Below are positions 1-57,834 of a stretch of DNA of 57,834 bases, piece after piece. Both the position numbers and the translations under genes were made by a program. Within the stretch, counting starts at the first letter, position 1, and each line of letters begins with the position of its first letter. The notes under the pieces were generated by a model, which saw only the letters and a list, made by a program, of their open reading frames with translations, did not search any database and had not been told where the DNA came from. Origin of the DNA: an uncultured Planctomycetaceae bacterium (GTDB lineage: Bacteria; Planctomycetota; Planctomycetia; Gemmatales; Gemmataceae); NCBI GenBank assembly GCA_937888715.1, contig CALARU010000386.1:1-57834 (forward strand), read 5' to 3'.

Positions 1-30
1 TTAATAACAAATTACAAAGTAAAAATCATT

Positions 31-960
31 CTATTTTTTATTTCCGCGGGGATGAAATTTGGAATGGATTAATTTAAGCCTATTTCTGTCAACATGCGTA
101 TAAAGTTGCGTTGTCCGAATATTCGAATGCCCTAACATATCTTGAACAGCTCGAAGGTCAGCCCCGCCAGACAAAAGATGGGTAGCAAAACTATGCCTAA
201 GGGTATGAGGGCTAATTTTCCCGTTTAATCCTGATTTTAAAGCATATTTTTTAACTTGCTTCCAAATAATGATCCGATTTAGTGGCTTACCAGCTTTGCT
301 CACAAAAACCATACTTGTGCTTGATTGAATCTTCACAAGCAATGGTCTTAAATTTTGAAGATAATCCCTGATTGCCAAAATCGCTTTTTTACCCAAGGGA
401 ACAATTCGTTGTTTTCGACCTTTTCCCGTGCATGTAATAAAACTGGAATCAAGGTGAAGATCTTTGAGTTCCATATTCACGACTTCAGAAACCCTGCAAC
501 CGGTGGCATAAAGGCATTCCAAAATAGCACGATCTCTCAAAAAATAACGGTCTTCCAAACTCGGAGCTTCTAATAACGTTGTTACAGACTCGGGGCTTAA
601 AACGAAGGGTATTCTTGTCCAAAGCGCAGGCGCTTCTAACAATTCAACAGATTGATTTGTACTTTTCTCTTCCATTCGAAGAAAACGGAAGAAGTTTTTT
701 AATGAAATTAAATGCCTAGCTATACTTGAATGGGCTAACGCCTTTTCTTTCAAAAACTCAACAAAATTCAAAAGATCATCAAGAGACGGATTCATGCACT
801 TGGTTATTTTGCGCTCCAACGACCACTCAAAGTATTTTTTTAAGTCTCGCAAATAACTGACATAAGTGTTTTTTGAAACAGAACGCTCAGTTTTTAAAAA
901 AGAACCAAATAAAGTTACTTGGGCATTAAGATCAGCAATTGTTTCTTTAAAACTAGCCAT
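31..960 (-). CDS. xerD: Tyrosine site-specific recombinase, XerC/XerD type
   Basis: A 309-residue tyrosine recombinase of the usual Xer length. The N-terminal SAM-like core-binding domain (about 10-100) is followed by the catalytic domain (about 115-300). All six catalytic residues are readable: R156 in ATGCR, K180 in TGKGR, H252 and R255 in PHTLRH, H278 in MLGHS and nucleophile Y287 in QLYTHV. Family members resolve chromosome dimers at dif with FtsK. The stretch GGADLRAVQDMLGHS resembles XerD more than XerC, but the paralogue call is only moderate. The ATG at 960 follows AGGA by five bases. No integron, phage or IS genes surround it, so a housekeeping role is more likely than an integrase. 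Confidence 0.9.
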   Translation of the reverse strand: MASFKETIADLNAQVTLFGSFLKTERSVSKNTYVSYLRDLKKYFEWSLERKITKCMNPSLDDLLNFVEFLKEKALAHSSIARHLISLKNFFRFLRMEEKSTNQSVELLEAPALWTRIPFVLSPESVTTLLEAPSLEDRYFLRDRAILECLYATGCRVSEVVNMELKDLHLDSSFITCTGKGRKQRIVPLGKKAILAIRDYLQNLRPLLVKIQSSTSMVFVSKAGKPLNRIIIWKQVKKYALKSGLNGKISPHTLRHSFATHLLSGGADLRAVQDMLGHSNIRTTQLYTHVDRNRLKLIHSKFHPRGNKK

Positions 961-1223
961 ATATATCCTATTGCTAATGTTAGACTTAAGAAGAATAGCT
1001 ATTAAAAATTCCCCTCCCTCTTAAGCGCTAATGTAAACTTAAATCAAAATAAGGTCTCAAGAACCTTAGAATCTAAATTGGTTTGGTTTTATAGCAGTAA
1101 ACACCGTTAAAACTAGCACAACCGTAATTCCTTTAAAAGTATTTGCTTTTATGACAAGTATTTCAAAAAAGAAAACTATTGTTTTTTGGTTTAATGGAAG
1201 TTCAAAGACAAACGGAGCTATTT

Positions 1224-2123
1224 ATGAAATATTATGCGATCACGATAATTGGATGTTTACTTCTAACGGTTGGTTGTAATCAACAATCCCAACGCCCAAG
1301 CACAGGAAGCTTCAAGCTATTCGGCACCTTGCGTAACCCCAAGAATCTTAACGACAGCCCCCCCACTGCACTTCCGATATCTACTCCGGCGCCAATAGGC
1401 ATAGGCCCTGCACCTACGGATCCATTGCCACAATACTACCCCAACCCTAGTGCGCCTATTCCTAACCCATCCCCAGCTTTAAATTCGGGGCCAAATGGGA
1501 CTATTTCGCAAAAAGTAAAAACACCTCAGTATTCTGGTACGATTAAACTTCTTCCTCCAGAATCAGCAGCAGGGCATGCAACCTTAAAGCCAAGTGAAGA
1601 AAAGCCAACTGAATCAAAAGAGCCACCTATTTCAAAAACTGAAACGGAACCTAAAAACCTAATCGGGAAAAACCAGCCTTTAGATATTCCTGGGTATTCA
1701 TTAATGAGTAACTCAGTTGCAGTCGGATTATTACCCTATCCGGACGGCATAGATTGGCTAGTTAAAGAAAAATTTAAATCCGCATTATTCATCCACTCTT
1801 CAACACAAGAAACGAAAGCAATCACGTCTTTATTTGAAAAACGAGGAATGAAATTAAATTTATTACTACTGGAAGAATCAAATATAAGTGCAGAAAGATT
1901 TAATATTGAAATTTCAAAACTACAGAATTCATCACTACAACCGATCTATGTATTTGATCTCGATGGTTCAGTTGCGGCATCATTTTGGTATGTATACCTT
2001 CAGAAAACTACATTAAAATCTGAAAATGAAACCATGAACCAAATTACAAAATTAGGTATGAACCCAAACAAAACGGAACAAAGTAAGGGAATATTTAAAG
2101 CCGCTAAAAAACTAGTGTGGTAA
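1224..2123 (+). CDS. Putative lipoprotein with a degenerate tyrosine-phosphatase-like domain
   Basis: A 299-residue protein of unknown function. The ATG at 1224 is preferred over upstream starts because GGAG lies seven bases before it and it opens a clean signal peptide (MKYYAITIIGCLLLTVGC). C18 is the likely lipidated cysteine, although T at -3 is an unusual lipobox residue. Residues about 25-145 are proline- and serine-rich and probably disordered. Residues about 150-285 have the layout of a dual-specificity-phosphatase-like fold. At the position of the expected C-x5-R loop the sequence reads VFDLDGSVAA (about 243-252), so neither the catalytic Cys nor the Arg is present. I infer a non-catalytic remnant. 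The next gene starts two bases after the stop. Confidence 0.6.
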   Translation: MKYYAITIIGCLLLTVGCNQQSQRPSTGSFKLFGTLRNPKNLNDSPPTALPISTPAPIGIGPAPTDPLPQYYPNPSAPIPNPSPALNSGPNGTISQKVKTPQYSGTIKLLPPESAAGHATLKPSEEKPTESKEPPISKTETEPKNLIGKNQPLDIPGYSLMSNSVAVGLLPYPDGIDWLVKEKFKSALFIHSSTQETKAITSLFEKRGMKLNLLLLEESNISAERFNIEISKLQNSSLQPIYVFDLDGSVAASFWYVYLQKTTLKSENETMNQITKLGMNPNKTEQSKGIFKAAKKLVW

Positions 2124-2125
2124 CA

Positions 2126-3265
2126 ATGCTACAAAAATCAAATACGCTCGTTCCATCCATCTACCCTGGGTCAGTCTACAAATTTGCTGATCTTGATAAA
2201 TACGAAGAAGCCATTCTAAATCCCAGCGAAGAATTTATTTACGCAAGGGATGGCCATCCAAATGCAGTGATAACAGCCAACGAAATTACGAAATTACACA
2301 ATGCCGATTGGGGAATAGTTACAGGCAGCGGAATGGGTGCGATTTCTGCAGTATTCATGGGTTTACTATCATCAGGCACTAGAATCATTGCAGGAAAAAG
2401 GCTTTACGGACGAACCCTAAAAATTCTAGAAAAAGATTTCGCTCGTTTTGGTGTCCAATGCAACATCGTAGATGAATGCAACCTAAACGAACTTAAATCA
2501 GCATTATCAACGCCCGCCTCAATTCTTTTCATTGAAACCATTACCAACCCAACTTTACGCGTACCTAATCTTAAAGAAATAAGCTTACTTACAAAAAAGA
2601 ATAAAACACATTTGGTTGTCGATAATACTTTTGCAACACCTTTACTATGCAAACCTTTAGATCATGGCGCAGATATTGTAATTGAAAGCCTAACAAAAAT
2701 CATGTGTGGTCATAGTGATGTAACCATGGGATATGTAGGCGGAAATCAAGGCACACAAGAAAATATAATTAAAGCTGTTAAAGATCTAGGTTTCCACGCA
2801 AGCCCCTTTGATTGTTGGCTGATATCACGAAGTTTAGAAACATTGAAATTAAGATTAAATCAAAGCTGCAAAAACGCTTTTGAATTAGCAAACTGGTTAA
2901 AAACAAGCCATAAAGAAATAAGAGTAGACTTTCCAGGATTACAAAACCACGAAGATTTTGAAATCTCGTTAAAACAATTTGGTAACTTTCCCGGACATTT
3001 AATTGCTGTTGAAATCCCAAAGGGCAGGGCGGGAGTGAACAAGTTTTTACAGGCTGCAATCAATATCCCTTTTTGCCCTAGCCTTGGCCACTCATCAACA
3101 AGTGTAAGTCACTCCTGGAGTACATCTCACAGGCAATTAACATCGGATCAAAAAATTGGACTCAAAATAACCGAGGGACTGCTTCGCGTATCGGTTGGCC
3201 ATGAACCAATTGAGGAAATCATAAGTTCATTTGATAAAGGTTTAAGAGCTGCACAAGAATTTTAA
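2126..3265 (+). CDS. PLP-dependent Cys/Met-metabolism (transsulfuration) enzyme
   Basis: A 379-residue fold-type I PLP enzyme of the cystathionine gamma-synthase / gamma-lyase / methionine gamma-lyase family. The schiff-base lysine is K191 in ESLTKIMCGHS. The PLP-ring aspartate is D166 in VVDNTFATP, and the phosphate-binding YxR motif is present as YARDG near residue 40. A GSGMGAIS turn lies near residue 70. The family catalyses gamma- or beta-elimination or replacement on cysteine, homocysteine or methionine derivatives; the exact reaction cannot be fixed from sequence alone. An upstream in-frame GTG at 2117 would overlap the previous gene. I prefer the ATG at 2126, though no strong ribosome site is visible. 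The 3' end overlaps the convergent next gene by four bases. Confidence 0.85.
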   Translation: MLQKSNTLVPSIYPGSVYKFADLDKYEEAILNPSEEFIYARDGHPNAVITANEITKLHNADWGIVTGSGMGAISAVFMGLLSSGTRIIAGKRLYGRTLKILEKDFARFGVQCNIVDECNLNELKSALSTPASILFIETITNPTLRVPNLKEISLLTKKNKTHLVVDNTFATPLLCKPLDHGADIVIESLTKIMCGHSDVTMGYVGGNQGTQENIIKAVKDLGFHASPFDCWLISRSLETLKLRLNQSCKNAFELANWLKTSHKEIRVDFPGLQNHEDFEISLKQFGNFPGHLIAVEIPKGRAGVNKFLQAAINIPFCPSLGHSSTSVSHSWSTSHRQLTSDQKIGLKITEGLLRVSVGHEPIEEIISSFDKGLRAAQEF

Positions 3266-4389
3266 TCAGAGCCATTCTTCTTTTTATTGGACAAATAAAT
3301 CTTTGTAATTTTATCGGTCAATTCTGGCAACTTATCCATCAGCCTTCTCAATTTTCGTGGCTTGCATGATTGCTGTGCATAAAGGGATAGCAAAGGCATG
3401 GCTATAGTTGAATCCACATAAGCAGTTACAGTATCAGGGAGCTGAGATTCATCCACTTTACCCCAAGTCATAGCTTCTTGAGGAGTTGCTCCACTTAACC
3501 CGCCAGTATCGGGTCTGGCATCAGTAAATTGAATAAAGTAATCATGTCCTTTTTCCTCAAGACCAAGGACTTCCTGAATTTGTGGTTCCGTTTGCAATAT
3601 AAAATTCTTTGGGGATCCACCCCCGAAAATTAATACTCCGCTTTTTCCTGTAGTTTTGGCTTCATATACTATTGCAGCCGATTGGTTAACATCCAAAAGC
3701 GGATTAATGGCCAAACCATTCCCTTCAAGTTGTAATGCAGCAAGATTCATTCCTATAGAGCTATCACCTGGAGAAGAAGTAAAAACTGGAACGCCAGCAC
3801 GGTATGCAGCAGCAAGAAAACTTTTTCCTACATTTTTTGTTTTTTCTTCGTGAGCAGAAAGATACTTCCCAGCAAGATTGTGAAATTCCGCAGTACCCAT
3901 TGTTTTTTGAAAAGCTTCACCACGACTCAACTGACGAAAAAACAAATCCGTACCAAGTAAATTCTCATAATCGAAAACAATATCATAAATTCTTATCACT
4001 TGATGCGCTTTAAGTTGGTGATCATCCAAACCAGGACGGGACTGATGCAACTCCATTCCGAGAGCAAAATGGGTGTCATGATAAATATTTGCACCCGTAC
4101 TTACAATCCAATCAATAAAGCCAGCTTCAATCAGAGGAACAAGACAAGACATTCCTAAGCCCGCCGGAGTAAGAGCCCCACTAAGCGCAACTCCAACAAC
4201 ACAATCAGATGCAAGCATTTTATCGGAATAGATTCGACAGGCTTCACGAAGTCTTCCGGCGTTATAAGAAAGAAAAATATCATCAATAAGTTTTTTACAA
4301 GAATAAGAATCAACCAAAGCTGGGGGTTCTATTTTCTTTTGACTTATTTTTTTAATGTACTCTTGGCACTTTGTTCTTTTAATAGTCAT
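3262..4389 (-). CDS. Deoxyhypusine-synthase family protein (possibly homospermidine synthase)
   Basis: A 375-residue deoxyhypusine synthase (DHS) family protein. The N-terminal half carries the NAD-site pattern GALTPAGLGMSCLVPLIEAG and STGANIYHD (about 71-105). The C-terminal half carries FGGGSPKN and EAMTWGK, with K311 at the position of the lysine that forms the covalent aminobutyl intermediate in DHS. Eukaryotic and archaeal DHS modify eIF5A. Bacteria lack eIF5A, and characterised bacterial relatives transfer the aminobutyl group to putrescine, making homospermidine. That function is inferred here. The ATG at 4389 follows AAAGGG by eight bases. It is transcribed alone, convergent with the PLP enzyme. 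Confidence 0.85.
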   Translation of the reverse strand: MTIKRTKCQEYIKKISQKKIEPPALVDSYSCKKLIDDIFLSYNAGRLREACRIYSDKMLASDCVVGVALSGALTPAGLGMSCLVPLIEAGFIDWIVSTGANIYHDTHFALGMELHQSRPGLDDHQLKAHQVIRIYDIVFDYENLLGTDLFFRQLSRGEAFQKTMGTAEFHNLAGKYLSAHEEKTKNVGKSFLAAAYRAGVPVFTSSPGDSSIGMNLAALQLEGNGLAINPLLDVNQSAAIVYEAKTTGKSGVLIFGGGSPKNFILQTEPQIQEVLGLEEKGHDYFIQFTDARPDTGGLSGATPQEAMTWGKVDESQLPDTVTAYVDSTIAMPLLSLYAQQSCKPRKLRRLMDKLPELTDKITKIYLSNKKKNGSD

Positions 4390-4435
4390 TCATTTACCCT
4401 TTAAAACAAAGGCCATATACATCTAAATCGAAGTA

Positions 4436-6127
4436 TTACTTTTTAAAATCTAGCGAAAACGCTTCAGCACTCAATGGTTTATCAGTTGCAAACTTAACTA
4501 AATCATCCCACGGCAGAGACTTCCCTGATGAAAAAATTTTGTTACGCATAAAATCACCCACCTTTAAATTTCCCTCATATATAACTTCTGAGGGCGATTT
4601 CCCCGGATATAAGTCCTTGGTGATGGCGTGATGTACTTGCGAAGCAAATAGTTCGCCAAGCATATAATTATGGTAATAGACAGGCGCACTTACAATGTGG
4701 ATCTTACTAGCATAATCAGCAGAATTCCGATTCACAGGCATGGAAATACCTTGGTATTTCTTGACCAAAGTCCACCATAACAAATTCAAATCTTGCTTTG
4801 GATCTTCATACATCCCTTTTTCAAAACGAAGCATCACTTGGCACCATCTTGAAAAAATCAACAAACGATTTTTAAGGTTTTTCGATGCAGCGGCATCAAA
4901 CCCTTCAGAATCTTCAACTTTTAAACCCATAGCTTTTAAAAACGAAGACCTCTTTGTCAAACGTTCAAACATCATTGCCACACCTTCAGTTGTCAAAATA
5001 TGACATTCAGACCTTAAAAGATAAGGCAAAGAAGCGGGAATATTATTATTGTTCGAACTATAAACTGCATGACCAAATTCATGCAAAAGAGTGGATGCCC
5101 AATAATCATCTGGTTTAACATTTGCAAGAACCCTTACATCCCCTGATCTATCAATATCAGTACAGAATGCATGGGGGCTTTTACCCTTTTTTTCATATAA
5201 ATCGCTATTGGCAATAACGCGATCAATAGGAAGTCCAATTCCTTTATAAAACTTCTGTGATAATCCTAGTAAATCGGCTTTTTTGAACGGACCATCCAAA
5301 TCTAAACCAAAGATTGCAGGTGCTTCTTGAAAAAAAGGGTCATGGTAATGCCACGCTTGCAATTGTTCTTTTTTTATTTTGTAATTCAACGCCAACTTAG
5401 AATCTATTTCGTCTTTAATTTGCTGAAAAGGCTCACGGGTAAGTTCATCAAGTTGATCAAAAATCTTGATTAAATCACTAGCCTTTTGTTCGTTTAAAAA
5501 AAGCTGCATTTCGTGATAATTCGAAAATTTCAAATGACGAGCTATTTGATTTCGAGTGGCTACAAGTTCTTTCAAATCGTTCTCAAGGATATTACCAACC
5601 TTTTTTCCAGCTTCCCAAGCTTCTTGACGAAGATTGGAATCAAGAGAATTCTTTAATATACCCCTAACATTGTTTTCAGTACTGTCTTTTCCCTGAATTA
5701 CAGGCCTGAAAGAATTAAAAGATTGTTCAACCTTATTTGATAATGCCGAAGATTTTTTAAGCAAATCCAAAGGAACTTGTTTTTCAAGATAAATCAAAAA
5801 CAATACATCAACACTGCGGGAGAGGATTGGGTCGGTTATTTTTGCTTTATTATCTTTCAAAGATTTAATTTCTTGAAACAAGTTAGCATTAGCTAAAGCC
5901 TCATCAATTTTATTTTGGGCCTTTTCTTTTTTATCAAAATCGGATGAACTTCCCGTGGTATTTGCATTCCACCAGGCAAGGTTTGCAGCGATTTCTAATG
6001 GGCGCATTATCAATTCGTGTTTATCAAGAAAACTTTTAGCAGCTTTATCCATGTTTTGATCACCAAAAACATTACTTTTCATAAATAGCATAATCAAAAG
6101 AATTGAGGATAATTGTTTAAATCCCAT
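4436..6127 (-). CDS. Secreted M2/M3-family zinc metallopeptidase
   Basis: A 563-residue exported protein of the MA clan (ACE / oligopeptidase type). A signal peptide ends near FG-DQ at residue 22-23. The zinc motif is H349-E350-F-G-H353, and a downstream glutamate, E381 in LTTEGVAMMF, fits the third ligand. Residues near 45-60 (NLAWWNANTTG) recall the N-terminal AWxYxTNxT pattern of M2 enzymes, while RNQIARHLKFSNY (about 192-204) resembles M3 oligoendopeptidases, so I leave the family as M2/M3. It probably trims peptides in the periplasm. The next gene towards its 3' end, the deoxyhypusine-synthase-like gene, is on the same strand 46 bases away. Confidence 0.75.
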   Translation of the reverse strand: MGFKQLSSILLIMLFMKSNVFGDQNMDKAAKSFLDKHELIMRPLEIAANLAWWNANTTGSSSDFDKKEKAQNKIDEALANANLFQEIKSLKDNKAKITDPILSRSVDVLFLIYLEKQVPLDLLKKSSALSNKVEQSFNSFRPVIQGKDSTENNVRGILKNSLDSNLRQEAWEAGKKVGNILENDLKELVATRNQIARHLKFSNYHEMQLFLNEQKASDLIKIFDQLDELTREPFQQIKDEIDSKLALNYKIKKEQLQAWHYHDPFFQEAPAIFGLDLDGPFKKADLLGLSQKFYKGIGLPIDRVIANSDLYEKKGKSPHAFCTDIDRSGDVRVLANVKPDDYWASTLLHEFGHAVYSSNNNNIPASLPYLLRSECHILTTEGVAMMFERLTKRSSFLKAMGLKVEDSEGFDAAASKNLKNRLLIFSRWCQVMLRFEKGMYEDPKQDLNLLWWTLVKKYQGISMPVNRNSADYASKIHIVSAPVYYHNYMLGELFASQVHHAITKDLYPGKSPSEVIYEGNLKVGDFMRNKIFSSGKSLPWDDLVKFATDKPLSAEAFSLDFKK

Positions 6128-6263
6128 GTTAACCCCTAATTAAATTTATTAATTGCTATCTTATTATTGTCTAAACATTAATATTGATAAAGACTTATAT
6201 TTTAATTTCTTTAACAAATTTAAATTCTGTAGATAAATCCCAAATCTGTTGAAAAGGCCAATT

Positions 6264-6629
6264 ATGCTTGAATCCGAAAAATCAATTTTGCTCGTAGAAG
6301 ACGACACATCAACACGGCTTATAATTCAAAAAAGCATATCGAAATGGGGTTGCAAAATCTTATCTGTTTCTTCTGCTGAAGAAGCCATCCGCGTAGTCAA
6401 TATGATTACACCAACTCTCGCATTAATTGATATTTCATTACCTGGCATTGACGGGATCACTCTAGCCGAAATGTTGCTCAAAAAAAACGTTACTGCAGTT
6501 GTTTTAATGACGGCAGATAAAAACCACGCAACAAATACTGCATTGAAAAACCACAAGGTAATTTGCAAGCCTTTTAATAATGACGAATTAAAAGAAATAG
6601 TAATGCAAACGTCATTTATATTTGATTAG
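6264..6629 (+). CDS. Single-domain response regulator (CheY-like receiver)
   Basis: A 121-residue stand-alone receiver domain without an output domain. The acidic pair D13/D14 (VEDD), the phosphoacceptor D56 (ALIDISLP), the switch threonine T83 (LMTAD) and the lysine K102 (ICKPF) are all present, so it should be phosphorylated by a histidine kinase. The ATG at 6264 is chosen because GAAAAGG lies about six bases upstream; an in-frame TTG at 6249 lacks this. No kinase gene is adjacent, so its partner must be elsewhere. It ends six bases before the convergent M32 peptidase gene. Confidence 0.85.
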   Translation: MLESEKSILLVEDDTSTRLIIQKSISKWGCKILSVSSAEEAIRVVNMITPTLALIDISLPGIDGITLAEMLLKKNVTAVVLMTADKNHATNTALKNHKVICKPFNNDELKEIVMQTSFIFD

Positions 6630-6631
6630 AC

Positions 6632-6650
6632 AAATTTAAGAATTAAATTT
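6632..6650. terminator. Weak AT-only hairpin between convergent genes
   Basis: The arms AAATTTAA and TTAAATTT pair over eight bases with a three-base loop, exactly in the gap and stop region of the receiver and M32 genes. A and T only, so stability is low. A bidirectional terminator role is a guess from position. Confidence 0.3.
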
Positions 6651-8126
6651 TTGTAAAAGGTATTGTTCAAAAAACACTTTATCGAGTTTTAGCCCTGTTA
6701 CTTTTTCGCAAAGTTTTCCAGGCAGATATCTTTTACCATGAACATGGATATTTTTTTTTAGCCACTGGCGTAATTCAAAAAGAATATCAGCGTTAAGGGC
6801 ATTTTCATTCCAAGCTATTTCCTTTTTAGCTTTAGCAACAAATTGCGCAGCATAAAGATTTCCTAAAAGATAAGTAGGGAAATATCCAAAAAGACCAGCA
6901 CTCCAATGGATGTCTTGCAGGCATCCCATTGCGTCGTTTTTAGGCTTCAAACCCAAATAAGTTTCCATTTTAGCATTCCATGCTTCTGGAAGGTCTTTGA
7001 TGGAAAGGCTTTGTGAAATTAAATCCTTTTCAAGTTCATAACGAAAAATGATGTGAAGATTGTAAGTGACTTCATCAGCATCCACCCTGATAAAACCTGG
7101 CTGAACTTGATTAATTGCTTTATGAAAATCATTTAAAGATACATGAGCTAATTGTGCAGGAAAAAACTTAATAGCAAGCGGGTAAATAAAACGCCAGAAT
7201 TCCAAAGATCTTCCAATTTGATTTTCAAGAAGGCGAGATTGTGACTCATGAATACCAAGAGAAACAGCCGTTCCAGTCGGTAATCCAAAATGGTCCGGAT
7301 CTAAACCTTGCTCATACAAGCCATGTCCTGCCTCATGCAAAACACCAAATAAACCTGATGAAAAATCTGAAGGGTTAAATCGAGTGGTAATCCTACAATC
7401 GCCTGGCCCGATACCACAGCAAAAAGGATGCGCAGTTGTATCAAGCCTACCTGCATTAAAATCAAATCCACAATAGCCTGCAACAATTTCGCTAAAAATC
7501 TTTTGTTTTTGTTCAGGGTAGTTTCCCAAAATTAAGCTGCGCTTATTTTCTTTTGCACAATTATTTAATACCTTAATAATCGAATCTTTTAACGGATAAA
7601 AAATCGAATCTAACTCGATAGAAGTTGCGCCCGGTTCATAATCATCTAGCAAAGCATCATAATTTGCCTGACCATTTGCAAGGCACTTCGCTTCCTGCCT
7701 TTTAAGATTAATAATTTTCTCAAGCCATGGTTCGAACAAGCTAAAATTGTTTTGAGATCTAGCTTCCTGCCAAGCCTGTTGGGAATATACAAATGTTTTT
7801 GAGAGTTCTTGAACCAAAGAAACGGGAATTTTATTTGCGCGGTTAAATACGCGAATCCATTCTCTTGCATTAACACTCATGTCGGAATCTGAAGGAAAAA
7901 CAGCAGATTCCGAAGCAAGTTCCATCAATGCATCGCAAAGCCAAGAATCAGTAACTAGTTCGTGGTGCAATTTTGAAAGGGCAGAATTCTGAAGGGCACG
8001 AAGGTCTGCCCCGCCGGGGGGCATATTCGTTCTTTCATCCCAGCCTATTAATTCTGCACAAGATTCAATAACCCGGGCATTCTTAAAATGCTCTTTTAAT
8101 TTCAGGTATTTTAATTCAAGATCCAT
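6636..8126 (-). CDS. M32 metallocarboxypeptidase (Taq carboxypeptidase family)
   Basis: A 496-residue M32 carboxypeptidase of full family length (about 500). The zinc-binding HEAGH is H264-E265-A-G-H268, and the HES motif with the third ligand (H293-E294) follows at the normal spacing. The family substrate-binding segment CCGIGPGDCRITTRF precedes HEAGH. These enzymes remove C-terminal amino acids from peptides in the cytoplasm, and no signal peptide is seen. The ATG at 8126 follows AGGA by seven bases; the upstream TTG at 8141 does not. It lies 16 bases downstream of rho on the same strand and may be co-transcribed. Confidence 0.93.
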   Translation of the reverse strand: MDLELKYLKLKEHFKNARVIESCAELIGWDERTNMPPGGADLRALQNSALSKLHHELVTDSWLCDALMELASESAVFPSDSDMSVNAREWIRVFNRANKIPVSLVQELSKTFVYSQQAWQEARSQNNFSLFEPWLEKIINLKRQEAKCLANGQANYDALLDDYEPGATSIELDSIFYPLKDSIIKVLNNCAKENKRSLILGNYPEQKQKIFSEIVAGYCGFDFNAGRLDTTAHPFCCGIGPGDCRITTRFNPSDFSSGLFGVLHEAGHGLYEQGLDPDHFGLPTGTAVSLGIHESQSRLLENQIGRSLEFWRFIYPLAIKFFPAQLAHVSLNDFHKAINQVQPGFIRVDADEVTYNLHIIFRYELEKDLISQSLSIKDLPEAWNAKMETYLGLKPKNDAMGCLQDIHWSAGLFGYFPTYLLGNLYAAQFVAKAKKEIAWNENALNADILFELRQWLKKNIHVHGKRYLPGKLCEKVTGLKLDKVFFEQYLLQKFNS

Positions 8127-8142
8127 CTGAAATCCTGGCAAA

Positions 8143-9552
8143 TTAAGCCATGTTCATATTCATAAGAAATTCAGCATTTGTTTTGCATTTCTTAAGCCTA
8201 GACACCATCAATTCCATCGCATCAACAGGGTGCATATCCGCCAGTACTCTGCGAAGAGCCCGGACTCTATCCAGTTCATCGGGATGCATAAGCAATTCTT
8301 CTTTTCGAGTACCGGACCGGTTAATATCAATCGCCGGCCATACTCGTTTATCTACCAACTTTCGGTCGAGATGAACTTCCATATTGCCAGTGCCTTTGAA
8401 TTCTTCAAAGATAACTTCGTCCATCCTGGAACCTGTATCGATCAATGCCGTTGCAAGAATTGTAAGGCTGCCACCATTTTCGATATTTCGCGCAGCACCA
8501 AAAAATCTTTTAGGTTTCTGCATTGCATTAGAATCAAGACCACCACTGAGCAATTTACCGCCGGATGGTGCTTCCGAATTGTGAGCCCGCGCAAGCCTTG
8601 TGATTGAATCTAAAAGAATGATCACATCCCTGCCGTCTTCTACTAATCTTTTTGCTTTTTCCATTGCGATTTCACTGACATGCACATGATCCGTAGAAGG
8701 TTCATCAAAAGTACTGGCTACAACTTCAGCGTTGGCACTAGCAACAGAACGAACCATTTCTGTAACTTCTTCAGGGCGTTCATCAATAAGCAAAACGATC
8801 AAATAAGCATCTGGGTGATTCTGTTTAATAGCTTGAGCAATGCGCATTAAAAGAACAGTTTTACCAGCTCTTGGCGGAGAAACGATCAAACCACGCTGAC
8901 CTTTACCAATGGGGGTAATTAAGTCAACAACTCTGGTTGAAAGGTCCCCATCTGAAGTTTCAAGAAAAAGTCTTTTATTAGGATGAAGTGGGGTTAGATC
9001 TTCAAAAACAACAGGGCGAGCTCGCTCATCTGGAGCACGACCTTGCACAAGTTCAACTTGCATCAAAGCGAAGTTGTCCTGCCCTTCAATCGGCAAGCGA
9101 ATAGGGCCTTCAATCATAAGGCCAGTGCGTAAACCAAGCCTGCGTATTTGACTTGGGGAAACATAAATATCTTCTGGAGAAGCCAGATAATTATGCGCCG
9201 CACTACGAAGAAAACCATATCCATCGGGCAGAACTTCCAAAGTTCCGGAACCTTTAACGGCATTACCGCGCTCAATTTGTCTGCGAACTACCGACACAAT
9301 TAACTGTACACGGGTCATCCCAGTGTGTTCAGCTATACCTTCTTTTTCGGCATGCGCAAAAAGTTTAGGCATTGGAAGCCTATACAAATCATCAAGTCGT
9401 GTGCTGGTTTGCACCTTGGCAACTGGAGTTATAGGCTGTGCCGGTTGACTTGATTCAATACTGCTTGAAGGGGAAGCTTGTTCTGGAGATTTGCGAACTA
9501 CTCTTTTCCTAGCTAGGTTGCCCATCCCTTCGTCGCCGCGTGCGACGGACAT
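8143..9552 (-). CDS. rho: Transcription termination factor Rho
   Basis: A 469-residue RNA-dependent ATPase that terminates transcription. After a Ser/Pro-rich N-terminal tail (1-50) come the Rho N-terminal helical domain (about 50-95), the cold-shock RNA-binding domain with [10 protein letters not shown] (about 108-175), and the RecA-like domain. Walker A is PPRAGKT (K231), an Arg in place of the common Lys of PPKAGKT. The Walker B/Q-loop region [16 protein letters not shown] is intact. The ATG at 9552 is decided by GGAGG at 9560-9564, seven bases upstream. The short basic, Ser-rich N-terminal extension is common in this phylum. Confidence 0.97.
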
Positions 9553-9845
9553 AATCAATCCTCCATTGTGGACTTTAAAAAAATAAAATGTGATCCATGA
9601 TTTAACAAGACTATTAAGCCTGGAAGGTCTTAAAAACTAGCTCAATAATTACCACTGTTCTTTGCTGCTTGGTTAAATAACCAGTTAAGGTGGTTTATCT
9701 TGAACAACTATAAAATAAATCTGACTAATTTAGATTATAAAGTTATTTGAAAAAATGCAAGTATATTTCTTAGTCTTTTCAGTATTCTTGACACACAATA
9801 GCCAATGTTCTTTTATATTTTAACAACAATGGCAAAATATCAATA
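9553..9845. other. Divergent intergenic region rho / glgX
   Basis: About 290 bases between divergent genes, very AT-rich, presumably holding both promoters. An inverted repeat TGGTTA-AA-TAACCA lies at 9670-9683, and GGTTA recurs just after. I see no tRNA, no small ORF with a ribosome site and no convincing -35/-10 pair. Confidence 0.4.
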
Positions 9846-11900
9846 ATGACTCCATTAAAACTATCCCGTGGAAAATGCCTGCCTCTTGGTGCCACGCATT
9901 TAAATAATAGCATTAATTTTGCATTGCTATGCAGGCACGGAACAGAGGTGCATCTTGCATTATTTACACTCGAATCCAAAGAAGCAATTGCAGAGATTGT
10001 TCTACACCCAAGAAAAAGTAGAACAGGCGACCATTGGCATATTGCTGTTGAAGGCTTACCCGAATCATTTTGCTATGGGTGGAGAGTTAATGGCCCCCAG
10101 TCACCCATACATCGATTTGATCCTGAACACCTCCTTTTAGATCCTCAATGCAAAACTATTTCTGGGGGATCGGAATGGGGGGTTAATGATGAATCCATGG
10201 CCCACTACACTTCTAGGCTAAGTATTTTCACAAATAACGAAATCCCCCAAATGGAAGACACGCATCTATGCACTCCCATGGAAGACAGCATCATCTACGA
10301 AGTTCATGTCCGCGGATTTACATGCCATCCAACTTCCATGACTGTCAATCCTGGAACTTTTGATGCGTTGATAGAAAAAATCCCATACTTAAAAAATCTA
10401 GGTATAACAGCAATCGAACTTTTACCTGTTCATGAATTTGATGAAAATGATTGCCCCTTTTTTGACCCCGCTACTGGTAAAAAACACCGCAATTTATGGG
10501 GCTATAACACTATTTCATTTAATGCCCCTAAAACTTCATACGCAAGTGTCGGAAATATAAACCAACACATTGTTGAATTCCGAAAAATGGTTCATGCATT
10601 TCATATGGCAGGAATTGAAATCATCATGGATGTGGTTTTCAACCACACTGGGGAAGGAAATCATCGCGGTAGAACTTACAGTTTTCGAGGGTTAGATAAT
10701 TCCACCTATTACATGGTAGACAAAGATGGGAATTACTTTAATTTTTCCGGATGCGGTAACACCTTAAATTGCAATCATCCGGTCGTACGAGAAATGATTA
10801 CAAACAGTCTGCGATTCTGGGTTGCAGACATGAATGTTGACGGCTTGCGTTTCGACCTCGCATCGATACTAGGCAGAGATTATCTCGGAAATGTTTTAGT
10901 AGAACCACCAATCGTAGAAATGATTGCAGAAGATGGCGTGCTTGCTGACACCAAATTAATTGCTGAACCATGGGATGCCGCAGGGTTGTATCAGGTTGGA
11001 CTTTTCCCCTACGGCAGAAGATGGAGCGAGTGGAATGGCCAATATCGCGATGATATTCGAAGATTTTGGCGTGGAGAACCAGGGATTGCTTCTTTACTAG
11101 CTACTCGTATTTGCGGGAGTTCTGATCTATACGAATCTTCAGGGCGAAAACCTCGACACAGCTTAAATTTTATTACCTGCCATGATGGGTTCACACTCTG
11201 GGATCTTGTAACTTACAATGTAAAGCATAACTTTCGAAACGGCGAAGGAAACAATGATGGTTGTTCAGAGAATTTCAGCTGGAATTGCGGGGAAGAGGGC
11301 CCAACAAATGATCCCTACATCCTAGGTTTAAGAAAAAGACAGGTCAGAAACTTTTATGTCACCTTGTTTATTTCGCAAGGTGTTCCCATGATGCTATCTG
11401 GCGATGAATTTCTACGTACGCAAAAAGGCAATAATAACGCTTGGTGTCAGGATAATGAAATTAGCTGGACCGATTGGTCCTTTTTAGAAAAAAACTCAGA
11501 CTTCCATCGCTTCACTAAAGAGATAATCAAATTGCGGCTCGCACATCCAGCTTTAAGGAGACGAACTTTTATGAAGACTGGAGATGTCATTTGGCATGGC
11601 ATTACGCCTTTAAATCCTGATTTTTCAACCGACAGTACATTCCTTGCTTTTGCTTTAAATGGTTTAAAAACCGGCAGAGAAACTGATGCAGACTTCTTTG
11701 TCGCTATGAATTCGGGTAATGAACCAGCGGAATGTAAAGTCCCTGCTTCACCAACAGGAAGACCATGGCGCCGAATTATCGATACCGCAAAAGCTTCGCC
11801 TCTAGATATCGTAAGCTTTCATGAGGCTCCCAATATCGCTTTTGAAAGCATTTACCCTGTTGAAGCAAAGTCTTGCTTGGTATTGTTATCAGACAAATAA
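9846..11900 (+). CDS. glgX: Glycogen debranching enzyme / isoamylase (GH13)
   Basis: A 684-residue GH13 debranching enzyme that hydrolyses alpha-1,6 branches of glycogen. An N-terminal CBM48-like beta domain (about 10-130) precedes the TIM barrel, which opens with YEVHVRGFT (about 151). The conserved regions are MDVVFNHT (about 261-268), nucleophile D337 in DGLRFDLAS, acid/base E374 in LIAEPWD, and D447 in CHDGFTL. A C-terminal beta domain completes the protein. Length and order match GlgX/TreX. No other glycogen genes are adjacent. The start at 9846 lacks a strong ribosome site but no better in-frame ATG precedes the domain. Confidence 0.93.
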   Translation: MTPLKLSRGKCLPLGATHLNNSINFALLCRHGTEVHLALFTLESKEAIAEIVLHPRKSRTGDHWHIAVEGLPESFCYGWRVNGPQSPIHRFDPEHLLLDPQCKTISGGSEWGVNDESMAHYTSRLSIFTNNEIPQMEDTHLCTPMEDSIIYEVHVRGFTCHPTSMTVNPGTFDALIEKIPYLKNLGITAIELLPVHEFDENDCPFFDPATGKKHRNLWGYNTISFNAPKTSYASVGNINQHIVEFRKMVHAFHMAGIEIIMDVVFNHTGEGNHRGRTYSFRGLDNSTYYMVDKDGNYFNFSGCGNTLNCNHPVVREMITNSLRFWVADMNVDGLRFDLASILGRDYLGNVLVEPPIVEMIAEDGVLADTKLIAEPWDAAGLYQVGLFPYGRRWSEWNGQYRDDIRRFWRGEPGIASLLATRICGSSDLYESSGRKPRHSLNFITCHDGFTLWDLVTYNVKHNFRNGEGNNDGCSENFSWNCGEEGPTNDPYILGLRKRQVRNFYVTLFISQGVPMMLSGDEFLRTQKGNNNAWCQDNEISWTDWSFLEKNSDFHRFTKEIIKLRLAHPALRRRTFMKTGDVIWHGITPLNPDFSTDSTFLAFALNGLKTGRETDADFFVAMNSGNEPAECKVPASPTGRPWRRIIDTAKASPLDIVSFHEAPNIAFESIYPVEAKSCLVLLSDK

Positions 11901-11903
11901 AGC

Positions 11904-11927
11904 CAGAAAAGTAAGGATTACTTTCTG
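11904..11927. terminator. Hairpin terminator between glgX and atpC
   Basis: CAGAAAAGTAA pairs with TTACTTTCTG (one bulged A) around a three-base loop. It sits four bases after the glgX stop and overlaps the atpC stop codon, so it could end transcription from both sides. Confidence 0.45.
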
Positions 11928-12319
11928 TTTAATTTGGCACTTGCACGAACAATTGCGCGGGCGCGATCTTTTAACTTTGACCGCTCGCTTGATGTTTTAC
12001 CTTCAAGATTTGAATCAATAATAGCTTTAGCAGAATTAACATCCAAAGCTGAAAGCTCGGTAGCCCTTGGGGTCAACAAGGTAACAATATTATTAGAGAT
12101 TTGTACCGTTCCACCTTCGATAAAGAAAAAGGAATCGGTAGAGCCGTTACGAATACGAAGGGAGCCAAACCCAAGCTTAGAAACTAAGGGAGCTCTATTG
12201 GGAAGGATACCCATTTCGCCATCAAACAGAGGTATAACCAAGGAATCAGATTCTTGGTCAACTAAGGCCTTTTCGGGTGTCACCACAACACAATGAATTT
12301 TGGAATTGTTTTCTGCCAT
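11918..12319 (-). CDS. atpC: ATP synthase F1 epsilon subunit
   Basis: A 133-residue epsilon subunit, the central-stalk foot that contacts the c-ring and can inhibit ATPase activity. The N-terminal beta-sandwich shows VVTPEKALVDQESDSLVIPLFDGEMGILPNRAPLV in two halves of the family signature (about 12-46). The C-terminal helical hairpin is short, Arg/Lys/Ala-rich (about 90-133). It is the last gene of the ATP synthase operon, three bases after atpD, and ends at a hairpin shared with glgX. Confidence 0.95.
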   Translation of the reverse strand: MAENNSKIHCVVVTPEKALVDQESDSLVIPLFDGEMGILPNRAPLVSKLGFGSLRIRNGSTDSFFFIEGGTVQISNNIVTLLTPRATELSALDVNSAKAIIDSNLEGKTSSERSKLKDRARAIVRASAKLNRK

Positions 12320-12322
12320 GGT

Positions 12323-13792
<1,470 letters not shown>

Positions 13793-13831
13793 CTAGTCAA
13801 AAATCATAAGAACCCGGATTTTTATCAAAAC

Positions 13832-14713
13832 TTATTCAAGCGCAGCAGCGCCACCGATAATTTCAGAAATCTCCTTAGTAATCTGAGCTTGTCGAGCTCT
13901 GTTATATAGCAAGGAAATCGCTTTGATCATATCATCTGCATTTTCAGTTGCGGCTTTCATAGTCACGCGTCTGCCAATTTGCTCGCTTACTGCAGCATCA
14001 AGAAAACATTTAAAAAGTGAAGCTTTAAATGCCTGTGGAAGAAGTTCAGCAAGAATTTCTTCGGCGCTAGGCAAAAACTCGTAACTTGTATTATCATTCT
14101 TCTTAACAGCAGTTGCAGAAGATTCATTCGGTTTTGCAAAAGGCAGGATAGTTTCAACAACCGGAAATTGTCTTGCTGGGTTCAGAAACTTCATGTAAGC
14201 AACATCAACGGCATCAACATTACCAGCAACAAATTCACGGATAAATTTATCTGCAAGAGGTTCAACCTCATCAAACCTAGGCTTATCTTCAAAATTGATA
14301 TAGGTGGCAACAGGAATAATTTGCTGGTACTTAAAAAAAGAAATTGCGCGCTTACCGCTAAGTTCTAAGAGCGTTTCTTCTCCCCTAGATTTAGCAGCAT
14401 TTAAACTATTGGTTGCTTCCCTTAAGATGCCTGCGTTGTAACCACCGCAAAGGCCCCTGTTAGAGCAAATAACGAGCAAAATCCTCTTGGAGATTTTTTC
14501 GCGCTTTACCAAAAGAGGGTGAGTTACATCCTGAGCAGACGCAGAAAGTTCAGCAGCAATCTCAGCTATTTTCTTAGTATAAGCTGCTGCTTCTACAGTC
14601 CGATCCATGGCTTTCTTAAAACGCGCAGTGGCGATAAGTTCCATGGTCCGGGTTATCTTGCGAATATTGCGGATCGCTTTTCTTCGAACCACAAGTTCAC
14701 GAGTTTTTGCCAT
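13832..14713 (-). CDS. atpG: ATP synthase F1 gamma subunit
   Basis: A 293-residue gamma subunit, the rotating central stalk. The N-terminal helix (VVRRKAIRNIRKITRTMEL) and the C-terminal helix (RARQAQITKEISEIIGGA) that form the coiled shaft are conserved, as is the Rossmann-like middle with VICSNRGLCGGYNAG. AAGGTG lies eight bases before the ATG at 14713. It follows atpA by 21 bases and precedes atpD by 54. Confidence 0.97.
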   Translation of the reverse strand: MAKTRELVVRRKAIRNIRKITRTMELIATARFKKAMDRTVEAAAYTKKIAEIAAELSASAQDVTHPLLVKREKISKRILLVICSNRGLCGGYNAGILREATNSLNAAKSRGEETLLELSGKRAISFFKYQQIIPVATYINFEDKPRFDEVEPLADKFIREFVAGNVDAVDVAYMKFLNPARQFPVVETILPFAKPNESSATAVKKNDNTSYEFLPSAEEILAELLPQAFKASLFKCFLDAAVSEQIGRRVTMKAATENADDMIKAISLLYNRARQAQITKEISEIIGGAAALE

Positions 14714-14734
14714 AATTAAACACCTTACCCAATA

Positions 14735-16417
14735 TTAGCCTTTGAACTGAAAACCAAATTCATTAATCGATGCTTCCAGCTTTTTGACAAGATCTGGAGA
14801 CAATTTCTTTTCGCTTATCAAAGTGTTTCGAACTTCAGGTTTCTGTTCTTTCATGTAGGCTAGGAATTGTACTTCCCAAGCCTGAACTTTTGACCTTTCA
14901 ACTTTATCTAAAAAGCCTTTTGTTGCAGCAAAAATAATCATTACCTGATCAGCAACATTCATTGGCTTATAAGGTGGTTGCTTTAATATTTCAACAACGC
15001 TGTACCCTCTATCCAACTGCGACTGGGATGTTTTATCAAGTTCAGTTCCTAGTTGCGCAAAAGCTTCAAGCTCTCTAAACGAGGCAAGATCCAAACGCAA
15101 ACCACCAGAAACTTGCTTCATTGCTGAAATCTGAGCTTTACCACCCACGCGGGAAACGCTGATACCCACATCCACAGCAGGCCTAACGCCAGCGTTAAAC
15201 AAAGAACCTTGTAAATAAATTTGCCCATCGGTAATCGAAATAACATTGGTTGGAATGTATGCAGATACTTCACCTTCCAAAGTTTCAATAATAGGAAGAG
15301 CAGTTAATGAACCGCCAGAAGTGTTAACTTTTGCAAGCTTATGATTTAGGTGCTTGGGAAGATCATGCTTTAACGCATGCTCTTTTCCTGCTGGCCCAAC
15401 ATAAACTACACCTTTGCCCGCTTCATCACGGTTAACGCCCCAATCGTCTGTAACATTTGATTCATCAGAATTTTTGTCAATAATTACGTAGCGCTCTGCA
15501 AGCTTTGCAGACCGTTCAAGCAAACGCGAATGTGCATAAAAAATATCACCAGGATATGCTTCACGACCAGGAGGACGGCGCATAAGAAGTGATAATTGGC
15601 GGTATGCTGCTGCTTGTTTACTTAAATCATCGTAAACGCAAAGCGTTGCCATGCCTTTTTCATACATGTAATATTCAGCCATTGCACAACCAGCATAAGG
15701 CGCAATATATTGCAGCGGAGCTGGATCTGCAGAACTCGCATCAACCACAATGGTGTAATCCATTGCGCCATTAGCCTTGAGAATCTCAACCACTTTAGCA
15801 ACGGTGGAATCTTTTTGACCGATAGCAACATAAACGCAAATCACCCCGTTACCTTTTTGATTAATGATGGTATCGAGAGCAATGGTTGTCTTACCTGTTT
15901 TACGATCACCGATGATAAGTTCGCGCTGACCACGACCCACAGGAGTCATAGCATCGATGGCTTTAATACCGGTTTGCATTGGTTCATCAACAGGTTGCCT
16001 TCCAGCAACACCTGGAGCATTGGACTCAACCGCACGGGTAAGATTTGTAATAATTGGGCCTTTTCCATCCTTGGGAACACCAAGGGGATCAACAACACGG
16101 CCAATTAAAGCATCACCAACAGGAACACGAAGCAAAGCTCCGGTGGTTAGAACTTCATCACCTTCTTTAATATCTAGGTATCTACCTAAGATAATAATCC
16201 CAACGGAATTTTCTTCGAGATTAAAGGCCAAGCCTTTAACACCAGATCGAGGAAAATCAACCATTTCTCCGGCCATTACACCCGTAAGGCCGTAGACACG
16301 GGCAATTCCATCGCCAACTTCTAAAACCCTACCGACTTCTTTAGCGTCGATGCGGTCTTGAAATTGTTCAATTTCCTTCTGAAGAACTGAAGCTATCTCG
16401 TCTGCTTTGAATCTCAT
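14735..16417 (-). CDS. atpA: ATP synthase F1 alpha subunit with an internal insertion
   Basis: A 560-residue non-catalytic nucleotide-binding alpha subunit. The P-loop GDRKTGKT lies near residues 170-177, and the family signature [13 protein letters not shown] is present. The protein is about 50 residues longer than typical alpha subunits (about 500-515). The excess lies between [12 protein letters not shown] (about 300-310) and [11 protein letters not shown] (about 369), where most alphas have only about 20 residues; here a polar stretch of roughly 45 more is inserted. The ATG at 16417 is preferred over an upstream start at 16432. The gene overlaps the 3' end of atpH by 50 bases, which suggests coupled translation. 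Confidence 0.97.
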
Positions 16418-17024
16418 AAGTACTTCTCTCAATCAATTGATTGCGCAAGGATTGAAGACGGCTACGTAAACTACCGTCCCAAAGCCAATCCCCGGCTTTA
16501 ATAATTAATCCACCAACAATGGAATCATCCACCGTATAAGAAAGAACAGGTTGCTTACCAAGCTTAACTTGTAAAGCCTTAAGTAACGCAACCTCTTGCT
16601 CAGGAGTAACCTTAACACTGGTAATAACCTGAACTTGCAATTGGTTTTTTCGCATCTCGTTCAAAATCTGATAAGCATGAACAGAAGCACCAAGCAAACC
16701 AAGTCGATCGTGTTCATTAAGCACAAAAATAAAGTTCATAACCAAAGGGCTGCATTTTCCTTCAAAAACCAACTTTACCAGCCTAGTCTTTTCCTCGCGA
16801 GAAATAACAGGAATTGAAAAGAAGGCCTCAAGCTTGGGATTCTTTTTCAAAAGCGATGCGATTTCAAGCAATTCTTCTAGCACACTATCAGCAAGGCCCA
16901 AAGGCAATGCTGCTTGGTAAAGAGCTGCAGAATAAACTTGGGTAATACGCTGAGATCCGTCATCAAGCACCGTATAGTGCTTGGCAAGGTCAGCAATGTT
17001 TAAATCAATATCACTGTAAGACAT
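16368..17024 (-). CDS. atpH: ATP synthase F1 delta subunit
   Basis: A 218-residue delta subunit (OSCP), which joins the F1 head to the peripheral stalk. It is longer than the usual 175-180 because of about 25 extra N-terminal residues and a C-terminal tail of about 20 after the normal end near [15 protein letters not shown]. The family core [11 protein letters not shown] and [14 protein letters not shown] is recognisable. The tail is encoded in the 50-base overlap with atpA, so part of its length may simply follow from that overlap. Confidence 0.92.
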
Positions 17025-17064
17025 TATCTAGCCCCAGCAGAAAAAACGCTACAAACATAAGATG

Positions 17065-17703
17065 CTATTTGGAAAATTCAGCCAAGCAATCATCGACAAG
17101 AACTCGATGGTCCTCAATCGTTAAAGACTTTTTAATGGCTTTTGTAGATACAAGTAAAGCTAAATCAGAAGCTTTAGTAAGAAGATCCTTCATTGCTTGA
17201 TCAGTGGCAAGTTGCAACTCACGATGCAACCTATCACGTTCTGCAACGATCTCTTCTTTAGCTTTAGAAACCATATCATCTCTTAATACCTGGCCATCAC
17301 GGCGTGCTTCATCAATAAGAATCCTAATTTGGTCGCCTGCCAACCTAAATTTAGCATCAAGTTCGGCTTGTAACTTTAGGGATTTTAAACTAGCAGCTTC
17401 GGCCTCATCGATGGCACGACGAATGTTTTCTTCGCGTTTTTGCAAACCTTCCAGCATAGGGCCCCATGCTGTTTTATTTAGTGCAAAGAAAAGCAAAATA
17501 AACAGCACCAAAGTCCAAACTCCGGTATCAGCACTAAAACCAAAGATATCTCTTTGTTTTGAAGTTTGTTGATCAACATCAGCAACCTTTGCTTCAGGGT
17601 TTTTAACTTCAGCAACTTTGGCTTCAGCGATACAGTCTGTGGAAAACACAAACCCAAGGCTGAGTAAACCAAGCAAAGTCATGACGAAAAACCGTCGTAA
17701 CAT
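17065..17703 (-). CDS. atpF: ATP synthase Fo b subunit with signal peptide
   Basis: A 212-residue b subunit of the peripheral stalk. The ATG at 17703 is supported by GGGAGG about ten bases upstream; longer frames run back into atpE. The N-terminus (MLRRFFVMTLLGLLSLGFVFS) looks like a cleavable signal peptide. A charged linker and the true membrane helix TGVWTLVLFILLFFALN (about 65-81) follow, then a long charged coiled coil (about 90-200). Only one b gene is present, so the stalk is probably a homodimer. The added signal peptide is unusual relative to E. coli but matched by the c subunit here. Confidence 0.92.
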   Translation of the reverse strand: MLRRFFVMTLLGLLSLGFVFSTDCIAEAKVAEVKNPEAKVADVDQQTSKQRDIFGFSADTGVWTLVLFILLFFALNKTAWGPMLEGLQKREENIRRAIDEAEAASLKSLKLQAELDAKFRLAGDQIRILIDEARRDGQVLRDDMVSKAKEEIVAERDRLHRELQLATDQAMKDLLTKASDLALLVSTKAIKKSLTIEDHRVLVDDCLAEFSK

Positions 17704-17737
17704 GGCCCCTCTACCTCCCGATTTAAAAGAATAGAAA

Positions 17738-18019
17738 CTAAATAAGGAAGCAAATAAGCAATGCAAACAAGGCAACACCTTCGAGCAAAGCTGCGATGAT
17801 AATACTCGCATTTCTAAGGTCGCCTGCCATTTCAGGTTGGCGTGCCATGCTCTCAGCCATACCCGCACCAATGTAACCCAAACCTATACCTGCGCCAATA
17901 ATTGCCAAACCTGCACCAATGCCCTTGCCAACATTGGCAATACCATCAGCAGCAAATGCATCATCAGCGAAGCAGAATAAAGCTACAACCACTGCAAACA
18001 TCAAAAACATCTTTTTCAT
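17738..18019 (-). CDS. atpE: ATP synthase Fo c subunit with signal peptide
   Basis: A 93-residue c-ring subunit. Residues 1-23 (MKKMFLMFAVVVALFCFADDAFA) form a signal peptide ending in an AxA-type site. Two helices follow: a Gly-rich first helix (GAGLAIIGAGIGLGYIG) and a second with the ion-binding glutamate in AALLEGVALFALL. The residue after this Glu is Gly, and the Gln/Ser signature of Na+ rings is absent, so proton specificity is inferred. GGAGG lies about 11 bases before the ATG at 18019. A longer in-frame start at 18058 would add 13 residues before the signal peptide and is unlikely. Confidence 0.95.
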   Translation of the reverse strand: MKKMFLMFAVVVALFCFADDAFAADGIANVGKGIGAGLAIIGAGIGLGYIGAGMAESMARQPEMAGDLRNASIIIAALLEGVALFALLICFLI

Positions 18020-18125
18020 CGAAAGCAAGCCTCCACAATCACCATAAGGGGTAAACACAACAAGAAAACATACGAGCTTAAGTTATCTTTATTTACGAAC
18101 CATTTAAACAATAGTCAATCAAATT

Positions 18126-19019
18126 TTAATGATTGACTTGAATCGATTTTTCTTCATGGTCATGTTGATCATGGCCATGGCCTTCATGAGTAGCCATACC
18201 CATAAACAAAGCAGTCAAGAATGTAAAAACATAAGCTTGTAAAAACGCAACAAGTAATTCTAAGAAACATAAAGCCAAGCTAGCCGCTAAGCTTAATGCT
18301 GTAACACCAGATTGAAGTAAAATATTTTCGCCAGCAACTTTTACTGCAAAAAGAAGCACGGTAGCAAGAACCATATGGCCTGCAAACATGTTTGCGAATA
18401 AACGAACGGCTAAGACCCCACTTCTAATAAAGATGCCAGCAAATTCAAGAACAAAAAGTAACGCACTGATTACAGGCCCAACAACAGGGAGGTCAATTTT
18501 CATCCAAAAACCGGTTACAAATCCTTTAACCCCATTTTTCTTGATGCCTGTATAATTAATAAAGAAACAACTCACCAGAGCCAACGCTCCGGTAACTGAA
18601 ATATTTGCCGTTGGGGAACCCATAAAGGGCAACATTCCAAACAAATTCGAAAACAATATAAACAAAAACAAAGTCCATAAGAAAGGAACATACTTATCGG
18701 CCAAGTCACCTAATGTCGGCTTTGCAACTTCGTTTCGGATGTAAGTAAGTAAGCATTCAAAAGCGTTCCAAAAAGGCCCACGCAAGATTTCGCCTTTAGA
18801 GACCTTACGACACAAAGGGATGTAGATTGCTGCAATTAAAACAGCAACAACCAACATCAATATCTTAAATTTGCTTATCGCAACATGATATCCGAACAAA
18901 TCAAACGAAATCAAATTTAAATGAACACCATGTTCAAACAGCCCTTGCTCATCAAAAAAATGCCAATGGTGGAGCTGATCTTGAACCTCATCCATTGCGT
19001 CAGGTATCGGCTTTGACAT
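18126..19019 (-). CDS. atpB: ATP synthase Fo a subunit
   Basis: A 297-residue membrane subunit forming the proton half-channels against the c-ring. The essential arginine lies in SGVLAVRLFANMFAGH. Five or more hydrophobic helices are visible, including FLWTLFLFILFSNLFGMLP. The N-terminus (about 50 residues) is soluble and acidic, and the C-terminus is His/Glu-rich (THEGHGHDQHDHEE), a possible metal-binding tail not typical of the family. It follows the atpI-like gene and precedes atpE in the normal order. Confidence 0.96.
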   Translation of the reverse strand: MSKPIPDAMDEVQDQLHHWHFFDEQGLFEHGVHLNLISFDLFGYHVAISKFKILMLVVAVLIAAIYIPLCRKVSKGEILRGPFWNAFECLLTYIRNEVAKPTLGDLADKYVPFLWTLFLFILFSNLFGMLPFMGSPTANISVTGALALVSCFFINYTGIKKNGVKGFVTGFWMKIDLPVVGPVISALLFVLEFAGIFIRSGVLAVRLFANMFAGHMVLATVLLFAVKVAGENILLQSGVTALSLAASLALCFLELLVAFLQAYVFTFLTALFMGMATHEGHGHDQHDHEEKSIQVNH

Positions 19020-19072
19020 AATTAAAGTAACCTACTTTTAAAACAAATAAATAACAAATCTTAATATATTAA

Positions 19073-19492
19073 TCAATTACGAGAAAACAATTTTAACTTC
19101 AAGATCGACTCAAACATGGCCAAGAAAAAAAAGAGACAAATCGCTATTAGTACGAGATGCTTGTTCATTTCTTCGTGCACTGTATTTTTAAAAAAAACAA
19201 AAGCAAGCAAAAACAACAATAATCGAGGAAGAGAGGTTAAAAAAAGTAAAGAAGCGTTATTATTCTTGTAAAAAAATTCATAAATGAAAGTAATAAGTTT
19301 TGAGAAAAAAAACGCACAAAAAAACATCGAAATCGCCAGATAATAGTAAAAGTGTTCTTTAATGCCCTCGTTTAAGGACAAACCAATAAAGACAGCAAGA
19401 AAAACAAGCGAAGTCACGCCATAAAAGGCTAAAATCTGTTTATCAAGTTTAGCAATAGCACCATTTGTTATTAGGGCATTTTTTTCAGTCAA
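19073..19492 (-). CDS. AtpI-like four-helix membrane protein
   Basis: About 139 residues with four hydrophobic segments: ILAFYGVTSLVFLAVFIGLSL, a second around YYYLAISMFFCAFFF, a third around LLFLTSLPRLLLFLLAFVFF, and a fourth around HLVLIAICLFFFLAMF. Length, topology and its place between the AtpZ-like gene and atpB match AtpI, the assembly factor of the c-ring, but residue similarity is too weak to be sure. I chose the TTG at 19492 because AAGGTG lies six bases upstream; a GTG at 19501 in the same frame is possible. Confidence 0.55.
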   Translation of the reverse strand: MTEKNALITNGAIAKLDKQILAFYGVTSLVFLAVFIGLSLNEGIKEHFYYYLAISMFFCAFFFSKLITFIYEFFYKNNNASLLFLTSLPRLLLFLLAFVFFKNTVHEEMNKHLVLIAICLFFFLAMFESILKLKLFSRN

Positions 19493-19502
19493 AACATGCA
19501 CC

Positions 19503-19703
19503 TTAAAATAAACGCCTTTTAATATGAAAAGCAACCACAAGGACACCAATAAGAATGCCCGAAATTATACCAAAAGGCTTGGTTGAAGAATAAGAATCAA
19601 GAAAGGCACCAATAGCTATCGGAGCAAACATTTCGGCACCTAGGGAAGCAAGTTCCACATAGATTGCAAAACCTTTAATATCACTTTTACGATTCGGAAC
19701 CAT
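19503..19703 (-). CDS. atpZ: AtpZ/AtpQ-like small ATP synthase accessory protein
   Basis: A 66-residue protein with two hydrophobic segments. The pattern ELASLGAEMFAPIAIGAFLD followed by SGILIGVLVVAFHI matches the AtpZ family (F0F1-ATPase subunit, putative Ca/Mg transporter) that often opens bacterial ATP synthase operons with AtpI. The ATG at 19703 is preferred; a GTG at 19715 is in frame. It is the first gene of the ten-gene operon, whose promoter should lie just upstream. Confidence 0.75.
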   Translation of the reverse strand: MVPNRKSDIKGFAIYVELASLGAEMFAPIAIGAFLDSYSSTKPFGIISGILIGVLVVAFHIKRRLF

Positions 19704-20008
19704 CAAACACTTCACTTTAGGTTAAATGTTACACTTAGGAAAACTATAACGTCTTCCTGATATGGTTATAAGTCTTGATATTATAACGATTTCCAAAGTT
19801 TTTGTTTGACATTTTTTTCAATCTAATTTAATCTAACCCTACTGCCTTACGACATTCAAATGTTTAGTTTTAGGTTTAAATAATGATTGTGTTTGCAACA
19901 AGAATATGAATGTCGCATGTATCAGAAGTTTTAATCATATTAACCATTTCTTTTGACAAGGAGGTCTAAAGAAGCAAATGGCAAAATTTGCCAAATGGAG
20001 CATCGCAT
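19704..20008. other. Divergent intergenic region atp operon / DUF4912 gene
   Basis: About 305 AT-rich bases between divergent genes. It contains a candidate -10 box for the atp operon and, near its right end, a strong AAGGAGG at 19958-19964. That site lies 13 bases before an ATG at 19978 opening a 32-codon frame (probably not real, see rejected items). No tRNA or other RNA gene was seen. Confidence 0.45.
19780..19808 (-). promoter_or_regulatory. Candidate promoter of the ATP synthase operon
   Basis: A perfect TATAAT reads on the minus strand at 19785-19780, about 80 bases before the first operon gene. The -35 region is weak: TGTCAA lies about 20 bases upstream, longer than ideal spacing. Confidence 0.35.
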
Positions 20009-21094
20009 ATGGCAGCCAAAAAGTCTGTAACCAAATCAAAAATTTCACCCCCACCTGCAGTTCGTTCTGTAAATAAAATAACTAAAGAACCGGTAATAAA
20101 AGCTAAATCAATATCTAAAATAAAGTCTTCATCAAAGCAAATGGCTATTAAAAAGAACAATCTTTTAAAAAAGCGTACCCAAATTTCCTTAGCTCGTGAT
20201 TCAGCTTTGGAAGCACAGGAAAAATCTAGAATTTCCATGGGCGTACCAACTAAAGATCTCGCCGCTAAAGCCCCCAAAGATCTGCCAAAAGGTTATAACA
20301 AAGATCGAATTGTAGTTATGGTGCGCGATCCTTTTTGGTTGCATGCTTACTGGGAAATAACAAGACAGGCGATTCAGAGGGCTGAAGCAGCTCTTTCTCA
20401 AGATTGGCATAGTTGCAAGCCAATTTTGCGCCTCATTGATGTAACTTCAAATGATACCACTTGCTCGAGCGAAACGATTGTTCAGGACATTGAAATCCAT
20501 GGTGGATGTAACAGCTGGTATCTTAATGTTAAAACCCCTCCGCGTTCCTATCGCATTGATGTTGGTTACCTTGCAAAAACAGGTAAATTCTATGTTCTTT
20601 CCCGTTCCAATGTGGTTACTACCCCCAGGGCTGGTATTTCCGACATGATTGATGAAAACTGGGCGGATTTAGATAACGAAAAAGCAGACAAAATTTATGC
20701 AATGTCTGGCGGATTTGACCCAAGTTCTAGCAGCATGGAACTCAAACAACTTTTTGAAGAAAGATTGCGTAGACCTCTTGGTTCTTCTGCAATAACTAGT
20801 TTTGGTTCCGCTGGTTTTATTCTCGGAAAAAGCCGCGATTTTAAATTTCAAGTTGATGCAGAACTTATTGTTTACGGCTCAACCGATCCTAACGCTCGAG
20901 TTACTCTTCAAGGTGAACCTGTAAAACTTAGGCCCGATGGCACTTTTACAATGCGTTTCAGTCTTCCAGATAGCCGTCAAATTATTCCAGCTGTTGCTGT
21001 TTCACCTGATGGCGTTGAAGAACGAACAATAATTTTAGCGGTGGAACGAAACACCAAACAACTTGAACCTCTGGTTCGGGATGAAGATGATTAA
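20009..21094 (+). CDS. DUF4912 domain protein
   Basis: A 361-residue protein. The first about 90 residues are Lys/Ser/Pro-rich and probably disordered. A DUF4912 domain follows (about 90-215), recognisable from VVMVRDPFWLHAYWEI, then LRLIDVT, SWYLNVKTPPRSYRIDVGY, and RSNVVTTPRAG. A C-terminal beta-rich region (about 275-345; ELIVYGSTDPNARVTLQGEPVKLRPDG) looks like an Ig-like or carbohydrate-binding-type module. The function of DUF4912 is not known to me. The ATG at 20009 follows TGGAG by ten bases. It has no signal peptide. Confidence 0.8.
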   Translation: MAAKKSVTKSKISPPPAVRSVNKITKEPVIKAKSISKIKSSSKQMAIKKNNLLKKRTQISLARDSALEAQEKSRISMGVPTKDLAAKAPKDLPKGYNKDRIVVMVRDPFWLHAYWEITRQAIQRAEAALSQDWHSCKPILRLIDVTSNDTTCSSETIVQDIEIHGGCNSWYLNVKTPPRSYRIDVGYLAKTGKFYVLSRSNVVTTPRAGISDMIDENWADLDNEKADKIYAMSGGFDPSSSSMELKQLFEERLRRPLGSSAITSFGSAGFILGKSRDFKFQVDAELIVYGSTDPNARVTLQGEPVKLRPDGTFTMRFSLPDSRQIIPAVAVSPDGVEERTIILAVERNTKQLEPLVRDEDD

Positions 21095-21167
21095 TGGCTT
21101 TGCAAGTTTTTGATTAATGATTTCAATTTTATCTATGGTTATCAGGAGCATTTTTAGGCAATAAATC

Positions 21168-22202
21168 ATGGATAGAAGAAGCTTAATAAGCCCGGCAAAC
21201 ATAACCCATAATTCCGGGCTTATTTCGTCTGTATTAGAAACCATTTTCAGTCCGAACGCCCCAGAACTAAGCCTGGTTCATATCAAGCGCCGAGCGATGG
21301 CTACAGATTTTGAAATATCTTTCCCCCTTGGGACGAAAGATGCTGTATTGATGGCTGAGGATTGCCTTGATTTGATTTCAGTTTTAGAAAATCAATTATC
21401 TGTCTACATTCAAAAAAGTGAAGTGGTAAACATAAATCAAAATGCAGGAAAAACCCCTGTAGTTATTGAACCAAATCTATTTCACCTGCTCCAGAAAGCA
21501 AAGAGCCTAAGCCATGAAACCAATCAGGGTTTCGACATTACAGCAGGCAAACTTGTGAAGTTATGGGGGTTTTTTAAAGGGCCTAAAAGAGTTCCAAGTG
21601 AAATAGAAATTATTAACATTCTTTCAACATTTGGATCGGACTCATTAATTCTTGATCCTGCAAAAAAAACAGTGTTTTTTAGCAAACCAGAAATGGAAAT
21701 AAATCTTGGCGCAATTGGAAAAGGCTACGCCTTAGACAGGGTAAAAGGCCTTCTCCTTAATAAATTTGGGGTTTCTTCATTCATGATCCATGGAGGGAAA
21801 AGCAGTATAGTTTGCGGTTCTTCTCCACAAAATCAATCAAAAGGCTGGCCTATTGCAATCAACCACCCTTGGCAGCCAAACAAACGCATTGCTACAGTTT
21901 TTTTGAAAAACCGGGCTTTAGGCATCTCTGCTGCAACCTATAATAATTTTGAGTCGAATGGGATTAAGTATGGACATATTTTAAACCCTAAAACCGGATA
22001 TCCTGCCAATGGCATTGCAACATGTGTTGTAGCAGCACCAGATGCGACCTCAGCAGATGCTTTGTCGACAGCTTTTTTTGTTCTCGGAACAAATGCTGCA
22101 ATTCAATATTGTGAAAACCATGAAGAAGTTGGCATACTGATACTATCAGAAAATGAAAAAGAACAGGTTTTAGTTGTTGGCAATTTGGCCGTAGAGTTTT
22201 AA
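21168..22202 (+). CDS. apbE: ApbE family FAD:protein FMN transferase
   Basis: A 344-residue ApbE protein, which transfers FMN from FAD onto a Thr of target flavoproteins. It shows RAMATDFEISF, GFDITAG, LGAIGKGYALD and the Mg-binding region DATSADALSTAFFVLG, so the catalytic set appears intact. Most ApbE proteins are lipoproteins or periplasmic. Here the first 40 residues are polar and no signal peptide is visible, so localisation is uncertain. AGG lies nine bases upstream. It is followed at 44 bases by a DoxX gene and then an oxidoreductase on the same strand, which suggests a redox-related cluster. Confidence 0.92.
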   Translation: MDRRSLISPANITHNSGLISSVLETIFSPNAPELSLVHIKRRAMATDFEISFPLGTKDAVLMAEDCLDLISVLENQLSVYIQKSEVVNINQNAGKTPVVIEPNLFHLLQKAKSLSHETNQGFDITAGKLVKLWGFFKGPKRVPSEIEIINILSTFGSDSLILDPAKKTVFFSKPEMEINLGAIGKGYALDRVKGLLLNKFGVSSFMIHGGKSSIVCGSSPQNQSKGWPIAINHPWQPNKRIATVFLKNRALGISAATYNNFESNGIKYGHILNPKTGYPANGIATCVVAAPDATSADALSTAFFVLGTNAAIQYCENHEEVGILILSENEKEQVLVVGNLAVEF

Positions 22203-22246
22203 CCTATTTGAATTGGTTCACAAATTAAATTCATTGCGAGATATTA

Positions 22247-23254
22247 ATGAATCGTTACACAGTTATTTCTTTGATTCTTCTCAGGCTTATAATTGGTTGG
22301 CATTTTCTTTTTGAAGGCCTTCACAAGATTCATTCGCTTTATTCACCCAAGCCTTTTAGCAGCGAATTTTATTTTCGTGAATCATCTGGGCCTTTAGGCA
22401 AATTCATGAAAGGATTCCTTCCTGATCCTGATTCAGAACTTCTTGCAAAGATTGATGAAAAATCAATCACAAATGAATGGAATACAACCGTCAAAGATTT
22501 TTCTTCTTCTTACCAGTTGTCTCAAGATCAACAAAAATCCGCTGAAGAGTCGCTTGAAAAAAACCTTAGAAAAACCTTAGAATGGTTTAAAGAAGGAATA
22601 AAAGAAATTGAAATACCCTCTCCTGATGGCAAACCAACCGGCACATTAAAAATCAATTATACGATCCCCCAGTGGTTGACTTATTACAAATCCAAGCTTG
22701 ATGAATTAGACAAAATCCGATCAGACGACCGAAGTTGGTATTTAGGCAAAGAACTAGATAAAGCTAGAATTGCATCGACTAGGGCAGAAATATCCAAAGG
22801 TCGAAAAGAGCTTAACGATGAATATGAATCACAAAAAAATGCCCTCAATTCCGATTTGCAAAAGCTGCTAACAGTTGAACAAAAATCAACTGTTTTGTCA
22901 CCTTCACAGAAGAAGATGGGTTTTATTCATTGGATAAATTTGATGACAATTTTTGGCATTACAGCAATCGGTGCAGGATTGTTCCTTGGCTTATTCACTC
23001 GAATAGCATGCTTGGGTGGAATTGGCTTCCTTGCAATGACCTATTTAACGATTCCGCCTTTTCCTTGGCTTCCAGTCCCTCCTTTAAATGAAGGAAATTA
23101 TGTTTTTGTAAACAAGAATTTGGTCGAAATGTTTGCTATGATGGTTTTAGTTACTACTAATTCAGGAAGATGGTTTGGCTTAGATGCAATACTTGCTAAT
23201 TGGCTTCCTAGCTGCTGTACTTGGGACTCTGAACCGAAAAATAAATCTATCTAA
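22247..23254 (+). CDS. DoxX family membrane protein with long soluble insert
   Basis: A 335-residue DoxX-like protein. The first helix (VISLILLRLIIGWHFLFEGLHK, about 5-27) and the last three helices (about 230-315; IHWINLMTIFGITAIGAGLFLGLFTR onward) fit the family, which normally totals about 130-150 residues. Between them lies a charged, mostly helical insert of roughly 190 residues (about 35-225), presumably outside the membrane. DoxX proteins are linked to quinone or thiosulfate redox chemistry, but the role here is unknown. It lies between apbE and an oxidoreductase gene. Confidence 0.8.
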   Translation: MNRYTVISLILLRLIIGWHFLFEGLHKIHSLYSPKPFSSEFYFRESSGPLGKFMKGFLPDPDSELLAKIDEKSITNEWNTTVKDFSSSYQLSQDQQKSAEESLEKNLRKTLEWFKEGIKEIEIPSPDGKPTGTLKINYTIPQWLTYYKSKLDELDKIRSDDRSWYLGKELDKARIASTRAEISKGRKELNDEYESQKNALNSDLQKLLTVEQKSTVLSPSQKKMGFIHWINLMTIFGITAIGAGLFLGLFTRIACLGGIGFLAMTYLTIPPFPWLPVPPLNEGNYVFVNKNLVEMFAMMVLVTTNSGRWFGLDAILANWLPSCCTWDSEPKNKSI

Positions 23255-23293
23255 TTTACAACTAACTGACCTTACCAATCAAAGGAAAAAACA

Positions 23294-24922
23294 ATGGCAA
23301 TGAATCTCACCCCTGAACAAAAAGAACAAGGTAAATCTAACTTTCAAAATGTTTCACAAGATCTTTCACGCAGAGGCTTTCTGAAAGGTTTATCTGCTGG
23401 CGCTGGAGTTGCAGCAATTACTCCCGCTGTATATTTTGGCTACAAATCCATGGAAGGAAACCCGGTACGTGCAGCTTTGATTGGTTGTGGGGATGAAGGT
23501 GGTATTCTGGTAGGAGCGCACAACCCAGAATATCTTAAATTCACAGCAATTTGCGATATTCGCCCATATAACCGCGATCGGATAATGGAAGGCGATCCTA
23601 AAGTACCGCTTAGACCTGGTTTTAAAAAGCTTTATGGGCCTGAAAGCAAAGATATAAAAATATTCACTGATTACAAAAAAGTTCTTGAAGACAAAAGTAT
23701 TGAAGCAGTTGTAATTGCCACCCCTCTTTGCAATCACGCTCGAATTGCGATTGATGCAATGAAAGCTGGCAAGCATGTGCTTTGCGAAAAATTGATGGCT
23801 TGGAATGTTTCACAATGCAAAGAAATGATCAAGGTTTCGAAAGAAACACAAAAGATATTATCGATTGGCCACCAAAGGCACTACAGCATGCTTTATTCCC
23901 ATGCATTTGAAGTGCTAAAATCTGGTGTGATTGGTGATGTAAAACACATTCGAGCACTCTGGCATAGAAACAACTCTTGGCCCTTTGTGGCTGATGCAGC
24001 TCCCAGATTCCCTATCGCTAAGGAATATCCCGCCCCTAAATATAGAGACGGTTGGTATCCACCCATCTACCAGATTGATCATGACGAACTTAAAGAACAA
24101 TCTAAGATGTTTGGGTTCAAAAGTGTCGAAGAACTTGTCCGATGGAGACTTTACAACGAAACTGGTGGTGGCCTAATGGCCGAACTGGGCAGCCATCAAC
24201 TTGATGCTTGCAGTATTTTTCTTGGGAAAGTTCACCCCTTATCAGTCAGTGGCGTTGGGGGCAAGATTTTCTATGGCCCAGATCGAAATGATCGCGATTC
24301 CGATGACAGCGTTTTTGTAACCTTTGAATTTCCTGGACCTAATCACCCAAAAGGAATGAACAAGGGTTCAGACAAAGATGATATTGTTGTAGTTACCTAT
24401 TCATCTTTAAACACCAATGGTTTTGAACAATATGGCGAATGCGTGATGGGATCCCGCGGAACCATGATAGTTGAAGCAGAACAATCAGTAATGCTTTATA
24501 ATGAAAAGAATCCTTCAAAAAAATCCACTGATCCGAAAAGTACCAGCATCAGTGTATCCACCACACCAGGGAACAAACCTGTACTTGAAGCAAGCTCAAC
24601 ATGGGGCCCAGGCGGGGCGCCATCAGCGGTTGGCAGTGGAGCCCCTGCAGCCAGCGGAGCAGGAACCCCTGTGAGTCGCGGTTACAAAGAAGAAATGGAA
24701 GATTTTGCTTACAAAATCAGGGTTTGGGATAAGAGTTCGAAATCAGAAGCTGATATGCCAAGGTGTCATGGTAGAGTAGCTATGGCGGATGCAATCATTG
24801 CCTTAACATCAAACATTGCGATGAAGAAAAAGCAGCGTATAGATTTCAATGAATCGTGGTTTGATCCATTATCTGCAGAAGTACCAGATGGTGATACGGT
24901 TCCCCGAATCCCAGTAGTATAA
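23294..24922 (+). CDS. Tat-exported Gfo/Idh/MocA family oxidoreductase
   Basis: A 542-residue NAD(P)-dependent oxidoreductase. A twin-arginine signal (SRRGFLK near residue 26, then GLSAGAGVAAI) precedes the Rossmann fold with ALIGCGDEG (about 61-69). The family motif CEKLMAWN (about 165) contains the conserved EK. The C-terminal alpha/beta domain includes GGGLMAELGSHQLD. A Gly/Ala/Ser/Pro low-complexity insert of about 30 residues lies around 435-465. AAAGGA lies eight bases before the ATG. The substrate is unknown; the family acts on sugars and inositols. It ends at a strong hairpin. Confidence 0.9.
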   Translation: MAMNLTPEQKEQGKSNFQNVSQDLSRRGFLKGLSAGAGVAAITPAVYFGYKSMEGNPVRAALIGCGDEGGILVGAHNPEYLKFTAICDIRPYNRDRIMEGDPKVPLRPGFKKLYGPESKDIKIFTDYKKVLEDKSIEAVVIATPLCNHARIAIDAMKAGKHVLCEKLMAWNVSQCKEMIKVSKETQKILSIGHQRHYSMLYSHAFEVLKSGVIGDVKHIRALWHRNNSWPFVADAAPRFPIAKEYPAPKYRDGWYPPIYQIDHDELKEQSKMFGFKSVEELVRWRLYNETGGGLMAELGSHQLDACSIFLGKVHPLSVSGVGGKIFYGPDRNDRDSDDSVFVTFEFPGPNHPKGMNKGSDKDDIVVVTYSSLNTNGFEQYGECVMGSRGTMIVEAEQSVMLYNEKNPSKKSTDPKSTSISVSTTPGNKPVLEASSTWGPGGAPSAVGSGAPAASGAGTPVSRGYKEEMEDFAYKIRVWDKSSKSEADMPRCHGRVAMADAIIALTSNIAMKKKQRIDFNESWFDPLSAEVPDGDTVPRIPVV

Positions 24923-24923
24923 A

Positions 24924-24964
24924 AGCAAACGGGGCAGAGGCTTAAAAACCTCTGCCCCCTTGCT
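24924..24964. terminator. Strong bidirectional hairpin terminator
   Basis: GGGGCAGAGG (24931-24940) and CCTCTGCCCC (24949-24958) pair perfectly over ten GC-rich bases with an eight-base loop CTTAAAAA. AGCAA and TTGCT outside extend the stem. It lies between convergent stops (24922 and 24980), so it can serve both genes. Confidence 0.85.
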
Positions 24965-24979
24965 CATATTATTTCCGAA

Positions 24980-26113
24980 TTATGGAGTAAAGGGAAGCAG
25001 CGGATTAAGATGAATTTGAGGCATATTTATTTGCATGGCGTTAATTTCATTTTCTATTTCTTGAATTTTCTCTAGTTTGTCCCATACTTCCAATTCTAAT
25101 GCTCCGATCCATTCTTTATTTGGTTCCAACAACACACAGCGATCTTGCGCCTTTTCAAAATCAATAAAATTAGGATAGTTCGTCGCAGGCTCCAATCCAA
25201 CCACATATCCTTCTTCAATTGCCCCTAAATTCTTCCATACTGTAAAACAAGGCAAAGATTTAACATCAAATCGAATAACAAATGCAACATTAATACTAGG
25301 ATTCACAATAGTCGCCAAAGATCTTCCGCAAGAGAGAGCAAAGGGTTTGCAAAGAAACACCTGCTCTTTAAAACCAGACTGGGAAGGGCCAAAAGTCGAA
25401 TAAGAATTAATTGCAGCAGCAGCATTCTGAGTTTGTGGGGCTAAAACAATGAGTGGAGCTTTCCAATATGATTTATCACTTAAAAAGGGTTGACCAATAT
25501 TACAATGATAAAGAAGCTGGAATGAAACATTACTACTGCCTAGATTCTTAACCTTGTCCGTAATTTTTAAACGGTTGGAACCAATCTCGATTGAATAAGT
25601 GGTTTCAAGCATAAGTTTTGGAGAAAAAAGCGATGCCTCCTCAACCACACCCTTTATCTCAATAATACCATTTGAATTTTCAGGGGTCCGAATGCTTAAA
25701 GCAGAGGCGGGTAAATTTGAAATTCTGCCATGAAGAGTATAACGATTGCCATCGATACTGGTTCCCGGAGGGCCATTAGAAACTAGGCCACATCTGCAAA
25801 ACCATTCATCGAAACCATCGAGCCAACCAAGCCCGTTTCTGCGTTCCAATTCAACATATTTAGGGTTAACCGGCCCATTAACTGGGGAATCCCAACCAAG
25901 CCTTAAATCCTTGTATTTTCCATTTCCAAGCCCCATTCCTTTGCCAACAAGAATGGTAAACTGAAAATCACCAGCATTAACTTCAAGAACTTCTAAGCCG
26001 TCAGAAAGCCCCCCTTTAAGTACTTTCTTAACCACTGACCAAGCGTTATCAGGGGCAATAACCGAATAATTATCACCCCAATTCTGACCTTTAACAAATT
26101 GAACAAAAGCCAT
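24980..26113 (-). CDS. DUF4432 aldose-1-epimerase-like protein
   Basis: A 377-residue protein resembling the DUF4432 branch of the galactose mutarotase fold. The pattern GLSDGLEVLEVNAGDFQFTILVGKGMGLG near the start, then LHGRISNLPAS, LLYHCNIGQPFL and GLEPATNYPN fit the beta-sandwich of aldose 1-epimerases, with a likely catalytic His in LHGRI. Members bind sugars; the substrate is unknown. It is the last gene of a three-gene operon, 17 bases after the POT transporter, and has no signal peptide. Confidence 0.8.
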   Translation of the reverse strand: MAFVQFVKGQNWGDNYSVIAPDNAWSVVKKVLKGGLSDGLEVLEVNAGDFQFTILVGKGMGLGNGKYKDLRLGWDSPVNGPVNPKYVELERRNGLGWLDGFDEWFCRCGLVSNGPPGTSIDGNRYTLHGRISNLPASALSIRTPENSNGIIEIKGVVEEASLFSPKLMLETTYSIEIGSNRLKITDKVKNLGSSNVSFQLLYHCNIGQPFLSDKSYWKAPLIVLAPQTQNAAAAINSYSTFGPSQSGFKEQVFLCKPFALSCGRSLATIVNPSINVAFVIRFDVKSLPCFTVWKNLGAIEEGYVVGLEPATNYPNFIDFEKAQDRCVLLEPNKEWIGALELEVWDKLEKIQEIENEINAMQINMPQIHLNPLLPFTP

Positions 26114-26130
26114 GATTAAATTCCTGAAGT

Positions 26131-28263
26131 TTACTTAACGCCATGCATCATCAAAGTAAGTTTACGACTTATAACAAGTAAAACACAAGCTGAAGCAGCA
26201 AGAGCCCCTGTCGTATAAGTGAAATATTCAACAGGTGGGAAAGTGCCATAGGTTTCACCTAGAGCTCCAGCAGCGAAGTTACCAAAAGCACTAACTAGCA
26301 ACCAAAGCCCCATGATCATAGTTGCGAACTTAGCAGGCGCGAGTTTGTTTGCCATAGAAAGCCCAACTGGAGAAAGACAAAGTTCGCCAATGGTAGCTAA
26401 TATATAACTCCAGAACAACCAGGCAGAGCTTACTTTGAACTTTGAAGAACCAACAAAAAGCATATCCATACTATCGCGAAAATCAGGGTTTGCCCCTGCA
26501 AGAAGTAAGGCTTTAATATCTTTTTCAGCCAAAGTCCCGGAAAATAAAAGAGTATTATTTTGCGCATTAAATTTCACCATACTCTCGGGAAGACCAGCAT
26601 AACGAATATCAAACCCCACAACGCTATCAGGCAATTTGAGTTCAATTGGAAAAGTTTTATTGCTAATTTTCTGTTTGCTTAATTCCTTGGAAATATCATC
26701 CAAAGCTAATGAGAGTTCTGGAGGCGCGCTTGACCTTGCAACACGATCTCTTTCAACATCTGCAAAAACACCCCGGACAGTAAATTGCTTTTTGGCAGGA
26801 TCGTAAGTAAGCCTTCCACCTTGAATCGGATAAACTTCTTTCGAATCAGGTTCATTCAAAAGGAGTTCGCCAGTTTTGCCAATGGTAATAGAAGAAGGCA
26901 ATTTATTACCCTTAAAATCTGTAACAAGGGGAACATTTTCAACAAAAGAAGCGCCAATCATCACAACAAAAGATAACGACATGGCAAAAATACCCAAGGT
27001 CATTTTGATAGGGATTGATAAATCCATACGAAGCCAAAGCCAAGCAAAAAGAGGCGCCATTATAAAAATTGCCAAAGCATTAATGGATTGAAACCATGCT
27101 GTAGGAACGGGATCAAAACCAAACCCATCATCATTTTTTTTGTCTTTTAGTTTAAATAGGCCAAAGAAAGAAGGTTTTTCTTGATTTACAACAGGAAGAG
27201 GTGCACCTTCTTTAACAAAAACGGGATCAATTACTGGTGGGTACTTATTTTCTTCGGGCATAGGCTTAAAGAGGTAACGATTAGTAGTTTTATCGGCCCA
27301 AAGGTTTAATGCATTGCCTGCCTGTTCAAAGGCGGCCCAGAAAAATATTGCAAAAAAACCAAGGGCTACAATAGTAAGAACTCTGTCCCTCATTGCATTT
27401 TTTACCTGACTTGCAATCCAATAAACAACCAACAGTGAAGCTGCACTGATCAATGCAGGGGCAGCAGAAATTGGTTTTGATGACGCTTTCCAGCATGCAA
27501 CACAAATAAGAAAGATAGCTGCAAACAAAAGTGATTTCACTGCAAAATTAGAAAAGGAACCAAGTACGGATGGAGTTTGGTCTGCATCTTTTTCACTTAA
27601 TGGTTGATCAGAATCCTTGCTTTGGTTTTCATCATGCATTTCAACACTTGGAATTTCTTTAATTAAAGGCAACCCTATCAAATAAGTAAGAAGCCCGACA
27701 ACCATCCCAATTCCTGCAAGTGCAAATCCCGAGTGGTACTCGCCCACTGTGTTTTCCTGCAACCAACCACAGGCCAACGGAGAAAGAAAAGCTCCTAAAT
27801 TAATACCCATATAAAATATGGTGTAAGCTCCATCTCTACGGCGATCGTTTGGCGGATACAGCCTACCAACTTGGGTAGACATGTTCGGTTTAAAAAAACC
27901 ATTACCAATGATTAATAAGATAAGAGCAGCATAAAAAATATTGTTTGCTTCAAAAGCCATTAGGAAATGGCCAATCGCCATCAATACTGCCCCAATGATT
28001 ACAGCCCAGGTATTACCTAGATAACGATCTGCAAGGAAACCACCCAAAATGGGGGTGACATAAACGAGAGTGGTATACCATTTGTAAACGGAAGAAGCAT
28101 CAGATTGAGTCCACTTAAAATAATTAACCATGTAAGTAATTAAAAGGGCCCGCATCCCGTAATAGCTGAATCTTTCCCACATTTCGGTAAAAAATAGGAC
28201 ATACAAACCAATAGGGTGCCCAAGAAAAGTTTTATGTTTTGTAGCATTTGTTAAATCAGACAT
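26131..28263 (-). CDS. POT/PTR2 family proton-coupled transporter with large soluble insert
   Basis: A 710-residue major facilitator of the POT (peptide) family. The proton-coupling motif EMWERFSYYG lies at 27-36 and the PTR2 signature FYMGINLGAFLSPLACGWL at 150-168. Twelve or more helices are visible. It is some 200 residues longer than typical bacterial POTs. A beta-rich soluble insert of about 170 residues (about 443-612) sits between two late helices, and a shorter Pro-rich loop lies at 330-385. Family members import di- and tripeptides with protons. Its operon neighbours are sugar-fold proteins, so another cargo is possible. Confidence 0.9.
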   Translation of the reverse strand: MSDLTNATKHKTFLGHPIGLYVLFFTEMWERFSYYGMRALLITYMVNYFKWTQSDASSVYKWYTTLVYVTPILGGFLADRYLGNTWAVIIGAVLMAIGHFLMAFEANNIFYAALILLIIGNGFFKPNMSTQVGRLYPPNDRRRDGAYTIFYMGINLGAFLSPLACGWLQENTVGEYHSGFALAGIGMVVGLLTYLIGLPLIKEIPSVEMHDENQSKDSDQPLSEKDADQTPSVLGSFSNFAVKSLLFAAIFLICVACWKASSKPISAAPALISAASLLVVYWIASQVKNAMRDRVLTIVALGFFAIFFWAAFEQAGNALNLWADKTTNRYLFKPMPEENKYPPVIDPVFVKEGAPLPVVNQEKPSFFGLFKLKDKKNDDGFGFDPVPTAWFQSINALAIFIMAPLFAWLWLRMDLSIPIKMTLGIFAMSLSFVVMIGASFVENVPLVTDFKGNKLPSSITIGKTGELLLNEPDSKEVYPIQGGRLTYDPAKKQFTVRGVFADVERDRVARSSAPPELSLALDDISKELSKQKISNKTFPIELKLPDSVVGFDIRYAGLPESMVKFNAQNNTLLFSGTLAEKDIKALLLAGANPDFRDSMDMLFVGSSKFKVSSAWLFWSYILATIGELCLSPVGLSMANKLAPAKFATMIMGLWLLVSAFGNFAAGALGETYGTFPPVEYFTYTTGALAASACVLLVISRKLTLMMHGVK

Positions 28264-28276
28264 ATTGTTAATTCCT

Positions 28277-29212
28277 TTAAACTCTTTTAATTACAAAAGG
28301 ATATGTTCCTTGTGTTTTTTCTAAGACCAATTTCCCCGAACTAGCGAAAGAATCAAAGTGTTTGTTTGCATTTTCAGAGTTCAATTTTTCTGCATGAATA
28401 TGCAATCCGTACCTTAATTCCAATGGTTTTGTTTTTTCAAGTAAGTATTCATCTCTTAAGCAAAAAGCAGGCGAAATCCAACCATCATCACGAACATGCC
28501 ATGAAACTGGGTATCTGGGATTAAGTGAATGATCGAACCAAGTCACTCCTTCATCATTTTTATCATCCATTGGCCCACTATAATCCATCCATTTCGCAGG
28601 CTTAGCAAAGATATTTTTCTCAGTTATTTCACCAGTACTAGAAGAAAGGATTCCATTACCAAATCTGGCGCTGATAGTTTTAGCTACACGAAGTCCAAGA
28701 AAACCAAAGTTTGTTTTGGGGATTTTTAATTCAACAGGAATAGGCGTGAATCGGGTTTGAATTTCCAGCCACAATTCGTTATTTGAAAGAGGTTTAATTA
28801 ATACGATCAGATCTTGCTGAATTAATTTTACATTATGAGAATCATACCATCCTAATTGAACCGCCATTGATGCCTCAGTATCTCCATCCTGAAAATGCAA
28901 CCACTGATCTTGTCGAATCTGGGGTTTATTACCAATGTTTTTAGTTTCTTCCCAGAAGTTGACTCCTGCAATATTATTATGTCCCCACCAAAAAGAACGA
29001 TGATGGGAATGATCAGCAGCGGCAGGGTGCCCCATTCGAGTAATTGATTTACCACTTGGACCGATCAAAGGATAAAAAAAAGGTCTAGGAGAAGATAGGG
29101 AAGTATTCCATCCAAGCAATTCACGCCCTTTCGATTCAAAGGAAACATACCCATCTAATTTAGGTATGATCTGAATTTTTGGGACACGATTGGCAGTAAT
29201 ATCAGGAAGCAT
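28277..29212 (-). CDS. DUF6807 / PmoA-like family protein
   Basis: A 311-residue protein of the planctomycete-rich family annotated as PmoA-like or DUF6807. The signature region FYPLIGPSGKSITRMGHP (about 46-63), HSHHRSFWWGHNNIAGVNFWEE (in two parts, about 68-90) and WMDYSGPMD are readable, with many His that could bind metal. Despite the PmoA label the family is not membrane methane monooxygenase. Its real function is unknown, and a sugar-related role is inferred from its neighbours. No signal peptide. It is first in an operon with the POT transporter (13 bases) and the DUF4432 protein. Confidence 0.8.
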   Translation of the reverse strand: MLPDITANRVPKIQIIPKLDGYVSFESKGRELLGWNTSLSSPRPFFYPLIGPSGKSITRMGHPAAADHSHHRSFWWGHNNIAGVNFWEETKNIGNKPQIRQDQWLHFQDGDTEASMAVQLGWYDSHNVKLIQQDLIVLIKPLSNNELWLEIQTRFTPIPVELKIPKTNFGFLGLRVAKTISARFGNGILSSSTGEITEKNIFAKPAKWMDYSGPMDDKNDEGVTWFDHSLNPRYPVSWHVRDDGWISPAFCLRDEYLLEKTKPLELRYGLHIHAEKLNSENANKHFDSFASSGKLVLEKTQGTYPFVIKRV

Positions 29213-29392
29213 ATTTGAAAACCTGTTTTATAAGCTACGCTATTAATAAACAGAGTATTTCAGAACAGCACCGAAGTAAAAGAAAAAGTTCTCTTCGTTG
29301 ATTAAATAAATAAAGGGAAACTAAATGGCTTTTATAAAGAAATTAATACCAAAACAGCATTAACCAAGAATCTTAATAACAATCGCAAGTAA

Positions 29393-30601
29393 CTAAAGAG
29401 GGGGCAAAATATCAGTTTTAAGGCAACGAGCAATTTGCCTGACTGCCTGCCTGAGGCGCTGTTCGTTTTCCACCAAAGCCAAACGAAGATAACCTTCTCC
29501 AGCTTCGCCAAAACCACCACCCGGACTAACTGCAACTTCACCTTCTTCAAGTAATTTCATAGTAAAATCAATTGAATTCATCTTTTCACGCCAAGCTAAG
29601 GGGTATTGAGCCCAAACAAACATACTGGCCTTGGGAACATTAACCTGCCAACCAATCCTTCGCAGGCCTTCAACAAGAACATCACGCCTTTTCTGGTATT
29701 CCAATGCTTGCTTTTCAACCAAATCTTCACCATGCCTTAGAGCAACAATCCCAGCGATTTGAATTGGTTGAAAAATCCCATAATCGTAATAACCTTTGAT
29801 CGTAGCAAGAGCTTTGACCATTTCTGAATTTCCGACGCAAAAACCAAGGCGCCAACCAGCCATGTTGTAACCTTTGCTCATGGTGATAGTTTCAACACCA
29901 ACATCTTTGGCACCGGGAACGCTTAAAAAACTAGGCGCATGATATCCATCAAAACAAACATCACCATAGGCAAAGTCATGAATCACCATAAAACCAAATT
30001 TCTTTGCTAATTTAACGACATCAACAAAAAACTCTTTTTCAACAACCGTAGTGGTAGGATTGTGCGGATAGTTTAGAATTAAGACTTTAGGTTTCGGGTA
30101 TAAATGCTCTGCAACACCGGAGATGTTAGACAAGAACTTATCTGGCTGAGTACAATCCAGACTAATGACATTTCCTGATGCAAGTGCGACAGCATAAACA
30201 TGAATTGGAAAAGAAGGCGCAGGCACAATTGCAGTATCACCAGGCCCTAATAATGCCAGACACATATGGCTAAACACTTCCTTAGAACCAAGACCGGCTA
30301 GGACTTCGCGATCCGGATCAAGAGAAACGCCATGCTTGCGCTCATATCTTTTAGAAATTTCGTTGCGTAGATTTTTAAGCCCATTACTGACTGAATACCC
30401 ATGATTTTTTTCATCCCGCGCAGCTTCACACAATTTATCAATGACCATGGGATCTGGAACATCGCGAGGATTTCCCATACCAAGGTCGATAATATCAGCA
30501 CCTTGCTTACGCATCTTATATTTAAGTTCGTTGATTTTTCCAAACAAATAAGGAGGTAATCTTTTCACCCTATCTGCGACCTGAACGGAAAATAAACTCA
30601 T
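29393..30601 (-). CDS. alaC: AlaC-type class I/II aminotransferase
   Basis: A 402-residue fold-type I aminotransferase. [33 protein letters not shown] and [15 protein letters not shown] closely follow E. coli AlaC, the glutamate-pyruvate alanine aminotransferase; the PLP lysine is in [10 protein letters not shown]. The substrate-binding Arg lies in [14 protein letters not shown]-diaminopimelate aminotransferase is a related alternative. The ATG at 30601 gives the normal family start ([20 protein letters not shown]), although the frame is open upstream to 30712. It is divergent from the ACT-domain gene, as one might expect for linked amino-acid control. Confidence 0.85.
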
Positions 30602-30775
30602 GAAAATAACCCAATAGAAAATATTTGTACACCTATAAGATAGCACAGTGAAACGGTTTCGAGCAACTCCGCCACACCTTAGATTCTTGAAATTATCAAA
30701 TTTAGCTTCCAAGAATGTACCGAAAATGTTTAATTTAAGGGTAGTATGGGTGATTTTTAAAAGAAGGGATCACAA

Positions 30776-31279
30776 ATGGCAATTGGAAAAAATGATGGAT
30801 CGGGCAGTTCAACGGGATTTCGTACTGCAAGAGGCAGGGACTGGCCGAGTGTAAGGCAGTTTAATGTATTTGTCGCAAACCGAGTTGGTGGACTCATGCG
30901 AGTTGTTCGCTGGTTTGAAATGACAGACATTCGGATTGTTTCAATTTCGATCGTAGATTCAGCTGACTGTGCAATTATCAGACTAGTGCTAAGTAACCCA
31001 GAAAGAGCGACCGAAATATTTGCCCAAGCTAACCTACCCTTTACCGAAAGCGATTTACTTATAGTAAAACTACCAAACGATCCCCAACCCTTGTTATTGA
31101 TCTGCAAAGCACTTCTAGAAGCCGAAGTGAATATACACTACGCTTACCCACTTCTCATTGGCCCCAGTGGAAATTCAGCACTTGCCCTTTATGTCGAGGA
31201 TCACGAAACAGCCACATCGACATTAGAGAAAAAAGGATTTATTTTATACACAGAAAAAGATTTGGACCAAGACGAATAA
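30776..31279 (+). CDS. ACT-domain protein, acetolactate-synthase-regulatory-like
   Basis: A 167-residue protein. After a Gly/Ser-rich start of about 25 residues there are two ACT-like units: FNVFVANRVGGLMRVVRWFEMTDIRI (about 29-95) and LLLICKALLEAEVNIHYAYPLLIG (about 105-160). The paired arrangement recalls IlvH or tandem ACT regulators that bind amino acids. No enzyme domain is present, so it probably senses an amino acid and acts on a partner. AAGGG lies eight bases before the ATG. No ilvB is nearby. Confidence 0.75.
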   Translation: MAIGKNDGSGSSTGFRTARGRDWPSVRQFNVFVANRVGGLMRVVRWFEMTDIRIVSISIVDSADCAIIRLVLSNPERATEIFAQANLPFTESDLLIVKLPNDPQPLLLICKALLEAEVNIHYAYPLLIGPSGNSALALYVEDHETATSTLEKKGFILYTEKDLDQDE

Positions 31280-31294
31280 ATATTTCAGTGATGT

Positions 31295-32131
31295 TCAACC
31301 CAAGATCATGTTCTCAATTTCAAATTTAACAAAGATATCAACTAAATTTTTGGCTTTAGGCCTGTCTTGTAAATTAAAAGAAAGCATTTCAACGATAGCA
31401 TTAACAAGTTTGGGATTTAAGCCTCCAAGTTGCTGTCGTAATTTAGCAGGCGGATCACTTTGATGCCTTAATAGCGTTTGAGAAATCGTGCCTTCAGGGT
31501 ATGGCAAACTACCCGTTAACATCTCAAATATCAAAACGCCCAAGCTATAAATATCATTCTCTAAGCTTATTACGGGAACTTCCGCGCATAATTCAGGAGC
31601 GATATAATTAGGAGTACCAAGCATAAGATTGGTTTCAAGCTTTTCATTCATTCGAACATTTGCAGAAAATGCAAAATCTAAAACCTTAATTTTTCCAGAT
31701 TGTTCGATGATTATATTTTCCGGTTTGATATCGCCATGCGTGAATCCAAGGCCATGCAAATTCGACAACAACGAAAGAATTTGCCTGGTAATCTCAATCA
31801 CAAGCGAGGAACCAAAAGAAAACTTTCGACCTAATTCATGGCGCAATGTGCAACCATCAATTTTTTCCATGACAAAGAAATAAGGTTTGTTCTCTGTGTT
31901 GGTTTTAAGAAGAACCGGGCAAGCTGCATGCTTGATAGTCTCAAGAATTTTGATTTCGTTTTTTAAAAAAGCCAGTGCCTGCTTTTCATAAGGATAATCA
32001 CGACGCAAGGTTTTAATAACACAGGGAAGCCCCGAAGCCATATCAATTGCGCTATAAACAACCGTCACAGGCCCCTGAGCCAACAAAGACTCGATCAAAT
32101 AACCTGAATAAACTTCTTTATCTTGACTCAT
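31295..32131 (-). CDS. Serine/threonine protein kinase, compact
   Basis: A 278-residue Hanks-type kinase made only of the catalytic domain, with no membrane helix or PASTA repeats. K40 (VIKTL), E59, catalytic D134 (HGDIKPEN), N139 and Mg-binding D152 are present, with GTPNYIAPE as the activation segment. Deviations: the glycine loop is degenerate (LLAQGPVTVVY), HRD is HGD, and DFG is DFA. HGD marks a non-RD kinase; the DFA change may alter activity but leaves the Asp. It is a likely soluble signalling kinase, 30 bases upstream of coaD on the same strand order (coaD precedes it). Confidence 0.88.
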   Translation of the reverse strand: MSQDKEVYSGYLIESLLAQGPVTVVYSAIDMASGLPCVIKTLRRDYPYEKQALAFLKNEIKILETIKHAACPVLLKTNTENKPYFFVMEKIDGCTLRHELGRKFSFGSSLVIEITRQILSLLSNLHGLGFTHGDIKPENIIIEQSGKIKVLDFAFSANVRMNEKLETNLMLGTPNYIAPELCAEVPVISLENDIYSLGVLIFEMLTGSLPYPEGTISQTLLRHQSDPPAKLRQQLGGLNPKLVNAIVEMLSFNLQDRPKAKNLVDIFVKFEIENMILG

Positions 32132-32161
32132 TTCGCAAAATATCCAGTCGTAAGCAATACT

Positions 32162-32662
32162 TTATTTACGCCTTATTTTTTCCAACATTGCTTTGGCAAC
32201 AGCGGGTGGAATAAACTTGGAAAGATCTCCCCCAAGAACAGCTATTTGCTTCAAAAGCGAACTACTCAAATGTGAATAGATATCCTTGGCAAGCAAAAAC
32301 ACTGTTTCAATATCTGGATCCAAAGCCATATTTGCAAGCGACATAGTGAATTCATAATCCATATCACTGGTAGTTCGCATACCGCGTAGAATAAGCTTGG
32401 AATTAGATTCTTTAACAAAATGAACCACTAAGTTTTCAAATGGTAATACTATTACATTGGGAAGATGCGAAGTGGTTTGTTTAACCAATGCAACCCGTTC
32501 CTCAAGGGAGAACAAGGTACTTTTATCAGGATTAATGCCAACCCCGACTAAAAGTTGGGGAAACACCTTGGAGCCTCGTTCAATAATATCCAAATGGCCA
32601 AAATGAATAGGATCAAAGGTTCCAGGATAAACAGCCATTCCTTCCACAGAATTTTTATTCAT
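32162..32662 (-). CDS. coaD: Phosphopantetheine adenylyltransferase
   Basis: A 166-residue enzyme that adenylylates 4'-phosphopantetheine in coenzyme A synthesis. The nucleotidyltransferase motif YPGTFDPIHFGHLDI lies near the N-terminus, and LRGMRTTSDMDYE and YSHLSSSLLKQIA complete the signature. The ATG at 32662 gives eight residues before the usual start; an ATG at 32638 would match standard CoaD better, but GGAAGG abuts it too closely to serve as a ribosome site. Length is near the usual 160. Confidence 0.95.
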   Translation of the reverse strand: MNKNSVEGMAVYPGTFDPIHFGHLDIIERGSKVFPQLLVGVGINPDKSTLFSLEERVALVKQTTSHLPNVIVLPFENLVVHFVKESNSKLILRGMRTTSDMDYEFTMSLANMALDPDIETVFLLAKDIYSHLSSSLLKQIAVLGGDLSKFIPPAVAKAMLEKIRRK

Positions 32663-32773
32663 AGCTAATTCTCGCAATTTAAAAAGGCCAAAGTCTATCA
32701 TTTAGCCAAGCAAAAGATTATACATTCTACATTGTTCTTTTATTAATGCTTAAAATGATGGTAATATCAAGTC

Positions 32774-33454
32774 ATGTTCATGGATTATCAACAAGAAACC
32801 GCTTGGGATTTACGATTAAACCTTTTGGGTACCCCTATTAGGGTGCACCCAATGTTTTGGATAGTCACCGCTATTCTGGGTTGGCCCTATTACACCATGA
32901 CCAATGACTTTACAGTATTACTAACCTGGATAATGGCGGTATTCTTCTCCATACTGGTTCATGAACTAGGGCATGTTTTTATGGGAAAATACTTCGGAAC
33001 ACAAGGTTGCATTGTACTGCATGGATTTGGTGGAGTGGCCATTGGTAGTAACAATTTGTCAAATCGGTGGAAAAGGATAGCCGTAACGCTTGCGGGTCCC
33101 GGAATACAACTCTTACTTTATGCTTTCATCTTGTTCCTATCAGAATCGAGGGTAATCCCTCACGAAAATGATGGGCCATGGTTAAAGGTAAATCTATTTA
33201 TCGGATTTCTACTTTTCATCAATTTGTACTGGCCAATATTAAACCTTTTACCGGTATTCCCGCTAGATGGCGGACAAGCATTACGCGATTTCCTAAGCTT
33301 GTTTTTAAGATCTGGAGATAAAATCACTTATACTTTATCAATAATTGTTTCTGTTTTAATGATTGTATACTTTGCCAAAACCGAGAGTTTTTTCATGATT
33401 TTTCTTTTTATCATGCTGGCTATGCAAAATATAGAGTTATTCAAAAGAGCTTAA
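32774..33454 (+). CDS. M50 family site-2-type intramembrane metalloprotease
   Basis: A 226-residue membrane protein with about six helices. The zinc motif HELGH is H63-E64-L-G-H67 inside a helix, and the third ligand D165 lies in LLPVFPLDGG, the NPDG-like motif. There are no PDZ or CBS domains, so it is a minimal M50B enzyme like those that cleave membrane regulators. It ends inside the last codons of the convergent ubiquitin-like operon (four-base overlap). Substrate unknown. Confidence 0.88.
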   Translation: MFMDYQQETAWDLRLNLLGTPIRVHPMFWIVTAILGWPYYTMTNDFTVLLTWIMAVFFSILVHELGHVFMGKYFGTQGCIVLHGFGGVAIGSNNLSNRWKRIAVTLAGPGIQLLLYAFILFLSESRVIPHENDGPWLKVNLFIGFLLFINLYWPILNLLPVFPLDGGQALRDFLSLFLRSGDKITYTLSIIVSVLMIVYFAKTESFFMIFLFIMLAMQNIELFKRA

Positions 33455-34617
33455 TTTGAACTGGAAAACTGCCGCAATTTTTTGAAAACATCTTGAACAC
33501 TCACATTTGCAGTGCTGGCAAAAACTTCAGCACTCGCAATTGTACCTTCTGCAGTAAACTGAACCGTTGGCTTTGAACCGAGCTTAATCATTGCAATGGA
33601 ATTTTTACCTGAAAGCACTTCGAAGTAGCTTATTTCCTTAAAAGATTCTGGCCCAAGATTAACTGGTGCGATAAGGGCAGGCGTACTAGTTGCTAGCACT
33701 TTGCCTTCCCAAAAGCAAAGAGGTTGATGAGAACCATGCAGATAGCCCTGGATCTTAATATCAGCAAATCCAACTAGGCCATCAACTTTTGTTCCAACCC
33801 AAAAAGTAGGGCCAAAACGAACCTCCGTCTCTAATTGTGGTAATTCGTCAACAAACTCCAACTCTCCATTTTTTTTCCAAACGACAAATGATTGCTTACT
33901 CACCACTATCATTTTAGAAAAAGAACTCGAAGTAATTCCTTGGCAAATCATCGAACCAATTTTTATACCTTCCAGCAAAAAAGAAATCTTCATGTTTCCT
34001 ATTTTTTTGGGCAAAGATCCAAGAGGAAAAACAATTGGAATAAAAGCTTTGGAACCTTCGATATTTGAAATTCTAGCAACCATAGTGGCGGGAATTCCCG
34101 ACCCGACATCAATTGATAATGAAGCATCTAAGTTCGATAGAAATGCTACCCCGTACTTCGATGAAAGCATTGCAGAAACGGAAACTCCTTTACACCCAGC
34201 CATGAAAAATGATTGGCAGGAAACAATCTGAGAATCAAAATTACAGTGTAGGGCAGGGGCGTGAACCTCAACACTTGCTAAAAAAGCCTCTTTTGTAAGA
34301 AAAGGAATCTCAATTTCCGAGATCAATTTCTTTTTAAAATAGATCTTTGCTTTGCTTTCCTTCGACAAATTATCTAATTGGAATTCAACTTTTCCGGCTT
34401 TATGCCCTTCGGCATCGTTGATGTGCAAATGATTTCCTGGGATTGCAAAAGATTTTCCCAGATGCAAACTAAAATCTGAAGCGGAACAGAGAAATTTATC
34501 AGGGAAACGAATTGCAACTTCCAGAAAAATCTTTTCTGCAAACCAGGGTATTATGGGGCTTAAAACTTTTAATCCATTGGATTCATAGCCCAGTTGCAAT
34601 GCTTTGTTTTCGGTCAT
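33451..34617 (-). CDS. Unrecognised protein of the ubiquitin-like operon
   Basis: A 388-residue protein that I do not recognise. It looks mostly beta-stranded throughout, with short alternating hydrophobic segments, no signal peptide, no membrane helix and no obvious catalytic motif. Three cysteines cluster around residues 124-140 (HCNFDSQIVSCQSFFMAGC), a possible metal or redox site. The last 15 residues form a short polar helix. Its ATG overlaps the E1 stop codon (ATGA), so it is almost certainly translated together with the E1 and works in the same system. It could be a target, scaffold or effector. Confidence 0.75.
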   Translation of the reverse strand: MTENKALQLGYESNGLKVLSPIIPWFAEKIFLEVAIRFPDKFLCSASDFSLHLGKSFAIPGNHLHINDAEGHKAGKVEFQLDNLSKESKAKIYFKKKLISEIEIPFLTKEAFLASVEVHAPALHCNFDSQIVSCQSFFMAGCKGVSVSAMLSSKYGVAFLSNLDASLSIDVGSGIPATMVARISNIEGSKAFIPIVFPLGSLPKKIGNMKISFLLEGIKIGSMICQGITSSSFSKMIVVSKQSFVVWKKNGELEFVDELPQLETEVRFGPTFWVGTKVDGLVGFADIKIQGYLHGSHQPLCFWEGKVLATSTPALIAPVNLGPESFKEISYFEVLSGKNSIAMIKLGSKPTVQFTAEGTIASAEVFASTANVSVQDVFKKLRQFSSSN

Positions 34618-35426
34618 AAACCCAACCCGCCTGAAAGTTCTTTCAACTTTTTTTGAAGCAAATCATCGACGTCAGCAACTACTTCAGTCGGCCGACGGCA
34701 GAACAAGCAGTTTTCATTTTTTGAAACGTTAACAACAATCTTTTTTAGGCTTTCTGAAAAAATCCCTTCGACTTTCTGCAAAGGAAGCAAAAAGGAAGAA
34801 GGTAGAATTTTTGCATCTAACAAATCCAAGGTTGCAAGTGCATGAAGCGCAGCAATAGATTGAATGGAAGCAAACGATGCGGGGATTCTTGCCTCTTCCA
34901 CTTGGCCAGACGGATTACTGTAGTCAGGCTTAAAATCTTTTGAATCCTTTGGGCCTTCCCGTTTTAAATAAGTACAAGCACAGGCATAGCAAGGCCCACC
35001 CGGAACAAATGTATGGACAAAACCACCAATGCCGCCGCTTAGCACTTCGCCCAAAGTCCATGGAATGCTATGTTCCCTCATTAAGGAGCACCAATGATAC
35101 TTTGCCTCTTCATTATCAACAGCGCAGACGCCAAAATCCGCACCCTTAATAGCATTATTTATTTGGTCTTGTTTATCAGGATCTTGCAGAAAAGCCTCAA
35201 TTGAAATTATCTCAAGATTAGTATTGCGATCTTTCAACCACTTAACTGCTGCCAGCAATTTAGATTTGCCAACATTATCTGAACTTAAAAGATGCCTAGG
35301 TAAATTATGTGGCTTAAGAAGATCCGGTTCGATAAGAGTAATCTTGGAAATGCGCATATCTCGCACCAGCATGTCGATAACAGACATACCACCACTCCCC
35401 AAACCGACCTGAACCAGATGAGCCAT
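34614..35426 (-). CDS. E1-like / ThiF-family activating enzyme
   Basis: A 270-residue ubiquitin-activating-type adenylyltransferase. The ATP-binding site shows G8-L-G10-S-G-G13, acidic E33/D35 (LIEPD), N41, R44, K54 and D104 (CAVDNEEA), as in MoeB/ThiF/E1. Two CxxC pairs, C146/C149 (CYAC) and C240/C243 (CLFC), should bind structural zinc as in ThiF. The thioester cysteine usually found after the first pair is not at its normal place; C151 is the only nearby candidate. There is no fused E2 or rhodanese. It abuts the E2 gene with no gap and overlaps the next gene by four bases. Confidence 0.88.
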   Translation of the reverse strand: MAHLVQVGLGSGGMSVIDMLVRDMRISKITLIEPDLLKPHNLPRHLLSSDNVGKSKLLAAVKWLKDRNTNLEIISIEAFLQDPDKQDQINNAIKGADFGVCAVDNEEAKYHWCSLMREHSIPWTLGEVLSGGIGGFVHTFVPGGPCYACACTYLKREGPKDSKDFKPDYSNPSGQVEEARIPASFASIQSIAALHALATLDLLDAKILPSSFLLPLQKVEGIFSESLKKIVVNVSKNENCLFCRRPTEVVADVDDLLQKKLKELSGGLGL

Positions 35427-35870
35427 TTATCGCGCCTCCGGCAAGGGCCATTCGCCCGATTGTTTCCAAATTTCATAACAGGCCAACCAACGCCAAGCAG
35501 CCATTACTGCAAAAATAACCGTGAAGGAAGCAGGATCCCACCGACTGGTTCTCCGAGTGCTGCCTTGTTTCCACAAGCAAAGTTGTTGGCCAGGTAACAG
35601 ATGTGGACACGGGTAATCCAACGCTGTTATCACCCTAGTTTCTGGGGGAATAAACGGATAGCCTGCCATTAGGCTTGTTTTTACCTCAAACACATTATGC
35701 GCAGGCTTAAGCTTATAGTTTAACGCCAATCCTTCAGCAGTAGGCTCGATCGTAATACGGTACTCAGGTTCCCTATCGCGGTTGTACTGCTCGATAACAG
35801 GAAACTCAACAGAAACAAGCCTACGCTTTGCAGATTCGTTTCGTAATAGAATCGGAATGTAGTCGTTCAT
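35427..35870 (-). CDS. Bacterial E2 ubiquitin-conjugating-like protein
   Basis: A 147-residue stand-alone E2 (UBC fold), the carrier that would receive a modifier from the E1 as a thioester. The strand-turn YPFIPPETRV (71-80) matches the conserved YPxxPP region. H90 (CPHLLPG) precedes the catalytic C98 in QLCLW, and W111 in SRWDPASF matches the conserved tryptophan after the active site. The final helices are Trp-rich (AAWRWLACYEIWKQSGEW). The N-terminus lacks nothing obvious. It starts ten bases after the 62-residue gene and ends immediately before the E1 start. Confidence 0.82.
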   Translation of the reverse strand: MNDYIPILLRNESAKRRLVSVEFPVIEQYNRDREPEYRITIEPTAEGLALNYKLKPAHNVFEVKTSLMAGYPFIPPETRVITALDYPCPHLLPGQQLCLWKQGSTRRTSRWDPASFTVIFAVMAAWRWLACYEIWKQSGEWPLPEAR

Positions 35871-35880
35871 CTACATACTT

Positions 35881-36069
35881 TTACAGCTTATAATGACATG
35901 GAACGGAACGAATGGCATTGATTACATCTTGTTCAGCGGATTCAACCGTACCTGAAACAAAAGAAGTATCTTTAGGATTCACATGAATCGGTTTGCCAGA
36001 TTCGGCATTATTACGAAGAGCCTCGTATAGGTTTTTTCTTTCATCATCGTTCAAAGGTCTAAAGTCCAT
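35881..36069 (-). CDS. 62-residue orphan protein of the ubiquitin-like operon
   Basis: A small protein placed where ubiquitin-like modifiers often sit, between the JAMM and E2 genes. The ATG at 36069 is firm: AAAGGA lies seven bases upstream, and the longer frame would run into the JAMM gene. Residues 5-25 (PLNDDERKNLYEALRNNAES) form a charged helix, a short strand KPIHVNP follows, then a second helix (SAEQDVINAIRSV) and the tail PCHYKL. I do not see a beta-grasp pattern or a C-terminal di-glycine. It may be an unusual modifier, a substrate or an adaptor. Confidence 0.7.
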   Translation of the reverse strand: MDFRPLNDDERKNLYEALRNNAESGKPIHVNPKDTSFVSGTVESAEQDVINAIRSVPCHYKL

Positions 36070-36091
36070 GACAAATCCTTTCGTAAAAAAA

Positions 36092-37072
36092 CTATTTTGC
36101 CAATTCAGCAAGAACCAAGTAAACGCCACGATCTACTTTATCTTCCTGAATATCGACTTCAAATAGTTGTTCGTTCTTCTCGAAGAAATATTGCACCTTA
36201 TCTTTAAAAATAAACACTAAAATTTTACCTAAAGAGCCCGCGAGGGGAATACTCAAGGTAAGTTGATGGCCTGAGGCGGATTTTGTTATAGCACAACTGG
36301 CTTTACTTTGCTGTGCAAGAACCTTTTCAATTTCGCTTGCATGAACTTCCATTGCATCCCAAACAACATGCAAAGGTTTGGCAAGATCCTCCCCCAAAGT
36401 CCAACGGATAGGCACTTTAACATAATTAGAATCACCGCTAGCAAGAGAAAACCAATCAAAACGCATTCCAGTCATGGAAAAAGTATTAATCGCAATCTTG
36501 GAGGCAAAATTACCACGGCTGGGTGAATCGTGATCAACCGTACCAATACCAAATACCCCTTGCTTTGCAGGTAAATTTTTAACCCATTGAATGTCGCCTT
36601 GATAATCTCCACCGGAAGGATGGCGCAATCTTCCGGGATGGGTGTGAAAAAGCCCAAGAACCTCTAATTTATCGTGAAGCTGACGCAAAAGCCTTCCAGC
36701 AACCACTTGAGCTTGGGAATTAAATTTAACATGGGTTGAACTTGCTTCCCTAAATTCTCCAGAAGGAACCGCAGCAACAACAACCGCATGCTTTTTTTCG
36801 CGATATCCCATCAAGAGCCAGCCGGTTTCTTCATCTCCGCGTTCTTGGTTTAAATGATTTTTATACCCTTCAACTAAAGTGTGCCCAACCCCCGAAGAAA
36901 TAAGCATGTATTTGATCGGCAAAAGATCGCGGGGCGGGATGGAAAGTAATTCGGCAGCTTTTGGGCCATATATAAGGTGGTTAAATTCTTTAAGTAAGCC
37001 ACTTATTTTATTAAGAAGTAAACTGGGAATGCCTCGAGTTGATCTGCTTTTCTCGCCATTTTCAGAAATCAT
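36092..37072 (-). CDS. JAMM/MPN+ metalloprotease (deubiquitinase-like) with C-terminal extension
   Basis: A 326-residue protein. The JAMM zinc site is complete: E82 (EETGWLLMG), H143-T-H145-P, S153 and D156 in HTHPGRLRHPSGGD, the HxHx7SxxD pattern of isopeptidases such as Rpn11. Residues 1-45 form a polar lead with a helix, the MPN domain spans about 50-195, and a C-terminal region of about 120 residues (205-326) is alpha/beta and unrecognised. In the family this activity cleaves modifiers from targets or trims their C-termini. The ATG at 37072 follows TGGA by six bases. First gene of the operon, 22 bases before the 62-residue gene. Confidence 0.88.
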   Translation of the reverse strand: MISENGEKSRSTRGIPSLLLNKISGLLKEFNHLIYGPKAAELLSIPPRDLLPIKYMLISSGVGHTLVEGYKNHLNQERGDEETGWLLMGYREKKHAVVVAAVPSGEFREASSTHVKFNSQAQVVAGRLLRQLHDKLEVLGLFHTHPGRLRHPSGGDYQGDIQWVKNLPAKQGVFGIGTVDHDSPSRGNFASKIAINTFSMTGMRFDWFSLASGDSNYVKVPIRWTLGEDLAKPLHVVWDAMEVHASEIEKVLAQQSKASCAITKSASGHQLTLSIPLAGSLGKILVFIFKDKVQYFFEKNEQLFEVDIQEDKVDRGVYLVLAELAK

Positions 37073-37309
37073 CACATTTCCATTCTTATTAATTTCAATC
37101 AATCGCTTACTATGCTAGTGCAAATACCAAAACATCCAATAAAGCAATTCTCGATGATGCCTAATCATACCAAGATTTAACCGCATTAAAAGCCTGACTG
37201 TAAACCAATGCGCAAGAAATATAATTTCCCAATTACCCCATTGCATCAATAAACAATTATCAGGATGATAATTTAATTGAAGCTAATTGAATAAAGCAGA
37301 AGTTTACAA
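37073..37309. promoter_or_regulatory. Divergent promoter region of ubiquitin-like operon and pfkB-type gene
   Basis: About 237 AT-rich bases. On the minus strand TATGAT (37169-37164) is a possible -10 about 90 bases before the JAMM start, with no good -35. On the plus side the inverted repeat AATTATC-AGGAT-GATAATT (37255-37273) lies 36 bases before the kinase start and could be an operator. Both are weak calls. Confidence 0.3.
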
Positions 37310-38272
37310 ATGAAAAATACCCCAACAGTTCTTTGTGCAGGCATCATTGTTTTGGATCATGGCTGTTCACCGATACAACATTTTCCTGCAGAAGGCGAAC
37401 TTATAGCAACCAGTGGAATGGCTTTAACTTTAGGCGGATGTGCTGCAAATGTTGGCGTAGACCTTACAAAAATGGGGGTCCATTCAAAGATTCTTGGAAA
37501 AATCGGCGATGATGACTTTGGAAAACTCATTCTTCAAAAATTAAAAGACACTGGTTCAGATACAAGTAAAATTATCAAACAAGCCTATTCCCCAACCAGC
37601 CAAACTCTAGTTATCAATGTTACTGGCCAAGACAGGCGGTTTATACACCTGATTGGAGCAAATGAAAGTTTCACTGACACGGATTTTCAAAATAAAGACA
37701 TTGAAGGCTGTAAGGTTATCTACTTGGGAGGATATCTACTGATGGACAAACTATCGCCAGATCATGTAGCAGGAATTTTTCGTACCGCACAAATGAACGG
37801 GGCTAAAACGGTCTTGGATGTGGTTACACCTGGCTTAGGTGACCATTTAGAAAAGCTAAAACCCATCCTGCCTTTTGTCGATGTTTTCCTGCCTAATGAT
37901 GCAGAGGCTAAACTAATTTCCGGGATAGAAAACCCAATGCAGCAAGCAATGTTTTTTAAATCCATGGGAGTCAAAACGAGCATTATCACCTTAGGAAACC
38001 AAGGCACAATTTTGCTAAATGATCAAGGTTGCTATAAGGCGGAGATTTTCAAAATCAATTATCATGATGGTTCAGGAAGTGGGGATGCATTTACAGCAGG
38101 ATATATTTCAGGCATTCTCGAAAATAAAAGCGATATTGAATGCTTAGAAATTGGTAGCGCCCTCGGGGCAAGTTGCGTTCGTGCACAAGGTACAACTGAA
38201 GGGGTCTTTCAAAAAGAAGAATGTTTACACTTTTTAGCAGAGAACAAACTTACCATCAAGAAACTAAGTTAA
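37310..38272 (+). CDS. PfkB family carbohydrate kinase
   Basis: A 320-residue ribokinase-family enzyme that phosphorylates a sugar or nucleoside with ATP. The N-terminal signature GGCAANVGVDLTKMG (about 43-57) and the C-terminal ATP/anion-hole motif DGSGSGDAFTAGYISG (about 249-264) with the catalytic Asp in GSGD are present. Substrate cannot be assigned; ribokinase, fructokinase and adenosine-kinase-like enzymes share these motifs. It is monocistronic, divergent from the ubiquitin-like operon and followed by a hairpin terminator. Confidence 0.9.
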   Translation: MKNTPTVLCAGIIVLDHGCSPIQHFPAEGELIATSGMALTLGGCAANVGVDLTKMGVHSKILGKIGDDDFGKLILQKLKDTGSDTSKIIKQAYSPTSQTLVINVTGQDRRFIHLIGANESFTDTDFQNKDIEGCKVIYLGGYLLMDKLSPDHVAGIFRTAQMNGAKTVLDVVTPGLGDHLEKLKPILPFVDVFLPNDAEAKLISGIENPMQQAMFFKSMGVKTSIITLGNQGTILLNDQGCYKAEIFKINYHDGSGSGDAFTAGYISGILENKSDIECLEIGSALGASCVRAQGTTEGVFQKEECLHFLAENKLTIKKLS

Positions 38273-38277
38273 AATAA

Positions 38278-38311
38278 AGAACCCGTTTGAAATATTATTC
38301 CAATGGGTTCT
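38278..38311 (+). terminator. Intrinsic-type hairpin after the PfkB kinase
   Basis: AGAACCCGTTTGAA pairs with TTCCAATGGGTTCT (one mismatch and one G-U) around a six-base loop, six bases after the stop, followed by the T-rich run AATTTTATATTT. The convergent gene ends 43 bases further on, so it may serve both strands. Confidence 0.65.
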
Positions 38312-38353
38312 AATTTTATATTTAACTAGCAAACCATTATTAATCGCAAAGCG

Positions 38354-39628
38354 TTAAAACTTCCAAGGGCCTCGATATTCCCGGAATAACAGCTTATTTG
38401 CATCATCACTATTAGTGAATTTTTCCTTCACCGGATCCCAATCAAGCGGCTTACCAATTCGATAACCAATATTACCTAAATGGCAGATTGCTGCGCTTCG
38501 ATGCCCTACTTCAGCAGGGCAAATAGTAGTCTTTTTAGTTCGAATTGCTTCAAGCCAATTCTTGCGATGATTATCTGCAATTATAATTGAAGGATCGGTT
38601 TTAGTAATCGGATCTTTAAGAATTTCTTCTTTAGTGCATTCAATTTTGCCGCGATCTACATATAGCGTTGCATCTTCCCCTTCAAATGTACAGCCACTAG
38701 GGCCGCCATGAAACATCTCGATTCCATTGGCATATGTGTATTTAAGCCCAGATTTCTCACCGTTTTCAGGGGGCGTAATTTTTACCGGCCCTGTGCTATC
38801 CATATTTAAGGCCCACTGGGCAATATCAAAATGATGGGCCCCCATATCGGCCAAGCCGCCACCTGCATATTCCCAGTACATTCTCCAAGCAGGAAAATGT
38901 GTGTGAACACCTTCAGGGCAAAGCACCTTGTTATATTCCCGTTTTGCGGCTGGCCCTTGCCAAAGATCCCAATTAGTCCCATTTGGAATAGGTTCAGTTT
39001 CGAGATTACAGGCAACGGCAGGAGAACCAACACCTATACGAACAACCTTAACTTTTCCAATTCTTCCTGCTCTAATCAACTGGGTAGCAAGTCGAAATTT
39101 CCCGCCGAACTCACTGCGTTGCTGGCTTCCTGTCTGAAAAACAACGCCAGATCTTTTTACTTCATCAACAATAATTCTTCCCTCTGCAATCGAATGAGTC
39201 AATGGCTTTTCACAATAAATGTGTTTATTAGCTTTAGAAGCCATAACACAAATAAGAGCATGCCAGTGGTCAGGCGTACTAATAACAACCCCGTCGATAT
39301 TTTTGTCGTTTATAAGGTCCCGAAAATCCTTGTAAACTTTCAAACCTTTATAAGCCTGCTTGCCATCGGGCTGGGAATATTTTTTCTCAACCATTATTTT
39401 GGCGTTTTCCAAGCGGTCATCAACAACATCACTGACTGCAACAACTTGCACATCATTCATGCCAAGGAAATTGCCCAAATGTCCGCGCCCCATCGTACCA
39501 ACACCGATAAAACCAAGCTGAAGCCTATCATTCGGAGAAGAATTTTGTGCTTGGGATGAAGTTGCTATCACGGAAGAGCCAATTGCACCAACGAAAATTG
39601 ATTTATTAAACGAGCGTCTGGTAAACAT
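38354..39628 (-). CDS. Exported Gfo/Idh/MocA family oxidoreductase
   Basis: A 424-residue NAD(P)-dependent oxidoreductase. The N-terminus MFTRRSFNKSIFVGAIGSSVIATSSQAQ is a twin-arginine-type signal ending in AQA. The Rossmann motif GFIGVGTMGRGH (about 38-49) and the catalytic EK in YCEKPLTHS (about 140) follow, then GGGLADMGAHHFDIAQW in the C-terminal domain. The pattern is typical of the large exported planctomycete set. It is distinct in sequence from the one at 23.3 kb. Substrate unknown. Confidence 0.9.
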   Translation of the reverse strand: MFTRRSFNKSIFVGAIGSSVIATSSQAQNSSPNDRLQLGFIGVGTMGRGHLGNFLGMNDVQVVAVSDVVDDRLENAKIMVEKKYSQPDGKQAYKGLKVYKDFRDLINDKNIDGVVISTPDHWHALICVMASKANKHIYCEKPLTHSIAEGRIIVDEVKRSGVVFQTGSQQRSEFGGKFRLATQLIRAGRIGKVKVVRIGVGSPAVACNLETEPIPNGTNWDLWQGPAAKREYNKVLCPEGVHTHFPAWRMYWEYAGGGLADMGAHHFDIAQWALNMDSTGPVKITPPENGEKSGLKYTYANGIEMFHGGPSGCTFEGEDATLYVDRGKIECTKEEILKDPITKTDPSIIIADNHRKNWLEAIRTKKTTICPAEVGHRSAAICHLGNIGYRIGKPLDWDPVKEKFTNSDDANKLLFREYRGPWKF

Positions 39629-39756
39629 TTAAAACCTCTAATCAATCAAGAATTACAAAACAACTGAACACATAATATAGGTTCAATAAAAAGATATCTA
39701 TCTTTAATAACGAAAACAAATCAGATGCAGAAAAAACATACGTACTTATTTGAAAA

Positions 39757-40737
39757 TCATGAAATGGAAACTTTATCCATAATTTGACTGAGAATTGCAT
39801 CTGCACTTAAATTTTCAGCAATCGCTTCAAATGAAAGCGACATTCGATGCCTGAACACACTAGGCACCATTTCTTTGACATCTTGAGGAAGCACAAAATC
39901 CCGACCTCGAATAAAAGCCAACGCCTTGGACGATTTTAAAAGGCTAATCGTGCCACGGGGAGAAACACCATGTTCAAGAAAGTTGGAGTTCAGTCCAAAT
40001 TGATTTGGAACCCTAGTAGCTACAGCCAGATCCACAATATATTTGCGGATACTTTCCTCAACATGAATTTTTGAAGCCAAAGCACAAAGTTCGTTTAAGT
40101 TCTGTGCATCAACAATTTTCCTTATATCCCCTTGCTGTTCAAGTTGCTCAAGTCGTTGCAAAATCAAAAGTTCCTCATCGAACTTTGGGTAATCCACCAA
40201 TATTTTCAACATGAATCGATCTATCTGGGCTTCAGGCAGAGGAAAAGTTCCTTCTTGTTCAATTGGGTTTTGCGTTGCAATTACAAAAAAAGGATTGCCT
40301 AAAGGGAAAGTTTCGTCACCCAGGGTAATTTGCTTTTCCTGCATGGCTTCTAAAAGAGCAGATTGGACTTTTGCGGGTGCCCGATTTATTTCATCTGCAA
40401 GAACAACTTGCGCAAAAAGTGGACCTTTTTTAATTTTGAATTCACCAGTCTGCTGGTAATAAATCTGCGTCCCCAGAATATCAGAGGGCATTAAATCCGG
40501 TGTAAACTGAATTCGTTTAAAATTCAAATCCAGACATTCGGACATACTGAAGGCTAAAAGTGTTTTAGCTAGTCCTGGCATACCTTCCAAAAGAACATGG
40601 CCTTGTGCAAGTATTGCAACCACCATTTTTTCTAAAACTAGATCCATGCCAATAATTTTTTTTCCGATTTCTGATTTTACAACATCAAAAAACTCCAACC
40701 CGTTAACAAGCTTTACATTTTTTGAACTTGGAGGCAT
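39757..40737 (-). CDS. MoxR family AAA+ ATPase
   Basis: A 326-residue AAA+ chaperone-like ATPase. Walker A is GMPGLAKT, Walker B is VVLADEINRAPAKVQSALLEAMQE, sensor 1 is FVIATQNPIEQEG, and the family C-terminal ISPRGT-type motif appears as GVSPRGTISLLKSSKA. MoxR ATPases mature or insert metals into partner proteins, usually with DUF58 and VWA partners, but none is adjacent here. The ATG at 40737 follows AAGGG by nine bases. It is divergent from a minimal zinc protease gene. Confidence 0.93.
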   Translation of the reverse strand: MPPSSKNVKLVNGLEFFDVVKSEIGKKIIGMDLVLEKMVVAILAQGHVLLEGMPGLAKTLLAFSMSECLDLNFKRIQFTPDLMPSDILGTQIYYQQTGEFKIKKGPLFAQVVLADEINRAPAKVQSALLEAMQEKQITLGDETFPLGNPFFVIATQNPIEQEGTFPLPEAQIDRFMLKILVDYPKFDEELLILQRLEQLEQQGDIRKIVDAQNLNELCALASKIHVEESIRKYIVDLAVATRVPNQFGLNSNFLEHGVSPRGTISLLKSSKALAFIRGRDFVLPQDVKEMVPSVFRHRMSLSFEAIAENLSADAILSQIMDKVSIS

Positions 40738-40808
40738 ATAAATTTCCCTTATCAATAAAGATCCTGTAATCTGTGGTATATCTTACTTTGAACTTGTAAA
40801 TGTAAGCC

Positions 40809-41300
40809 ATGAAAAAGCAAATGATTCAGTTATCCATGGATGAATTTTGTGCGGAAGTGACAAACACTATGAATTCACTCCCCAGCTTTTTTTATGAACA
40901 CCTTGATAATCTTGTGGTGGAAGTTGAGGAGTTTCCTTCAAAAAAAACATTAATAAAAGCGCACTTTTCTGCTGCTGAAATTAAAGAAGGGAACACCCTT
41001 TTTGGTTTGTTTGAACCCATGGAACTTTCCCACCCTTGGGCAGGTGATGCAATTGATATCCATTCTCTTACGCACAAACTTACTATTTACAAAAAACCCC
41101 ATGAAGAATCTTTCCCTGACCCTATTCAATTAAAAATCGAAATCCGAAAAACTGTGATTCATGAACTTGCCCACCATTTTGGTTTATCCGACAAAGATCT
41201 GGAAAATTTCGATAATAACCCTAATCCTTTTAGTAAGGATATTTCTTTAACAACCAAGGAATGCAACGATGAAAACAAACCCCGTCAAAAAAACTCTTAA
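40809..41300 (+). CDS. Minimal metalloprotease (COG3824-type zincin)
   Basis: A 163-residue protein of the MMP-like family. The zinc motif HELAHHFGLSD (about 118-128) sits after a helix rich in Ile/Glu. The middle segment LFGLFEPMELSHPW, then LTIYKKPHE, fits the family beta sheet. Such proteins are small cytoplasmic zincins of unknown substrate. The last 32 bases overlap the start of the next gene on the same strand, whose ribosome site lies inside this gene, so the two are probably co-expressed. Confidence 0.82.
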   Translation: MKKQMIQLSMDEFCAEVTNTMNSLPSFFYEHLDNLVVEVEEFPSKKTLIKAHFSAAEIKEGNTLFGLFEPMELSHPWAGDAIDIHSLTHKLTIYKKPHEESFPDPIQLKIEIRKTVIHELAHHFGLSDKDLENFDNNPNPFSKDISLTTKECNDENKPRQKNS

Positions 41301-42063
41301 AGAAGGAAAACCAGCTCTCGGAACTTGGCTTTCCCTTGGCAGCATAATTGCAACACGTTTCATGGCTCGGGCTGGATTTTCCTGGCTAACTGTAGATATC
41401 GAACACACCTTGGTAAGCTGGGAAACAGCTACCCACATGTTTGCTTCAATTGCAGATGCTAATGGTGTTCCACTAGCTAGGGTTCCTTCCAACCGCCATG
41501 ATCATATTAAAAGAGCACTGGATAATGGTGCTTTTGGTGTGGTTGTACCAATGGTTAATTCAAGACAAGAAGCCTTAGATGCAGTTTCCGCCATGTTTTA
41601 CCCACCATTGGGCACTCGAAGTGTAGGTGGGAATGTTCATGCCTTAAACTTTGGAGCAACCGCACCAGACTATTTCAGCAAGGCGAATGATGAATTATTG
41701 GTGATTTTGCAATGTGAGCATATTGATGCAGTAAATAATGCGGACAGTATTTTTTCAGTACCTGGTATTGATGCCATATTTGTAGGCCCCAATGATCTTG
41801 CAGCGAGTATGCGAACTGCAGATGGCAAGGGACCAACTGCGGATGCATTTAACGCAGCATTAAACACCATTTTAGAAGCCTGCAAAAGAAACAAGGTTGC
41901 CCCTGGAATCCATTGCATGAGCCCCGAAGAGGCTCAACTTCGTATAGAACAGGGCTGGCAATTTATCGCAATCAACAGCGAATTGAAAATGATGATGGAT
42001 GGTGTTGCTACAACACTTGCAAAAGTTGGGCTTAAATCAGATTCGGGTGCAGCTAAGTACTAG
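41269..42063 (+). CDS. HpcH/HpaI-type class II aldolase
   Basis: A 264-residue member of the family of 2-oxo acid aldolases (2,4-dihydroxyhept-2-enedioate, 2-keto-3-deoxy-sugar acid aldolases). The family core is visible in LGTWLSLGS, DIEHTLVSWE, PMVNSRQEALDAVSAMFYPPLGTRSVGG, ILQCEH and GIDAIFVGPNDLAASM, giving the metal-binding Glu and Asp and the conserved Arg. The enzyme splits 2-keto-3-deoxy compounds into pyruvate and an aldehyde; the substrate is unknown. AAGGA lies about ten bases before the ATG at 41269. Confidence 0.88.
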   Translation: MKTNPVKKTLKEGKPALGTWLSLGSIIATRFMARAGFSWLTVDIEHTLVSWETATHMFASIADANGVPLARVPSNRHDHIKRALDNGAFGVVVPMVNSRQEALDAVSAMFYPPLGTRSVGGNVHALNFGATAPDYFSKANDELLVILQCEHIDAVNNADSIFSVPGIDAIFVGPNDLAASMRTADGKGPTADAFNAALNTILEACKRNKVAPGIHCMSPEEAQLRIEQGWQFIAINSELKMMMDGVATTLAKVGLKSDSGAAKY

Positions 42064-42067
42064 AATC

Positions 42068-42676
42068 CTATCGTTTATAATTATCTGGCATGCGGCCCAT
42101 AATCACAATAGATGCGATTTTGGGTCTCATCTCTCTTGCTAACTCTGGATCATCTTTTTTCCCTGCAACTCCAACCAATCCAGAATTTCCACCGCGAACA
42201 GGTTTTTGCGGCTTTTGCATCAAGGTTACATTTACAATCGACTGGCTGATTAAATCTGAAAAATCAGCTGGATACCCAGGGGACTTTAAATCATCACCCT
42301 TAAGTTCCCTTAATTCTTTAATGTTGTATTTTTTTGGCCTGCCCTTGTCATCAAAAGCTTCGGGAGGGTTAAACTGACGAATTTTAACATCATCCTTAAG
42401 TAACAGTTCAATATCTTCCATCTTTGCAGGAACTACTCTTCTTGCCTGCGGACTGTAATAGCTATTTTGGGTTTGTATTGAAAGAATTACAGATTTATCA
42501 CTTTCGCGCACTTCTTTTAGTATTGCAACAACCTGACCAACAGATATCCATTTTTCTTTAGGATCAGCTTTAGTATTTTTGCCATCAGCTTTTTTATCTT
42601 TGTCTTGAGCAAAAGAAGAGCCCAATGCAAGGGATAGCACCAAAAGAACCACAAAAACAAATCGCAAAATAGCCAT
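42068..42676 (-). CDS. Secreted hypothetical protein
   Basis: A 202-residue exported protein of unknown function. The signal peptide MAILRFVFVVLLVLSLALGSSFA is cut before QDKDKK. A Lys/Asp-rich linker follows, then a mixed region with SVGQVVAILKEVRESDKSVILSIQTQ that looks like a small beta/alpha domain. No catalytic motif is recognised. GGAGG lies five bases before the ATG. It may be co-transcribed with the small secreted protein gene 78 bases upstream. Confidence 0.75.
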   Translation of the reverse strand: MAILRFVFVVLLVLSLALGSSFAQDKDKKADGKNTKADPKEKWISVGQVVAILKEVRESDKSVILSIQTQNSYYSPQARRVVPAKMEDIELLLKDDVKIRQFNPPEAFDDKGRPKKYNIKELRELKGDDLKSPGYPADFSDLISQSIVNVTLMQKPQKPVRGGNSGLVGVAGKKDDPELAREMRPKIASIVIMGRMPDNYKR

Positions 42677-42754
42677 AAATCCTCCACGTTAGATATATGT
42701 TTATACCAAACCCTAAGGATTTATGAAAGAAAAGTTTAATATAAAAGTCGAATT

Positions 42755-43114
42755 TTATTGCCCACCAGCCCTAAAACCAAAACCACGTAAATAATCTTTG
42801 CCAGGCAGTTGACTTCTTCTGGGGAAATTGGAATAACCAATCGGAGTTGAATTACTCAATTTTGGTACCGGGCTAAAGAAATCCAATAGGCTTGTATTTC
42901 GCGGATACAAGCTTTGTGGTTGCGCCAATCGGGCATTTGCAAGTTGCGCTTGCTGCATTGCTGCAGCATCTTGCTGCTTTGGTAATAAAAACGCAAAAGG
43001 GTTCCAACTATTGCTGTTTTGCGTAATAGTTCCATTAGGATTACTTTGAGATTGGCCAAAAGATGTGGAACTGAAGATAACCAAAGCCCCTAAGATCAAT
43101 AAATTTCTTTTCAT
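42755..43114 (-). CDS. Small secreted hypothetical protein
   Basis: A 119-residue protein. The signal peptide MKRNLLILGALVIFSSTSFG precedes QSQSNPNG. The mature part is Asn/Gln/Pro/Ser-rich without a recognisable domain and ends RGFGFRAGGQ. GGGGA lies nine bases before the ATG at 43114, which supports a real gene. Its position upstream of another secreted hypothetical on the same strand suggests a small exported pair. No function can be given. Confidence 0.65.
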   Translation of the reverse strand: MKRNLLILGALVIFSSTSFGQSQSNPNGTITQNSNSWNPFAFLLPKQQDAAAMQQAQLANARLAQPQSLYPRNTSLLDFFSPVPKLSNSTPIGYSNFPRRSQLPGKDYLRGFGFRAGGQ

Positions 43115-43201
43115 AACAAAAATCCCCTATGAAGAAATGCCCGAACTTGGAACTCGGAATAGCCTAAGGAAGAATCTTGTCAATAGCGCTTTAACTAAAA
43201 A

Positions 43202-44218
43202 TCAAGGAAGAAGAGCGGTAACTTCGGGGAACCCAAACATCAGGTTGAAATTTTGCATTGCTACCCCGCTCGCCCCCCGAATAAGATTATCTTCCGCAGC
43301 AAGCACCACGATATAATCACCAGCAACTTTGTAATGTAAGTCGACATAATTTGTCCCGACCGAATCTTTAGTAGACGGCAGATGATCAACTAGCCTAATA
43401 AACGGTTTATCTTTATAAAAATTGCCAACTAATTCATTTATCGCTAGTTCAGAAATTTCTTTTTTAGGCTTGGCGTAGATAGTCGAAAATATCCCTCGAT
43501 CCATTGGGATAAGATGAGGGGTAAACATAATTTTCACTTTTTCCCCAGAAACTTTCTCGAGAGCCTGCTCCATTTCAGGAGTATGCCGATGCTTGCCAAC
43601 TTGGTAGGCGCTTACACTTTCATTACATTCAGGAAAATGCGTAGCTTGCTTTGGGTTTCTACCTGCTCCGGAAACCCCACTTTTACTATCAACGATTATT
43701 TGTTCCGGATGAATCAACTTTTCAACTAACAAAGGGGCCAACCCAAGTATAGCTGTTTGCGGATAACAACCAGGATTCGCCAATAGATTACAAGTTTTAA
43801 TATCAAACGAATTAAATTCTGGAAGACCGTAAACAGCACTGGCCAAACCTGAAAGATCAAGGTGTTCTTCACCGTACCATTTTTTATAAATCACAGGGTC
43901 TTTTAATCGATAATCCGCAGACAGATCAATCACACGGATGCCAGCTTTAATCAGTTTTGGAATAACCTCCATACTAGCCCCATGAGGCAGGCAACTGAAA
44001 ACGCATTGCACACCCTTCTCTTTTAATGAACCTAGATCAAGCTCTTCGCAGCGCAAATCAATCCTTTTTGCAAGGGAAGGGTGAATACTTGAAACTAAAG
44101 GGGTCCCTTCTTGCCTAGAAATGCACGCAACGATTTTTGCGTGCGGGTGGCGCAGTAAAATTTTTATGACTTCAAGCGCTGTATACCCAGAGGCCCCTAG
44201 AACCGCAACATTTATCAT
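43202..44218 (-). CDS. argC: N-acetyl-gamma-glutamyl-phosphate reductase
   Basis: A 338-residue arginine-biosynthesis enzyme that reduces N-acetylglutamyl phosphate to the semialdehyde with NADPH. The Rossmann motif AVLGASGYTALE is at the N-terminus, the catalytic C151 lies in NLLANPGCYPQT, and the signature SCLPHGASME is present. AAAGGGAAG lies about nine bases before the ATG at 44218. Length matches the usual about 345. No other arg genes are in the window. Confidence 0.96.
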   Translation of the reverse strand: MINVAVLGASGYTALEVIKILLRHPHAKIVACISRQEGTPLVSSIHPSLAKRIDLRCEELDLGSLKEKGVQCVFSCLPHGASMEVIPKLIKAGIRVIDLSADYRLKDPVIYKKWYGEEHLDLSGLASAVYGLPEFNSFDIKTCNLLANPGCYPQTAILGLAPLLVEKLIHPEQIIVDSKSGVSGAGRNPKQATHFPECNESVSAYQVGKHRHTPEMEQALEKVSGEKVKIMFTPHLIPMDRGIFSTIYAKPKKEISELAINELVGNFYKDKPFIRLVDHLPSTKDSVGTNYVDLHYKVAGDYIVVLAAEDNLIRGASGVAMQNFNLMFGFPEVTALLP

Positions 44219-44263
44219 GTTATGCTTCCCTTTTGGTCATCCAAGAAATTCGCAGGTACCCAA

Positions 44264-45586
44264 ATGGATTCCATCCAAAGCTTATACCAGTCTATCAGAG
44301 AAGGTTCAACTACACCGATCTCCCTTTTAGATAAATATCTGGAAAGAATCAAACTGATCGACCCCATCATTAATGCATGGGAATTTTTGGACCCACAACA
44401 GGCAAAGGCTGATGCCATAAATGCAACGAAAGAAATTGCGTCAGGATTAAATCGTGGAAAACTGCACGGCATCCCGTTTGGTGTTAAAGATATCATCGAT
44501 GTAAACGATTGGCCAACCCGTGCAGGATGCATGTCTTGGGCTCGTTCATTTGCACGACAAGATGCAACAATTATCACTAGGCTACGAAAAGCTGGCGCTA
44601 TTTTAGTGGGCAAGACCGTAACAACAGCATATGCCAGCTTTGATCCACCTCCAACTCGGAACCCTTGGAACCTGCAAAAAACGCCTGGGGGATCAAGCAG
44701 TGGTTCGGCCGCTGCTGTAGCTTCCGGAATGATCCCTGCTGCTTTAGGCACTCAAACAGGGGGATCAATTACAAGACCAGCTAGTTATTGTGGTGTAGCT
44801 GCAATAAAACCAACATTTGGCTGGGTGCCCCTAGATGGCGTGCTTCCATTGGCTCAATCCATGGATCACATGGGCATGATGGCGCCCACAATTGAAGATT
44901 TAGAAATCATTTGGGAAGAGGTGACACAACCTGGAAATATAAAAACCGACACTTCAAAACCACCCCGCATTGCTGTTCTCGAATCTTTTTTCTGGGATAA
45001 TGCATCTGAAGAAATCCGCCAAATGCTAGATGAAACAATTAAAAAACTTCAAAGAGCAGGCGCCCAAATAACTTTCATCGAACTGCCTGAAACATTTGCA
45101 AAATCAATCGTGGAACATCGCGCTATCATGTCTTATGAGGCATTCAAAATACATGAGTACTGGATTTCAAGAAGGCCGGAAGATTATCCGCCTAGGATCA
45201 CATCCTTGATTAAAGAAGGATCCCAGGTCAAACCCCAATACTATATTTCCTGCAAAAACCAGCAAAAATACTGGAAGGATTATTTCGAAACAAACTTAAA
45301 GCAATACGATTGCTACATGGTACCTGCAACAACCACAGAGGCCCCAAGCAACGAAACAACAGGCGATCCAGCTTTTAATTCCCCATGGAGTTTCACTGGC
45401 CTGCCTGCTTTGTCCATGCCTTGCCAACTTTCTCAATCTGGATTACCCCTTGCGATCCAACTTGTTGCCCAATCAAATTCCGAACCCAAATTATTACAAT
45501 TGGGAAAATGGTGTGAGAAAGAAATCAATTATTCCTATCGTTGCCCTGATGGACTTAATAAAATAATCAAAGTAGTAAACTTTTAA
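44264..45586 (+). CDS. Amidase-signature family amidase
   Basis: A 440-residue amidase with the Ser-cisSer-Lys triad: K75 in FGVKD, the cis-Ser in GGSSSGSAAAV (about 145) and nucleophile S168 in GTQTGGSITRPA. The family hydrolyses amides and includes GatA, but the sequence lacks the usual GatA C-terminal pattern and no gatB or gatC is adjacent. The ATG at 44264 is chosen (AGG eight bases upstream and a normal family start); the ATG at 44222 lies only four bases from the argC start. It is followed 11 bases later by the TolQ-like gene. Confidence 0.88.
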   Translation: MDSIQSLYQSIREGSTTPISLLDKYLERIKLIDPIINAWEFLDPQQAKADAINATKEIASGLNRGKLHGIPFGVKDIIDVNDWPTRAGCMSWARSFARQDATIITRLRKAGAILVGKTVTTAYASFDPPPTRNPWNLQKTPGGSSSGSAAAVASGMIPAALGTQTGGSITRPASYCGVAAIKPTFGWVPLDGVLPLAQSMDHMGMMAPTIEDLEIIWEEVTQPGNIKTDTSKPPRIAVLESFFWDNASEEIRQMLDETIKKLQRAGAQITFIELPETFAKSIVEHRAIMSYEAFKIHEYWISRRPEDYPPRITSLIKEGSQVKPQYYISCKNQQKYWKDYFETNLKQYDCYMVPATTTEAPSNETTGDPAFNSPWSFTGLPALSMPCQLSQSGLPLAIQLVAQSNSEPKLLQLGKWCEKEINYSYRCPDGLNKIIKVVNF

Positions 45587-45597
45587 AAGGACTAACA

Positions 45598-46230
45598 ATG
45601 TCATCATTTTGGATGTTTGTAATAAATGATTGGATATTCGCAATCCCCATGCTAGCCATGTCGGTTTGCGGAATTGCATTAATAACTTGGCGGATTCTTC
45701 TTAATCGAGGGCTTCTGCAAAATACTGAGGCACATTTGGAAACATTAAAAGCCACACTACTAAAGGATGGCATAAAAGCAGCAATAACATTAAACAACGA
45801 TCAAAAAGACTGGCTGGGCGTATTATTGTTTTCCGCTGGTATTAAAGGCCTGGGAAACGGAATACCTGCCTCAAGAAAAGAAATAAACAACGCAATGGAA
45901 TTTGAAATAATTCCAAGACTCAACTTTCTGCTCCCAACAATGCTAGCAATTGCAAAAATCGCAACCATGGTTGGCTTACTTGGAACAGTTATCAGCATGA
46001 TTGGAACTTTCACGAAAATACAAGAAGCTCAAGGGGGCGTTTCAGAACAAGCTGGCTCAATTGGTTTAGCCCTTTTTGCTACGGCACTTGGCTTGGTTAC
46101 CGCAATACCCCTTGTATTTTCTCATGTAATGTTCAAAGCTCAAATCAATGATTTTGAACTTCAAATAAAAAAAGCTGTTCAAAAATTTATTGAAATGGCA
46201 ACCACATTAAAAACACCCCTTAAACCTTGA
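45598..46230 (+). CDS. MotA/TolQ/ExbB proton channel family protein
   Basis: A 210-residue membrane protein with three helices (about 15-35, 120-145, 160-180). The channel pattern ATMVGLLGTVISMIGTF followed by LFATALGLVTAIPLVF matches the TolQ/ExbB family, which forms the inner-membrane motor with ExbD/TolR. AAAGGA lies eight bases before the ATG. It leads a compact set with two ExbD-type genes, so it probably powers an outer-membrane process. Its own substrates are unknown. Confidence 0.9.
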   Translation: MSSFWMFVINDWIFAIPMLAMSVCGIALITWRILLNRGLLQNTEAHLETLKATLLKDGIKAAITLNNDQKDWLGVLLFSAGIKGLGNGIPASRKEINNAMEFEIIPRLNFLLPTMLAIAKIATMVGLLGTVISMIGTFTKIQEAQGGVSEQAGSIGLALFATALGLVTAIPLVFSHVMFKAQINDFELQIKKAVQKFIEMATTLKTPLKP

Positions 46231-46237
46231 ATCAATT

Positions 46238-46915
46238 ATGCTGCCAGATGCCAAATATTATGATGTGTGGATTATTAAAGCTAATCAGGTGATCAGAGAG
46301 ATCCCTGCGGCTACTATTTTGCAATGGATTGGAGAAAGACGATTGGTGGTTCGTGACAAAATACGCCCTGCTGGCACCGCAGATTGGTTCGAAGTTGGCC
46401 AACACCCCTCTCTTGCAAACATCTTGCCACAAAAAGAAAATCCTGAACCGGAAATCTTCGAACCCCCATCTCATTCTTTTCAAAAGCATCAAAGTGTTGA
46501 TGATGATATCGATATGATTCCATTAATAGATGTAAGCCTAGTGTTGTTGGTTTATTTTTTAATGAGTACATCTTCTCTAGGTTCAGGGACATCCACAAAA
46601 CTTCCGATTGCAGAATATGCAAGTGTGCAGGGCATAAAAGACCAAGCTTGGATTGAAGTAGAGAACAACAAAGCTTACACAGTCGGGTTTGCAGAGAGAA
46701 AAAAAGACCAAACAACCAAATTTGAGTCCCAAGAAAAATTGATTGCTTATCTTCAAGATGAAATTAGAAAAGGGCAGGGGTTTAAAGAAGTAACTGTGTA
46801 TGCTCCTGGAGATATATCTGCTGGAACCATTCGCACCTTGGTAACTTCAATTGAAAAATCATTTGGCAAAGATGAGATTTCTAAAATTCATCTGGGAGTC
46901 ACCGGAAAAAAATGA
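46238..46915 (+). CDS. ExbD/TolR protein with N-terminal GYF_2-like module
   Basis: A 225-residue protein. Residues about 5-65 resemble a GYF_2/DUF4339 module, with the pattern of a strand, a helix with W-I-G, then VVRDKIRPAGTADWFEV and HPSLANIL. A single membrane helix follows, with the motor motif DMIPLIDVSLVLLVYFLM (about 90-107) whose Asp (ID) is the proton carrier. The C-terminal periplasmic domain is about 110 residues. A GYF_2 module on ExbD is unusual and would face the cytoplasm. Seven bases after the TolQ-like gene. Confidence 0.85.
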   Translation: MLPDAKYYDVWIIKANQVIREIPAATILQWIGERRLVVRDKIRPAGTADWFEVGQHPSLANILPQKENPEPEIFEPPSHSFQKHQSVDDDIDMIPLIDVSLVLLVYFLMSTSSLGSGTSTKLPIAEYASVQGIKDQAWIEVENNKAYTVGFAERKKDQTTKFESQEKLIAYLQDEIRKGQGFKEVTVYAPGDISAGTIRTLVTSIEKSFGKDEISKIHLGVTGKK

Positions 46916-47514
46916 GCCTTTGGGATTTGAAAAACCATGGTACAGACTCAAAATCAATTCTACTTGAGTCCATCGAAATACAAGATCTCATTGTATCTGG
47001 GTTAATTTCTATCCATGATGAAATCCGAAAAGAAGGGGAGATCGTATGGAAAACCCTACAAGATTATCCAGAATTCGAGGAAGTTTTATCATCAAAATCA
47101 ACAATCAAACACGAAGACGATGACAACATCGACATGAATGCTTTAATTGATGTTTGCTTGGTACTTTTAGTCTTTTTCATCCTCTTAACTAGCTATGCAA
47201 AATTAGTGCAACATCTTGAAGCAGCTAAAACCAATCCAGATTCAAAAATTCCATCAATTAGCACTTCCCAAGCTGATCAAAAAACTAAAGTTGTGATAAA
47301 AAAAGAAGGTGGAAAAACTATTTTCTATATCAATGAACAACCAGTCGAAAGTAACAATCTTACTTCTGCCTTAAAAGCTTCTGCACGAAAATTAAAAAGC
47401 AAAGATTTGATTTTATATTACAGCGATGATGTTCCATACCAAGCGGTGATATCTATTCAAGATGCAGCAAGGGCTGCTGATTTTCAACAAATACTCCAAG
47501 CACTGGAAAAATAA
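46912..47514 (+). CDS. Second ExbD/TolR-like protein
   Basis: A 200-residue protein overlapping the previous gene by four bases (ATGA). The N-terminal 65 residues show a faint version of the same module: GLISIHDEIRKEGEIVWKTL and YPEFEEVL align with the preceding protein's D-x-I-R, G-x3-W and P-x5-L positions. The ExbD motif is DMNALIDVCLVLLVFFILL, again with the essential Asp. The periplasmic domain follows. Two tandem ExbD proteins suggest a heteromeric stator. Confidence 0.85.
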   Translation: MSLWDLKNHGTDSKSILLESIEIQDLIVSGLISIHDEIRKEGEIVWKTLQDYPEFEEVLSSKSTIKHEDDDNIDMNALIDVCLVLLVFFILLTSYAKLVQHLEAAKTNPDSKIPSISTSQADQKTKVVIKKEGGKTIFYINEQPVESNNLTSALKASARKLKSKDLILYYSDDVPYQAVISIQDAARAADFQQILQALEK

Positions 47515-47516
47515 CC

Positions 47517-48449
47517 CTACTTTTTCTTGAAGATAATATCTGCCTTTGCAGGTTCGTATTTACCTGCGGTTTTACTGATTGTAAACCGGGTCTCTTGAAT
47601 ATCATCCTCTTTAGCGCCTTGAAGCGATGCTTTTTCTAGTTTCTGCAATTTCTCTTCAACAGAAACAGGCATAAGCACCACAAATGCTTCTGCTTTGATT
47701 TGCAGGCCCATCGCACGAGATAAATTTGTAACTGATTGTGCTTTGTCATCCACCCAAAAAATATCACTAACTGAAGACAAATCCAATTCCATAGTTGTTA
47801 TCGGTTTAACACCAAGGTTTGAAATAACCAAAAATTTACCTGGCTTATTTGGATCCGGGAAAGCAAGCCGAGCATTCAAATCCATTAATTGTGAAAGATA
47901 ATCCGAGCCATTTGTGGTGTTAAAAACCATTATCCACCGAAGCATTCGTTCACCCCGACCATCACCAACCCCGTCGCCTTTTGTATTTCCAACACCCTTC
48001 AAACCCTCAATAATTTTGCTTTTTAAATTTTGCCCTATACGAGATAACTCTTGAGCTTTGGCATTCGCATCCTCCACCAAGGATTTTCCGCCCGTTTTAT
48101 CAACTTGAATTTTTTCTGTCGGAGAGGGATCCAACTTTAATGGAATTTCGGGCATGCTTTCTTTATCTGGAATATTCAATTTAGTAGGAGTTTTGATCGT
48201 ATCATCATTTTCTTTTGCATCGGGGGAACCAGACGAAGTGCCACCCCCAACCCTTACTGAGGAAACCCCAAGCCTTCGGTTAACATCTCCAATTATTGCT
48301 TTTTTTAACCCTTCCCAACCAAGCATCATAATTATGGTAACCAATGCAATGTGAACGATAAACGAAACAAACAACGAGGTAAATGACTCATAATTTGGCG
48401 AATATTTAATCCAAAGCTGTTTTTGCCAAGTAGTAGTTTTCATAATCAT
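47517..48449 (-). CDS. TonB/TolA-like single-helix periplasmic protein, unrecognised
   Basis: A 310-residue protein, probably anchored by one helix (SLFVSFIVHIALVTIIMMLGW, about 25-45). A Gly/Pro/Asp/Lys-rich linker of about 130 residues follows, then a folded C-terminal domain (about 175-310) starting MLRWIMVFNTTNG. The layout resembles TonB or TolA, and it lies next to, but convergent with, the TolQ/ExbD genes. No TonB signature is visible, so a transenvelope role is inference. ATGs at 48449 and 48443 are both possible; GGA precedes the second by five bases. Confidence 0.65.
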   Translation of the reverse strand: MIMKTTTWQKQLWIKYSPNYESFTSLFVSFIVHIALVTIIMMLGWEGLKKAIIGDVNRRLGVSSVRVGGGTSSGSPDAKENDDTIKTPTKLNIPDKESMPEIPLKLDPSPTEKIQVDKTGGKSLVEDANAKAQELSRIGQNLKSKIIEGLKGVGNTKGDGVGDGRGERMLRWIMVFNTTNGSDYLSQLMDLNARLAFPDPNKPGKFLVISNLGVKPITTMELDLSSVSDIFWVDDKAQSVTNLSRAMGLQIKAEAFVVLMPVSVEEKLQKLEKASLQGAKEDDIQETRFTISKTAGKYEPAKADIIFKKK

Positions 48450-48458
48450 CCAAAAACT

Positions 48459-49571
48459 TTATTTTGACCCATAATGTTTAAGTCTACCCGATAACAGAAT
48501 ATTATCATCAATCATCTCATAGGTGAAAGAAGCTATTTTTCGCCGCTGGGCCATTTCAAGAATTCCAACCCCTCCTACAGGTGATATTGCATCTGTACCA
48601 CCAATGATAAATGGGGCGATATAAACCTGAATCTCATCAACCTGAGATGCGTCAAAAAAACTCCCCAGCGTTTTTCCGCCTCCTTCCACCAATAAGTTTT
48701 GAATCCCTTTTTTCCCCAACAGCATTAAAAGTTCATCAACAATTTCAGCAGAATTATTCGAAGTAAGTTCGAGCAGTTCACATCCCGAATTTTGCAATCT
48801 AACTTTTAATTCTTGCGAGACCTTTTCACTCACAGCAATTATCGTTGGAAAATCCTTGGCAGATTGCACAATTCGTGAAGAAAGGCTTATTCTGGCTTTA
48901 GGATCGATCACAACTCGCATTTGTTTTCTTGGCCCTTCTGGCCTTGCGTTTAACATAGGGTCATCAAGATCTACCGTTCCAACACCCACCAAAATTGCAT
49001 CCACCAAACCCCGTAATTGATGAACTTTTTCTCTGCATTTATCATTACTAATCCATTTTGATTCACCAGATTTCGTCGCAATCTTACCATCCAGGCTCAT
49101 AGCCCATTTCGCAACAACAAATGGTTTTGAATGCAAATGGTATTTAATAAATGGGGCATTGATAAATTCAGCTTTTTCTTTACCAACCCCAACTTCGACT
49201 TCAATACCATGAGATTGTAAAAAACCAATGCCTTTACCAGCAACCAATGGGTTCGGATCACGCATTGCTACAAAAACTTTGGATATCCCAGAAGATAAAA
49301 TTGCATTTGCACAAGGAGGAGTTTTCCCATGATGCGAACAAGGCTCGAGGGAAACAAACAAAGTACTTCCAAAGGCTTTATCACCGGCTTGATTTAAGGC
49401 TTCGATCTCAGCGTGTAAGCCCCCAAACCTCTGGTGCCAACCAACACCAACCACAGTGTTATCTCTAACTAATACAGCTCCAACCATAGGATTAGGCTCT
49501 ACCATTCCACGGCCTCGAATTGCCAGATCAAGCGCCAAGCTCATCCATTTTTCCAGCCCATCATCGTTCAT
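48459..49571 (-). CDS. ribD: Bifunctional riboflavin deaminase/reductase
   Basis: A 370-residue enzyme for steps two and three of riboflavin synthesis. The zinc-dependent deaminase domain has H53-A-E55 and the cysteines C78 and C87 in PCSHHGKTPPC. The NADPH reductase domain spans about 150-370, with VAKWAMSLDGKIAT and LLVEGGGKTLG. Full length, no missing part. Other rib genes are not in the window. Its stop is ten bases from the start of the TonB-like gene on the same strand. Confidence 0.96.
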   Translation of the reverse strand: MNDDGLEKWMSLALDLAIRGRGMVEPNPMVGAVLVRDNTVVGVGWHQRFGGLHAEIEALNQAGDKAFGSTLFVSLEPCSHHGKTPPCANAILSSGISKVFVAMRDPNPLVAGKGIGFLQSHGIEVEVGVGKEKAEFINAPFIKYHLHSKPFVVAKWAMSLDGKIATKSGESKWISNDKCREKVHQLRGLVDAILVGVGTVDLDDPMLNARPEGPRKQMRVVIDPKARISLSSRIVQSAKDFPTIIAVSEKVSQELKVRLQNSGCELLELTSNNSAEIVDELLMLLGKKGIQNLLVEGGGKTLGSFFDASQVDEIQVYIAPFIIGGTDAISPVGGVGILEMAQRRKIASFTYEMIDDNILLSGRLKHYGSK

Positions 49572-49749
49572 GATTAATTTATTCCCTAAAAGCTTTAAAA
49601 AGATACAATGAAAGAAATAGAACTAGCTTAAGAATCAATGGTTATTTGCAGTGAAGTTTTCAAATGATTAGGATAAAGTTTTCCGATACCACCATTACAG
49701 CACATACCCCCCATGGAAATACTTTCGCTTGCGAATGACAATGCTTATT

Positions 49750-50499
49750 ATGCGAAATTTAAAACTTATTATTAGTTATGATGGCACAGAATTTCAGGGT
49801 TGGCAAACCCAACCTGGCTTTAGAACCGTTCAGGAAACCATCCAAAAGCATCTTGAAAAAATAACGAACCAAAAAATAACACTATATGCAAGTGGTCGAA
49901 CTGACACCGGGGTACACGCTATTGCTCAAGTTGCAAATTTCAGGGTTGATTCAAATTTAAGTGAATCCAAAATACTGTTAGGCCTTAATGCACTTTTGCC
50001 TGATGATATATCCATCAGTGAAATAACAGAGGTTCCTTATGATTTTCATTCAGTAAAAGATGCCAAGAAAAAGCATTACCGTTATGTAATAAGGCAATCT
50101 GGGATTTCTGATCCTTTAACCAGGAAATTCTGCCACCTCGTAAAACAGGAACTAGATCATGAAAAAATGCACAAAGCTGCCCAACAACTAATCGGAACAC
50201 ATGATTTCCGATGTTTCGAATCTGAATGGCCAAATCGCACAAATAGCATTCGAACAATTTATCGAACATCAATAAACCGGATGGGACCTTGGATATGGTT
50301 TAATATCGAAGGGAACGGTTTTCTTTATAATATGGTAAGGGCTATAGCTGGAACACTTATCGAAATCGGAAGAGGACACTGGCCCGAGGATAAAATTCAT
50401 GAGCTAATAGAATTAAAAGAAAGAAAATATGCTGGGCCAACAGCTCCAGCAAAGGGATTATTTTTAGTACGCGTTTCTTATGAAGATTTAATACCATGA
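49750..50499 (+). CDS. truA: tRNA pseudouridine synthase A
   Basis: A 249-residue enzyme that makes pseudouridine at tRNA positions 38-40. The catalytic Asp is D52 in SGRTDTGVHA, and LKLIISYDGTEFQGWQ, YRYVI and GNGFLYNMVRAIAGTLIEIG are family motifs. Several in-frame starts lie close together (49729, 49741, 49750); the last gives the standard family start. Its stop overlaps the aroA start (ATGA), giving coupled translation. Confidence 0.96.
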   Translation: MRNLKLIISYDGTEFQGWQTQPGFRTVQETIQKHLEKITNQKITLYASGRTDTGVHAIAQVANFRVDSNLSESKILLGLNALLPDDISISEITEVPYDFHSVKDAKKKHYRYVIRQSGISDPLTRKFCHLVKQELDHEKMHKAAQQLIGTHDFRCFESEWPNRTNSIRTIYRTSINRMGPWIWFNIEGNGFLYNMVRAIAGTLIEIGRGHWPEDKIHELIELKERKYAGPTAPAKGLFLVRVSYEDLIP

Positions 50500-51800
50500 A
50501 AATACAACAAGATTATCCAGAAAAAACCACAATCACTCCGTTAAAAAAACCGATTGATTTAGTGTGCCATTTACCAGGCTCAAAAAGCATCACCAATCGA
50601 GCATTAGTGATCGCGGCGCTCAATTCGGGCGAACAAAAAACTCATCTAAGTGGAGTCTTGCGCAGCGAAGACACTGAAATCATGGTCGATTGCTTAGAAA
50701 AGCTCGGCTTTATTCTTTCAGTAAATTGGAAAGACTGCACAGCAATTGTTTCATCCCCTAAAGCTTCAGGGATCATCCCCTCTTCAAATGCCAATCTTTT
50801 CACTGGAAACTCCGGCACGACAATGCGTTTCCTGACAGCAATGGTTGGGCTAGGAAAAGGCACCTACAAACTCGATGGTATCAAGCGAATGCAGGAACGG
50901 CCCATCAATGACCTTTTAAAAGCTTTGAACGACCTTAACATTAACTCTTCAAGTGAAAACAATAACGGGTGTCCTCCTGTAATTATAAAAACCTTGGGTT
51001 GGTCCGGAGGAATTGCGAGAATTAATTCAGAAATGAGCAGTCAATTTATTAGCGGAATTCTAATGGCTGCCCCGTTTGCCAAAGGTGACACCCGTATCAT
51101 TTTAGAAGGCAAAATTGTTTCTCAATCTTACATAGGCATAACTCTGGCAATGCTGAATGACTGGGGAATAAACACCACCAAAATTTCTGACCGAGAGTAT
51201 CTGATTAAAGGAAATCAAACTGGAAACCGATTCGAATACCAAATTGAACCCGATGCTTCTGCAGCAAGTTATTTTTATGCGGCTGCAGCAATTACAGGGG
51301 GCACGGTTACAACACCAGGACTAGGAAAAACCTCGCTTCAAGGTGATTTAAAATTTGTTCATGCGCTTGAACTTATGGGAGCAACTGTCACTCAAAATAA
51401 CAATTCAACAACTATTAATGGTAAAGAATTACACGCCATCAATATAGATATGAACGATATTAGCGATACTGTTATGACTCTTGGCGTAGTTGCATGTTTT
51501 GCCAAGGGAACAACCAAGATTACAAATATTGGCCATATAAGACACAAAGAAACCGATCGAATCAGTGCACTTGCCAACGAATTAAGAAAGATTGGCGCCC
51601 TAGTTGAGGAATTCCCCGACAGCATAATTATTCATCCCTCAAAACTGCATGGCGCAGAAATTGAAACTTACAACGACCACCGGATTGCCATGAGTTTCGC
51701 AATAGCAGGTTTAAAAATTCCAGGAATTACCATTTGTAATCCTTCATGTGTTGCAAAAACTTACCCTGATTTTTTTGATGATCTCGCTAAAGCAATCTAA
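50496..51800 (+). CDS. aroA: 3-phosphoshikimate 1-carboxyvinyltransferase (EPSP synthase)
   Basis: A 434-residue shikimate-pathway enzyme. It shows PGSKSITNRAL (substrate-binding Ser and Lys), TGNSGTTMRFL in place of the usual GNAGT loop, DGIKRMQERPI, MSSQFISGILMAAPFA, EPDASAASYF and HKETDRI with the C-terminal DHRIAMSFA. Domains and length are typical. The Asn-Ser for Asn-Ala change in the loop is a visible variation. It is translationally coupled to truA. Confidence 0.96.
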   Translation: MKIQQDYPEKTTITPLKKPIDLVCHLPGSKSITNRALVIAALNSGEQKTHLSGVLRSEDTEIMVDCLEKLGFILSVNWKDCTAIVSSPKASGIIPSSNANLFTGNSGTTMRFLTAMVGLGKGTYKLDGIKRMQERPINDLLKALNDLNINSSSENNNGCPPVIIKTLGWSGGIARINSEMSSQFISGILMAAPFAKGDTRIILEGKIVSQSYIGITLAMLNDWGINTTKISDREYLIKGNQTGNRFEYQIEPDASAASYFYAAAAITGGTVTTPGLGKTSLQGDLKFVHALELMGATVTQNNNSTTINGKELHAINIDMNDISDTVMTLGVVACFAKGTTKITNIGHIRHKETDRISALANELRKIGALVEEFPDSIIIHPSKLHGAEIETYNDHRIAMSFAIAGLKIPGITICNPSCVAKTYPDFFDDLAKAI

Positions 51801-51818
51801 ATAATTGCGGAAATTGAT

Positions 51819-53657
51819 ATGCAAAAAGTTTGGCTATTTTTTGTTTTGATTTTTACATCATGCTTATTTGCAAATAAATGCAGTGGTATTACTTTAAATA
51901 ATTCTCCAAAAGAAAAAACTCTTCAAGTATTTATTGCATTTGAAACTAAAGGCTTTTTAACCAAACAAACAGCACACCTTATCCAAGAATCTATTTCAAG
52001 CAGAATTAAACAAACCTTTAAAGGCATCATTCAACTACAAGAATTTAAACTCACTGAGTCACAAAATTTAAAGAATCTACAAAATCAAACTAATCAGAAT
52101 ATGTCGGCAACCTTACTTATCACACACGAAAAGAACCGTTTTGTCATCAAAATAAATTTTGCAGACAACGAATCAGCCATTATGTTTCCAACACAACAAT
52201 CAACCTGCGAAAGAAAAGAAGAAATACCTTCAAAAACTTTAGACTTATTAAAAGAATATTTTGTACCAAAAGCACTGATTGCAAAAAAAGTAACAGACGA
52301 TATTTATGAACTTCAATTTGAAATAGACGGCAACTTAAAATCGGATTATGTTTCACCAAAAAAAGGAGACTACTTTCAGATTCTTAGAAAAACCCAGACC
52401 AACAAATCCAACAATATTTACAAATGGACAGTTTTACAACTCACTGATGCTGTTGTTTCAAACGATAAAAAAATCAAATTTAATTCCAGGCTATATACTG
52501 GCATCGAACTACCAGATTTAATCGGGCTAAAAGCAATCAAAATCCCTAGTGGATCTATCGATGTCAAATTTAAAATATCACCGAAAGAACAAAACCAAGA
52601 TCCTAATATTCCCAGCAACTATTTCCCGGTTGATGTCGTGTTAAGATCTGCCTTTAAGGTTGGATCGAATCAGGCAGGATTAGCATCAAAAACAAACAAT
52701 GAAGGAGTATTTAATTTTTCTACTGATTCCGAAAACTTATTCATTGGCGTTGCATTTGTTGAAATAATTCGGAACACAAATATGGTTGCTCAATTCCCTT
52801 TCTTCAAAACATCCAACGAGCAAGAATCAATCACATTAAGTTTTGAGCCAGAAAAACCTTACGAAAAGCAAAAGCTTATTTGGTTGATACAGGTTAATGA
52901 TCAACTCGCTTTCATGGGCGCACTTTTTAAAGAATTAAACAAACCAAACTTCAAGGAAGAGGAATTAAAGACTAGGATCGAAAAGCTTGGAAAACTCTCG
53001 AAATTCAGTGCTGACAGGACCAATAACATCAAAATTGGGCTCCATGATTTAAAACTAAAGTGGCCTGAAATTACAAATGATAATGAGATCAAACTTGGAG
53101 AAAAAAAACTTGACGCTCTTCTTGGATATATTGCTGAATTAAACAAATACCAAGGTCGACTGGTTAAGATTGAGACAGACAAAAACTCACCTGCACGAAA
53201 AATTTTAGATTACAAAATCACCGAGGCCAAACGCATGGCTGCCGATGGTGATTTCCCACAAGCAATTGCTTTGCTGGAATCTATTTTTACAGATGCTCCA
53301 GAAGTTGAGAGCGATATTAAGCAGTTCAAGGATTTATGGTTAAACAAATCTGCTAAAGTTGTGGAATCGAGAAAGTTTATATTCGATTCTTTACCAAAAT
53401 TAAGCCTTAGCGAATTGACAAAACAAAATGAAAAACTTATTTCAAGTTTAGACACCTGCATTGCAGAATCAGATACCGCAGGACTTTTAAAGTACCTGAA
53501 ACTCTCCAGAGATTTATATCTCCAGTTAGACCCTTCACAAAATGACGCAAATAAATTAACCATAAGCCCTAAAGAATCATTGGAATTAATTACTTTACTT
53601 GAGGAACAAAACAAAAGAGTAAAGATTTTTTTTGAATCCTTGAACAAGAAACCCTAA
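51819..53657 (+). CDS. Large secreted orphan protein
   Basis: A 612-residue exported protein I do not recognise. The signal peptide covers about residues 1-24. Residues about 30-280 are mixed alpha/beta with repeated Lys-rich strands. Residues about 330-600 are strongly helical and charged, perhaps coiled coil, with a segment (about 480-505; AKRMAADGDFPQAIALLESIF) that resembles a TPR-like helix pair. GGAA lies eight bases before the ATG. It may share transcription with aroA upstream (18 bases). No catalytic motif. Confidence 0.75.
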   Translation: MQKVWLFFVLIFTSCLFANKCSGITLNNSPKEKTLQVFIAFETKGFLTKQTAHLIQESISSRIKQTFKGIIQLQEFKLTESQNLKNLQNQTNQNMSATLLITHEKNRFVIKINFADNESAIMFPTQQSTCERKEEIPSKTLDLLKEYFVPKALIAKKVTDDIYELQFEIDGNLKSDYVSPKKGDYFQILRKTQTNKSNNIYKWTVLQLTDAVVSNDKKIKFNSRLYTGIELPDLIGLKAIKIPSGSIDVKFKISPKEQNQDPNIPSNYFPVDVVLRSAFKVGSNQAGLASKTNNEGVFNFSTDSENLFIGVAFVEIIRNTNMVAQFPFFKTSNEQESITLSFEPEKPYEKQKLIWLIQVNDQLAFMGALFKELNKPNFKEEELKTRIEKLGKLSKFSADRTNNIKIGLHDLKLKWPEITNDNEIKLGEKKLDALLGYIAELNKYQGRLVKIETDKNSPARKILDYKITEAKRMAADGDFPQAIALLESIFTDAPEVESDIKQFKDLWLNKSAKVVESRKFIFDSLPKLSLSELTKQNEKLISSLDTCIAESDTAGLLKYLKLSRDLYLQLDPSQNDANKLTISPKESLELITLLEEQNKRVKIFFESLNKKP

Positions 53658-53699
53658 AGTACTTTGGGTTTTAAATCTTCTATGGACAATTAATTCAAA

Positions 53700-54770
53700 A
53701 TGAAAGCAAGTTTCATTCTAAAAGACTTTGATCCCGCGCGAATTTTGATTATCAAACCCAGCGCAATAGGTGATATTGCCAATAGTTTACCATTTTTACG
53801 GGGCATTAGAGAAACATATCCCCAGGCTAAAATCTCTTGGCTGGTTAACCAATCCTACGAATCTATTCTGACCAATCATCATGATATTAATGAGGTTTTT
53901 AGCTTTGATCGAAATATTTGGAAAAAGAATTTTGGGAAGGGTTTATCGTCCTCTTGGAAATTGATTCAGCGAATACGGGCGCTCAATCCCACCTTGACAA
54001 TCGACTTACAGTGCTTGCTTCGCACCGGAATTCTTACTCGACTGAGTGGAGCACCAATAAGGATCGGCCTTGAAGATTGCAGAGAAGGCTCAAGCTATTT
54101 TTATACCCATTTGGTTAACTACCCATCCAAAGGGATGCATGCAGTAGAAAGGTATTGGGAGGCAGCAAAATTTCTTGGGTGCAAGGGAGAAATCCCGCCT
54201 GCATCTTTTCCGGTTGATGAAACCGAAAAGGCAGATGTCCTTAAATTGATTTCCCTAATGCCCAAACCTTGGATTGGTTGTTGCCCGGGAGCGAGATGGC
54301 TTACCAAACAATGGCCCTCAAATTACTATGCCCAGGTATTACAAAAAGCACAGTCAGAGACTTCAGGAAGTATCATTCTTTTTGGCGGTAATGATGACAA
54401 CAAAAACGCATCAGAAATTGCAACCTTGCTTGCGCCCGGAACTCCTGTAATAAATCTTGCGGGCAAAACTTCTCTTCGTGGACTTATTGCTGTAATTTCA
54501 CAAATGGATTTCGTCTTCTCCAACGATACGGGCCCATTACATATTGCTGTTGCTCAGAAAAAAAATATTATTGCGCCTTTTCTTTGCACCAAGGTTGAAT
54601 GGAATGGCCCATATGGTCAATTTAATAATACTGTTTCAACCTCCGTACAGTGCAAAGGCAGCTACCTTACCAAATGCCCTAAGATGATATGTCTCGATGA
54701 TCTTGTTCCTGAAAAAATGTTTCCTCTGGTAGAAAGTACGATTCAAGCATGGAAAGCCAGCAAAACTTAA
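53700..54770 (+). CDS. Glycosyltransferase family 9 (heptosyltransferase-type)
   Basis: A 356-residue GT9 protein. The N-terminal motif ILIIKPSAIGDIANSLPFLRGIRETYPQA (in parts), then the nucleotide-sugar region CCPGARWLTKQWP and the Rossmann-type end SNDTGPLHIAVAQKK (about 277-291) match ADP-heptose:LPS heptosyltransferases. It probably adds a sugar to lipid A core or a similar glycolipid. The last 22 bases overlap the maf start. There are no other LPS genes nearby. Confidence 0.9.
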   Translation: MKASFILKDFDPARILIIKPSAIGDIANSLPFLRGIRETYPQAKISWLVNQSYESILTNHHDINEVFSFDRNIWKKNFGKGLSSSWKLIQRIRALNPTLTIDLQCLLRTGILTRLSGAPIRIGLEDCREGSSYFYTHLVNYPSKGMHAVERYWEAAKFLGCKGEIPPASFPVDETEKADVLKLISLMPKPWIGCCPGARWLTKQWPSNYYAQVLQKAQSETSGSIILFGGNDDNKNASEIATLLAPGTPVINLAGKTSLRGLIAVISQMDFVFSNDTGPLHIAVAQKKNIIAPFLCTKVEWNGPYGQFNNTVSTSVQCKGSYLTKCPKMICLDDLVPEKMFPLVESTIQAWKASKT

Positions 54771-55345
54771 TCCTTGGAAGTTCTTCACCTTCAAGAATTG
54801 AACTCCTGAAAAGAATTTTCAACACTTTTGAAATAATTAAACCAGATATTGAAGAACCCTCCTCGGGTTTTTCATCTCCTAGGGAACAAGTTGCTGTCAT
54901 TTCTTGGCTAAAAGGCCAAGAAGTAAGTTTGCAAGTTAAACAAGGTTTTATTATTGCAGCCGATACCATCGGATGGATAGACGGGAAACCTTTGCTAAAA
55001 CCTATAGACCGGGAAGACGCCAAAGAAATGATTTCAAAGATGTCTGGCCGAAACCACGAATTATGGACCGGGGTAGTTCTTTGGCATCAACCGACAAATT
55101 TACAATTATGCTGGCAAGAACAGTCCATTGTTTCGTTTAAGAAAGTATCGCCTGCAGAAATTGAGCATTACCTTGAAACAAGATCTTGGAAAAATCACTC
55201 CGGATCTTATGCCATCGAGGAAGAAAATGATCCTTGGGTACAAATTTCGCAGGGTTCAATAACAAATGTCATTGGACTGCCTTTAGAAAGCCTTTTATTT
55301 AATCTTGGAAAGTTCAAAAATATGGTCGCAATCGATCAGATTTAA
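54749..55345 (+). CDS. maf: Maf family nucleoside triphosphate pyrophosphatase
   Basis: A 198-residue Maf/YhdE-type enzyme that hydrolyses non-canonical or methylated NTPs to NMP. The N-terminal LILGSSSPSRIELLKR, the acidic IIAADTIGWIDGK (about 70-82), LEDA-like DREDAKEMISKMSGR and GSYAIEE fit the family. The last motif (SITNVIGLPLESLLFNL) is the usual C-terminal site. It overlaps the preceding glycosyltransferase by 22 bases, and carA follows at 105 bases. Confidence 0.9.
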   Translation: MESQQNLILGSSSPSRIELLKRIFNTFEIIKPDIEEPSSGFSSPREQVAVISWLKGQEVSLQVKQGFIIAADTIGWIDGKPLLKPIDREDAKEMISKMSGRNHELWTGVVLWHQPTNLQLCWQEQSIVSFKKVSPAEIEHYLETRSWKNHSGSYAIEEENDPWVQISQGSITNVIGLPLESLLFNLGKFKNMVAIDQI

Positions 55346-55450
55346 TTATGATCCTAATTTTTGACTGCTACCATCTTGGAAAGATTGGGCATTAGCCGTA
55401 AAAAGTTTATGTGGAAATCTTCTTTCAATATAGGGAGCTACAATCAACTC

Positions 55451-56557
55451 ATGCTTGCAAAACTAGCCTTGGAAGATGGGACTGTTTTTACCGGCAAAGG
55501 ATTTGGTGCCCAGGTTGAATCTACTGGTGAAGTAGTATTTAACACCAGTATGACTGGCTATCAGGAGGTTATCACAGACCCATCCTATAAAGGCCAGATT
55601 GTAACCATGACTTACCCTTTGATTGGTAATTACGGGGTTAATCATGAAGATGTCGAATCGAATTCTCCTCAGATTGAAGGTTTCGTGGTTCGAGAACTAA
55701 CAAAAATACCTAGCAATTATCGTTCGACCAATGATTTAAGCCACTATTTACAAAAAGCAGGGATTTGCGGTATCGAGGGGATTGATACAAGGGCTTTAGT
55801 TAGAAGGCTCCGTATTCGGGGTGCAATGAAAGGTATCCTTTCTTGCATTGAAATGGACAACAAAAAGCTAGTTCAAAAGGCAATTTCAAGTTCAACGATG
55901 GCTGGTGCAGATCTTGCGCAATTAGTAATGCCAAAAGCTATGTCAACTTGGAAAGAAGGCTTCACCAACTCTTTAGTCACTTACCTAACTCCAACTAAAC
56001 CAACTCACCATGTGGTTGCTTTAGATTACGGCATGAAGCAAAATATATTAAGGTGCTTGGTTCAAATCGGATGCAAAGTAACGGTACTTCCTGGAAATTG
56101 CACGTCGCAAGATGTGCTTGATCAAAATCCAGACGGGATTTTTCTTTCCAACGGCCCCGGAGACCCGGCTGCTGTAACCTATGCCCACAAGACAATTTCC
56201 GAGCTTATAGGCAAAAAACCTATTTTTGGCATTTGCCTTGGGCACCAATTAATAGCTCATGCTTGCGGTGCAAGCACATTCAAATTAAAATTTGGGCATC
56301 GTGGTTCAAACCAACCTGTTTTAAACCTTTCCAGTAAAAAAGTTGAAATAACCTCACAAAACCATGGTTTCGCAGTGGGTATGGATACGTTGCCAAAAAG
56401 CCTTGAACCTACTCACATCAATCTTAATGATAACACTCTCGAAGGCATGAAACATAAAACGCTGCCATTAATGAGCGTCCAATATCACCCAGAATCCTCT
56501 GCGGGGCCCCACGATAGCAGCTATTTATTTGAATCATTCCGTGATATGATGGGGTAA
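55451..56557 (+). CDS. carA: Carbamoyl-phosphate synthase small subunit
   Basis: A 368-residue glutaminase subunit that supplies ammonia to CarB for carbamoyl phosphate in arginine and pyrimidine synthesis. The N-terminal domain has GFGAQVESTGEVVFNTSMTGYQE, then a class I glutamine amidotransferase domain with the nucleophile C262 in FGICLGHQ and H346/E348 in QYHPESS. The ATG at 55451 gives the standard start; the frame is open upstream to 55361 and GGGAG lies about 13 bases before. No carB in the window. Confidence 0.95.
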   Translation: MLAKLALEDGTVFTGKGFGAQVESTGEVVFNTSMTGYQEVITDPSYKGQIVTMTYPLIGNYGVNHEDVESNSPQIEGFVVRELTKIPSNYRSTNDLSHYLQKAGICGIEGIDTRALVRRLRIRGAMKGILSCIEMDNKKLVQKAISSSTMAGADLAQLVMPKAMSTWKEGFTNSLVTYLTPTKPTHHVVALDYGMKQNILRCLVQIGCKVTVLPGNCTSQDVLDQNPDGIFLSNGPGDPAAVTYAHKTISELIGKKPIFGICLGHQLIAHACGASTFKLKFGHRGSNQPVLNLSSKKVEITSQNHGFAVGMDTLPKSLEPTHINLNDNTLEGMKHKTLPLMSVQYHPESSAGPHDSSYLFESFRDMMG

Positions 56558-56585
56558 TTCAAAACTCACAAGCATTCGGAATAAC

Positions 56586-57569
56586 ATGAAAACGACCATA
56601 TTAATCGCATTATTTTTTATGGTGGAATATTGTGCATCCCAATTAAATGCAAGTACCTTTATAGAAGAGCAGGGCTCTTTTAAAGTTGGCTCCAAGCCTG
56701 AATCCCCAAAAACACCTGAAATCTATCACCTCAAAAAAGCTTTACTAAATTATACCTTGAAACCTAAGCATCAGCTTCCGGTTTCCAATGTAGATGTATT
56801 TACCCTTACTTTTCCATCCGTGATAACGACTCCTTTTCCAGAAAACAACATGGTCTATGCAGAATATTATGTGCCTAGAAATTTGAAAACCTTCCCTGCC
56901 ACGGTTGTTCTTGATATTACTGGTGGTGATCAATCATTATCCCGCACTATTTCCTCTTATCTTGCTTCTAGGGGAATAGGGTGCCTTTTTGTTCAAATGG
57001 CTTATTATGGGCCTAGGAGGCCCCCTGAAAGCAAAGTTCGCCTTCTATCTCCGGATATCAAACATACCCTCAAAGCTATCCAGCAAACCGTCTTGGATAT
57101 TCGATCTGCTATTGCTTGGCTTGAACAACGTAACGACGTCGATAAAACCAGACTTGGAATCACTGGTACCAGCTTGGGAAGCATGATCGGCGCCCTTAGC
57201 GCTGAAATGGAACCATCGGTCACCAAAGTTGTTGTACTTTTAGGCGGTGGCGGATTAATTGAGGGGTATTATGATCACCCCCAAGCTCTTATTGCTAGAA
57301 AAGCTTTCGAGTTATTTGGCGGCACAAAAAAACAACTTGTTGATCTTCTTGCACCTGTAGACCCTTTAACTCACGCAGAAAACCTTAAAACTAAGCAACT
57401 TTTACAAATCGCGGGCAGAAATGATGTTATTGTTCCCCCCGTTATGGCGCAGGCACTTTGGGAAAAAAGCGGAAAGCAACAAATCCAATGGTATGACTGC
57501 GGGCATTACACTGCAGCATTCTACTTTTTTGACGCTCTTAATTTAATTGCTCAACACCTAAAAAAGTAA
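56586..57569 (+). CDS. Secreted alpha/beta hydrolase
   Basis: A 327-residue exported hydrolase. The signal peptide covers about residues 1-23. The nucleophile elbow GTSLG (S196) sits after a helix, the acid is probably the Asp in GRNDVIVPP, and the His is in DCGHYTAAF. Layout resembles dienelactone hydrolase and acetyl-xylan-esterase-type enzymes, with VVLDITGGDQSLSR forming the early strand and oxyanion loop. Substrate unknown. GGA lies six bases before the ATG. It ends at a hairpin shared with the convergent typA gene. Confidence 0.85.
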   Translation: MKTTILIALFFMVEYCASQLNASTFIEEQGSFKVGSKPESPKTPEIYHLKKALLNYTLKPKHQLPVSNVDVFTLTFPSVITTPFPENNMVYAEYYVPRNLKTFPATVVLDITGGDQSLSRTISSYLASRGIGCLFVQMAYYGPRRPPESKVRLLSPDIKHTLKAIQQTVLDIRSAIAWLEQRNDVDKTRLGITGTSLGSMIGALSAEMEPSVTKVVVLLGGGGLIEGYYDHPQALIARKAFELFGGTKKQLVDLLAPVDPLTHAENLKTKQLLQIAGRNDVIVPPVMAQALWEKSGKQQIQWYDCGHYTAAFYFFDALNLIAQHLKK

Positions 57570-57597
57570 GTCCTGTATTTCACAGCCTAATAACAAC

Positions 57598-57626
57598 AAA
57601 ACCCCTGGGTATTGGCCAAGGGTTTT
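57598..57626. terminator. Bidirectional hairpin terminator
   Basis: AAAACCCCTGG pairs with CCAAGGGTTTT with one mismatch and a seven-base loop, 28 bases after the hydrolase stop and 32 bases beyond the typA stop. A-rich on one side and T-rich on the other, so it fits intrinsic termination in both directions. Confidence 0.75.
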
Positions 57627-57658
57627 GAATTATCATTTCAATCAGCAGAATGAAATTG

Positions 57659-57834
57659 TTAGTTACTTCGATTCGATCGTTTTCGATCGTTTTCTTTGAG
57701 GTACATCTTCCTCAAGCGAATCGCCTTGGGGGTTATTTCAACCAACTCATCATCTTCGATATATTCAAGAGCAAGTTCTAAAGTTAATACCCGTGGCGGT
57801 TTAATGACAGAAACTCCATCCGAACCAGAGGCTC
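57659..57834 (-). CDS. typA: TypA/BipA GTPase, C-terminal fragment (cut by window edge)
   Basis: The last about 58 codons of a gene that continues beyond the window. The minus-strand translation reads [20 protein letters not shown], then [37 protein letters not shown] and a stop at 57661-57659. This matches the conserved C-terminus of TypA/BipA (RASGxDE..., [21 protein letters not shown]). TypA is a ribosome-binding translational GTPase involved in assembly and stress response. Only the tail is visible, so GTPase motifs cannot be checked. Confidence 0.9.

What the first reader, a model, noticed from the sequence alone, without database searches (positions are those of the whole stretch)
35881..36069. 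A 62-residue protein in the modifier position with no di-glycine tail
It sits between the eraser and the E2, with a firm ribosome site, yet ends in PCHYKL and looks helix-strand-helix rather than beta-grasp. If it is the modifier, either a different C-terminal chemistry is used, or the terminal residues are trimmed, or conjugation occurs through another residue. It could instead be an adaptor or a substrate, with the real modifier encoded elsewhere.
Basis: partly seen in the sequence, partly recalled or inferred. Interest (0 to 1): 0.75.

Follow-up and report, generated by a model that had tools for sequence, protein, structure and literature searches.

The report
Small bacterial modifier ending in tyrosine
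A planctomycete bacterium keeps a ubiquitin-type enzyme set beside a tiny, strongly conserved protein that is not ubiquitin-shaped and ends in tyrosine instead of glycine, and some bacterial viruses carry copies of that tiny protein alone, so it is probably a new kind of protein tag.

Summary
The 62-residue gene is real, has a ribosome site, lies between a JAMM (JAB) peptidase and an E2, has no C-terminal glycine, and is modelled as helix-hairpin-helix with a loose tail. It is restricted to the order Gemmatales: 73 of 102 genomes have it, exactly the genomes that have the E1 and E2. None of 391 other planctomycete genomes has it. It lies beside the E2 in all 61 distinct loci. Its tail Ser-Val-Pro-x-His-Tyr is invariant; most copies stop exactly at Tyr60, and the rest carry 1-6 variable residues. 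The window's 'KL' is such a tail. No glycine can be exposed by trimming. A 595-kb phage and three predicted viral contigs encode the small protein; no E1 or E2 was found in the sequence searched. Two more carry larger proteins whose N-terminal segment ends in the same motif. Tyr60 is thus a recurrent junction, as in ubiquitin precursors and fusions. Best explanation: a protein modifier activated by the adenylating E1, passed to the E2 cysteine, and trimmed or removed by the JAMM where present. No chemistry has been shown. Closest precedents: type II CBASS and Pup, whose defining features are absent.

The parts
35881..36069 (-). 62-aa candidate modifier (helix, beta-hairpin, helix, extended tail)
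36076..36081 (-). AAAGGA Shine-Dalgarno-like site, 6 nt before the ATG of the 62-mer
   Evidence: sequence; purine-rich GGAG-type sites also stand before orthologues
35890..35907 (-). codons 55-60, the SVPCHY tail; S, V, P, H and Y invariant in all orthologues seen
35884..35889 (-). codons 61-62 (KL), variable extension beyond the conserved Tyr60, predicted to be trimmed
36092..37072 (-). JAMM/JAB metalloprotease, 326 aa, JAMM motif (E, HTHP, S-x-x-D) intact (predicted processing and removal enzyme)
   Evidence: Pfam Prok-JAB E=7.6e-8; invariant H143, H145, D156 and nearly invariant S153
35427..35870 (-). stand-alone E2-like protein, 147 aa; the only Cys invariant in all 26 orthologues is Cys98
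   Evidence: CBASS E2 profile E=5.7e-8
35577..35579 (-). codon of E2 Cys98, predicted thioester cysteine
   Evidence: lies in the 'CL' motif that aligns with UFC1
34614..35426 (-). ThiF-type E1, 270 aa; ATP-site residues D35, N41, R44, K56, D104 and two CxxC pairs invariant or nearly so; no conserved catalytic Cys in the crossover region
   Evidence: Pfam ThiF E=7.7e-20
33451..34617 (-). 388-aa fast-evolving protein, predicted as tandem Ig-like beta-sandwich domains, no known family; linked to the E1 in most loci

Best explanation
The 62-mer is the modifier of a Gemmatales-specific ubiquitin-like conjugation system. Shown: it is a strongly conserved small protein, genetically inseparable from an E1 and E2, with an invariant C-terminal SVPxHY tail that is the junction in solo, tailed and larger phage versions. 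Inferred: the JAMM enzyme trims any residues after Tyr60; the E1 adenylates the carboxylate of Tyr60; because this E1 lacks the usual catalytic cysteine, the activated tail passes directly to Cys98 of the E2; the E2 attaches it to an amine of a target (unknown, perhaps with help from the Ig-like 388-aa protein); the JAMM enzyme can remove it again. Phages encode solo copies to feed, saturate or hijack the host system, or to tag their own proteins.
For: Co-occurrence is perfect: the 62-mer and the E1 occur in the same 73 of 102 order genomes and the E2 in those 73 plus one weak hit, even where the E1 has moved elsewhere in the genome. The 62-mer is directly upstream of the E2 in 61 of 61 distinct loci. 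The last six residues are the most constant part of the protein: S55, V56, P57, H59 and Y60 are invariant and C58 varies. 49 of 61 distinct genes stop exactly after Y60 and the others add 1-6 unrelated residues. Tails occur in 12 of 52 genomes with the JAMM gene and 0 of 21 without it (Fisher p=0.015, not corrected for kinship). A 595-kb phage (LR756511.1) encodes a 60-aa copy ending at HY, 72% identical to a Gemmatales query and 60% to the window's protein, and the same collection search gave no E2 or E1 match in it. Three predicted viral contigs carry solo copies and two carry larger proteins with the helix and tail near the N-terminus, the structural-looking part following directly. E1 ATP-site residues, the E2 cysteine and the JAMM motif are intact. 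The host motif is unique to this gene.
Against: No adenylation, thioester or conjugate has been shown. In CBASS, replacing the C-terminal glycine by bulky residues (V, R, W) blocked conjugation (PMC10097602), so a tyrosine tail would need a specially shaped E1 and E2. The JAMM gene is missing from a Gemmata-like genus and a few others although the rest is kept, so removal is not essential. The fold model is of moderate confidence. Conservation of the tail would also be expected of a docking motif.
Confidence: 0.57

Rival explanations
1. The 62-mer is a dedicated adaptor or activator of the E2 (or of E1 and E2); its C-terminal helix and SVPxHY tail are a docking motif, and the true modifier is another protein.
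For: It is always beside the E2, even when the E1 and JAMM genes lie elsewhere. A conserved terminal motif could be a docking peptide, and phage proteins carrying it inside longer chains could dock the same partner.
Against: No other small gene was seen to be consistently present in the locus. The clear ThiS/MoaD proteins of the genome have their own partner genes. Invariance up to the last residue, exact stopping at Tyr60 and short disposable tails fit a processed carboxyl end better.
Confidence: 0.17
2. The 62-mer is a carrier or precursor peptide, as in MccB, CysO or mycofactocin-type pathways: the E1 activates its C-terminus so that a small molecule is added or built there and the JAMM releases the product.
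For: The E1 profile matches MccB, which works on a C-terminal asparagine (established knowledge), at E=7e-8. A small peptide with an invariant C-terminal Tyr recalls mycofactocin precursors (from memory).
Against: The whole protein is conserved and not only a short core. Phages encode solo copies and carry the tail motif in larger proteins. No other biosynthetic enzyme is linked, a large clade lacks the peptidase, and an E2 is not part of such pathways.
Confidence: 0.12
3. The E1 and E2 use a separate ubiquitin-fold protein coded elsewhere, and the 62-mer is a substrate or regulator.
For: The genome has three clear ThiS/MoaD-like proteins.
Against: They are a ThiS-like protein next to the only other ThiF enzyme, a ThiS-ThiG-type long ORF, and MoaD next to a MoaE-like gene; none lies near this locus. 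A Ubl outside the ThiS profile was not excluded.
Confidence: 0.07

Closest known systems
Type II CBASS Cap2/Cap3 (E1-E2 plus JAB acting on a cGAS-like enzyme)
   Same: E1, E2 and JAB match CBASS profiles. There too the protein attached through its C-terminus is not beta-grasp and lacks a di-glycine (PMC10097602).
   Different: Here E1 and E2 are separate genes, no cyclase is in the operon, the conjugated candidate is a 60-residue dedicated protein, and it ends in Tyr where CBASS needs Gly or Ala.
Pup (pupylation) and UBact
   Same: Small non-ubiquitin-fold modifier, two helices with an extended C-terminal tail of 6-7 residues (PMC2588565).
   Different: No C-terminal Gly-Glu/Gln and no PafA-type ligase gene in the operon; an E1, E2 and JAMM instead.
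Bil operon (BilA-BilB-BilC-BilD)
   Same: Four-part layout of modifier, E2, JAB and E1 in bacteria (PMC11354881).
   Different: BilA has two ubiquitin-like domains and a C-terminal glycine, and its E1 has a catalytic-Cys domain; neither holds here.
Operon types 6a-6e of Iyer et al. 2006
   Same: Bacterial JAB, E1-like and E2-like gene clusters; 6d has a small modifier-like protein (PMC1779556).
   Different: In 6d the small protein is a predicted beta-grasp with C-terminal Gly; no 6a-6e type as described has this protein or the Ig-like protein, and the main text does not mention planctomycetes.
UFM1 cascade (UBA5, UFC1)
   Same: UBA5 is the best solved-structure match of the E1 (E=3e-10) and UFC1 the weak best of the E2 (E=0.03).
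   Different: UFM1 is a ubiquitin-fold protein ending in Gly (established knowledge); UBA5 uses a catalytic Cys that has no counterpart here.

Membership tests
Ubiquitin / ubiquitin-like proteins | beta-grasp fold | tested here: not met
   Model is helix, short hairpin, helix; moderate confidence (pLDDT 75, pTM 0.43). No Pfam, NCBIfam or PADLOC family match.
Ubiquitin / ubiquitin-like proteins | C-terminal Gly, native or exposed by processing | tested here: not met
   Residue 60 is Tyr in all copies; no conserved Gly within the last 15 residues of the Tyr60-ended protein.
Ubiquitin / ubiquitin-like proteins | partner E1, E2 and JAMM enzymes with intact active sites | tested here: met
   genomic co-occurrence (JAMM absent in 21 of the 73).
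Ubiquitin / ubiquitin-like proteins | covalent attachment to targets | not testable with these tools
   Needs biochemistry or proteomics.
Pup / UBact | C-terminal Gly-Glu/Gln | tested here: not met
   Tail is SVPxHY.
Pup / UBact | adjacent PafA-type ligase | tested here: not met
   Operon genes are ThiF, E2, JAB and an Ig-like protein.
Type II CBASS | cGAS/DncV-like cyclase as the conjugated protein | tested here: inconclusive
   None among the five operon proteins; the wider genome was not searched for one.
Type II CBASS | conjugated protein ends in Gly or Ala | tested here: not met
   Tyr60 in the 62-mer; criterion from PMC10097602.
Bil system | BilA with two ubiquitin-like domains | tested here: not met
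   62-aa single unit with no such domain.
MccB-type peptide adenylation | E1-like enzyme that adenylates a non-Gly C-terminus of a peptide | not testable with these tools
   E1 matches MccB at E=7e-8 over residues 5-249; activity unknown.

The most novel reading that the evidence does not exclude
A ubiquitin-type cascade (E1, E2, JAMM) that conjugates a non-ubiquitin-fold modifier through a C-terminal aromatic residue, in one bacterial order, with phages that carry the modifier alone or join its tail module to their own proteins.
Probability: 0.45. Interest if true: 0.92.

Novelty: new variant of a known kind. Interest (0 to 1): 0.78.

Why it matters
Known E1-E2 cascades activate a C-terminal Gly, or Ala in some CBASS systems. 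A conserved Tyr end would show that the cascade's chemistry is broader than believed and that the modifier need not be a ubiquitin fold. Viral copies and N-terminal versions of the modifier would be a bacterial parallel to viral ubiquitin and to ubiquitin fusions. The system is single-copy across most of an order known for unusual cell architecture, and it can be tested at once in existing proteome data.

Tried and rejected
Cys58-based conjugation or a metal site: rejected as a general rule because Cys58 is replaced by S, T or V. A buried glycine exposed by trimming: rejected, none in the tail. A host-wide leader motif: rejected, one copy per host genome, apart from one weak extra match in G013 that looks like chance. 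Wider spread in the phylum: none in 391 other genomes. Plasmids: none. Known fold for the 62-mer: Foldseek and VIA-align gave nothing significant, which does not prove a new fold. A prior report of E2 enzymes in Planctomycetes (Arcas et al. 2013, known only from a reference list) could not be read, so part of the E2 finding may not be new. Paper searches found no description of this system, but most subscription papers and preprints are not held.

Full report
OBSERVATION. The ORF at 35881-36069 (minus) encodes MDFRPLNDDERKNLYEALRNNAESGKPIHVNPKDTSFVSGTVESAEQDVINAIRSVPCHYKL, with AAAGGA six bases before the ATG. Gene order on the minus strand is JAMM/JAB (36092-37072), 62-mer, E2 (35427-35870), ThiF-type E1 (34614-35426), 388-aa protein (33451-34617). 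The small protein has no Pfam, NCBIfam or PADLOC match.

CONSERVATION. Relatives of the E2 were found only in the same order. In 27 longer loci the 62-mer was always found, directly upstream of the E2, and in most the full order JAB, 62-mer, E2, E1, 388-aa protein is kept. A scan of genome contigs gave 58 loci, with titles such as Gemmataceae, Gemmatales, Zavarzinella formosa and Limnoglobus roseus. A few record titles (Kuenenia, Bacteroidales, Singulisphaera, Isosphaera) look like mislabelled bins. Across 102 genomes of the order the 62-mer occurs in 73, the E1 in the same 73, the E2 in those 73 plus one weak hit, and the JAMM protein in 52, all within the 73. In several genomes (for example G029, G016, G475) the E1 lies elsewhere, but the 62-mer stays beside the E2. 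None of 391 other planctomycete genomes matched. dN/dS is about 0.17-0.20.

THE TAIL. In 54 distinct 60-residue versions S55, V56, P57, H59 and Y60 are invariant and position 58 is C, S, V or T; further sequences agree. Of 61 distinct genes 49 stop right after Y60; the rest add KL, GR, A, G, AG, AGV, AGI or AVVSGQ. So the window's ending 'KL' is a small local extension, and there is no glycine to expose. Tailed versions occur in 12 of 52 genomes with the JAMM gene and in 0 of 21 without it (six genomes of the window's group that the script's filter missed were counted). By taxonomy this rests on perhaps six tail origins and three JAMM losses, so it is suggestive only. E2 proteins also end at a constant place, so a constant end alone proves little; the point is that the end carries the most constant residues.

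ENZYMES. The E1 keeps the ATP-site residues (D35, N41, R44, K56, D104; assignment from established ThiF/MoeB knowledge) and two CxxC pairs, and its only other invariant cysteine is C101, in the 'CAVDN' strand, so a crossover-loop catalytic cysteine is missing. Its best solved-structure matches are UBA5 and MccB. The E2 has one strictly invariant cysteine, C98, and matches CBASS E2 profiles. The JAB protein keeps the JAMM residues. The 388-aa protein is fast evolving, modelled with good confidence as tandem Ig-like sandwiches.

FOLD. AlphaFold gives helix 8-24, a small hairpin, helix 42-55 and an extended tail. Foldseek and VIA-align found no convincing relative. This layout recalls Pup's bihelical unit with an extended tail (PMC2588565) but not its sequence or ligase.

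PHAGES. A scan of predicted viral contigs unexpectedly returned relatives. A 595-kb uncultured phage record, LR756511.1, encodes MEFRPLNDEERGNLLVALKGNAEKGKAILMNRKDTSFVGVQDEVTDEEVICAIKSVPVHY with its own ribosome site; searches of the phage collection gave no E2 or E1 match in it. Contigs G500 (33 kb), G502 (47 kb) and G503 (235 kb) encode solo copies. Complete contigs G500 and G502, and the 30 kb of G503 read, lack the E1, E2 and JAB. Contig G501 (36.6 kb, with a Mu-type portal, a major head protein and a terminase) encodes four different proteins with an N-terminal segment that ends in [DE]EVIxAI[KR][ST]VPxH[YHF] or a close variant, with structural-looking sequence right after; G504 has a fifth. 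Only the last helix and tail are clearly shared there; the N-terminal parts are basic and diverged. One 9.9-kb 'viral' contig (L224) carries JAB, 62-mer, E2 and E1 together and is probably host DNA. In hosts the motif occurs only in the 62-mer. The hosts of these phages were not established.

MECHANISM. The same residue closes the module as a natural stop codon, as the start of a short tail, and as the start of another protein part. That is the pattern of ubiquitin, its precursors and its fusions, and it makes Tyr60 the likely activated carboxylate. Predicted steps: JAMM trimming, E1 adenylation, direct transfer to E2 C98, attachment to an amine, JAMM removal. Only the genetic association and active-site conservation are shown; each chemical step is inferred. 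The strongest argument against is that the CBASS E1-E2 rejects bulky C-terminal residues (PMC10097602). The MccB match shows a distant relative that handles a non-Gly end.

ALTERNATIVES. An E2 adaptor, a carrier peptide, or a separate modifier remain possible. The genome's other ThiF enzyme sits with a ThiS-like protein, and the other two clear ThiS/MoaD hits are a ThiS-ThiG-type ORF and a MoaD next to a MoaE-like gene, so no orphan modifier of that family is apparent.

KNOWN OR NEW. E1-E2-JAB clusters in bacteria are known (PMC1779556; CBASS; Bil), and a 2013 paper reports E2 enzymes in Planctomycetes (title only seen). I found no description of this small protein, its tyrosine end or its phage copies in the library that could be searched. 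It works like a ubiquitin-type modifier but fails the fold and glycine criteria for that family, fails the tail and ligase criteria for Pup, and fails the tail criterion for CBASS.

Noticed in passing
L218/L219/L241/L242 (contig IMGVR_UViG_3300032893_000179, 36.6 kb): Four different proteins of one phage share an N-terminal segment ending in the host modifier's motif, directly followed by structural-looking sequence; they may be cleaved or recognised by the host system.
   Followed up: partly
L240 12001-12180 (LR756511.1, 595-kb uncultured phage): Huge phage encodes a full-length copy of the 62-mer; no E1 or E2 match in the record.
   Followed up: yes
window 33451-34617 (minus): Fast-evolving tandem Ig-like protein linked to the E1; about 20% identity between genera; no known family. 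Could be a target or a recognition factor.
   Followed up: partly
Gemmata-like genus g17 and others: JAMM gene not found while the 62-mer, E2 and E1 are kept; modification would lack this eraser there.
   Followed up: partly
window 32774-33454 (plus): M50-type membrane protease gene lies convergent to the operon in 12 of 61 distinct loci.
   Followed up: no
L060, L095, L098, L103, L116 record titles: Genome bins labelled Kuenenia, Singulisphaera, Isosphaera or Bacteroidales carry this Gemmatales operon; probably mislabelled or mixed bins.
   Followed up: no
G000:C312 80857-82203: ThiS-like protein and a second ThiF-type enzyme near a threonine-synthase-like ORF, a separate sulfur-carrier-type locus in the same genome.
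   Followed up: partly

Follow-up and report, generated by a model that had tools for sequence, protein, structure and literature searches.

Motors of the ExbB/TolQ–ExbD family are proton-driven and have a 5:2 make-up, the N-terminal part of ExbD being cytoplasmic, and those of the Ton and Tol systems contact their transducers within the membrane and in the periplasm. The SHLS motif of such transducers has the spacing x3, x6, x3. In the gliding machine of Myxococcus, the proteins AglQ and AglS resemble TolR, and GltJ has a GYF domain that docks a regulator by which the motor is placed or switched. As described in PMC12204202, TonB and TolA bind their motors via the SHLS motif in the transmembrane (TM) helix, and in PVC bacteria vWA transducers are encoded beside a tolQ gene and two tolR genes; GYF is not mentioned in the main text of that paper. 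The Agl-Glt gliding machine is described as proton-driven and as sharing homology with MotA/B (PMC12288465). A literature search, with most subscription papers outside its reach, returned no publication that combines ExbD and GYF.

We examined a motor locus in the window, the whole 57,834-nucleotide stretch of planctomycete DNA analysed here, whose own genome is 4.56 Mb in size and 99.6% complete. On the forward strand, positions 45598-47514 encode an ExbB/TolQ channel subunit and two different ExbD proteins, ExbD1 and ExbD2 (Table 1), in agreement with the original prediction of a TolQ gene followed by two tandem ExbD genes, both as regards the open reading frames and in the matches to PF01618 and PF02472. 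The channel subunit has three hydrophobic segments by hydropathy (residues 6-26, 110-129 and 152-179), and its best NCBIfam model is TolQ at 56 bits, far short of the equivalog cut-off of 221 bits. Both ExbDs exceed the PF02472 gathering score of 25.4 bits (38 bits for ExbD1, 66 bits for ExbD2); for ExbD2 the assignment comes from Pfam only, and for ExbD1 the periplasmic part of a predicted model also aligns with TolR (5by4; Z 9.6, rmsd 3.3, 95 residues aligned). The stop of ExbD1 and the start of ExbD2 overlap as ATGA. Each protein has a single hydrophobic segment, preceded by about 90 residues in ExbD1 and about 70 in ExbD2, and the aspartate in this helix is invariant among relatives (D98 in 26/26 ExbD1, D80 in 24/24 ExbD2). 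The same genome carries a second ExbD pair at a separate locus, which served as a control and has short tails without a GYF-like module. The viral contigs and plasmids that were scanned gave no match.

Table 1. Positions, strands and supporting evidence of the features of the motor locus and of the convergent gene beside it.
Feature	Position	Strand	Evidence
ExbB/TolQ-family proton-channel subunit, 210 aa	45598-46230	+	PF01618, E 1.4e-19
ExbD1, 225 aa	46238-46915	+	PF02472, E 2.1e-9
ExbD1 residues 1-65, GYF-like cytoplasmic module	46238-46432	+	profile-profile vs GYF_2 92.3%, E 5e-7
ExbD1 transmembrane helix, residues 90-115, contains invariant Asp98	46505-46582	+	hydropathy
ExbD2, 200 aa	46912-47514	+	PF02472, E 4.4e-18
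ExbD2 residues 1-60, second GYF_2-like module	46912-47091	+	profile-profile vs GYF_2 95.1%, E 3e-8
ExbD2 transmembrane helix, residues 71-102, contains invariant Asp80	47122-47217	+	hydropathy
Proposed force transducer, 310 aa, 2 bases from ExbD2 in convergent orientation	47517-48449	-	co-occurrence with ExbD1; convergent wherever the two are adjacent
Transducer C-terminal domain, residues 160-310, without assigned fold	47520-47972	-	conserved in family
Transducer transmembrane helix, residues 21-48	48306-48389	-	hydropathy
Transducer S29-x3-H33, in transmembrane helix	48351-48365	-	sequence motif
Transducer juxtamembrane cytoplasmic segment, residues 8-22	48384-48428	-	conserved in family

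The locus resembles several described systems in part. The Ton system of Xanthomonas campestris, as described in PMC3551730, likewise has one exbB followed by tandem exbD1-exbD2, but it comes with a TonB cluster and TonB-dependent receptors, whereas neither a TonB_C domain nor a TonB-receptor plug domain was found in the window's own genome. This makes classical Ton transport an improbable job for the motor in this organism; across the order, TonB_C was found in 3/41 genomes and the receptor plug in 8/41. The Tol-Pal system (TolQ-TolR-TolA) shares the TolQ/TolR-type subunits and, in part, a TM motif like that of TolA and TonB in the proposed transducer. It differs in that TonB_C is absent by Pfam from the window's transducer and from all 16 family members scanned, among which a single weak TolA match (E 0.21) was seen, and no match to tolB or pal was found by Pfam among eight window proteins. 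Similar in composition are the vWA force-transducer systems of PMC12204202, which in that account combine a TolQ-like gene, two different TolR/ExbD-like genes and a one-TM protein of SHLS type. In those systems, however, the transducer gene lies downstream, whereas in the window's order it is convergent where it is adjacent, and the C-terminal domain of the order's transducer is not vWA by sequence. The Agl-Glt machine, with its AglR/Q/S motor, shares a force-coupled protein with a GYF domain (GltJ, PDB 7z3c), but there the domain sits on GltJ, while in the window it is carried by the ExbD stator subunits themselves.

That the two ExbDs carry GYF_2-like N-termini had been proposed from three patterns of residues, all of which are present in both proteins (D40-x-I-R, G46-x3-W50 and P57-x5-L63 in ExbD1; D36-x-I-R, G42-x3-W46 and P53-x5-L59 in ExbD2). 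Because the Pfam GYF_2 model (PF14237) is silent on the window's ExbD1 and ExbD2, even at E<=1, this proposal had rested on the eye alone. No GYF assignment came from searches with Pfam, NCBIfam or the sequences of solved structures, either for the window proteins or for the profiles of their relatives. Weak Pfam GYF_2 matches occur in 5/26 ExbD1 relatives (best E 0.0084) and 6/24 ExbD2 relatives (best E 0.0015), and when ten proteins were scanned singly three matched, at 12-17 bits and always inside residues 20-55; the gathering score of 25.8 bits was not reached in the ExbDs scanned. The kinship becomes visible when profile is compared with profile, and likewise when sequences are scored against a GYF_2 profile built from the order. 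Profiles of 26 ExbD1 and 24 ExbD2 N-termini, compared with a profile of 28 true GYF_2 matches drawn from the order only, gave the probabilities listed in Table 1, against at most 1.9% for 40 column shuffles of each N-terminal profile and 0.8% for the TM and periplasmic part of ExbD1 as a control, in an alignment that spans only about 40 columns. The two N-terminal profiles also match each other (95.3%, E 2e-8). Scored singly against the GYF_2 profile, 19/26 ExbD1 and 15/24 ExbD2 N-termini reach 5 bits or more, compared with 1/1000 shuffled N-termini and 0/26 ExbD1 TM/periplasmic parts, while at 10 bits or more the counts are 9/26 and 8/24 against 0/1000 shuffles. We conclude from these comparisons of sequence that the two N-termini are kin and that both are GYF_2-like, and the original prediction holds on this point. 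Its view that the second module is the more degraded does not: in the window ExbD2 scores 11.1 bits against the order-made GYF_2 profile and ExbD1 only 4.8 bits, so the second module is not a degraded copy. By the topology of ExbD, with one hydrophobic segment in each protein, both modules lie on the cytoplasmic side, as had also been supposed.

Conservation within the modules is concentrated at a few positions. W11, N16, P23, D40 and W50 are invariant among the 26 ExbD1 sequences, where position 30 is tryptophan in 25, and D36 and W46 are invariant among the 24 ExbD2 sequences, where W4 is kept in 22 and P53 in 23; reduced alignments, from which near-duplicates were left out, used 24/26 and 22/24 sequences. 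The 26 ExbD1 sequences form a clade (support 0.95) in a tree built from ExbD cores. We considered a recent duplication as the source of the two modules and regard it as unlikely, because the kinship between them is distant and each has been kept throughout the order.

The bacterial GYF_2 proteins themselves share with the window modules the profile similarity, the W and D positions and perhaps, judging by the ExbD1 model, the fold; the window modules differ in scoring below the gathering score, in lacking GP[YF] and in being fused to ExbD. The classical motif is given as GP[YF]xxxx[MV]xxWxxx[GN]YF in PMC12034629, and its front half, GP[YF], is absent from both window modules. In ExbD1, V or I (26/26) replaces the Y/F of GP[YF], with no Pro/Gly consensus before it. 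From the second half of the motif V/I/L (25/26), W (25/26) and G (20/26) are kept, with R/K (26/26) at the second tyrosine and L/V/I (26/26) at the last phenylalanine. The classical GYF signature is thus not kept, but since ExbD1 retains part of the second half, its hydrophobic patch may remain.

Structure prediction bears on the fold of ExbD1. The best AlphaFold2 model, for which six close sequences were used, is of middling quality (mean pLDDT 60; 33-50 for the other four models), and its TM helix is not formed. Within residues 1-50 (pLDDT 74-82), however, it shows strands at 7-12 and 17-23, a helix at 24-32 and a strand at 41-44, and the ExbD1 module is thus predicted to be ordered; the ExbD2 model (pLDDT 46) is uninformative on order or fold. 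The condition set for rejecting the original prediction, N-termini both disordered and unrelated, therefore does not apply. Foldseek matched the ExbD1 model to the GYF domains of Smy2 (3fma), Myxococcus GltJ (7z3c) and GIGYF1 (7ruq), each with a probability of 0.97 but with E values of 0.1-0.16 and at ranks 23 and below; the rows above them are occupied by TolR and by chains with other folds, ribosomal proteins among them. VIA-align placed residues 5-62 of the model on 7ruq_C with Z 6.2 and rmsd 3.1 over 57/62 residues, a Z below 8 being weak on its own; this is one row of 50, most of which match the periplasmic part.

Conservation of the module extends through the order, and single ExbDs of other planctomycete families carry it too. 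ExbD1 was matched in 39/59 genomes searched, including the window's own, and 28 of the 30 loci examined, again counting its own, have the tandem ExbD pair; 27 of those 30 loci have a TolQ match, two of these 27 being short pieces at a contig end. In a sample of 294 genomes of the phylum, 197 gave a match to the ExbD1 profile and most among the best matches, the ones listed, cover only the TM part, so a GYF-like ExbD was counted only where the match starts at or before position 21 in an unbroken frame. By this measure at least six of the 294, all outside the class and not counting the window's own genome, carry one. The N-termini of these six score 97.1% against GYF_2 (40 shuffles at most 6.3%) and 97.7% against ExbD1, and one ExbD, not two, is visible at each locus. 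At four of the six, an ExbB-like gene (recognised by eye) and a gene for a vWA protein with S-x3-H in its hydrophobic segment precede the ExbD on the same strand. These vWA proteins match Pfam VWA_3 with E values from 6e-19 to 6e-13 and are of just the kind described in PMC12204202. The fifth locus has a cyclase-like S-x3-H protein nearby on the opposite strand, and at the sixth (G201) no S-x3-H protein was seen beside the ExbD. On our reading, the constant part is a GYF-like module on an ExbD near a transducer of TonB/TolA topology, and the working end of the transducer varies.

The convergent gene beside ExbD2 encodes a candidate of this kind, with a single hydrophobic segment. Its juxtamembrane segment has PPEExFWxRYSPxxE as the commonest residues of the family, with E21 in 36/36 members and W13 in 33/36, and a Gly/Pro-rich stretch joins its TM helix to the C-terminal domain. 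S29 is present in 24/36 members and H33 in 29/36, in both cases including the window, where the L and the second S of SHLS are replaced (I40, G44). Neither Pfam nor NCBIfam assigns the family. The possibility that its C-terminal domain is a decayed vWA domain gained no support at the level of sequence, there being no VWA match at E<=1 and no D-x-S-x-S in the last 160 residues in any of 16 members, and hhalign giving 0.11-0.15% against 99.4% for a positive control. When the whole-length profile was compared with four vWA transducers only the TM region aligned, weakly (27%), with S-x3-H upon S-x3-H. The family was not found in 26 outside-class genomes, six of them with a GYF-like ExbD, in a search that had no positive control.

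To view the association across the order, we scored both genes in 102 genomes, finding both in 72, ExbD1 only in 2, the transducer only in 8 and neither in 20. Genomes that gave no match and were absent from the listings (7 in the ExbD1 search, 2 in the transducer search) were obtained by subtraction from 102, and one genome (G099) whose match spans only positions 66-102 was counted as without ExbD1. Counted by genome, the Fisher p value of 7e-13 treats related genomes as independent and is inflated accordingly; counted by genus majority (30 both, 2 ExbD1, 5 transducer, 7 neither) it is 6e-4, also inflated by relatedness. Most of the eight transducer-only genomes are incomplete or in many contigs, whereas 72 genomes contain both genes. 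Taking midpoints within 3.5 kb as adjacency, 26 of these 72 genomes, from 10 genera, have the two genes adjacent, and in all 26 they are convergent; adjacency was scored from a second, partial ExbD1 match in G115 and from a transducer fragment in G113. In the remaining 46 of the 72 they lie far apart on one contig (9) or on different contigs (37).

These results can be drawn together in a single explanation, to which, taken whole, we give evenly balanced confidence: a TolQ-ExbD motor, a transducer and GYF-like docking handles. The motor would be a proton-driven inner-membrane machine of the ExbB/TolQ-ExbD/TolR kind, in which a TolQ-like ring encloses two ExbD helices, probably one ExbD1 and one ExbD2, as we infer from the arrangement of the genes, which resembles an operon, and from the 5:2 ratio known for this family. 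Its most likely load, to be pulled or turned, is the TonB/TolA-like product of 47517-48449, which would attach to the ring by the S-x3-H of its TM helix and work with its C-terminal domain on a target in the envelope. The GYF-like modules may be docking handles that keep a cytoplasmic peptide beside the motor, and candidate ligands are the juxtamembrane segment conserved in the transducer and the tail of some regulator in the cytosol. Docking of the transducer or of a regulator is our best guess for their role, and its nearest functional precedent is the GYF domain of GltJ. The original prediction had taken the modules to suggest regulation of the motor and made no mention of the convergent TonB/TolA-like gene, the neighbour that tells most; with that gene alongside, regulation of proton flow is no likelier than docking of the transducer or of a regulator. 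The transducer segment is weakened as a GYF ligand, since its Pro-Pro, counted by eye in 23/36 members, is absent from both sequences included from the window's genus.

Several other explanations have to be weighed against this one. It is a real possibility, which we rate a little short of even, that the ligand is some other protein of the cytosol, a regulator or positioning factor docked by the modules to place or switch the motor, and not the transducer tail. The Agl-Glt machine contains in GltJ a solved GYF domain (PDB 7z3c) to which the ExbD1 model matches in fold, Pro-Pro occurs in the transducer tail of only 23 of the 36 members, and outside the class the GYF-like ExbD keeps company with a quite different transducer. 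On the other side, in the neighbourhoods of eight relatives no third recurring neighbour was seen by eye (apart from G034, whose gene order follows the window's), though an unlinked regulator would escape such a survey. The modules might instead be structural and bind nothing in trans, pairing under the TolQ ring, forcing the ExbD1-ExbD2 heterodimer and holding the tails off the channel mouth, which would suit both the 28 of 30 loci with two ExbDs, each with a module, and the loss of the GP[YF] half of the ligand-binding motif. ExbD1, however, keeps W11 in 26/26 and W30 in 25/26 sequences, and outside the class the module is found on a single ExbD, so heterodimer sorting cannot be its sole use; we consider a purely structural role rather unlikely.

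Doubts may also be raised about the two observations on which the docking explanation is built. The resemblance to GYF_2 could be convergent, a short beta-alpha-beta tail sharing only W, D and G positions, as might be suspected from the lack of a Pfam match in the window proteins and its weakness in relatives (best E 0.0015), from the roughly 40 aligned columns and from the modest fold matches (Foldseek E about 0.1 at ranks 23 and 24; Z 6.2). Against this, profile probabilities of 92-97% compare with at most 6.3% for shuffles, no shuffle in 1000 reaches the 10 bits attained by 9/26 and 8/24 real N-termini, and the fold match spans nearly the entire GYF domain (57/62 residues), making convergence very improbable. 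The product of 47517-48449, for its part, could be a mere neighbour and not the output, with the motor driving another transducer or a TolR-only task. Of the 72 genomes that have the two genes, 46 do not have them side by side, S-x3-H is often incomplete (H33 missing in 7/36, S29 in 12/36), and eight genomes have the transducer with no GYF-ExbD detected; set against these are 72 + 20 concordant genomes and 10 discordant ones, joint presence or absence even within one genus (g14, with 2 genomes having both and 5 neither) and the convergent arrangement of all 26 adjacent cases. We think it unlikely that the gene is only a neighbour.

The motor itself is of a known kind; the structural observation on its ExbD subunits is sound and the transducer partner is well supported. 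More speculatively, and in a form that we regard as doubtful, the locus could be a TonB-free trans-envelope machine of planctomycetes, in which two unlike GYF adaptors on the stator axle clutch a new family of transducers via a conserved cytoplasmic peptide and the cytoplasm decides when the load is engaged, the GYF-ExbD being constant and the transducers, which in this order end in a domain without assigned fold and elsewhere are vWA proteins, exchangeable. The transducer family described here provides a candidate load for the motor in planctomycetes in which TonB and TonB-dependent receptors were not found. If the ExbD axle does carry on its cytoplasmic face a conserved module that may bind a ligand, motors of this kind could be addressed from inside the cell as well.

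GYF_2 domains (Pfam PF14237) are common in the window's order, being found in 93 of 102 genomes with a maximum of 16 matches in a single genome, and none of the 14 control genomes carried any. Because the ExbD1 of a record titled Candidatus Kuenenia stuttgartiensis (CAMDHK010000365.1, locus L041) is 93% identical to that of the window, the organism label of that record is probably wrong.

Another ExbB-ExbD-ExbD set of the source genome lies at locus L111 (G000:C387:34500-48000), and the tails of its ExbDs are short. It is followed by a 400-aa protein, whose hydrophobic segments were judged by eye, and by a 606-aa protein with S-A-A-M-H inside a hydrophobic segment. Squalene-cyclase-like matches of the latter were weak (best E 8e-4, below the cut-off); it may be a further transducer, one that ends in an alpha/alpha-toroid.

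Coordinates within extracted loci
Feature	Locus	Positions	Strand	Domain
Second ExbB-ExbD-ExbD set and the two proteins that follow it	L111	3100-8242	minus	
516-aa S-x3-H protein	L184 (G165)	119-1669	minus	squalene-hopene-cyclase-like, PF13243

Outside the class, the GYF-ExbD of planctomycete G165 lies near a cyclase-like S-x3-H protein (PF13243 match, E 1.4e-8). Motors of this kind may have a cyclase-like fold as their load.
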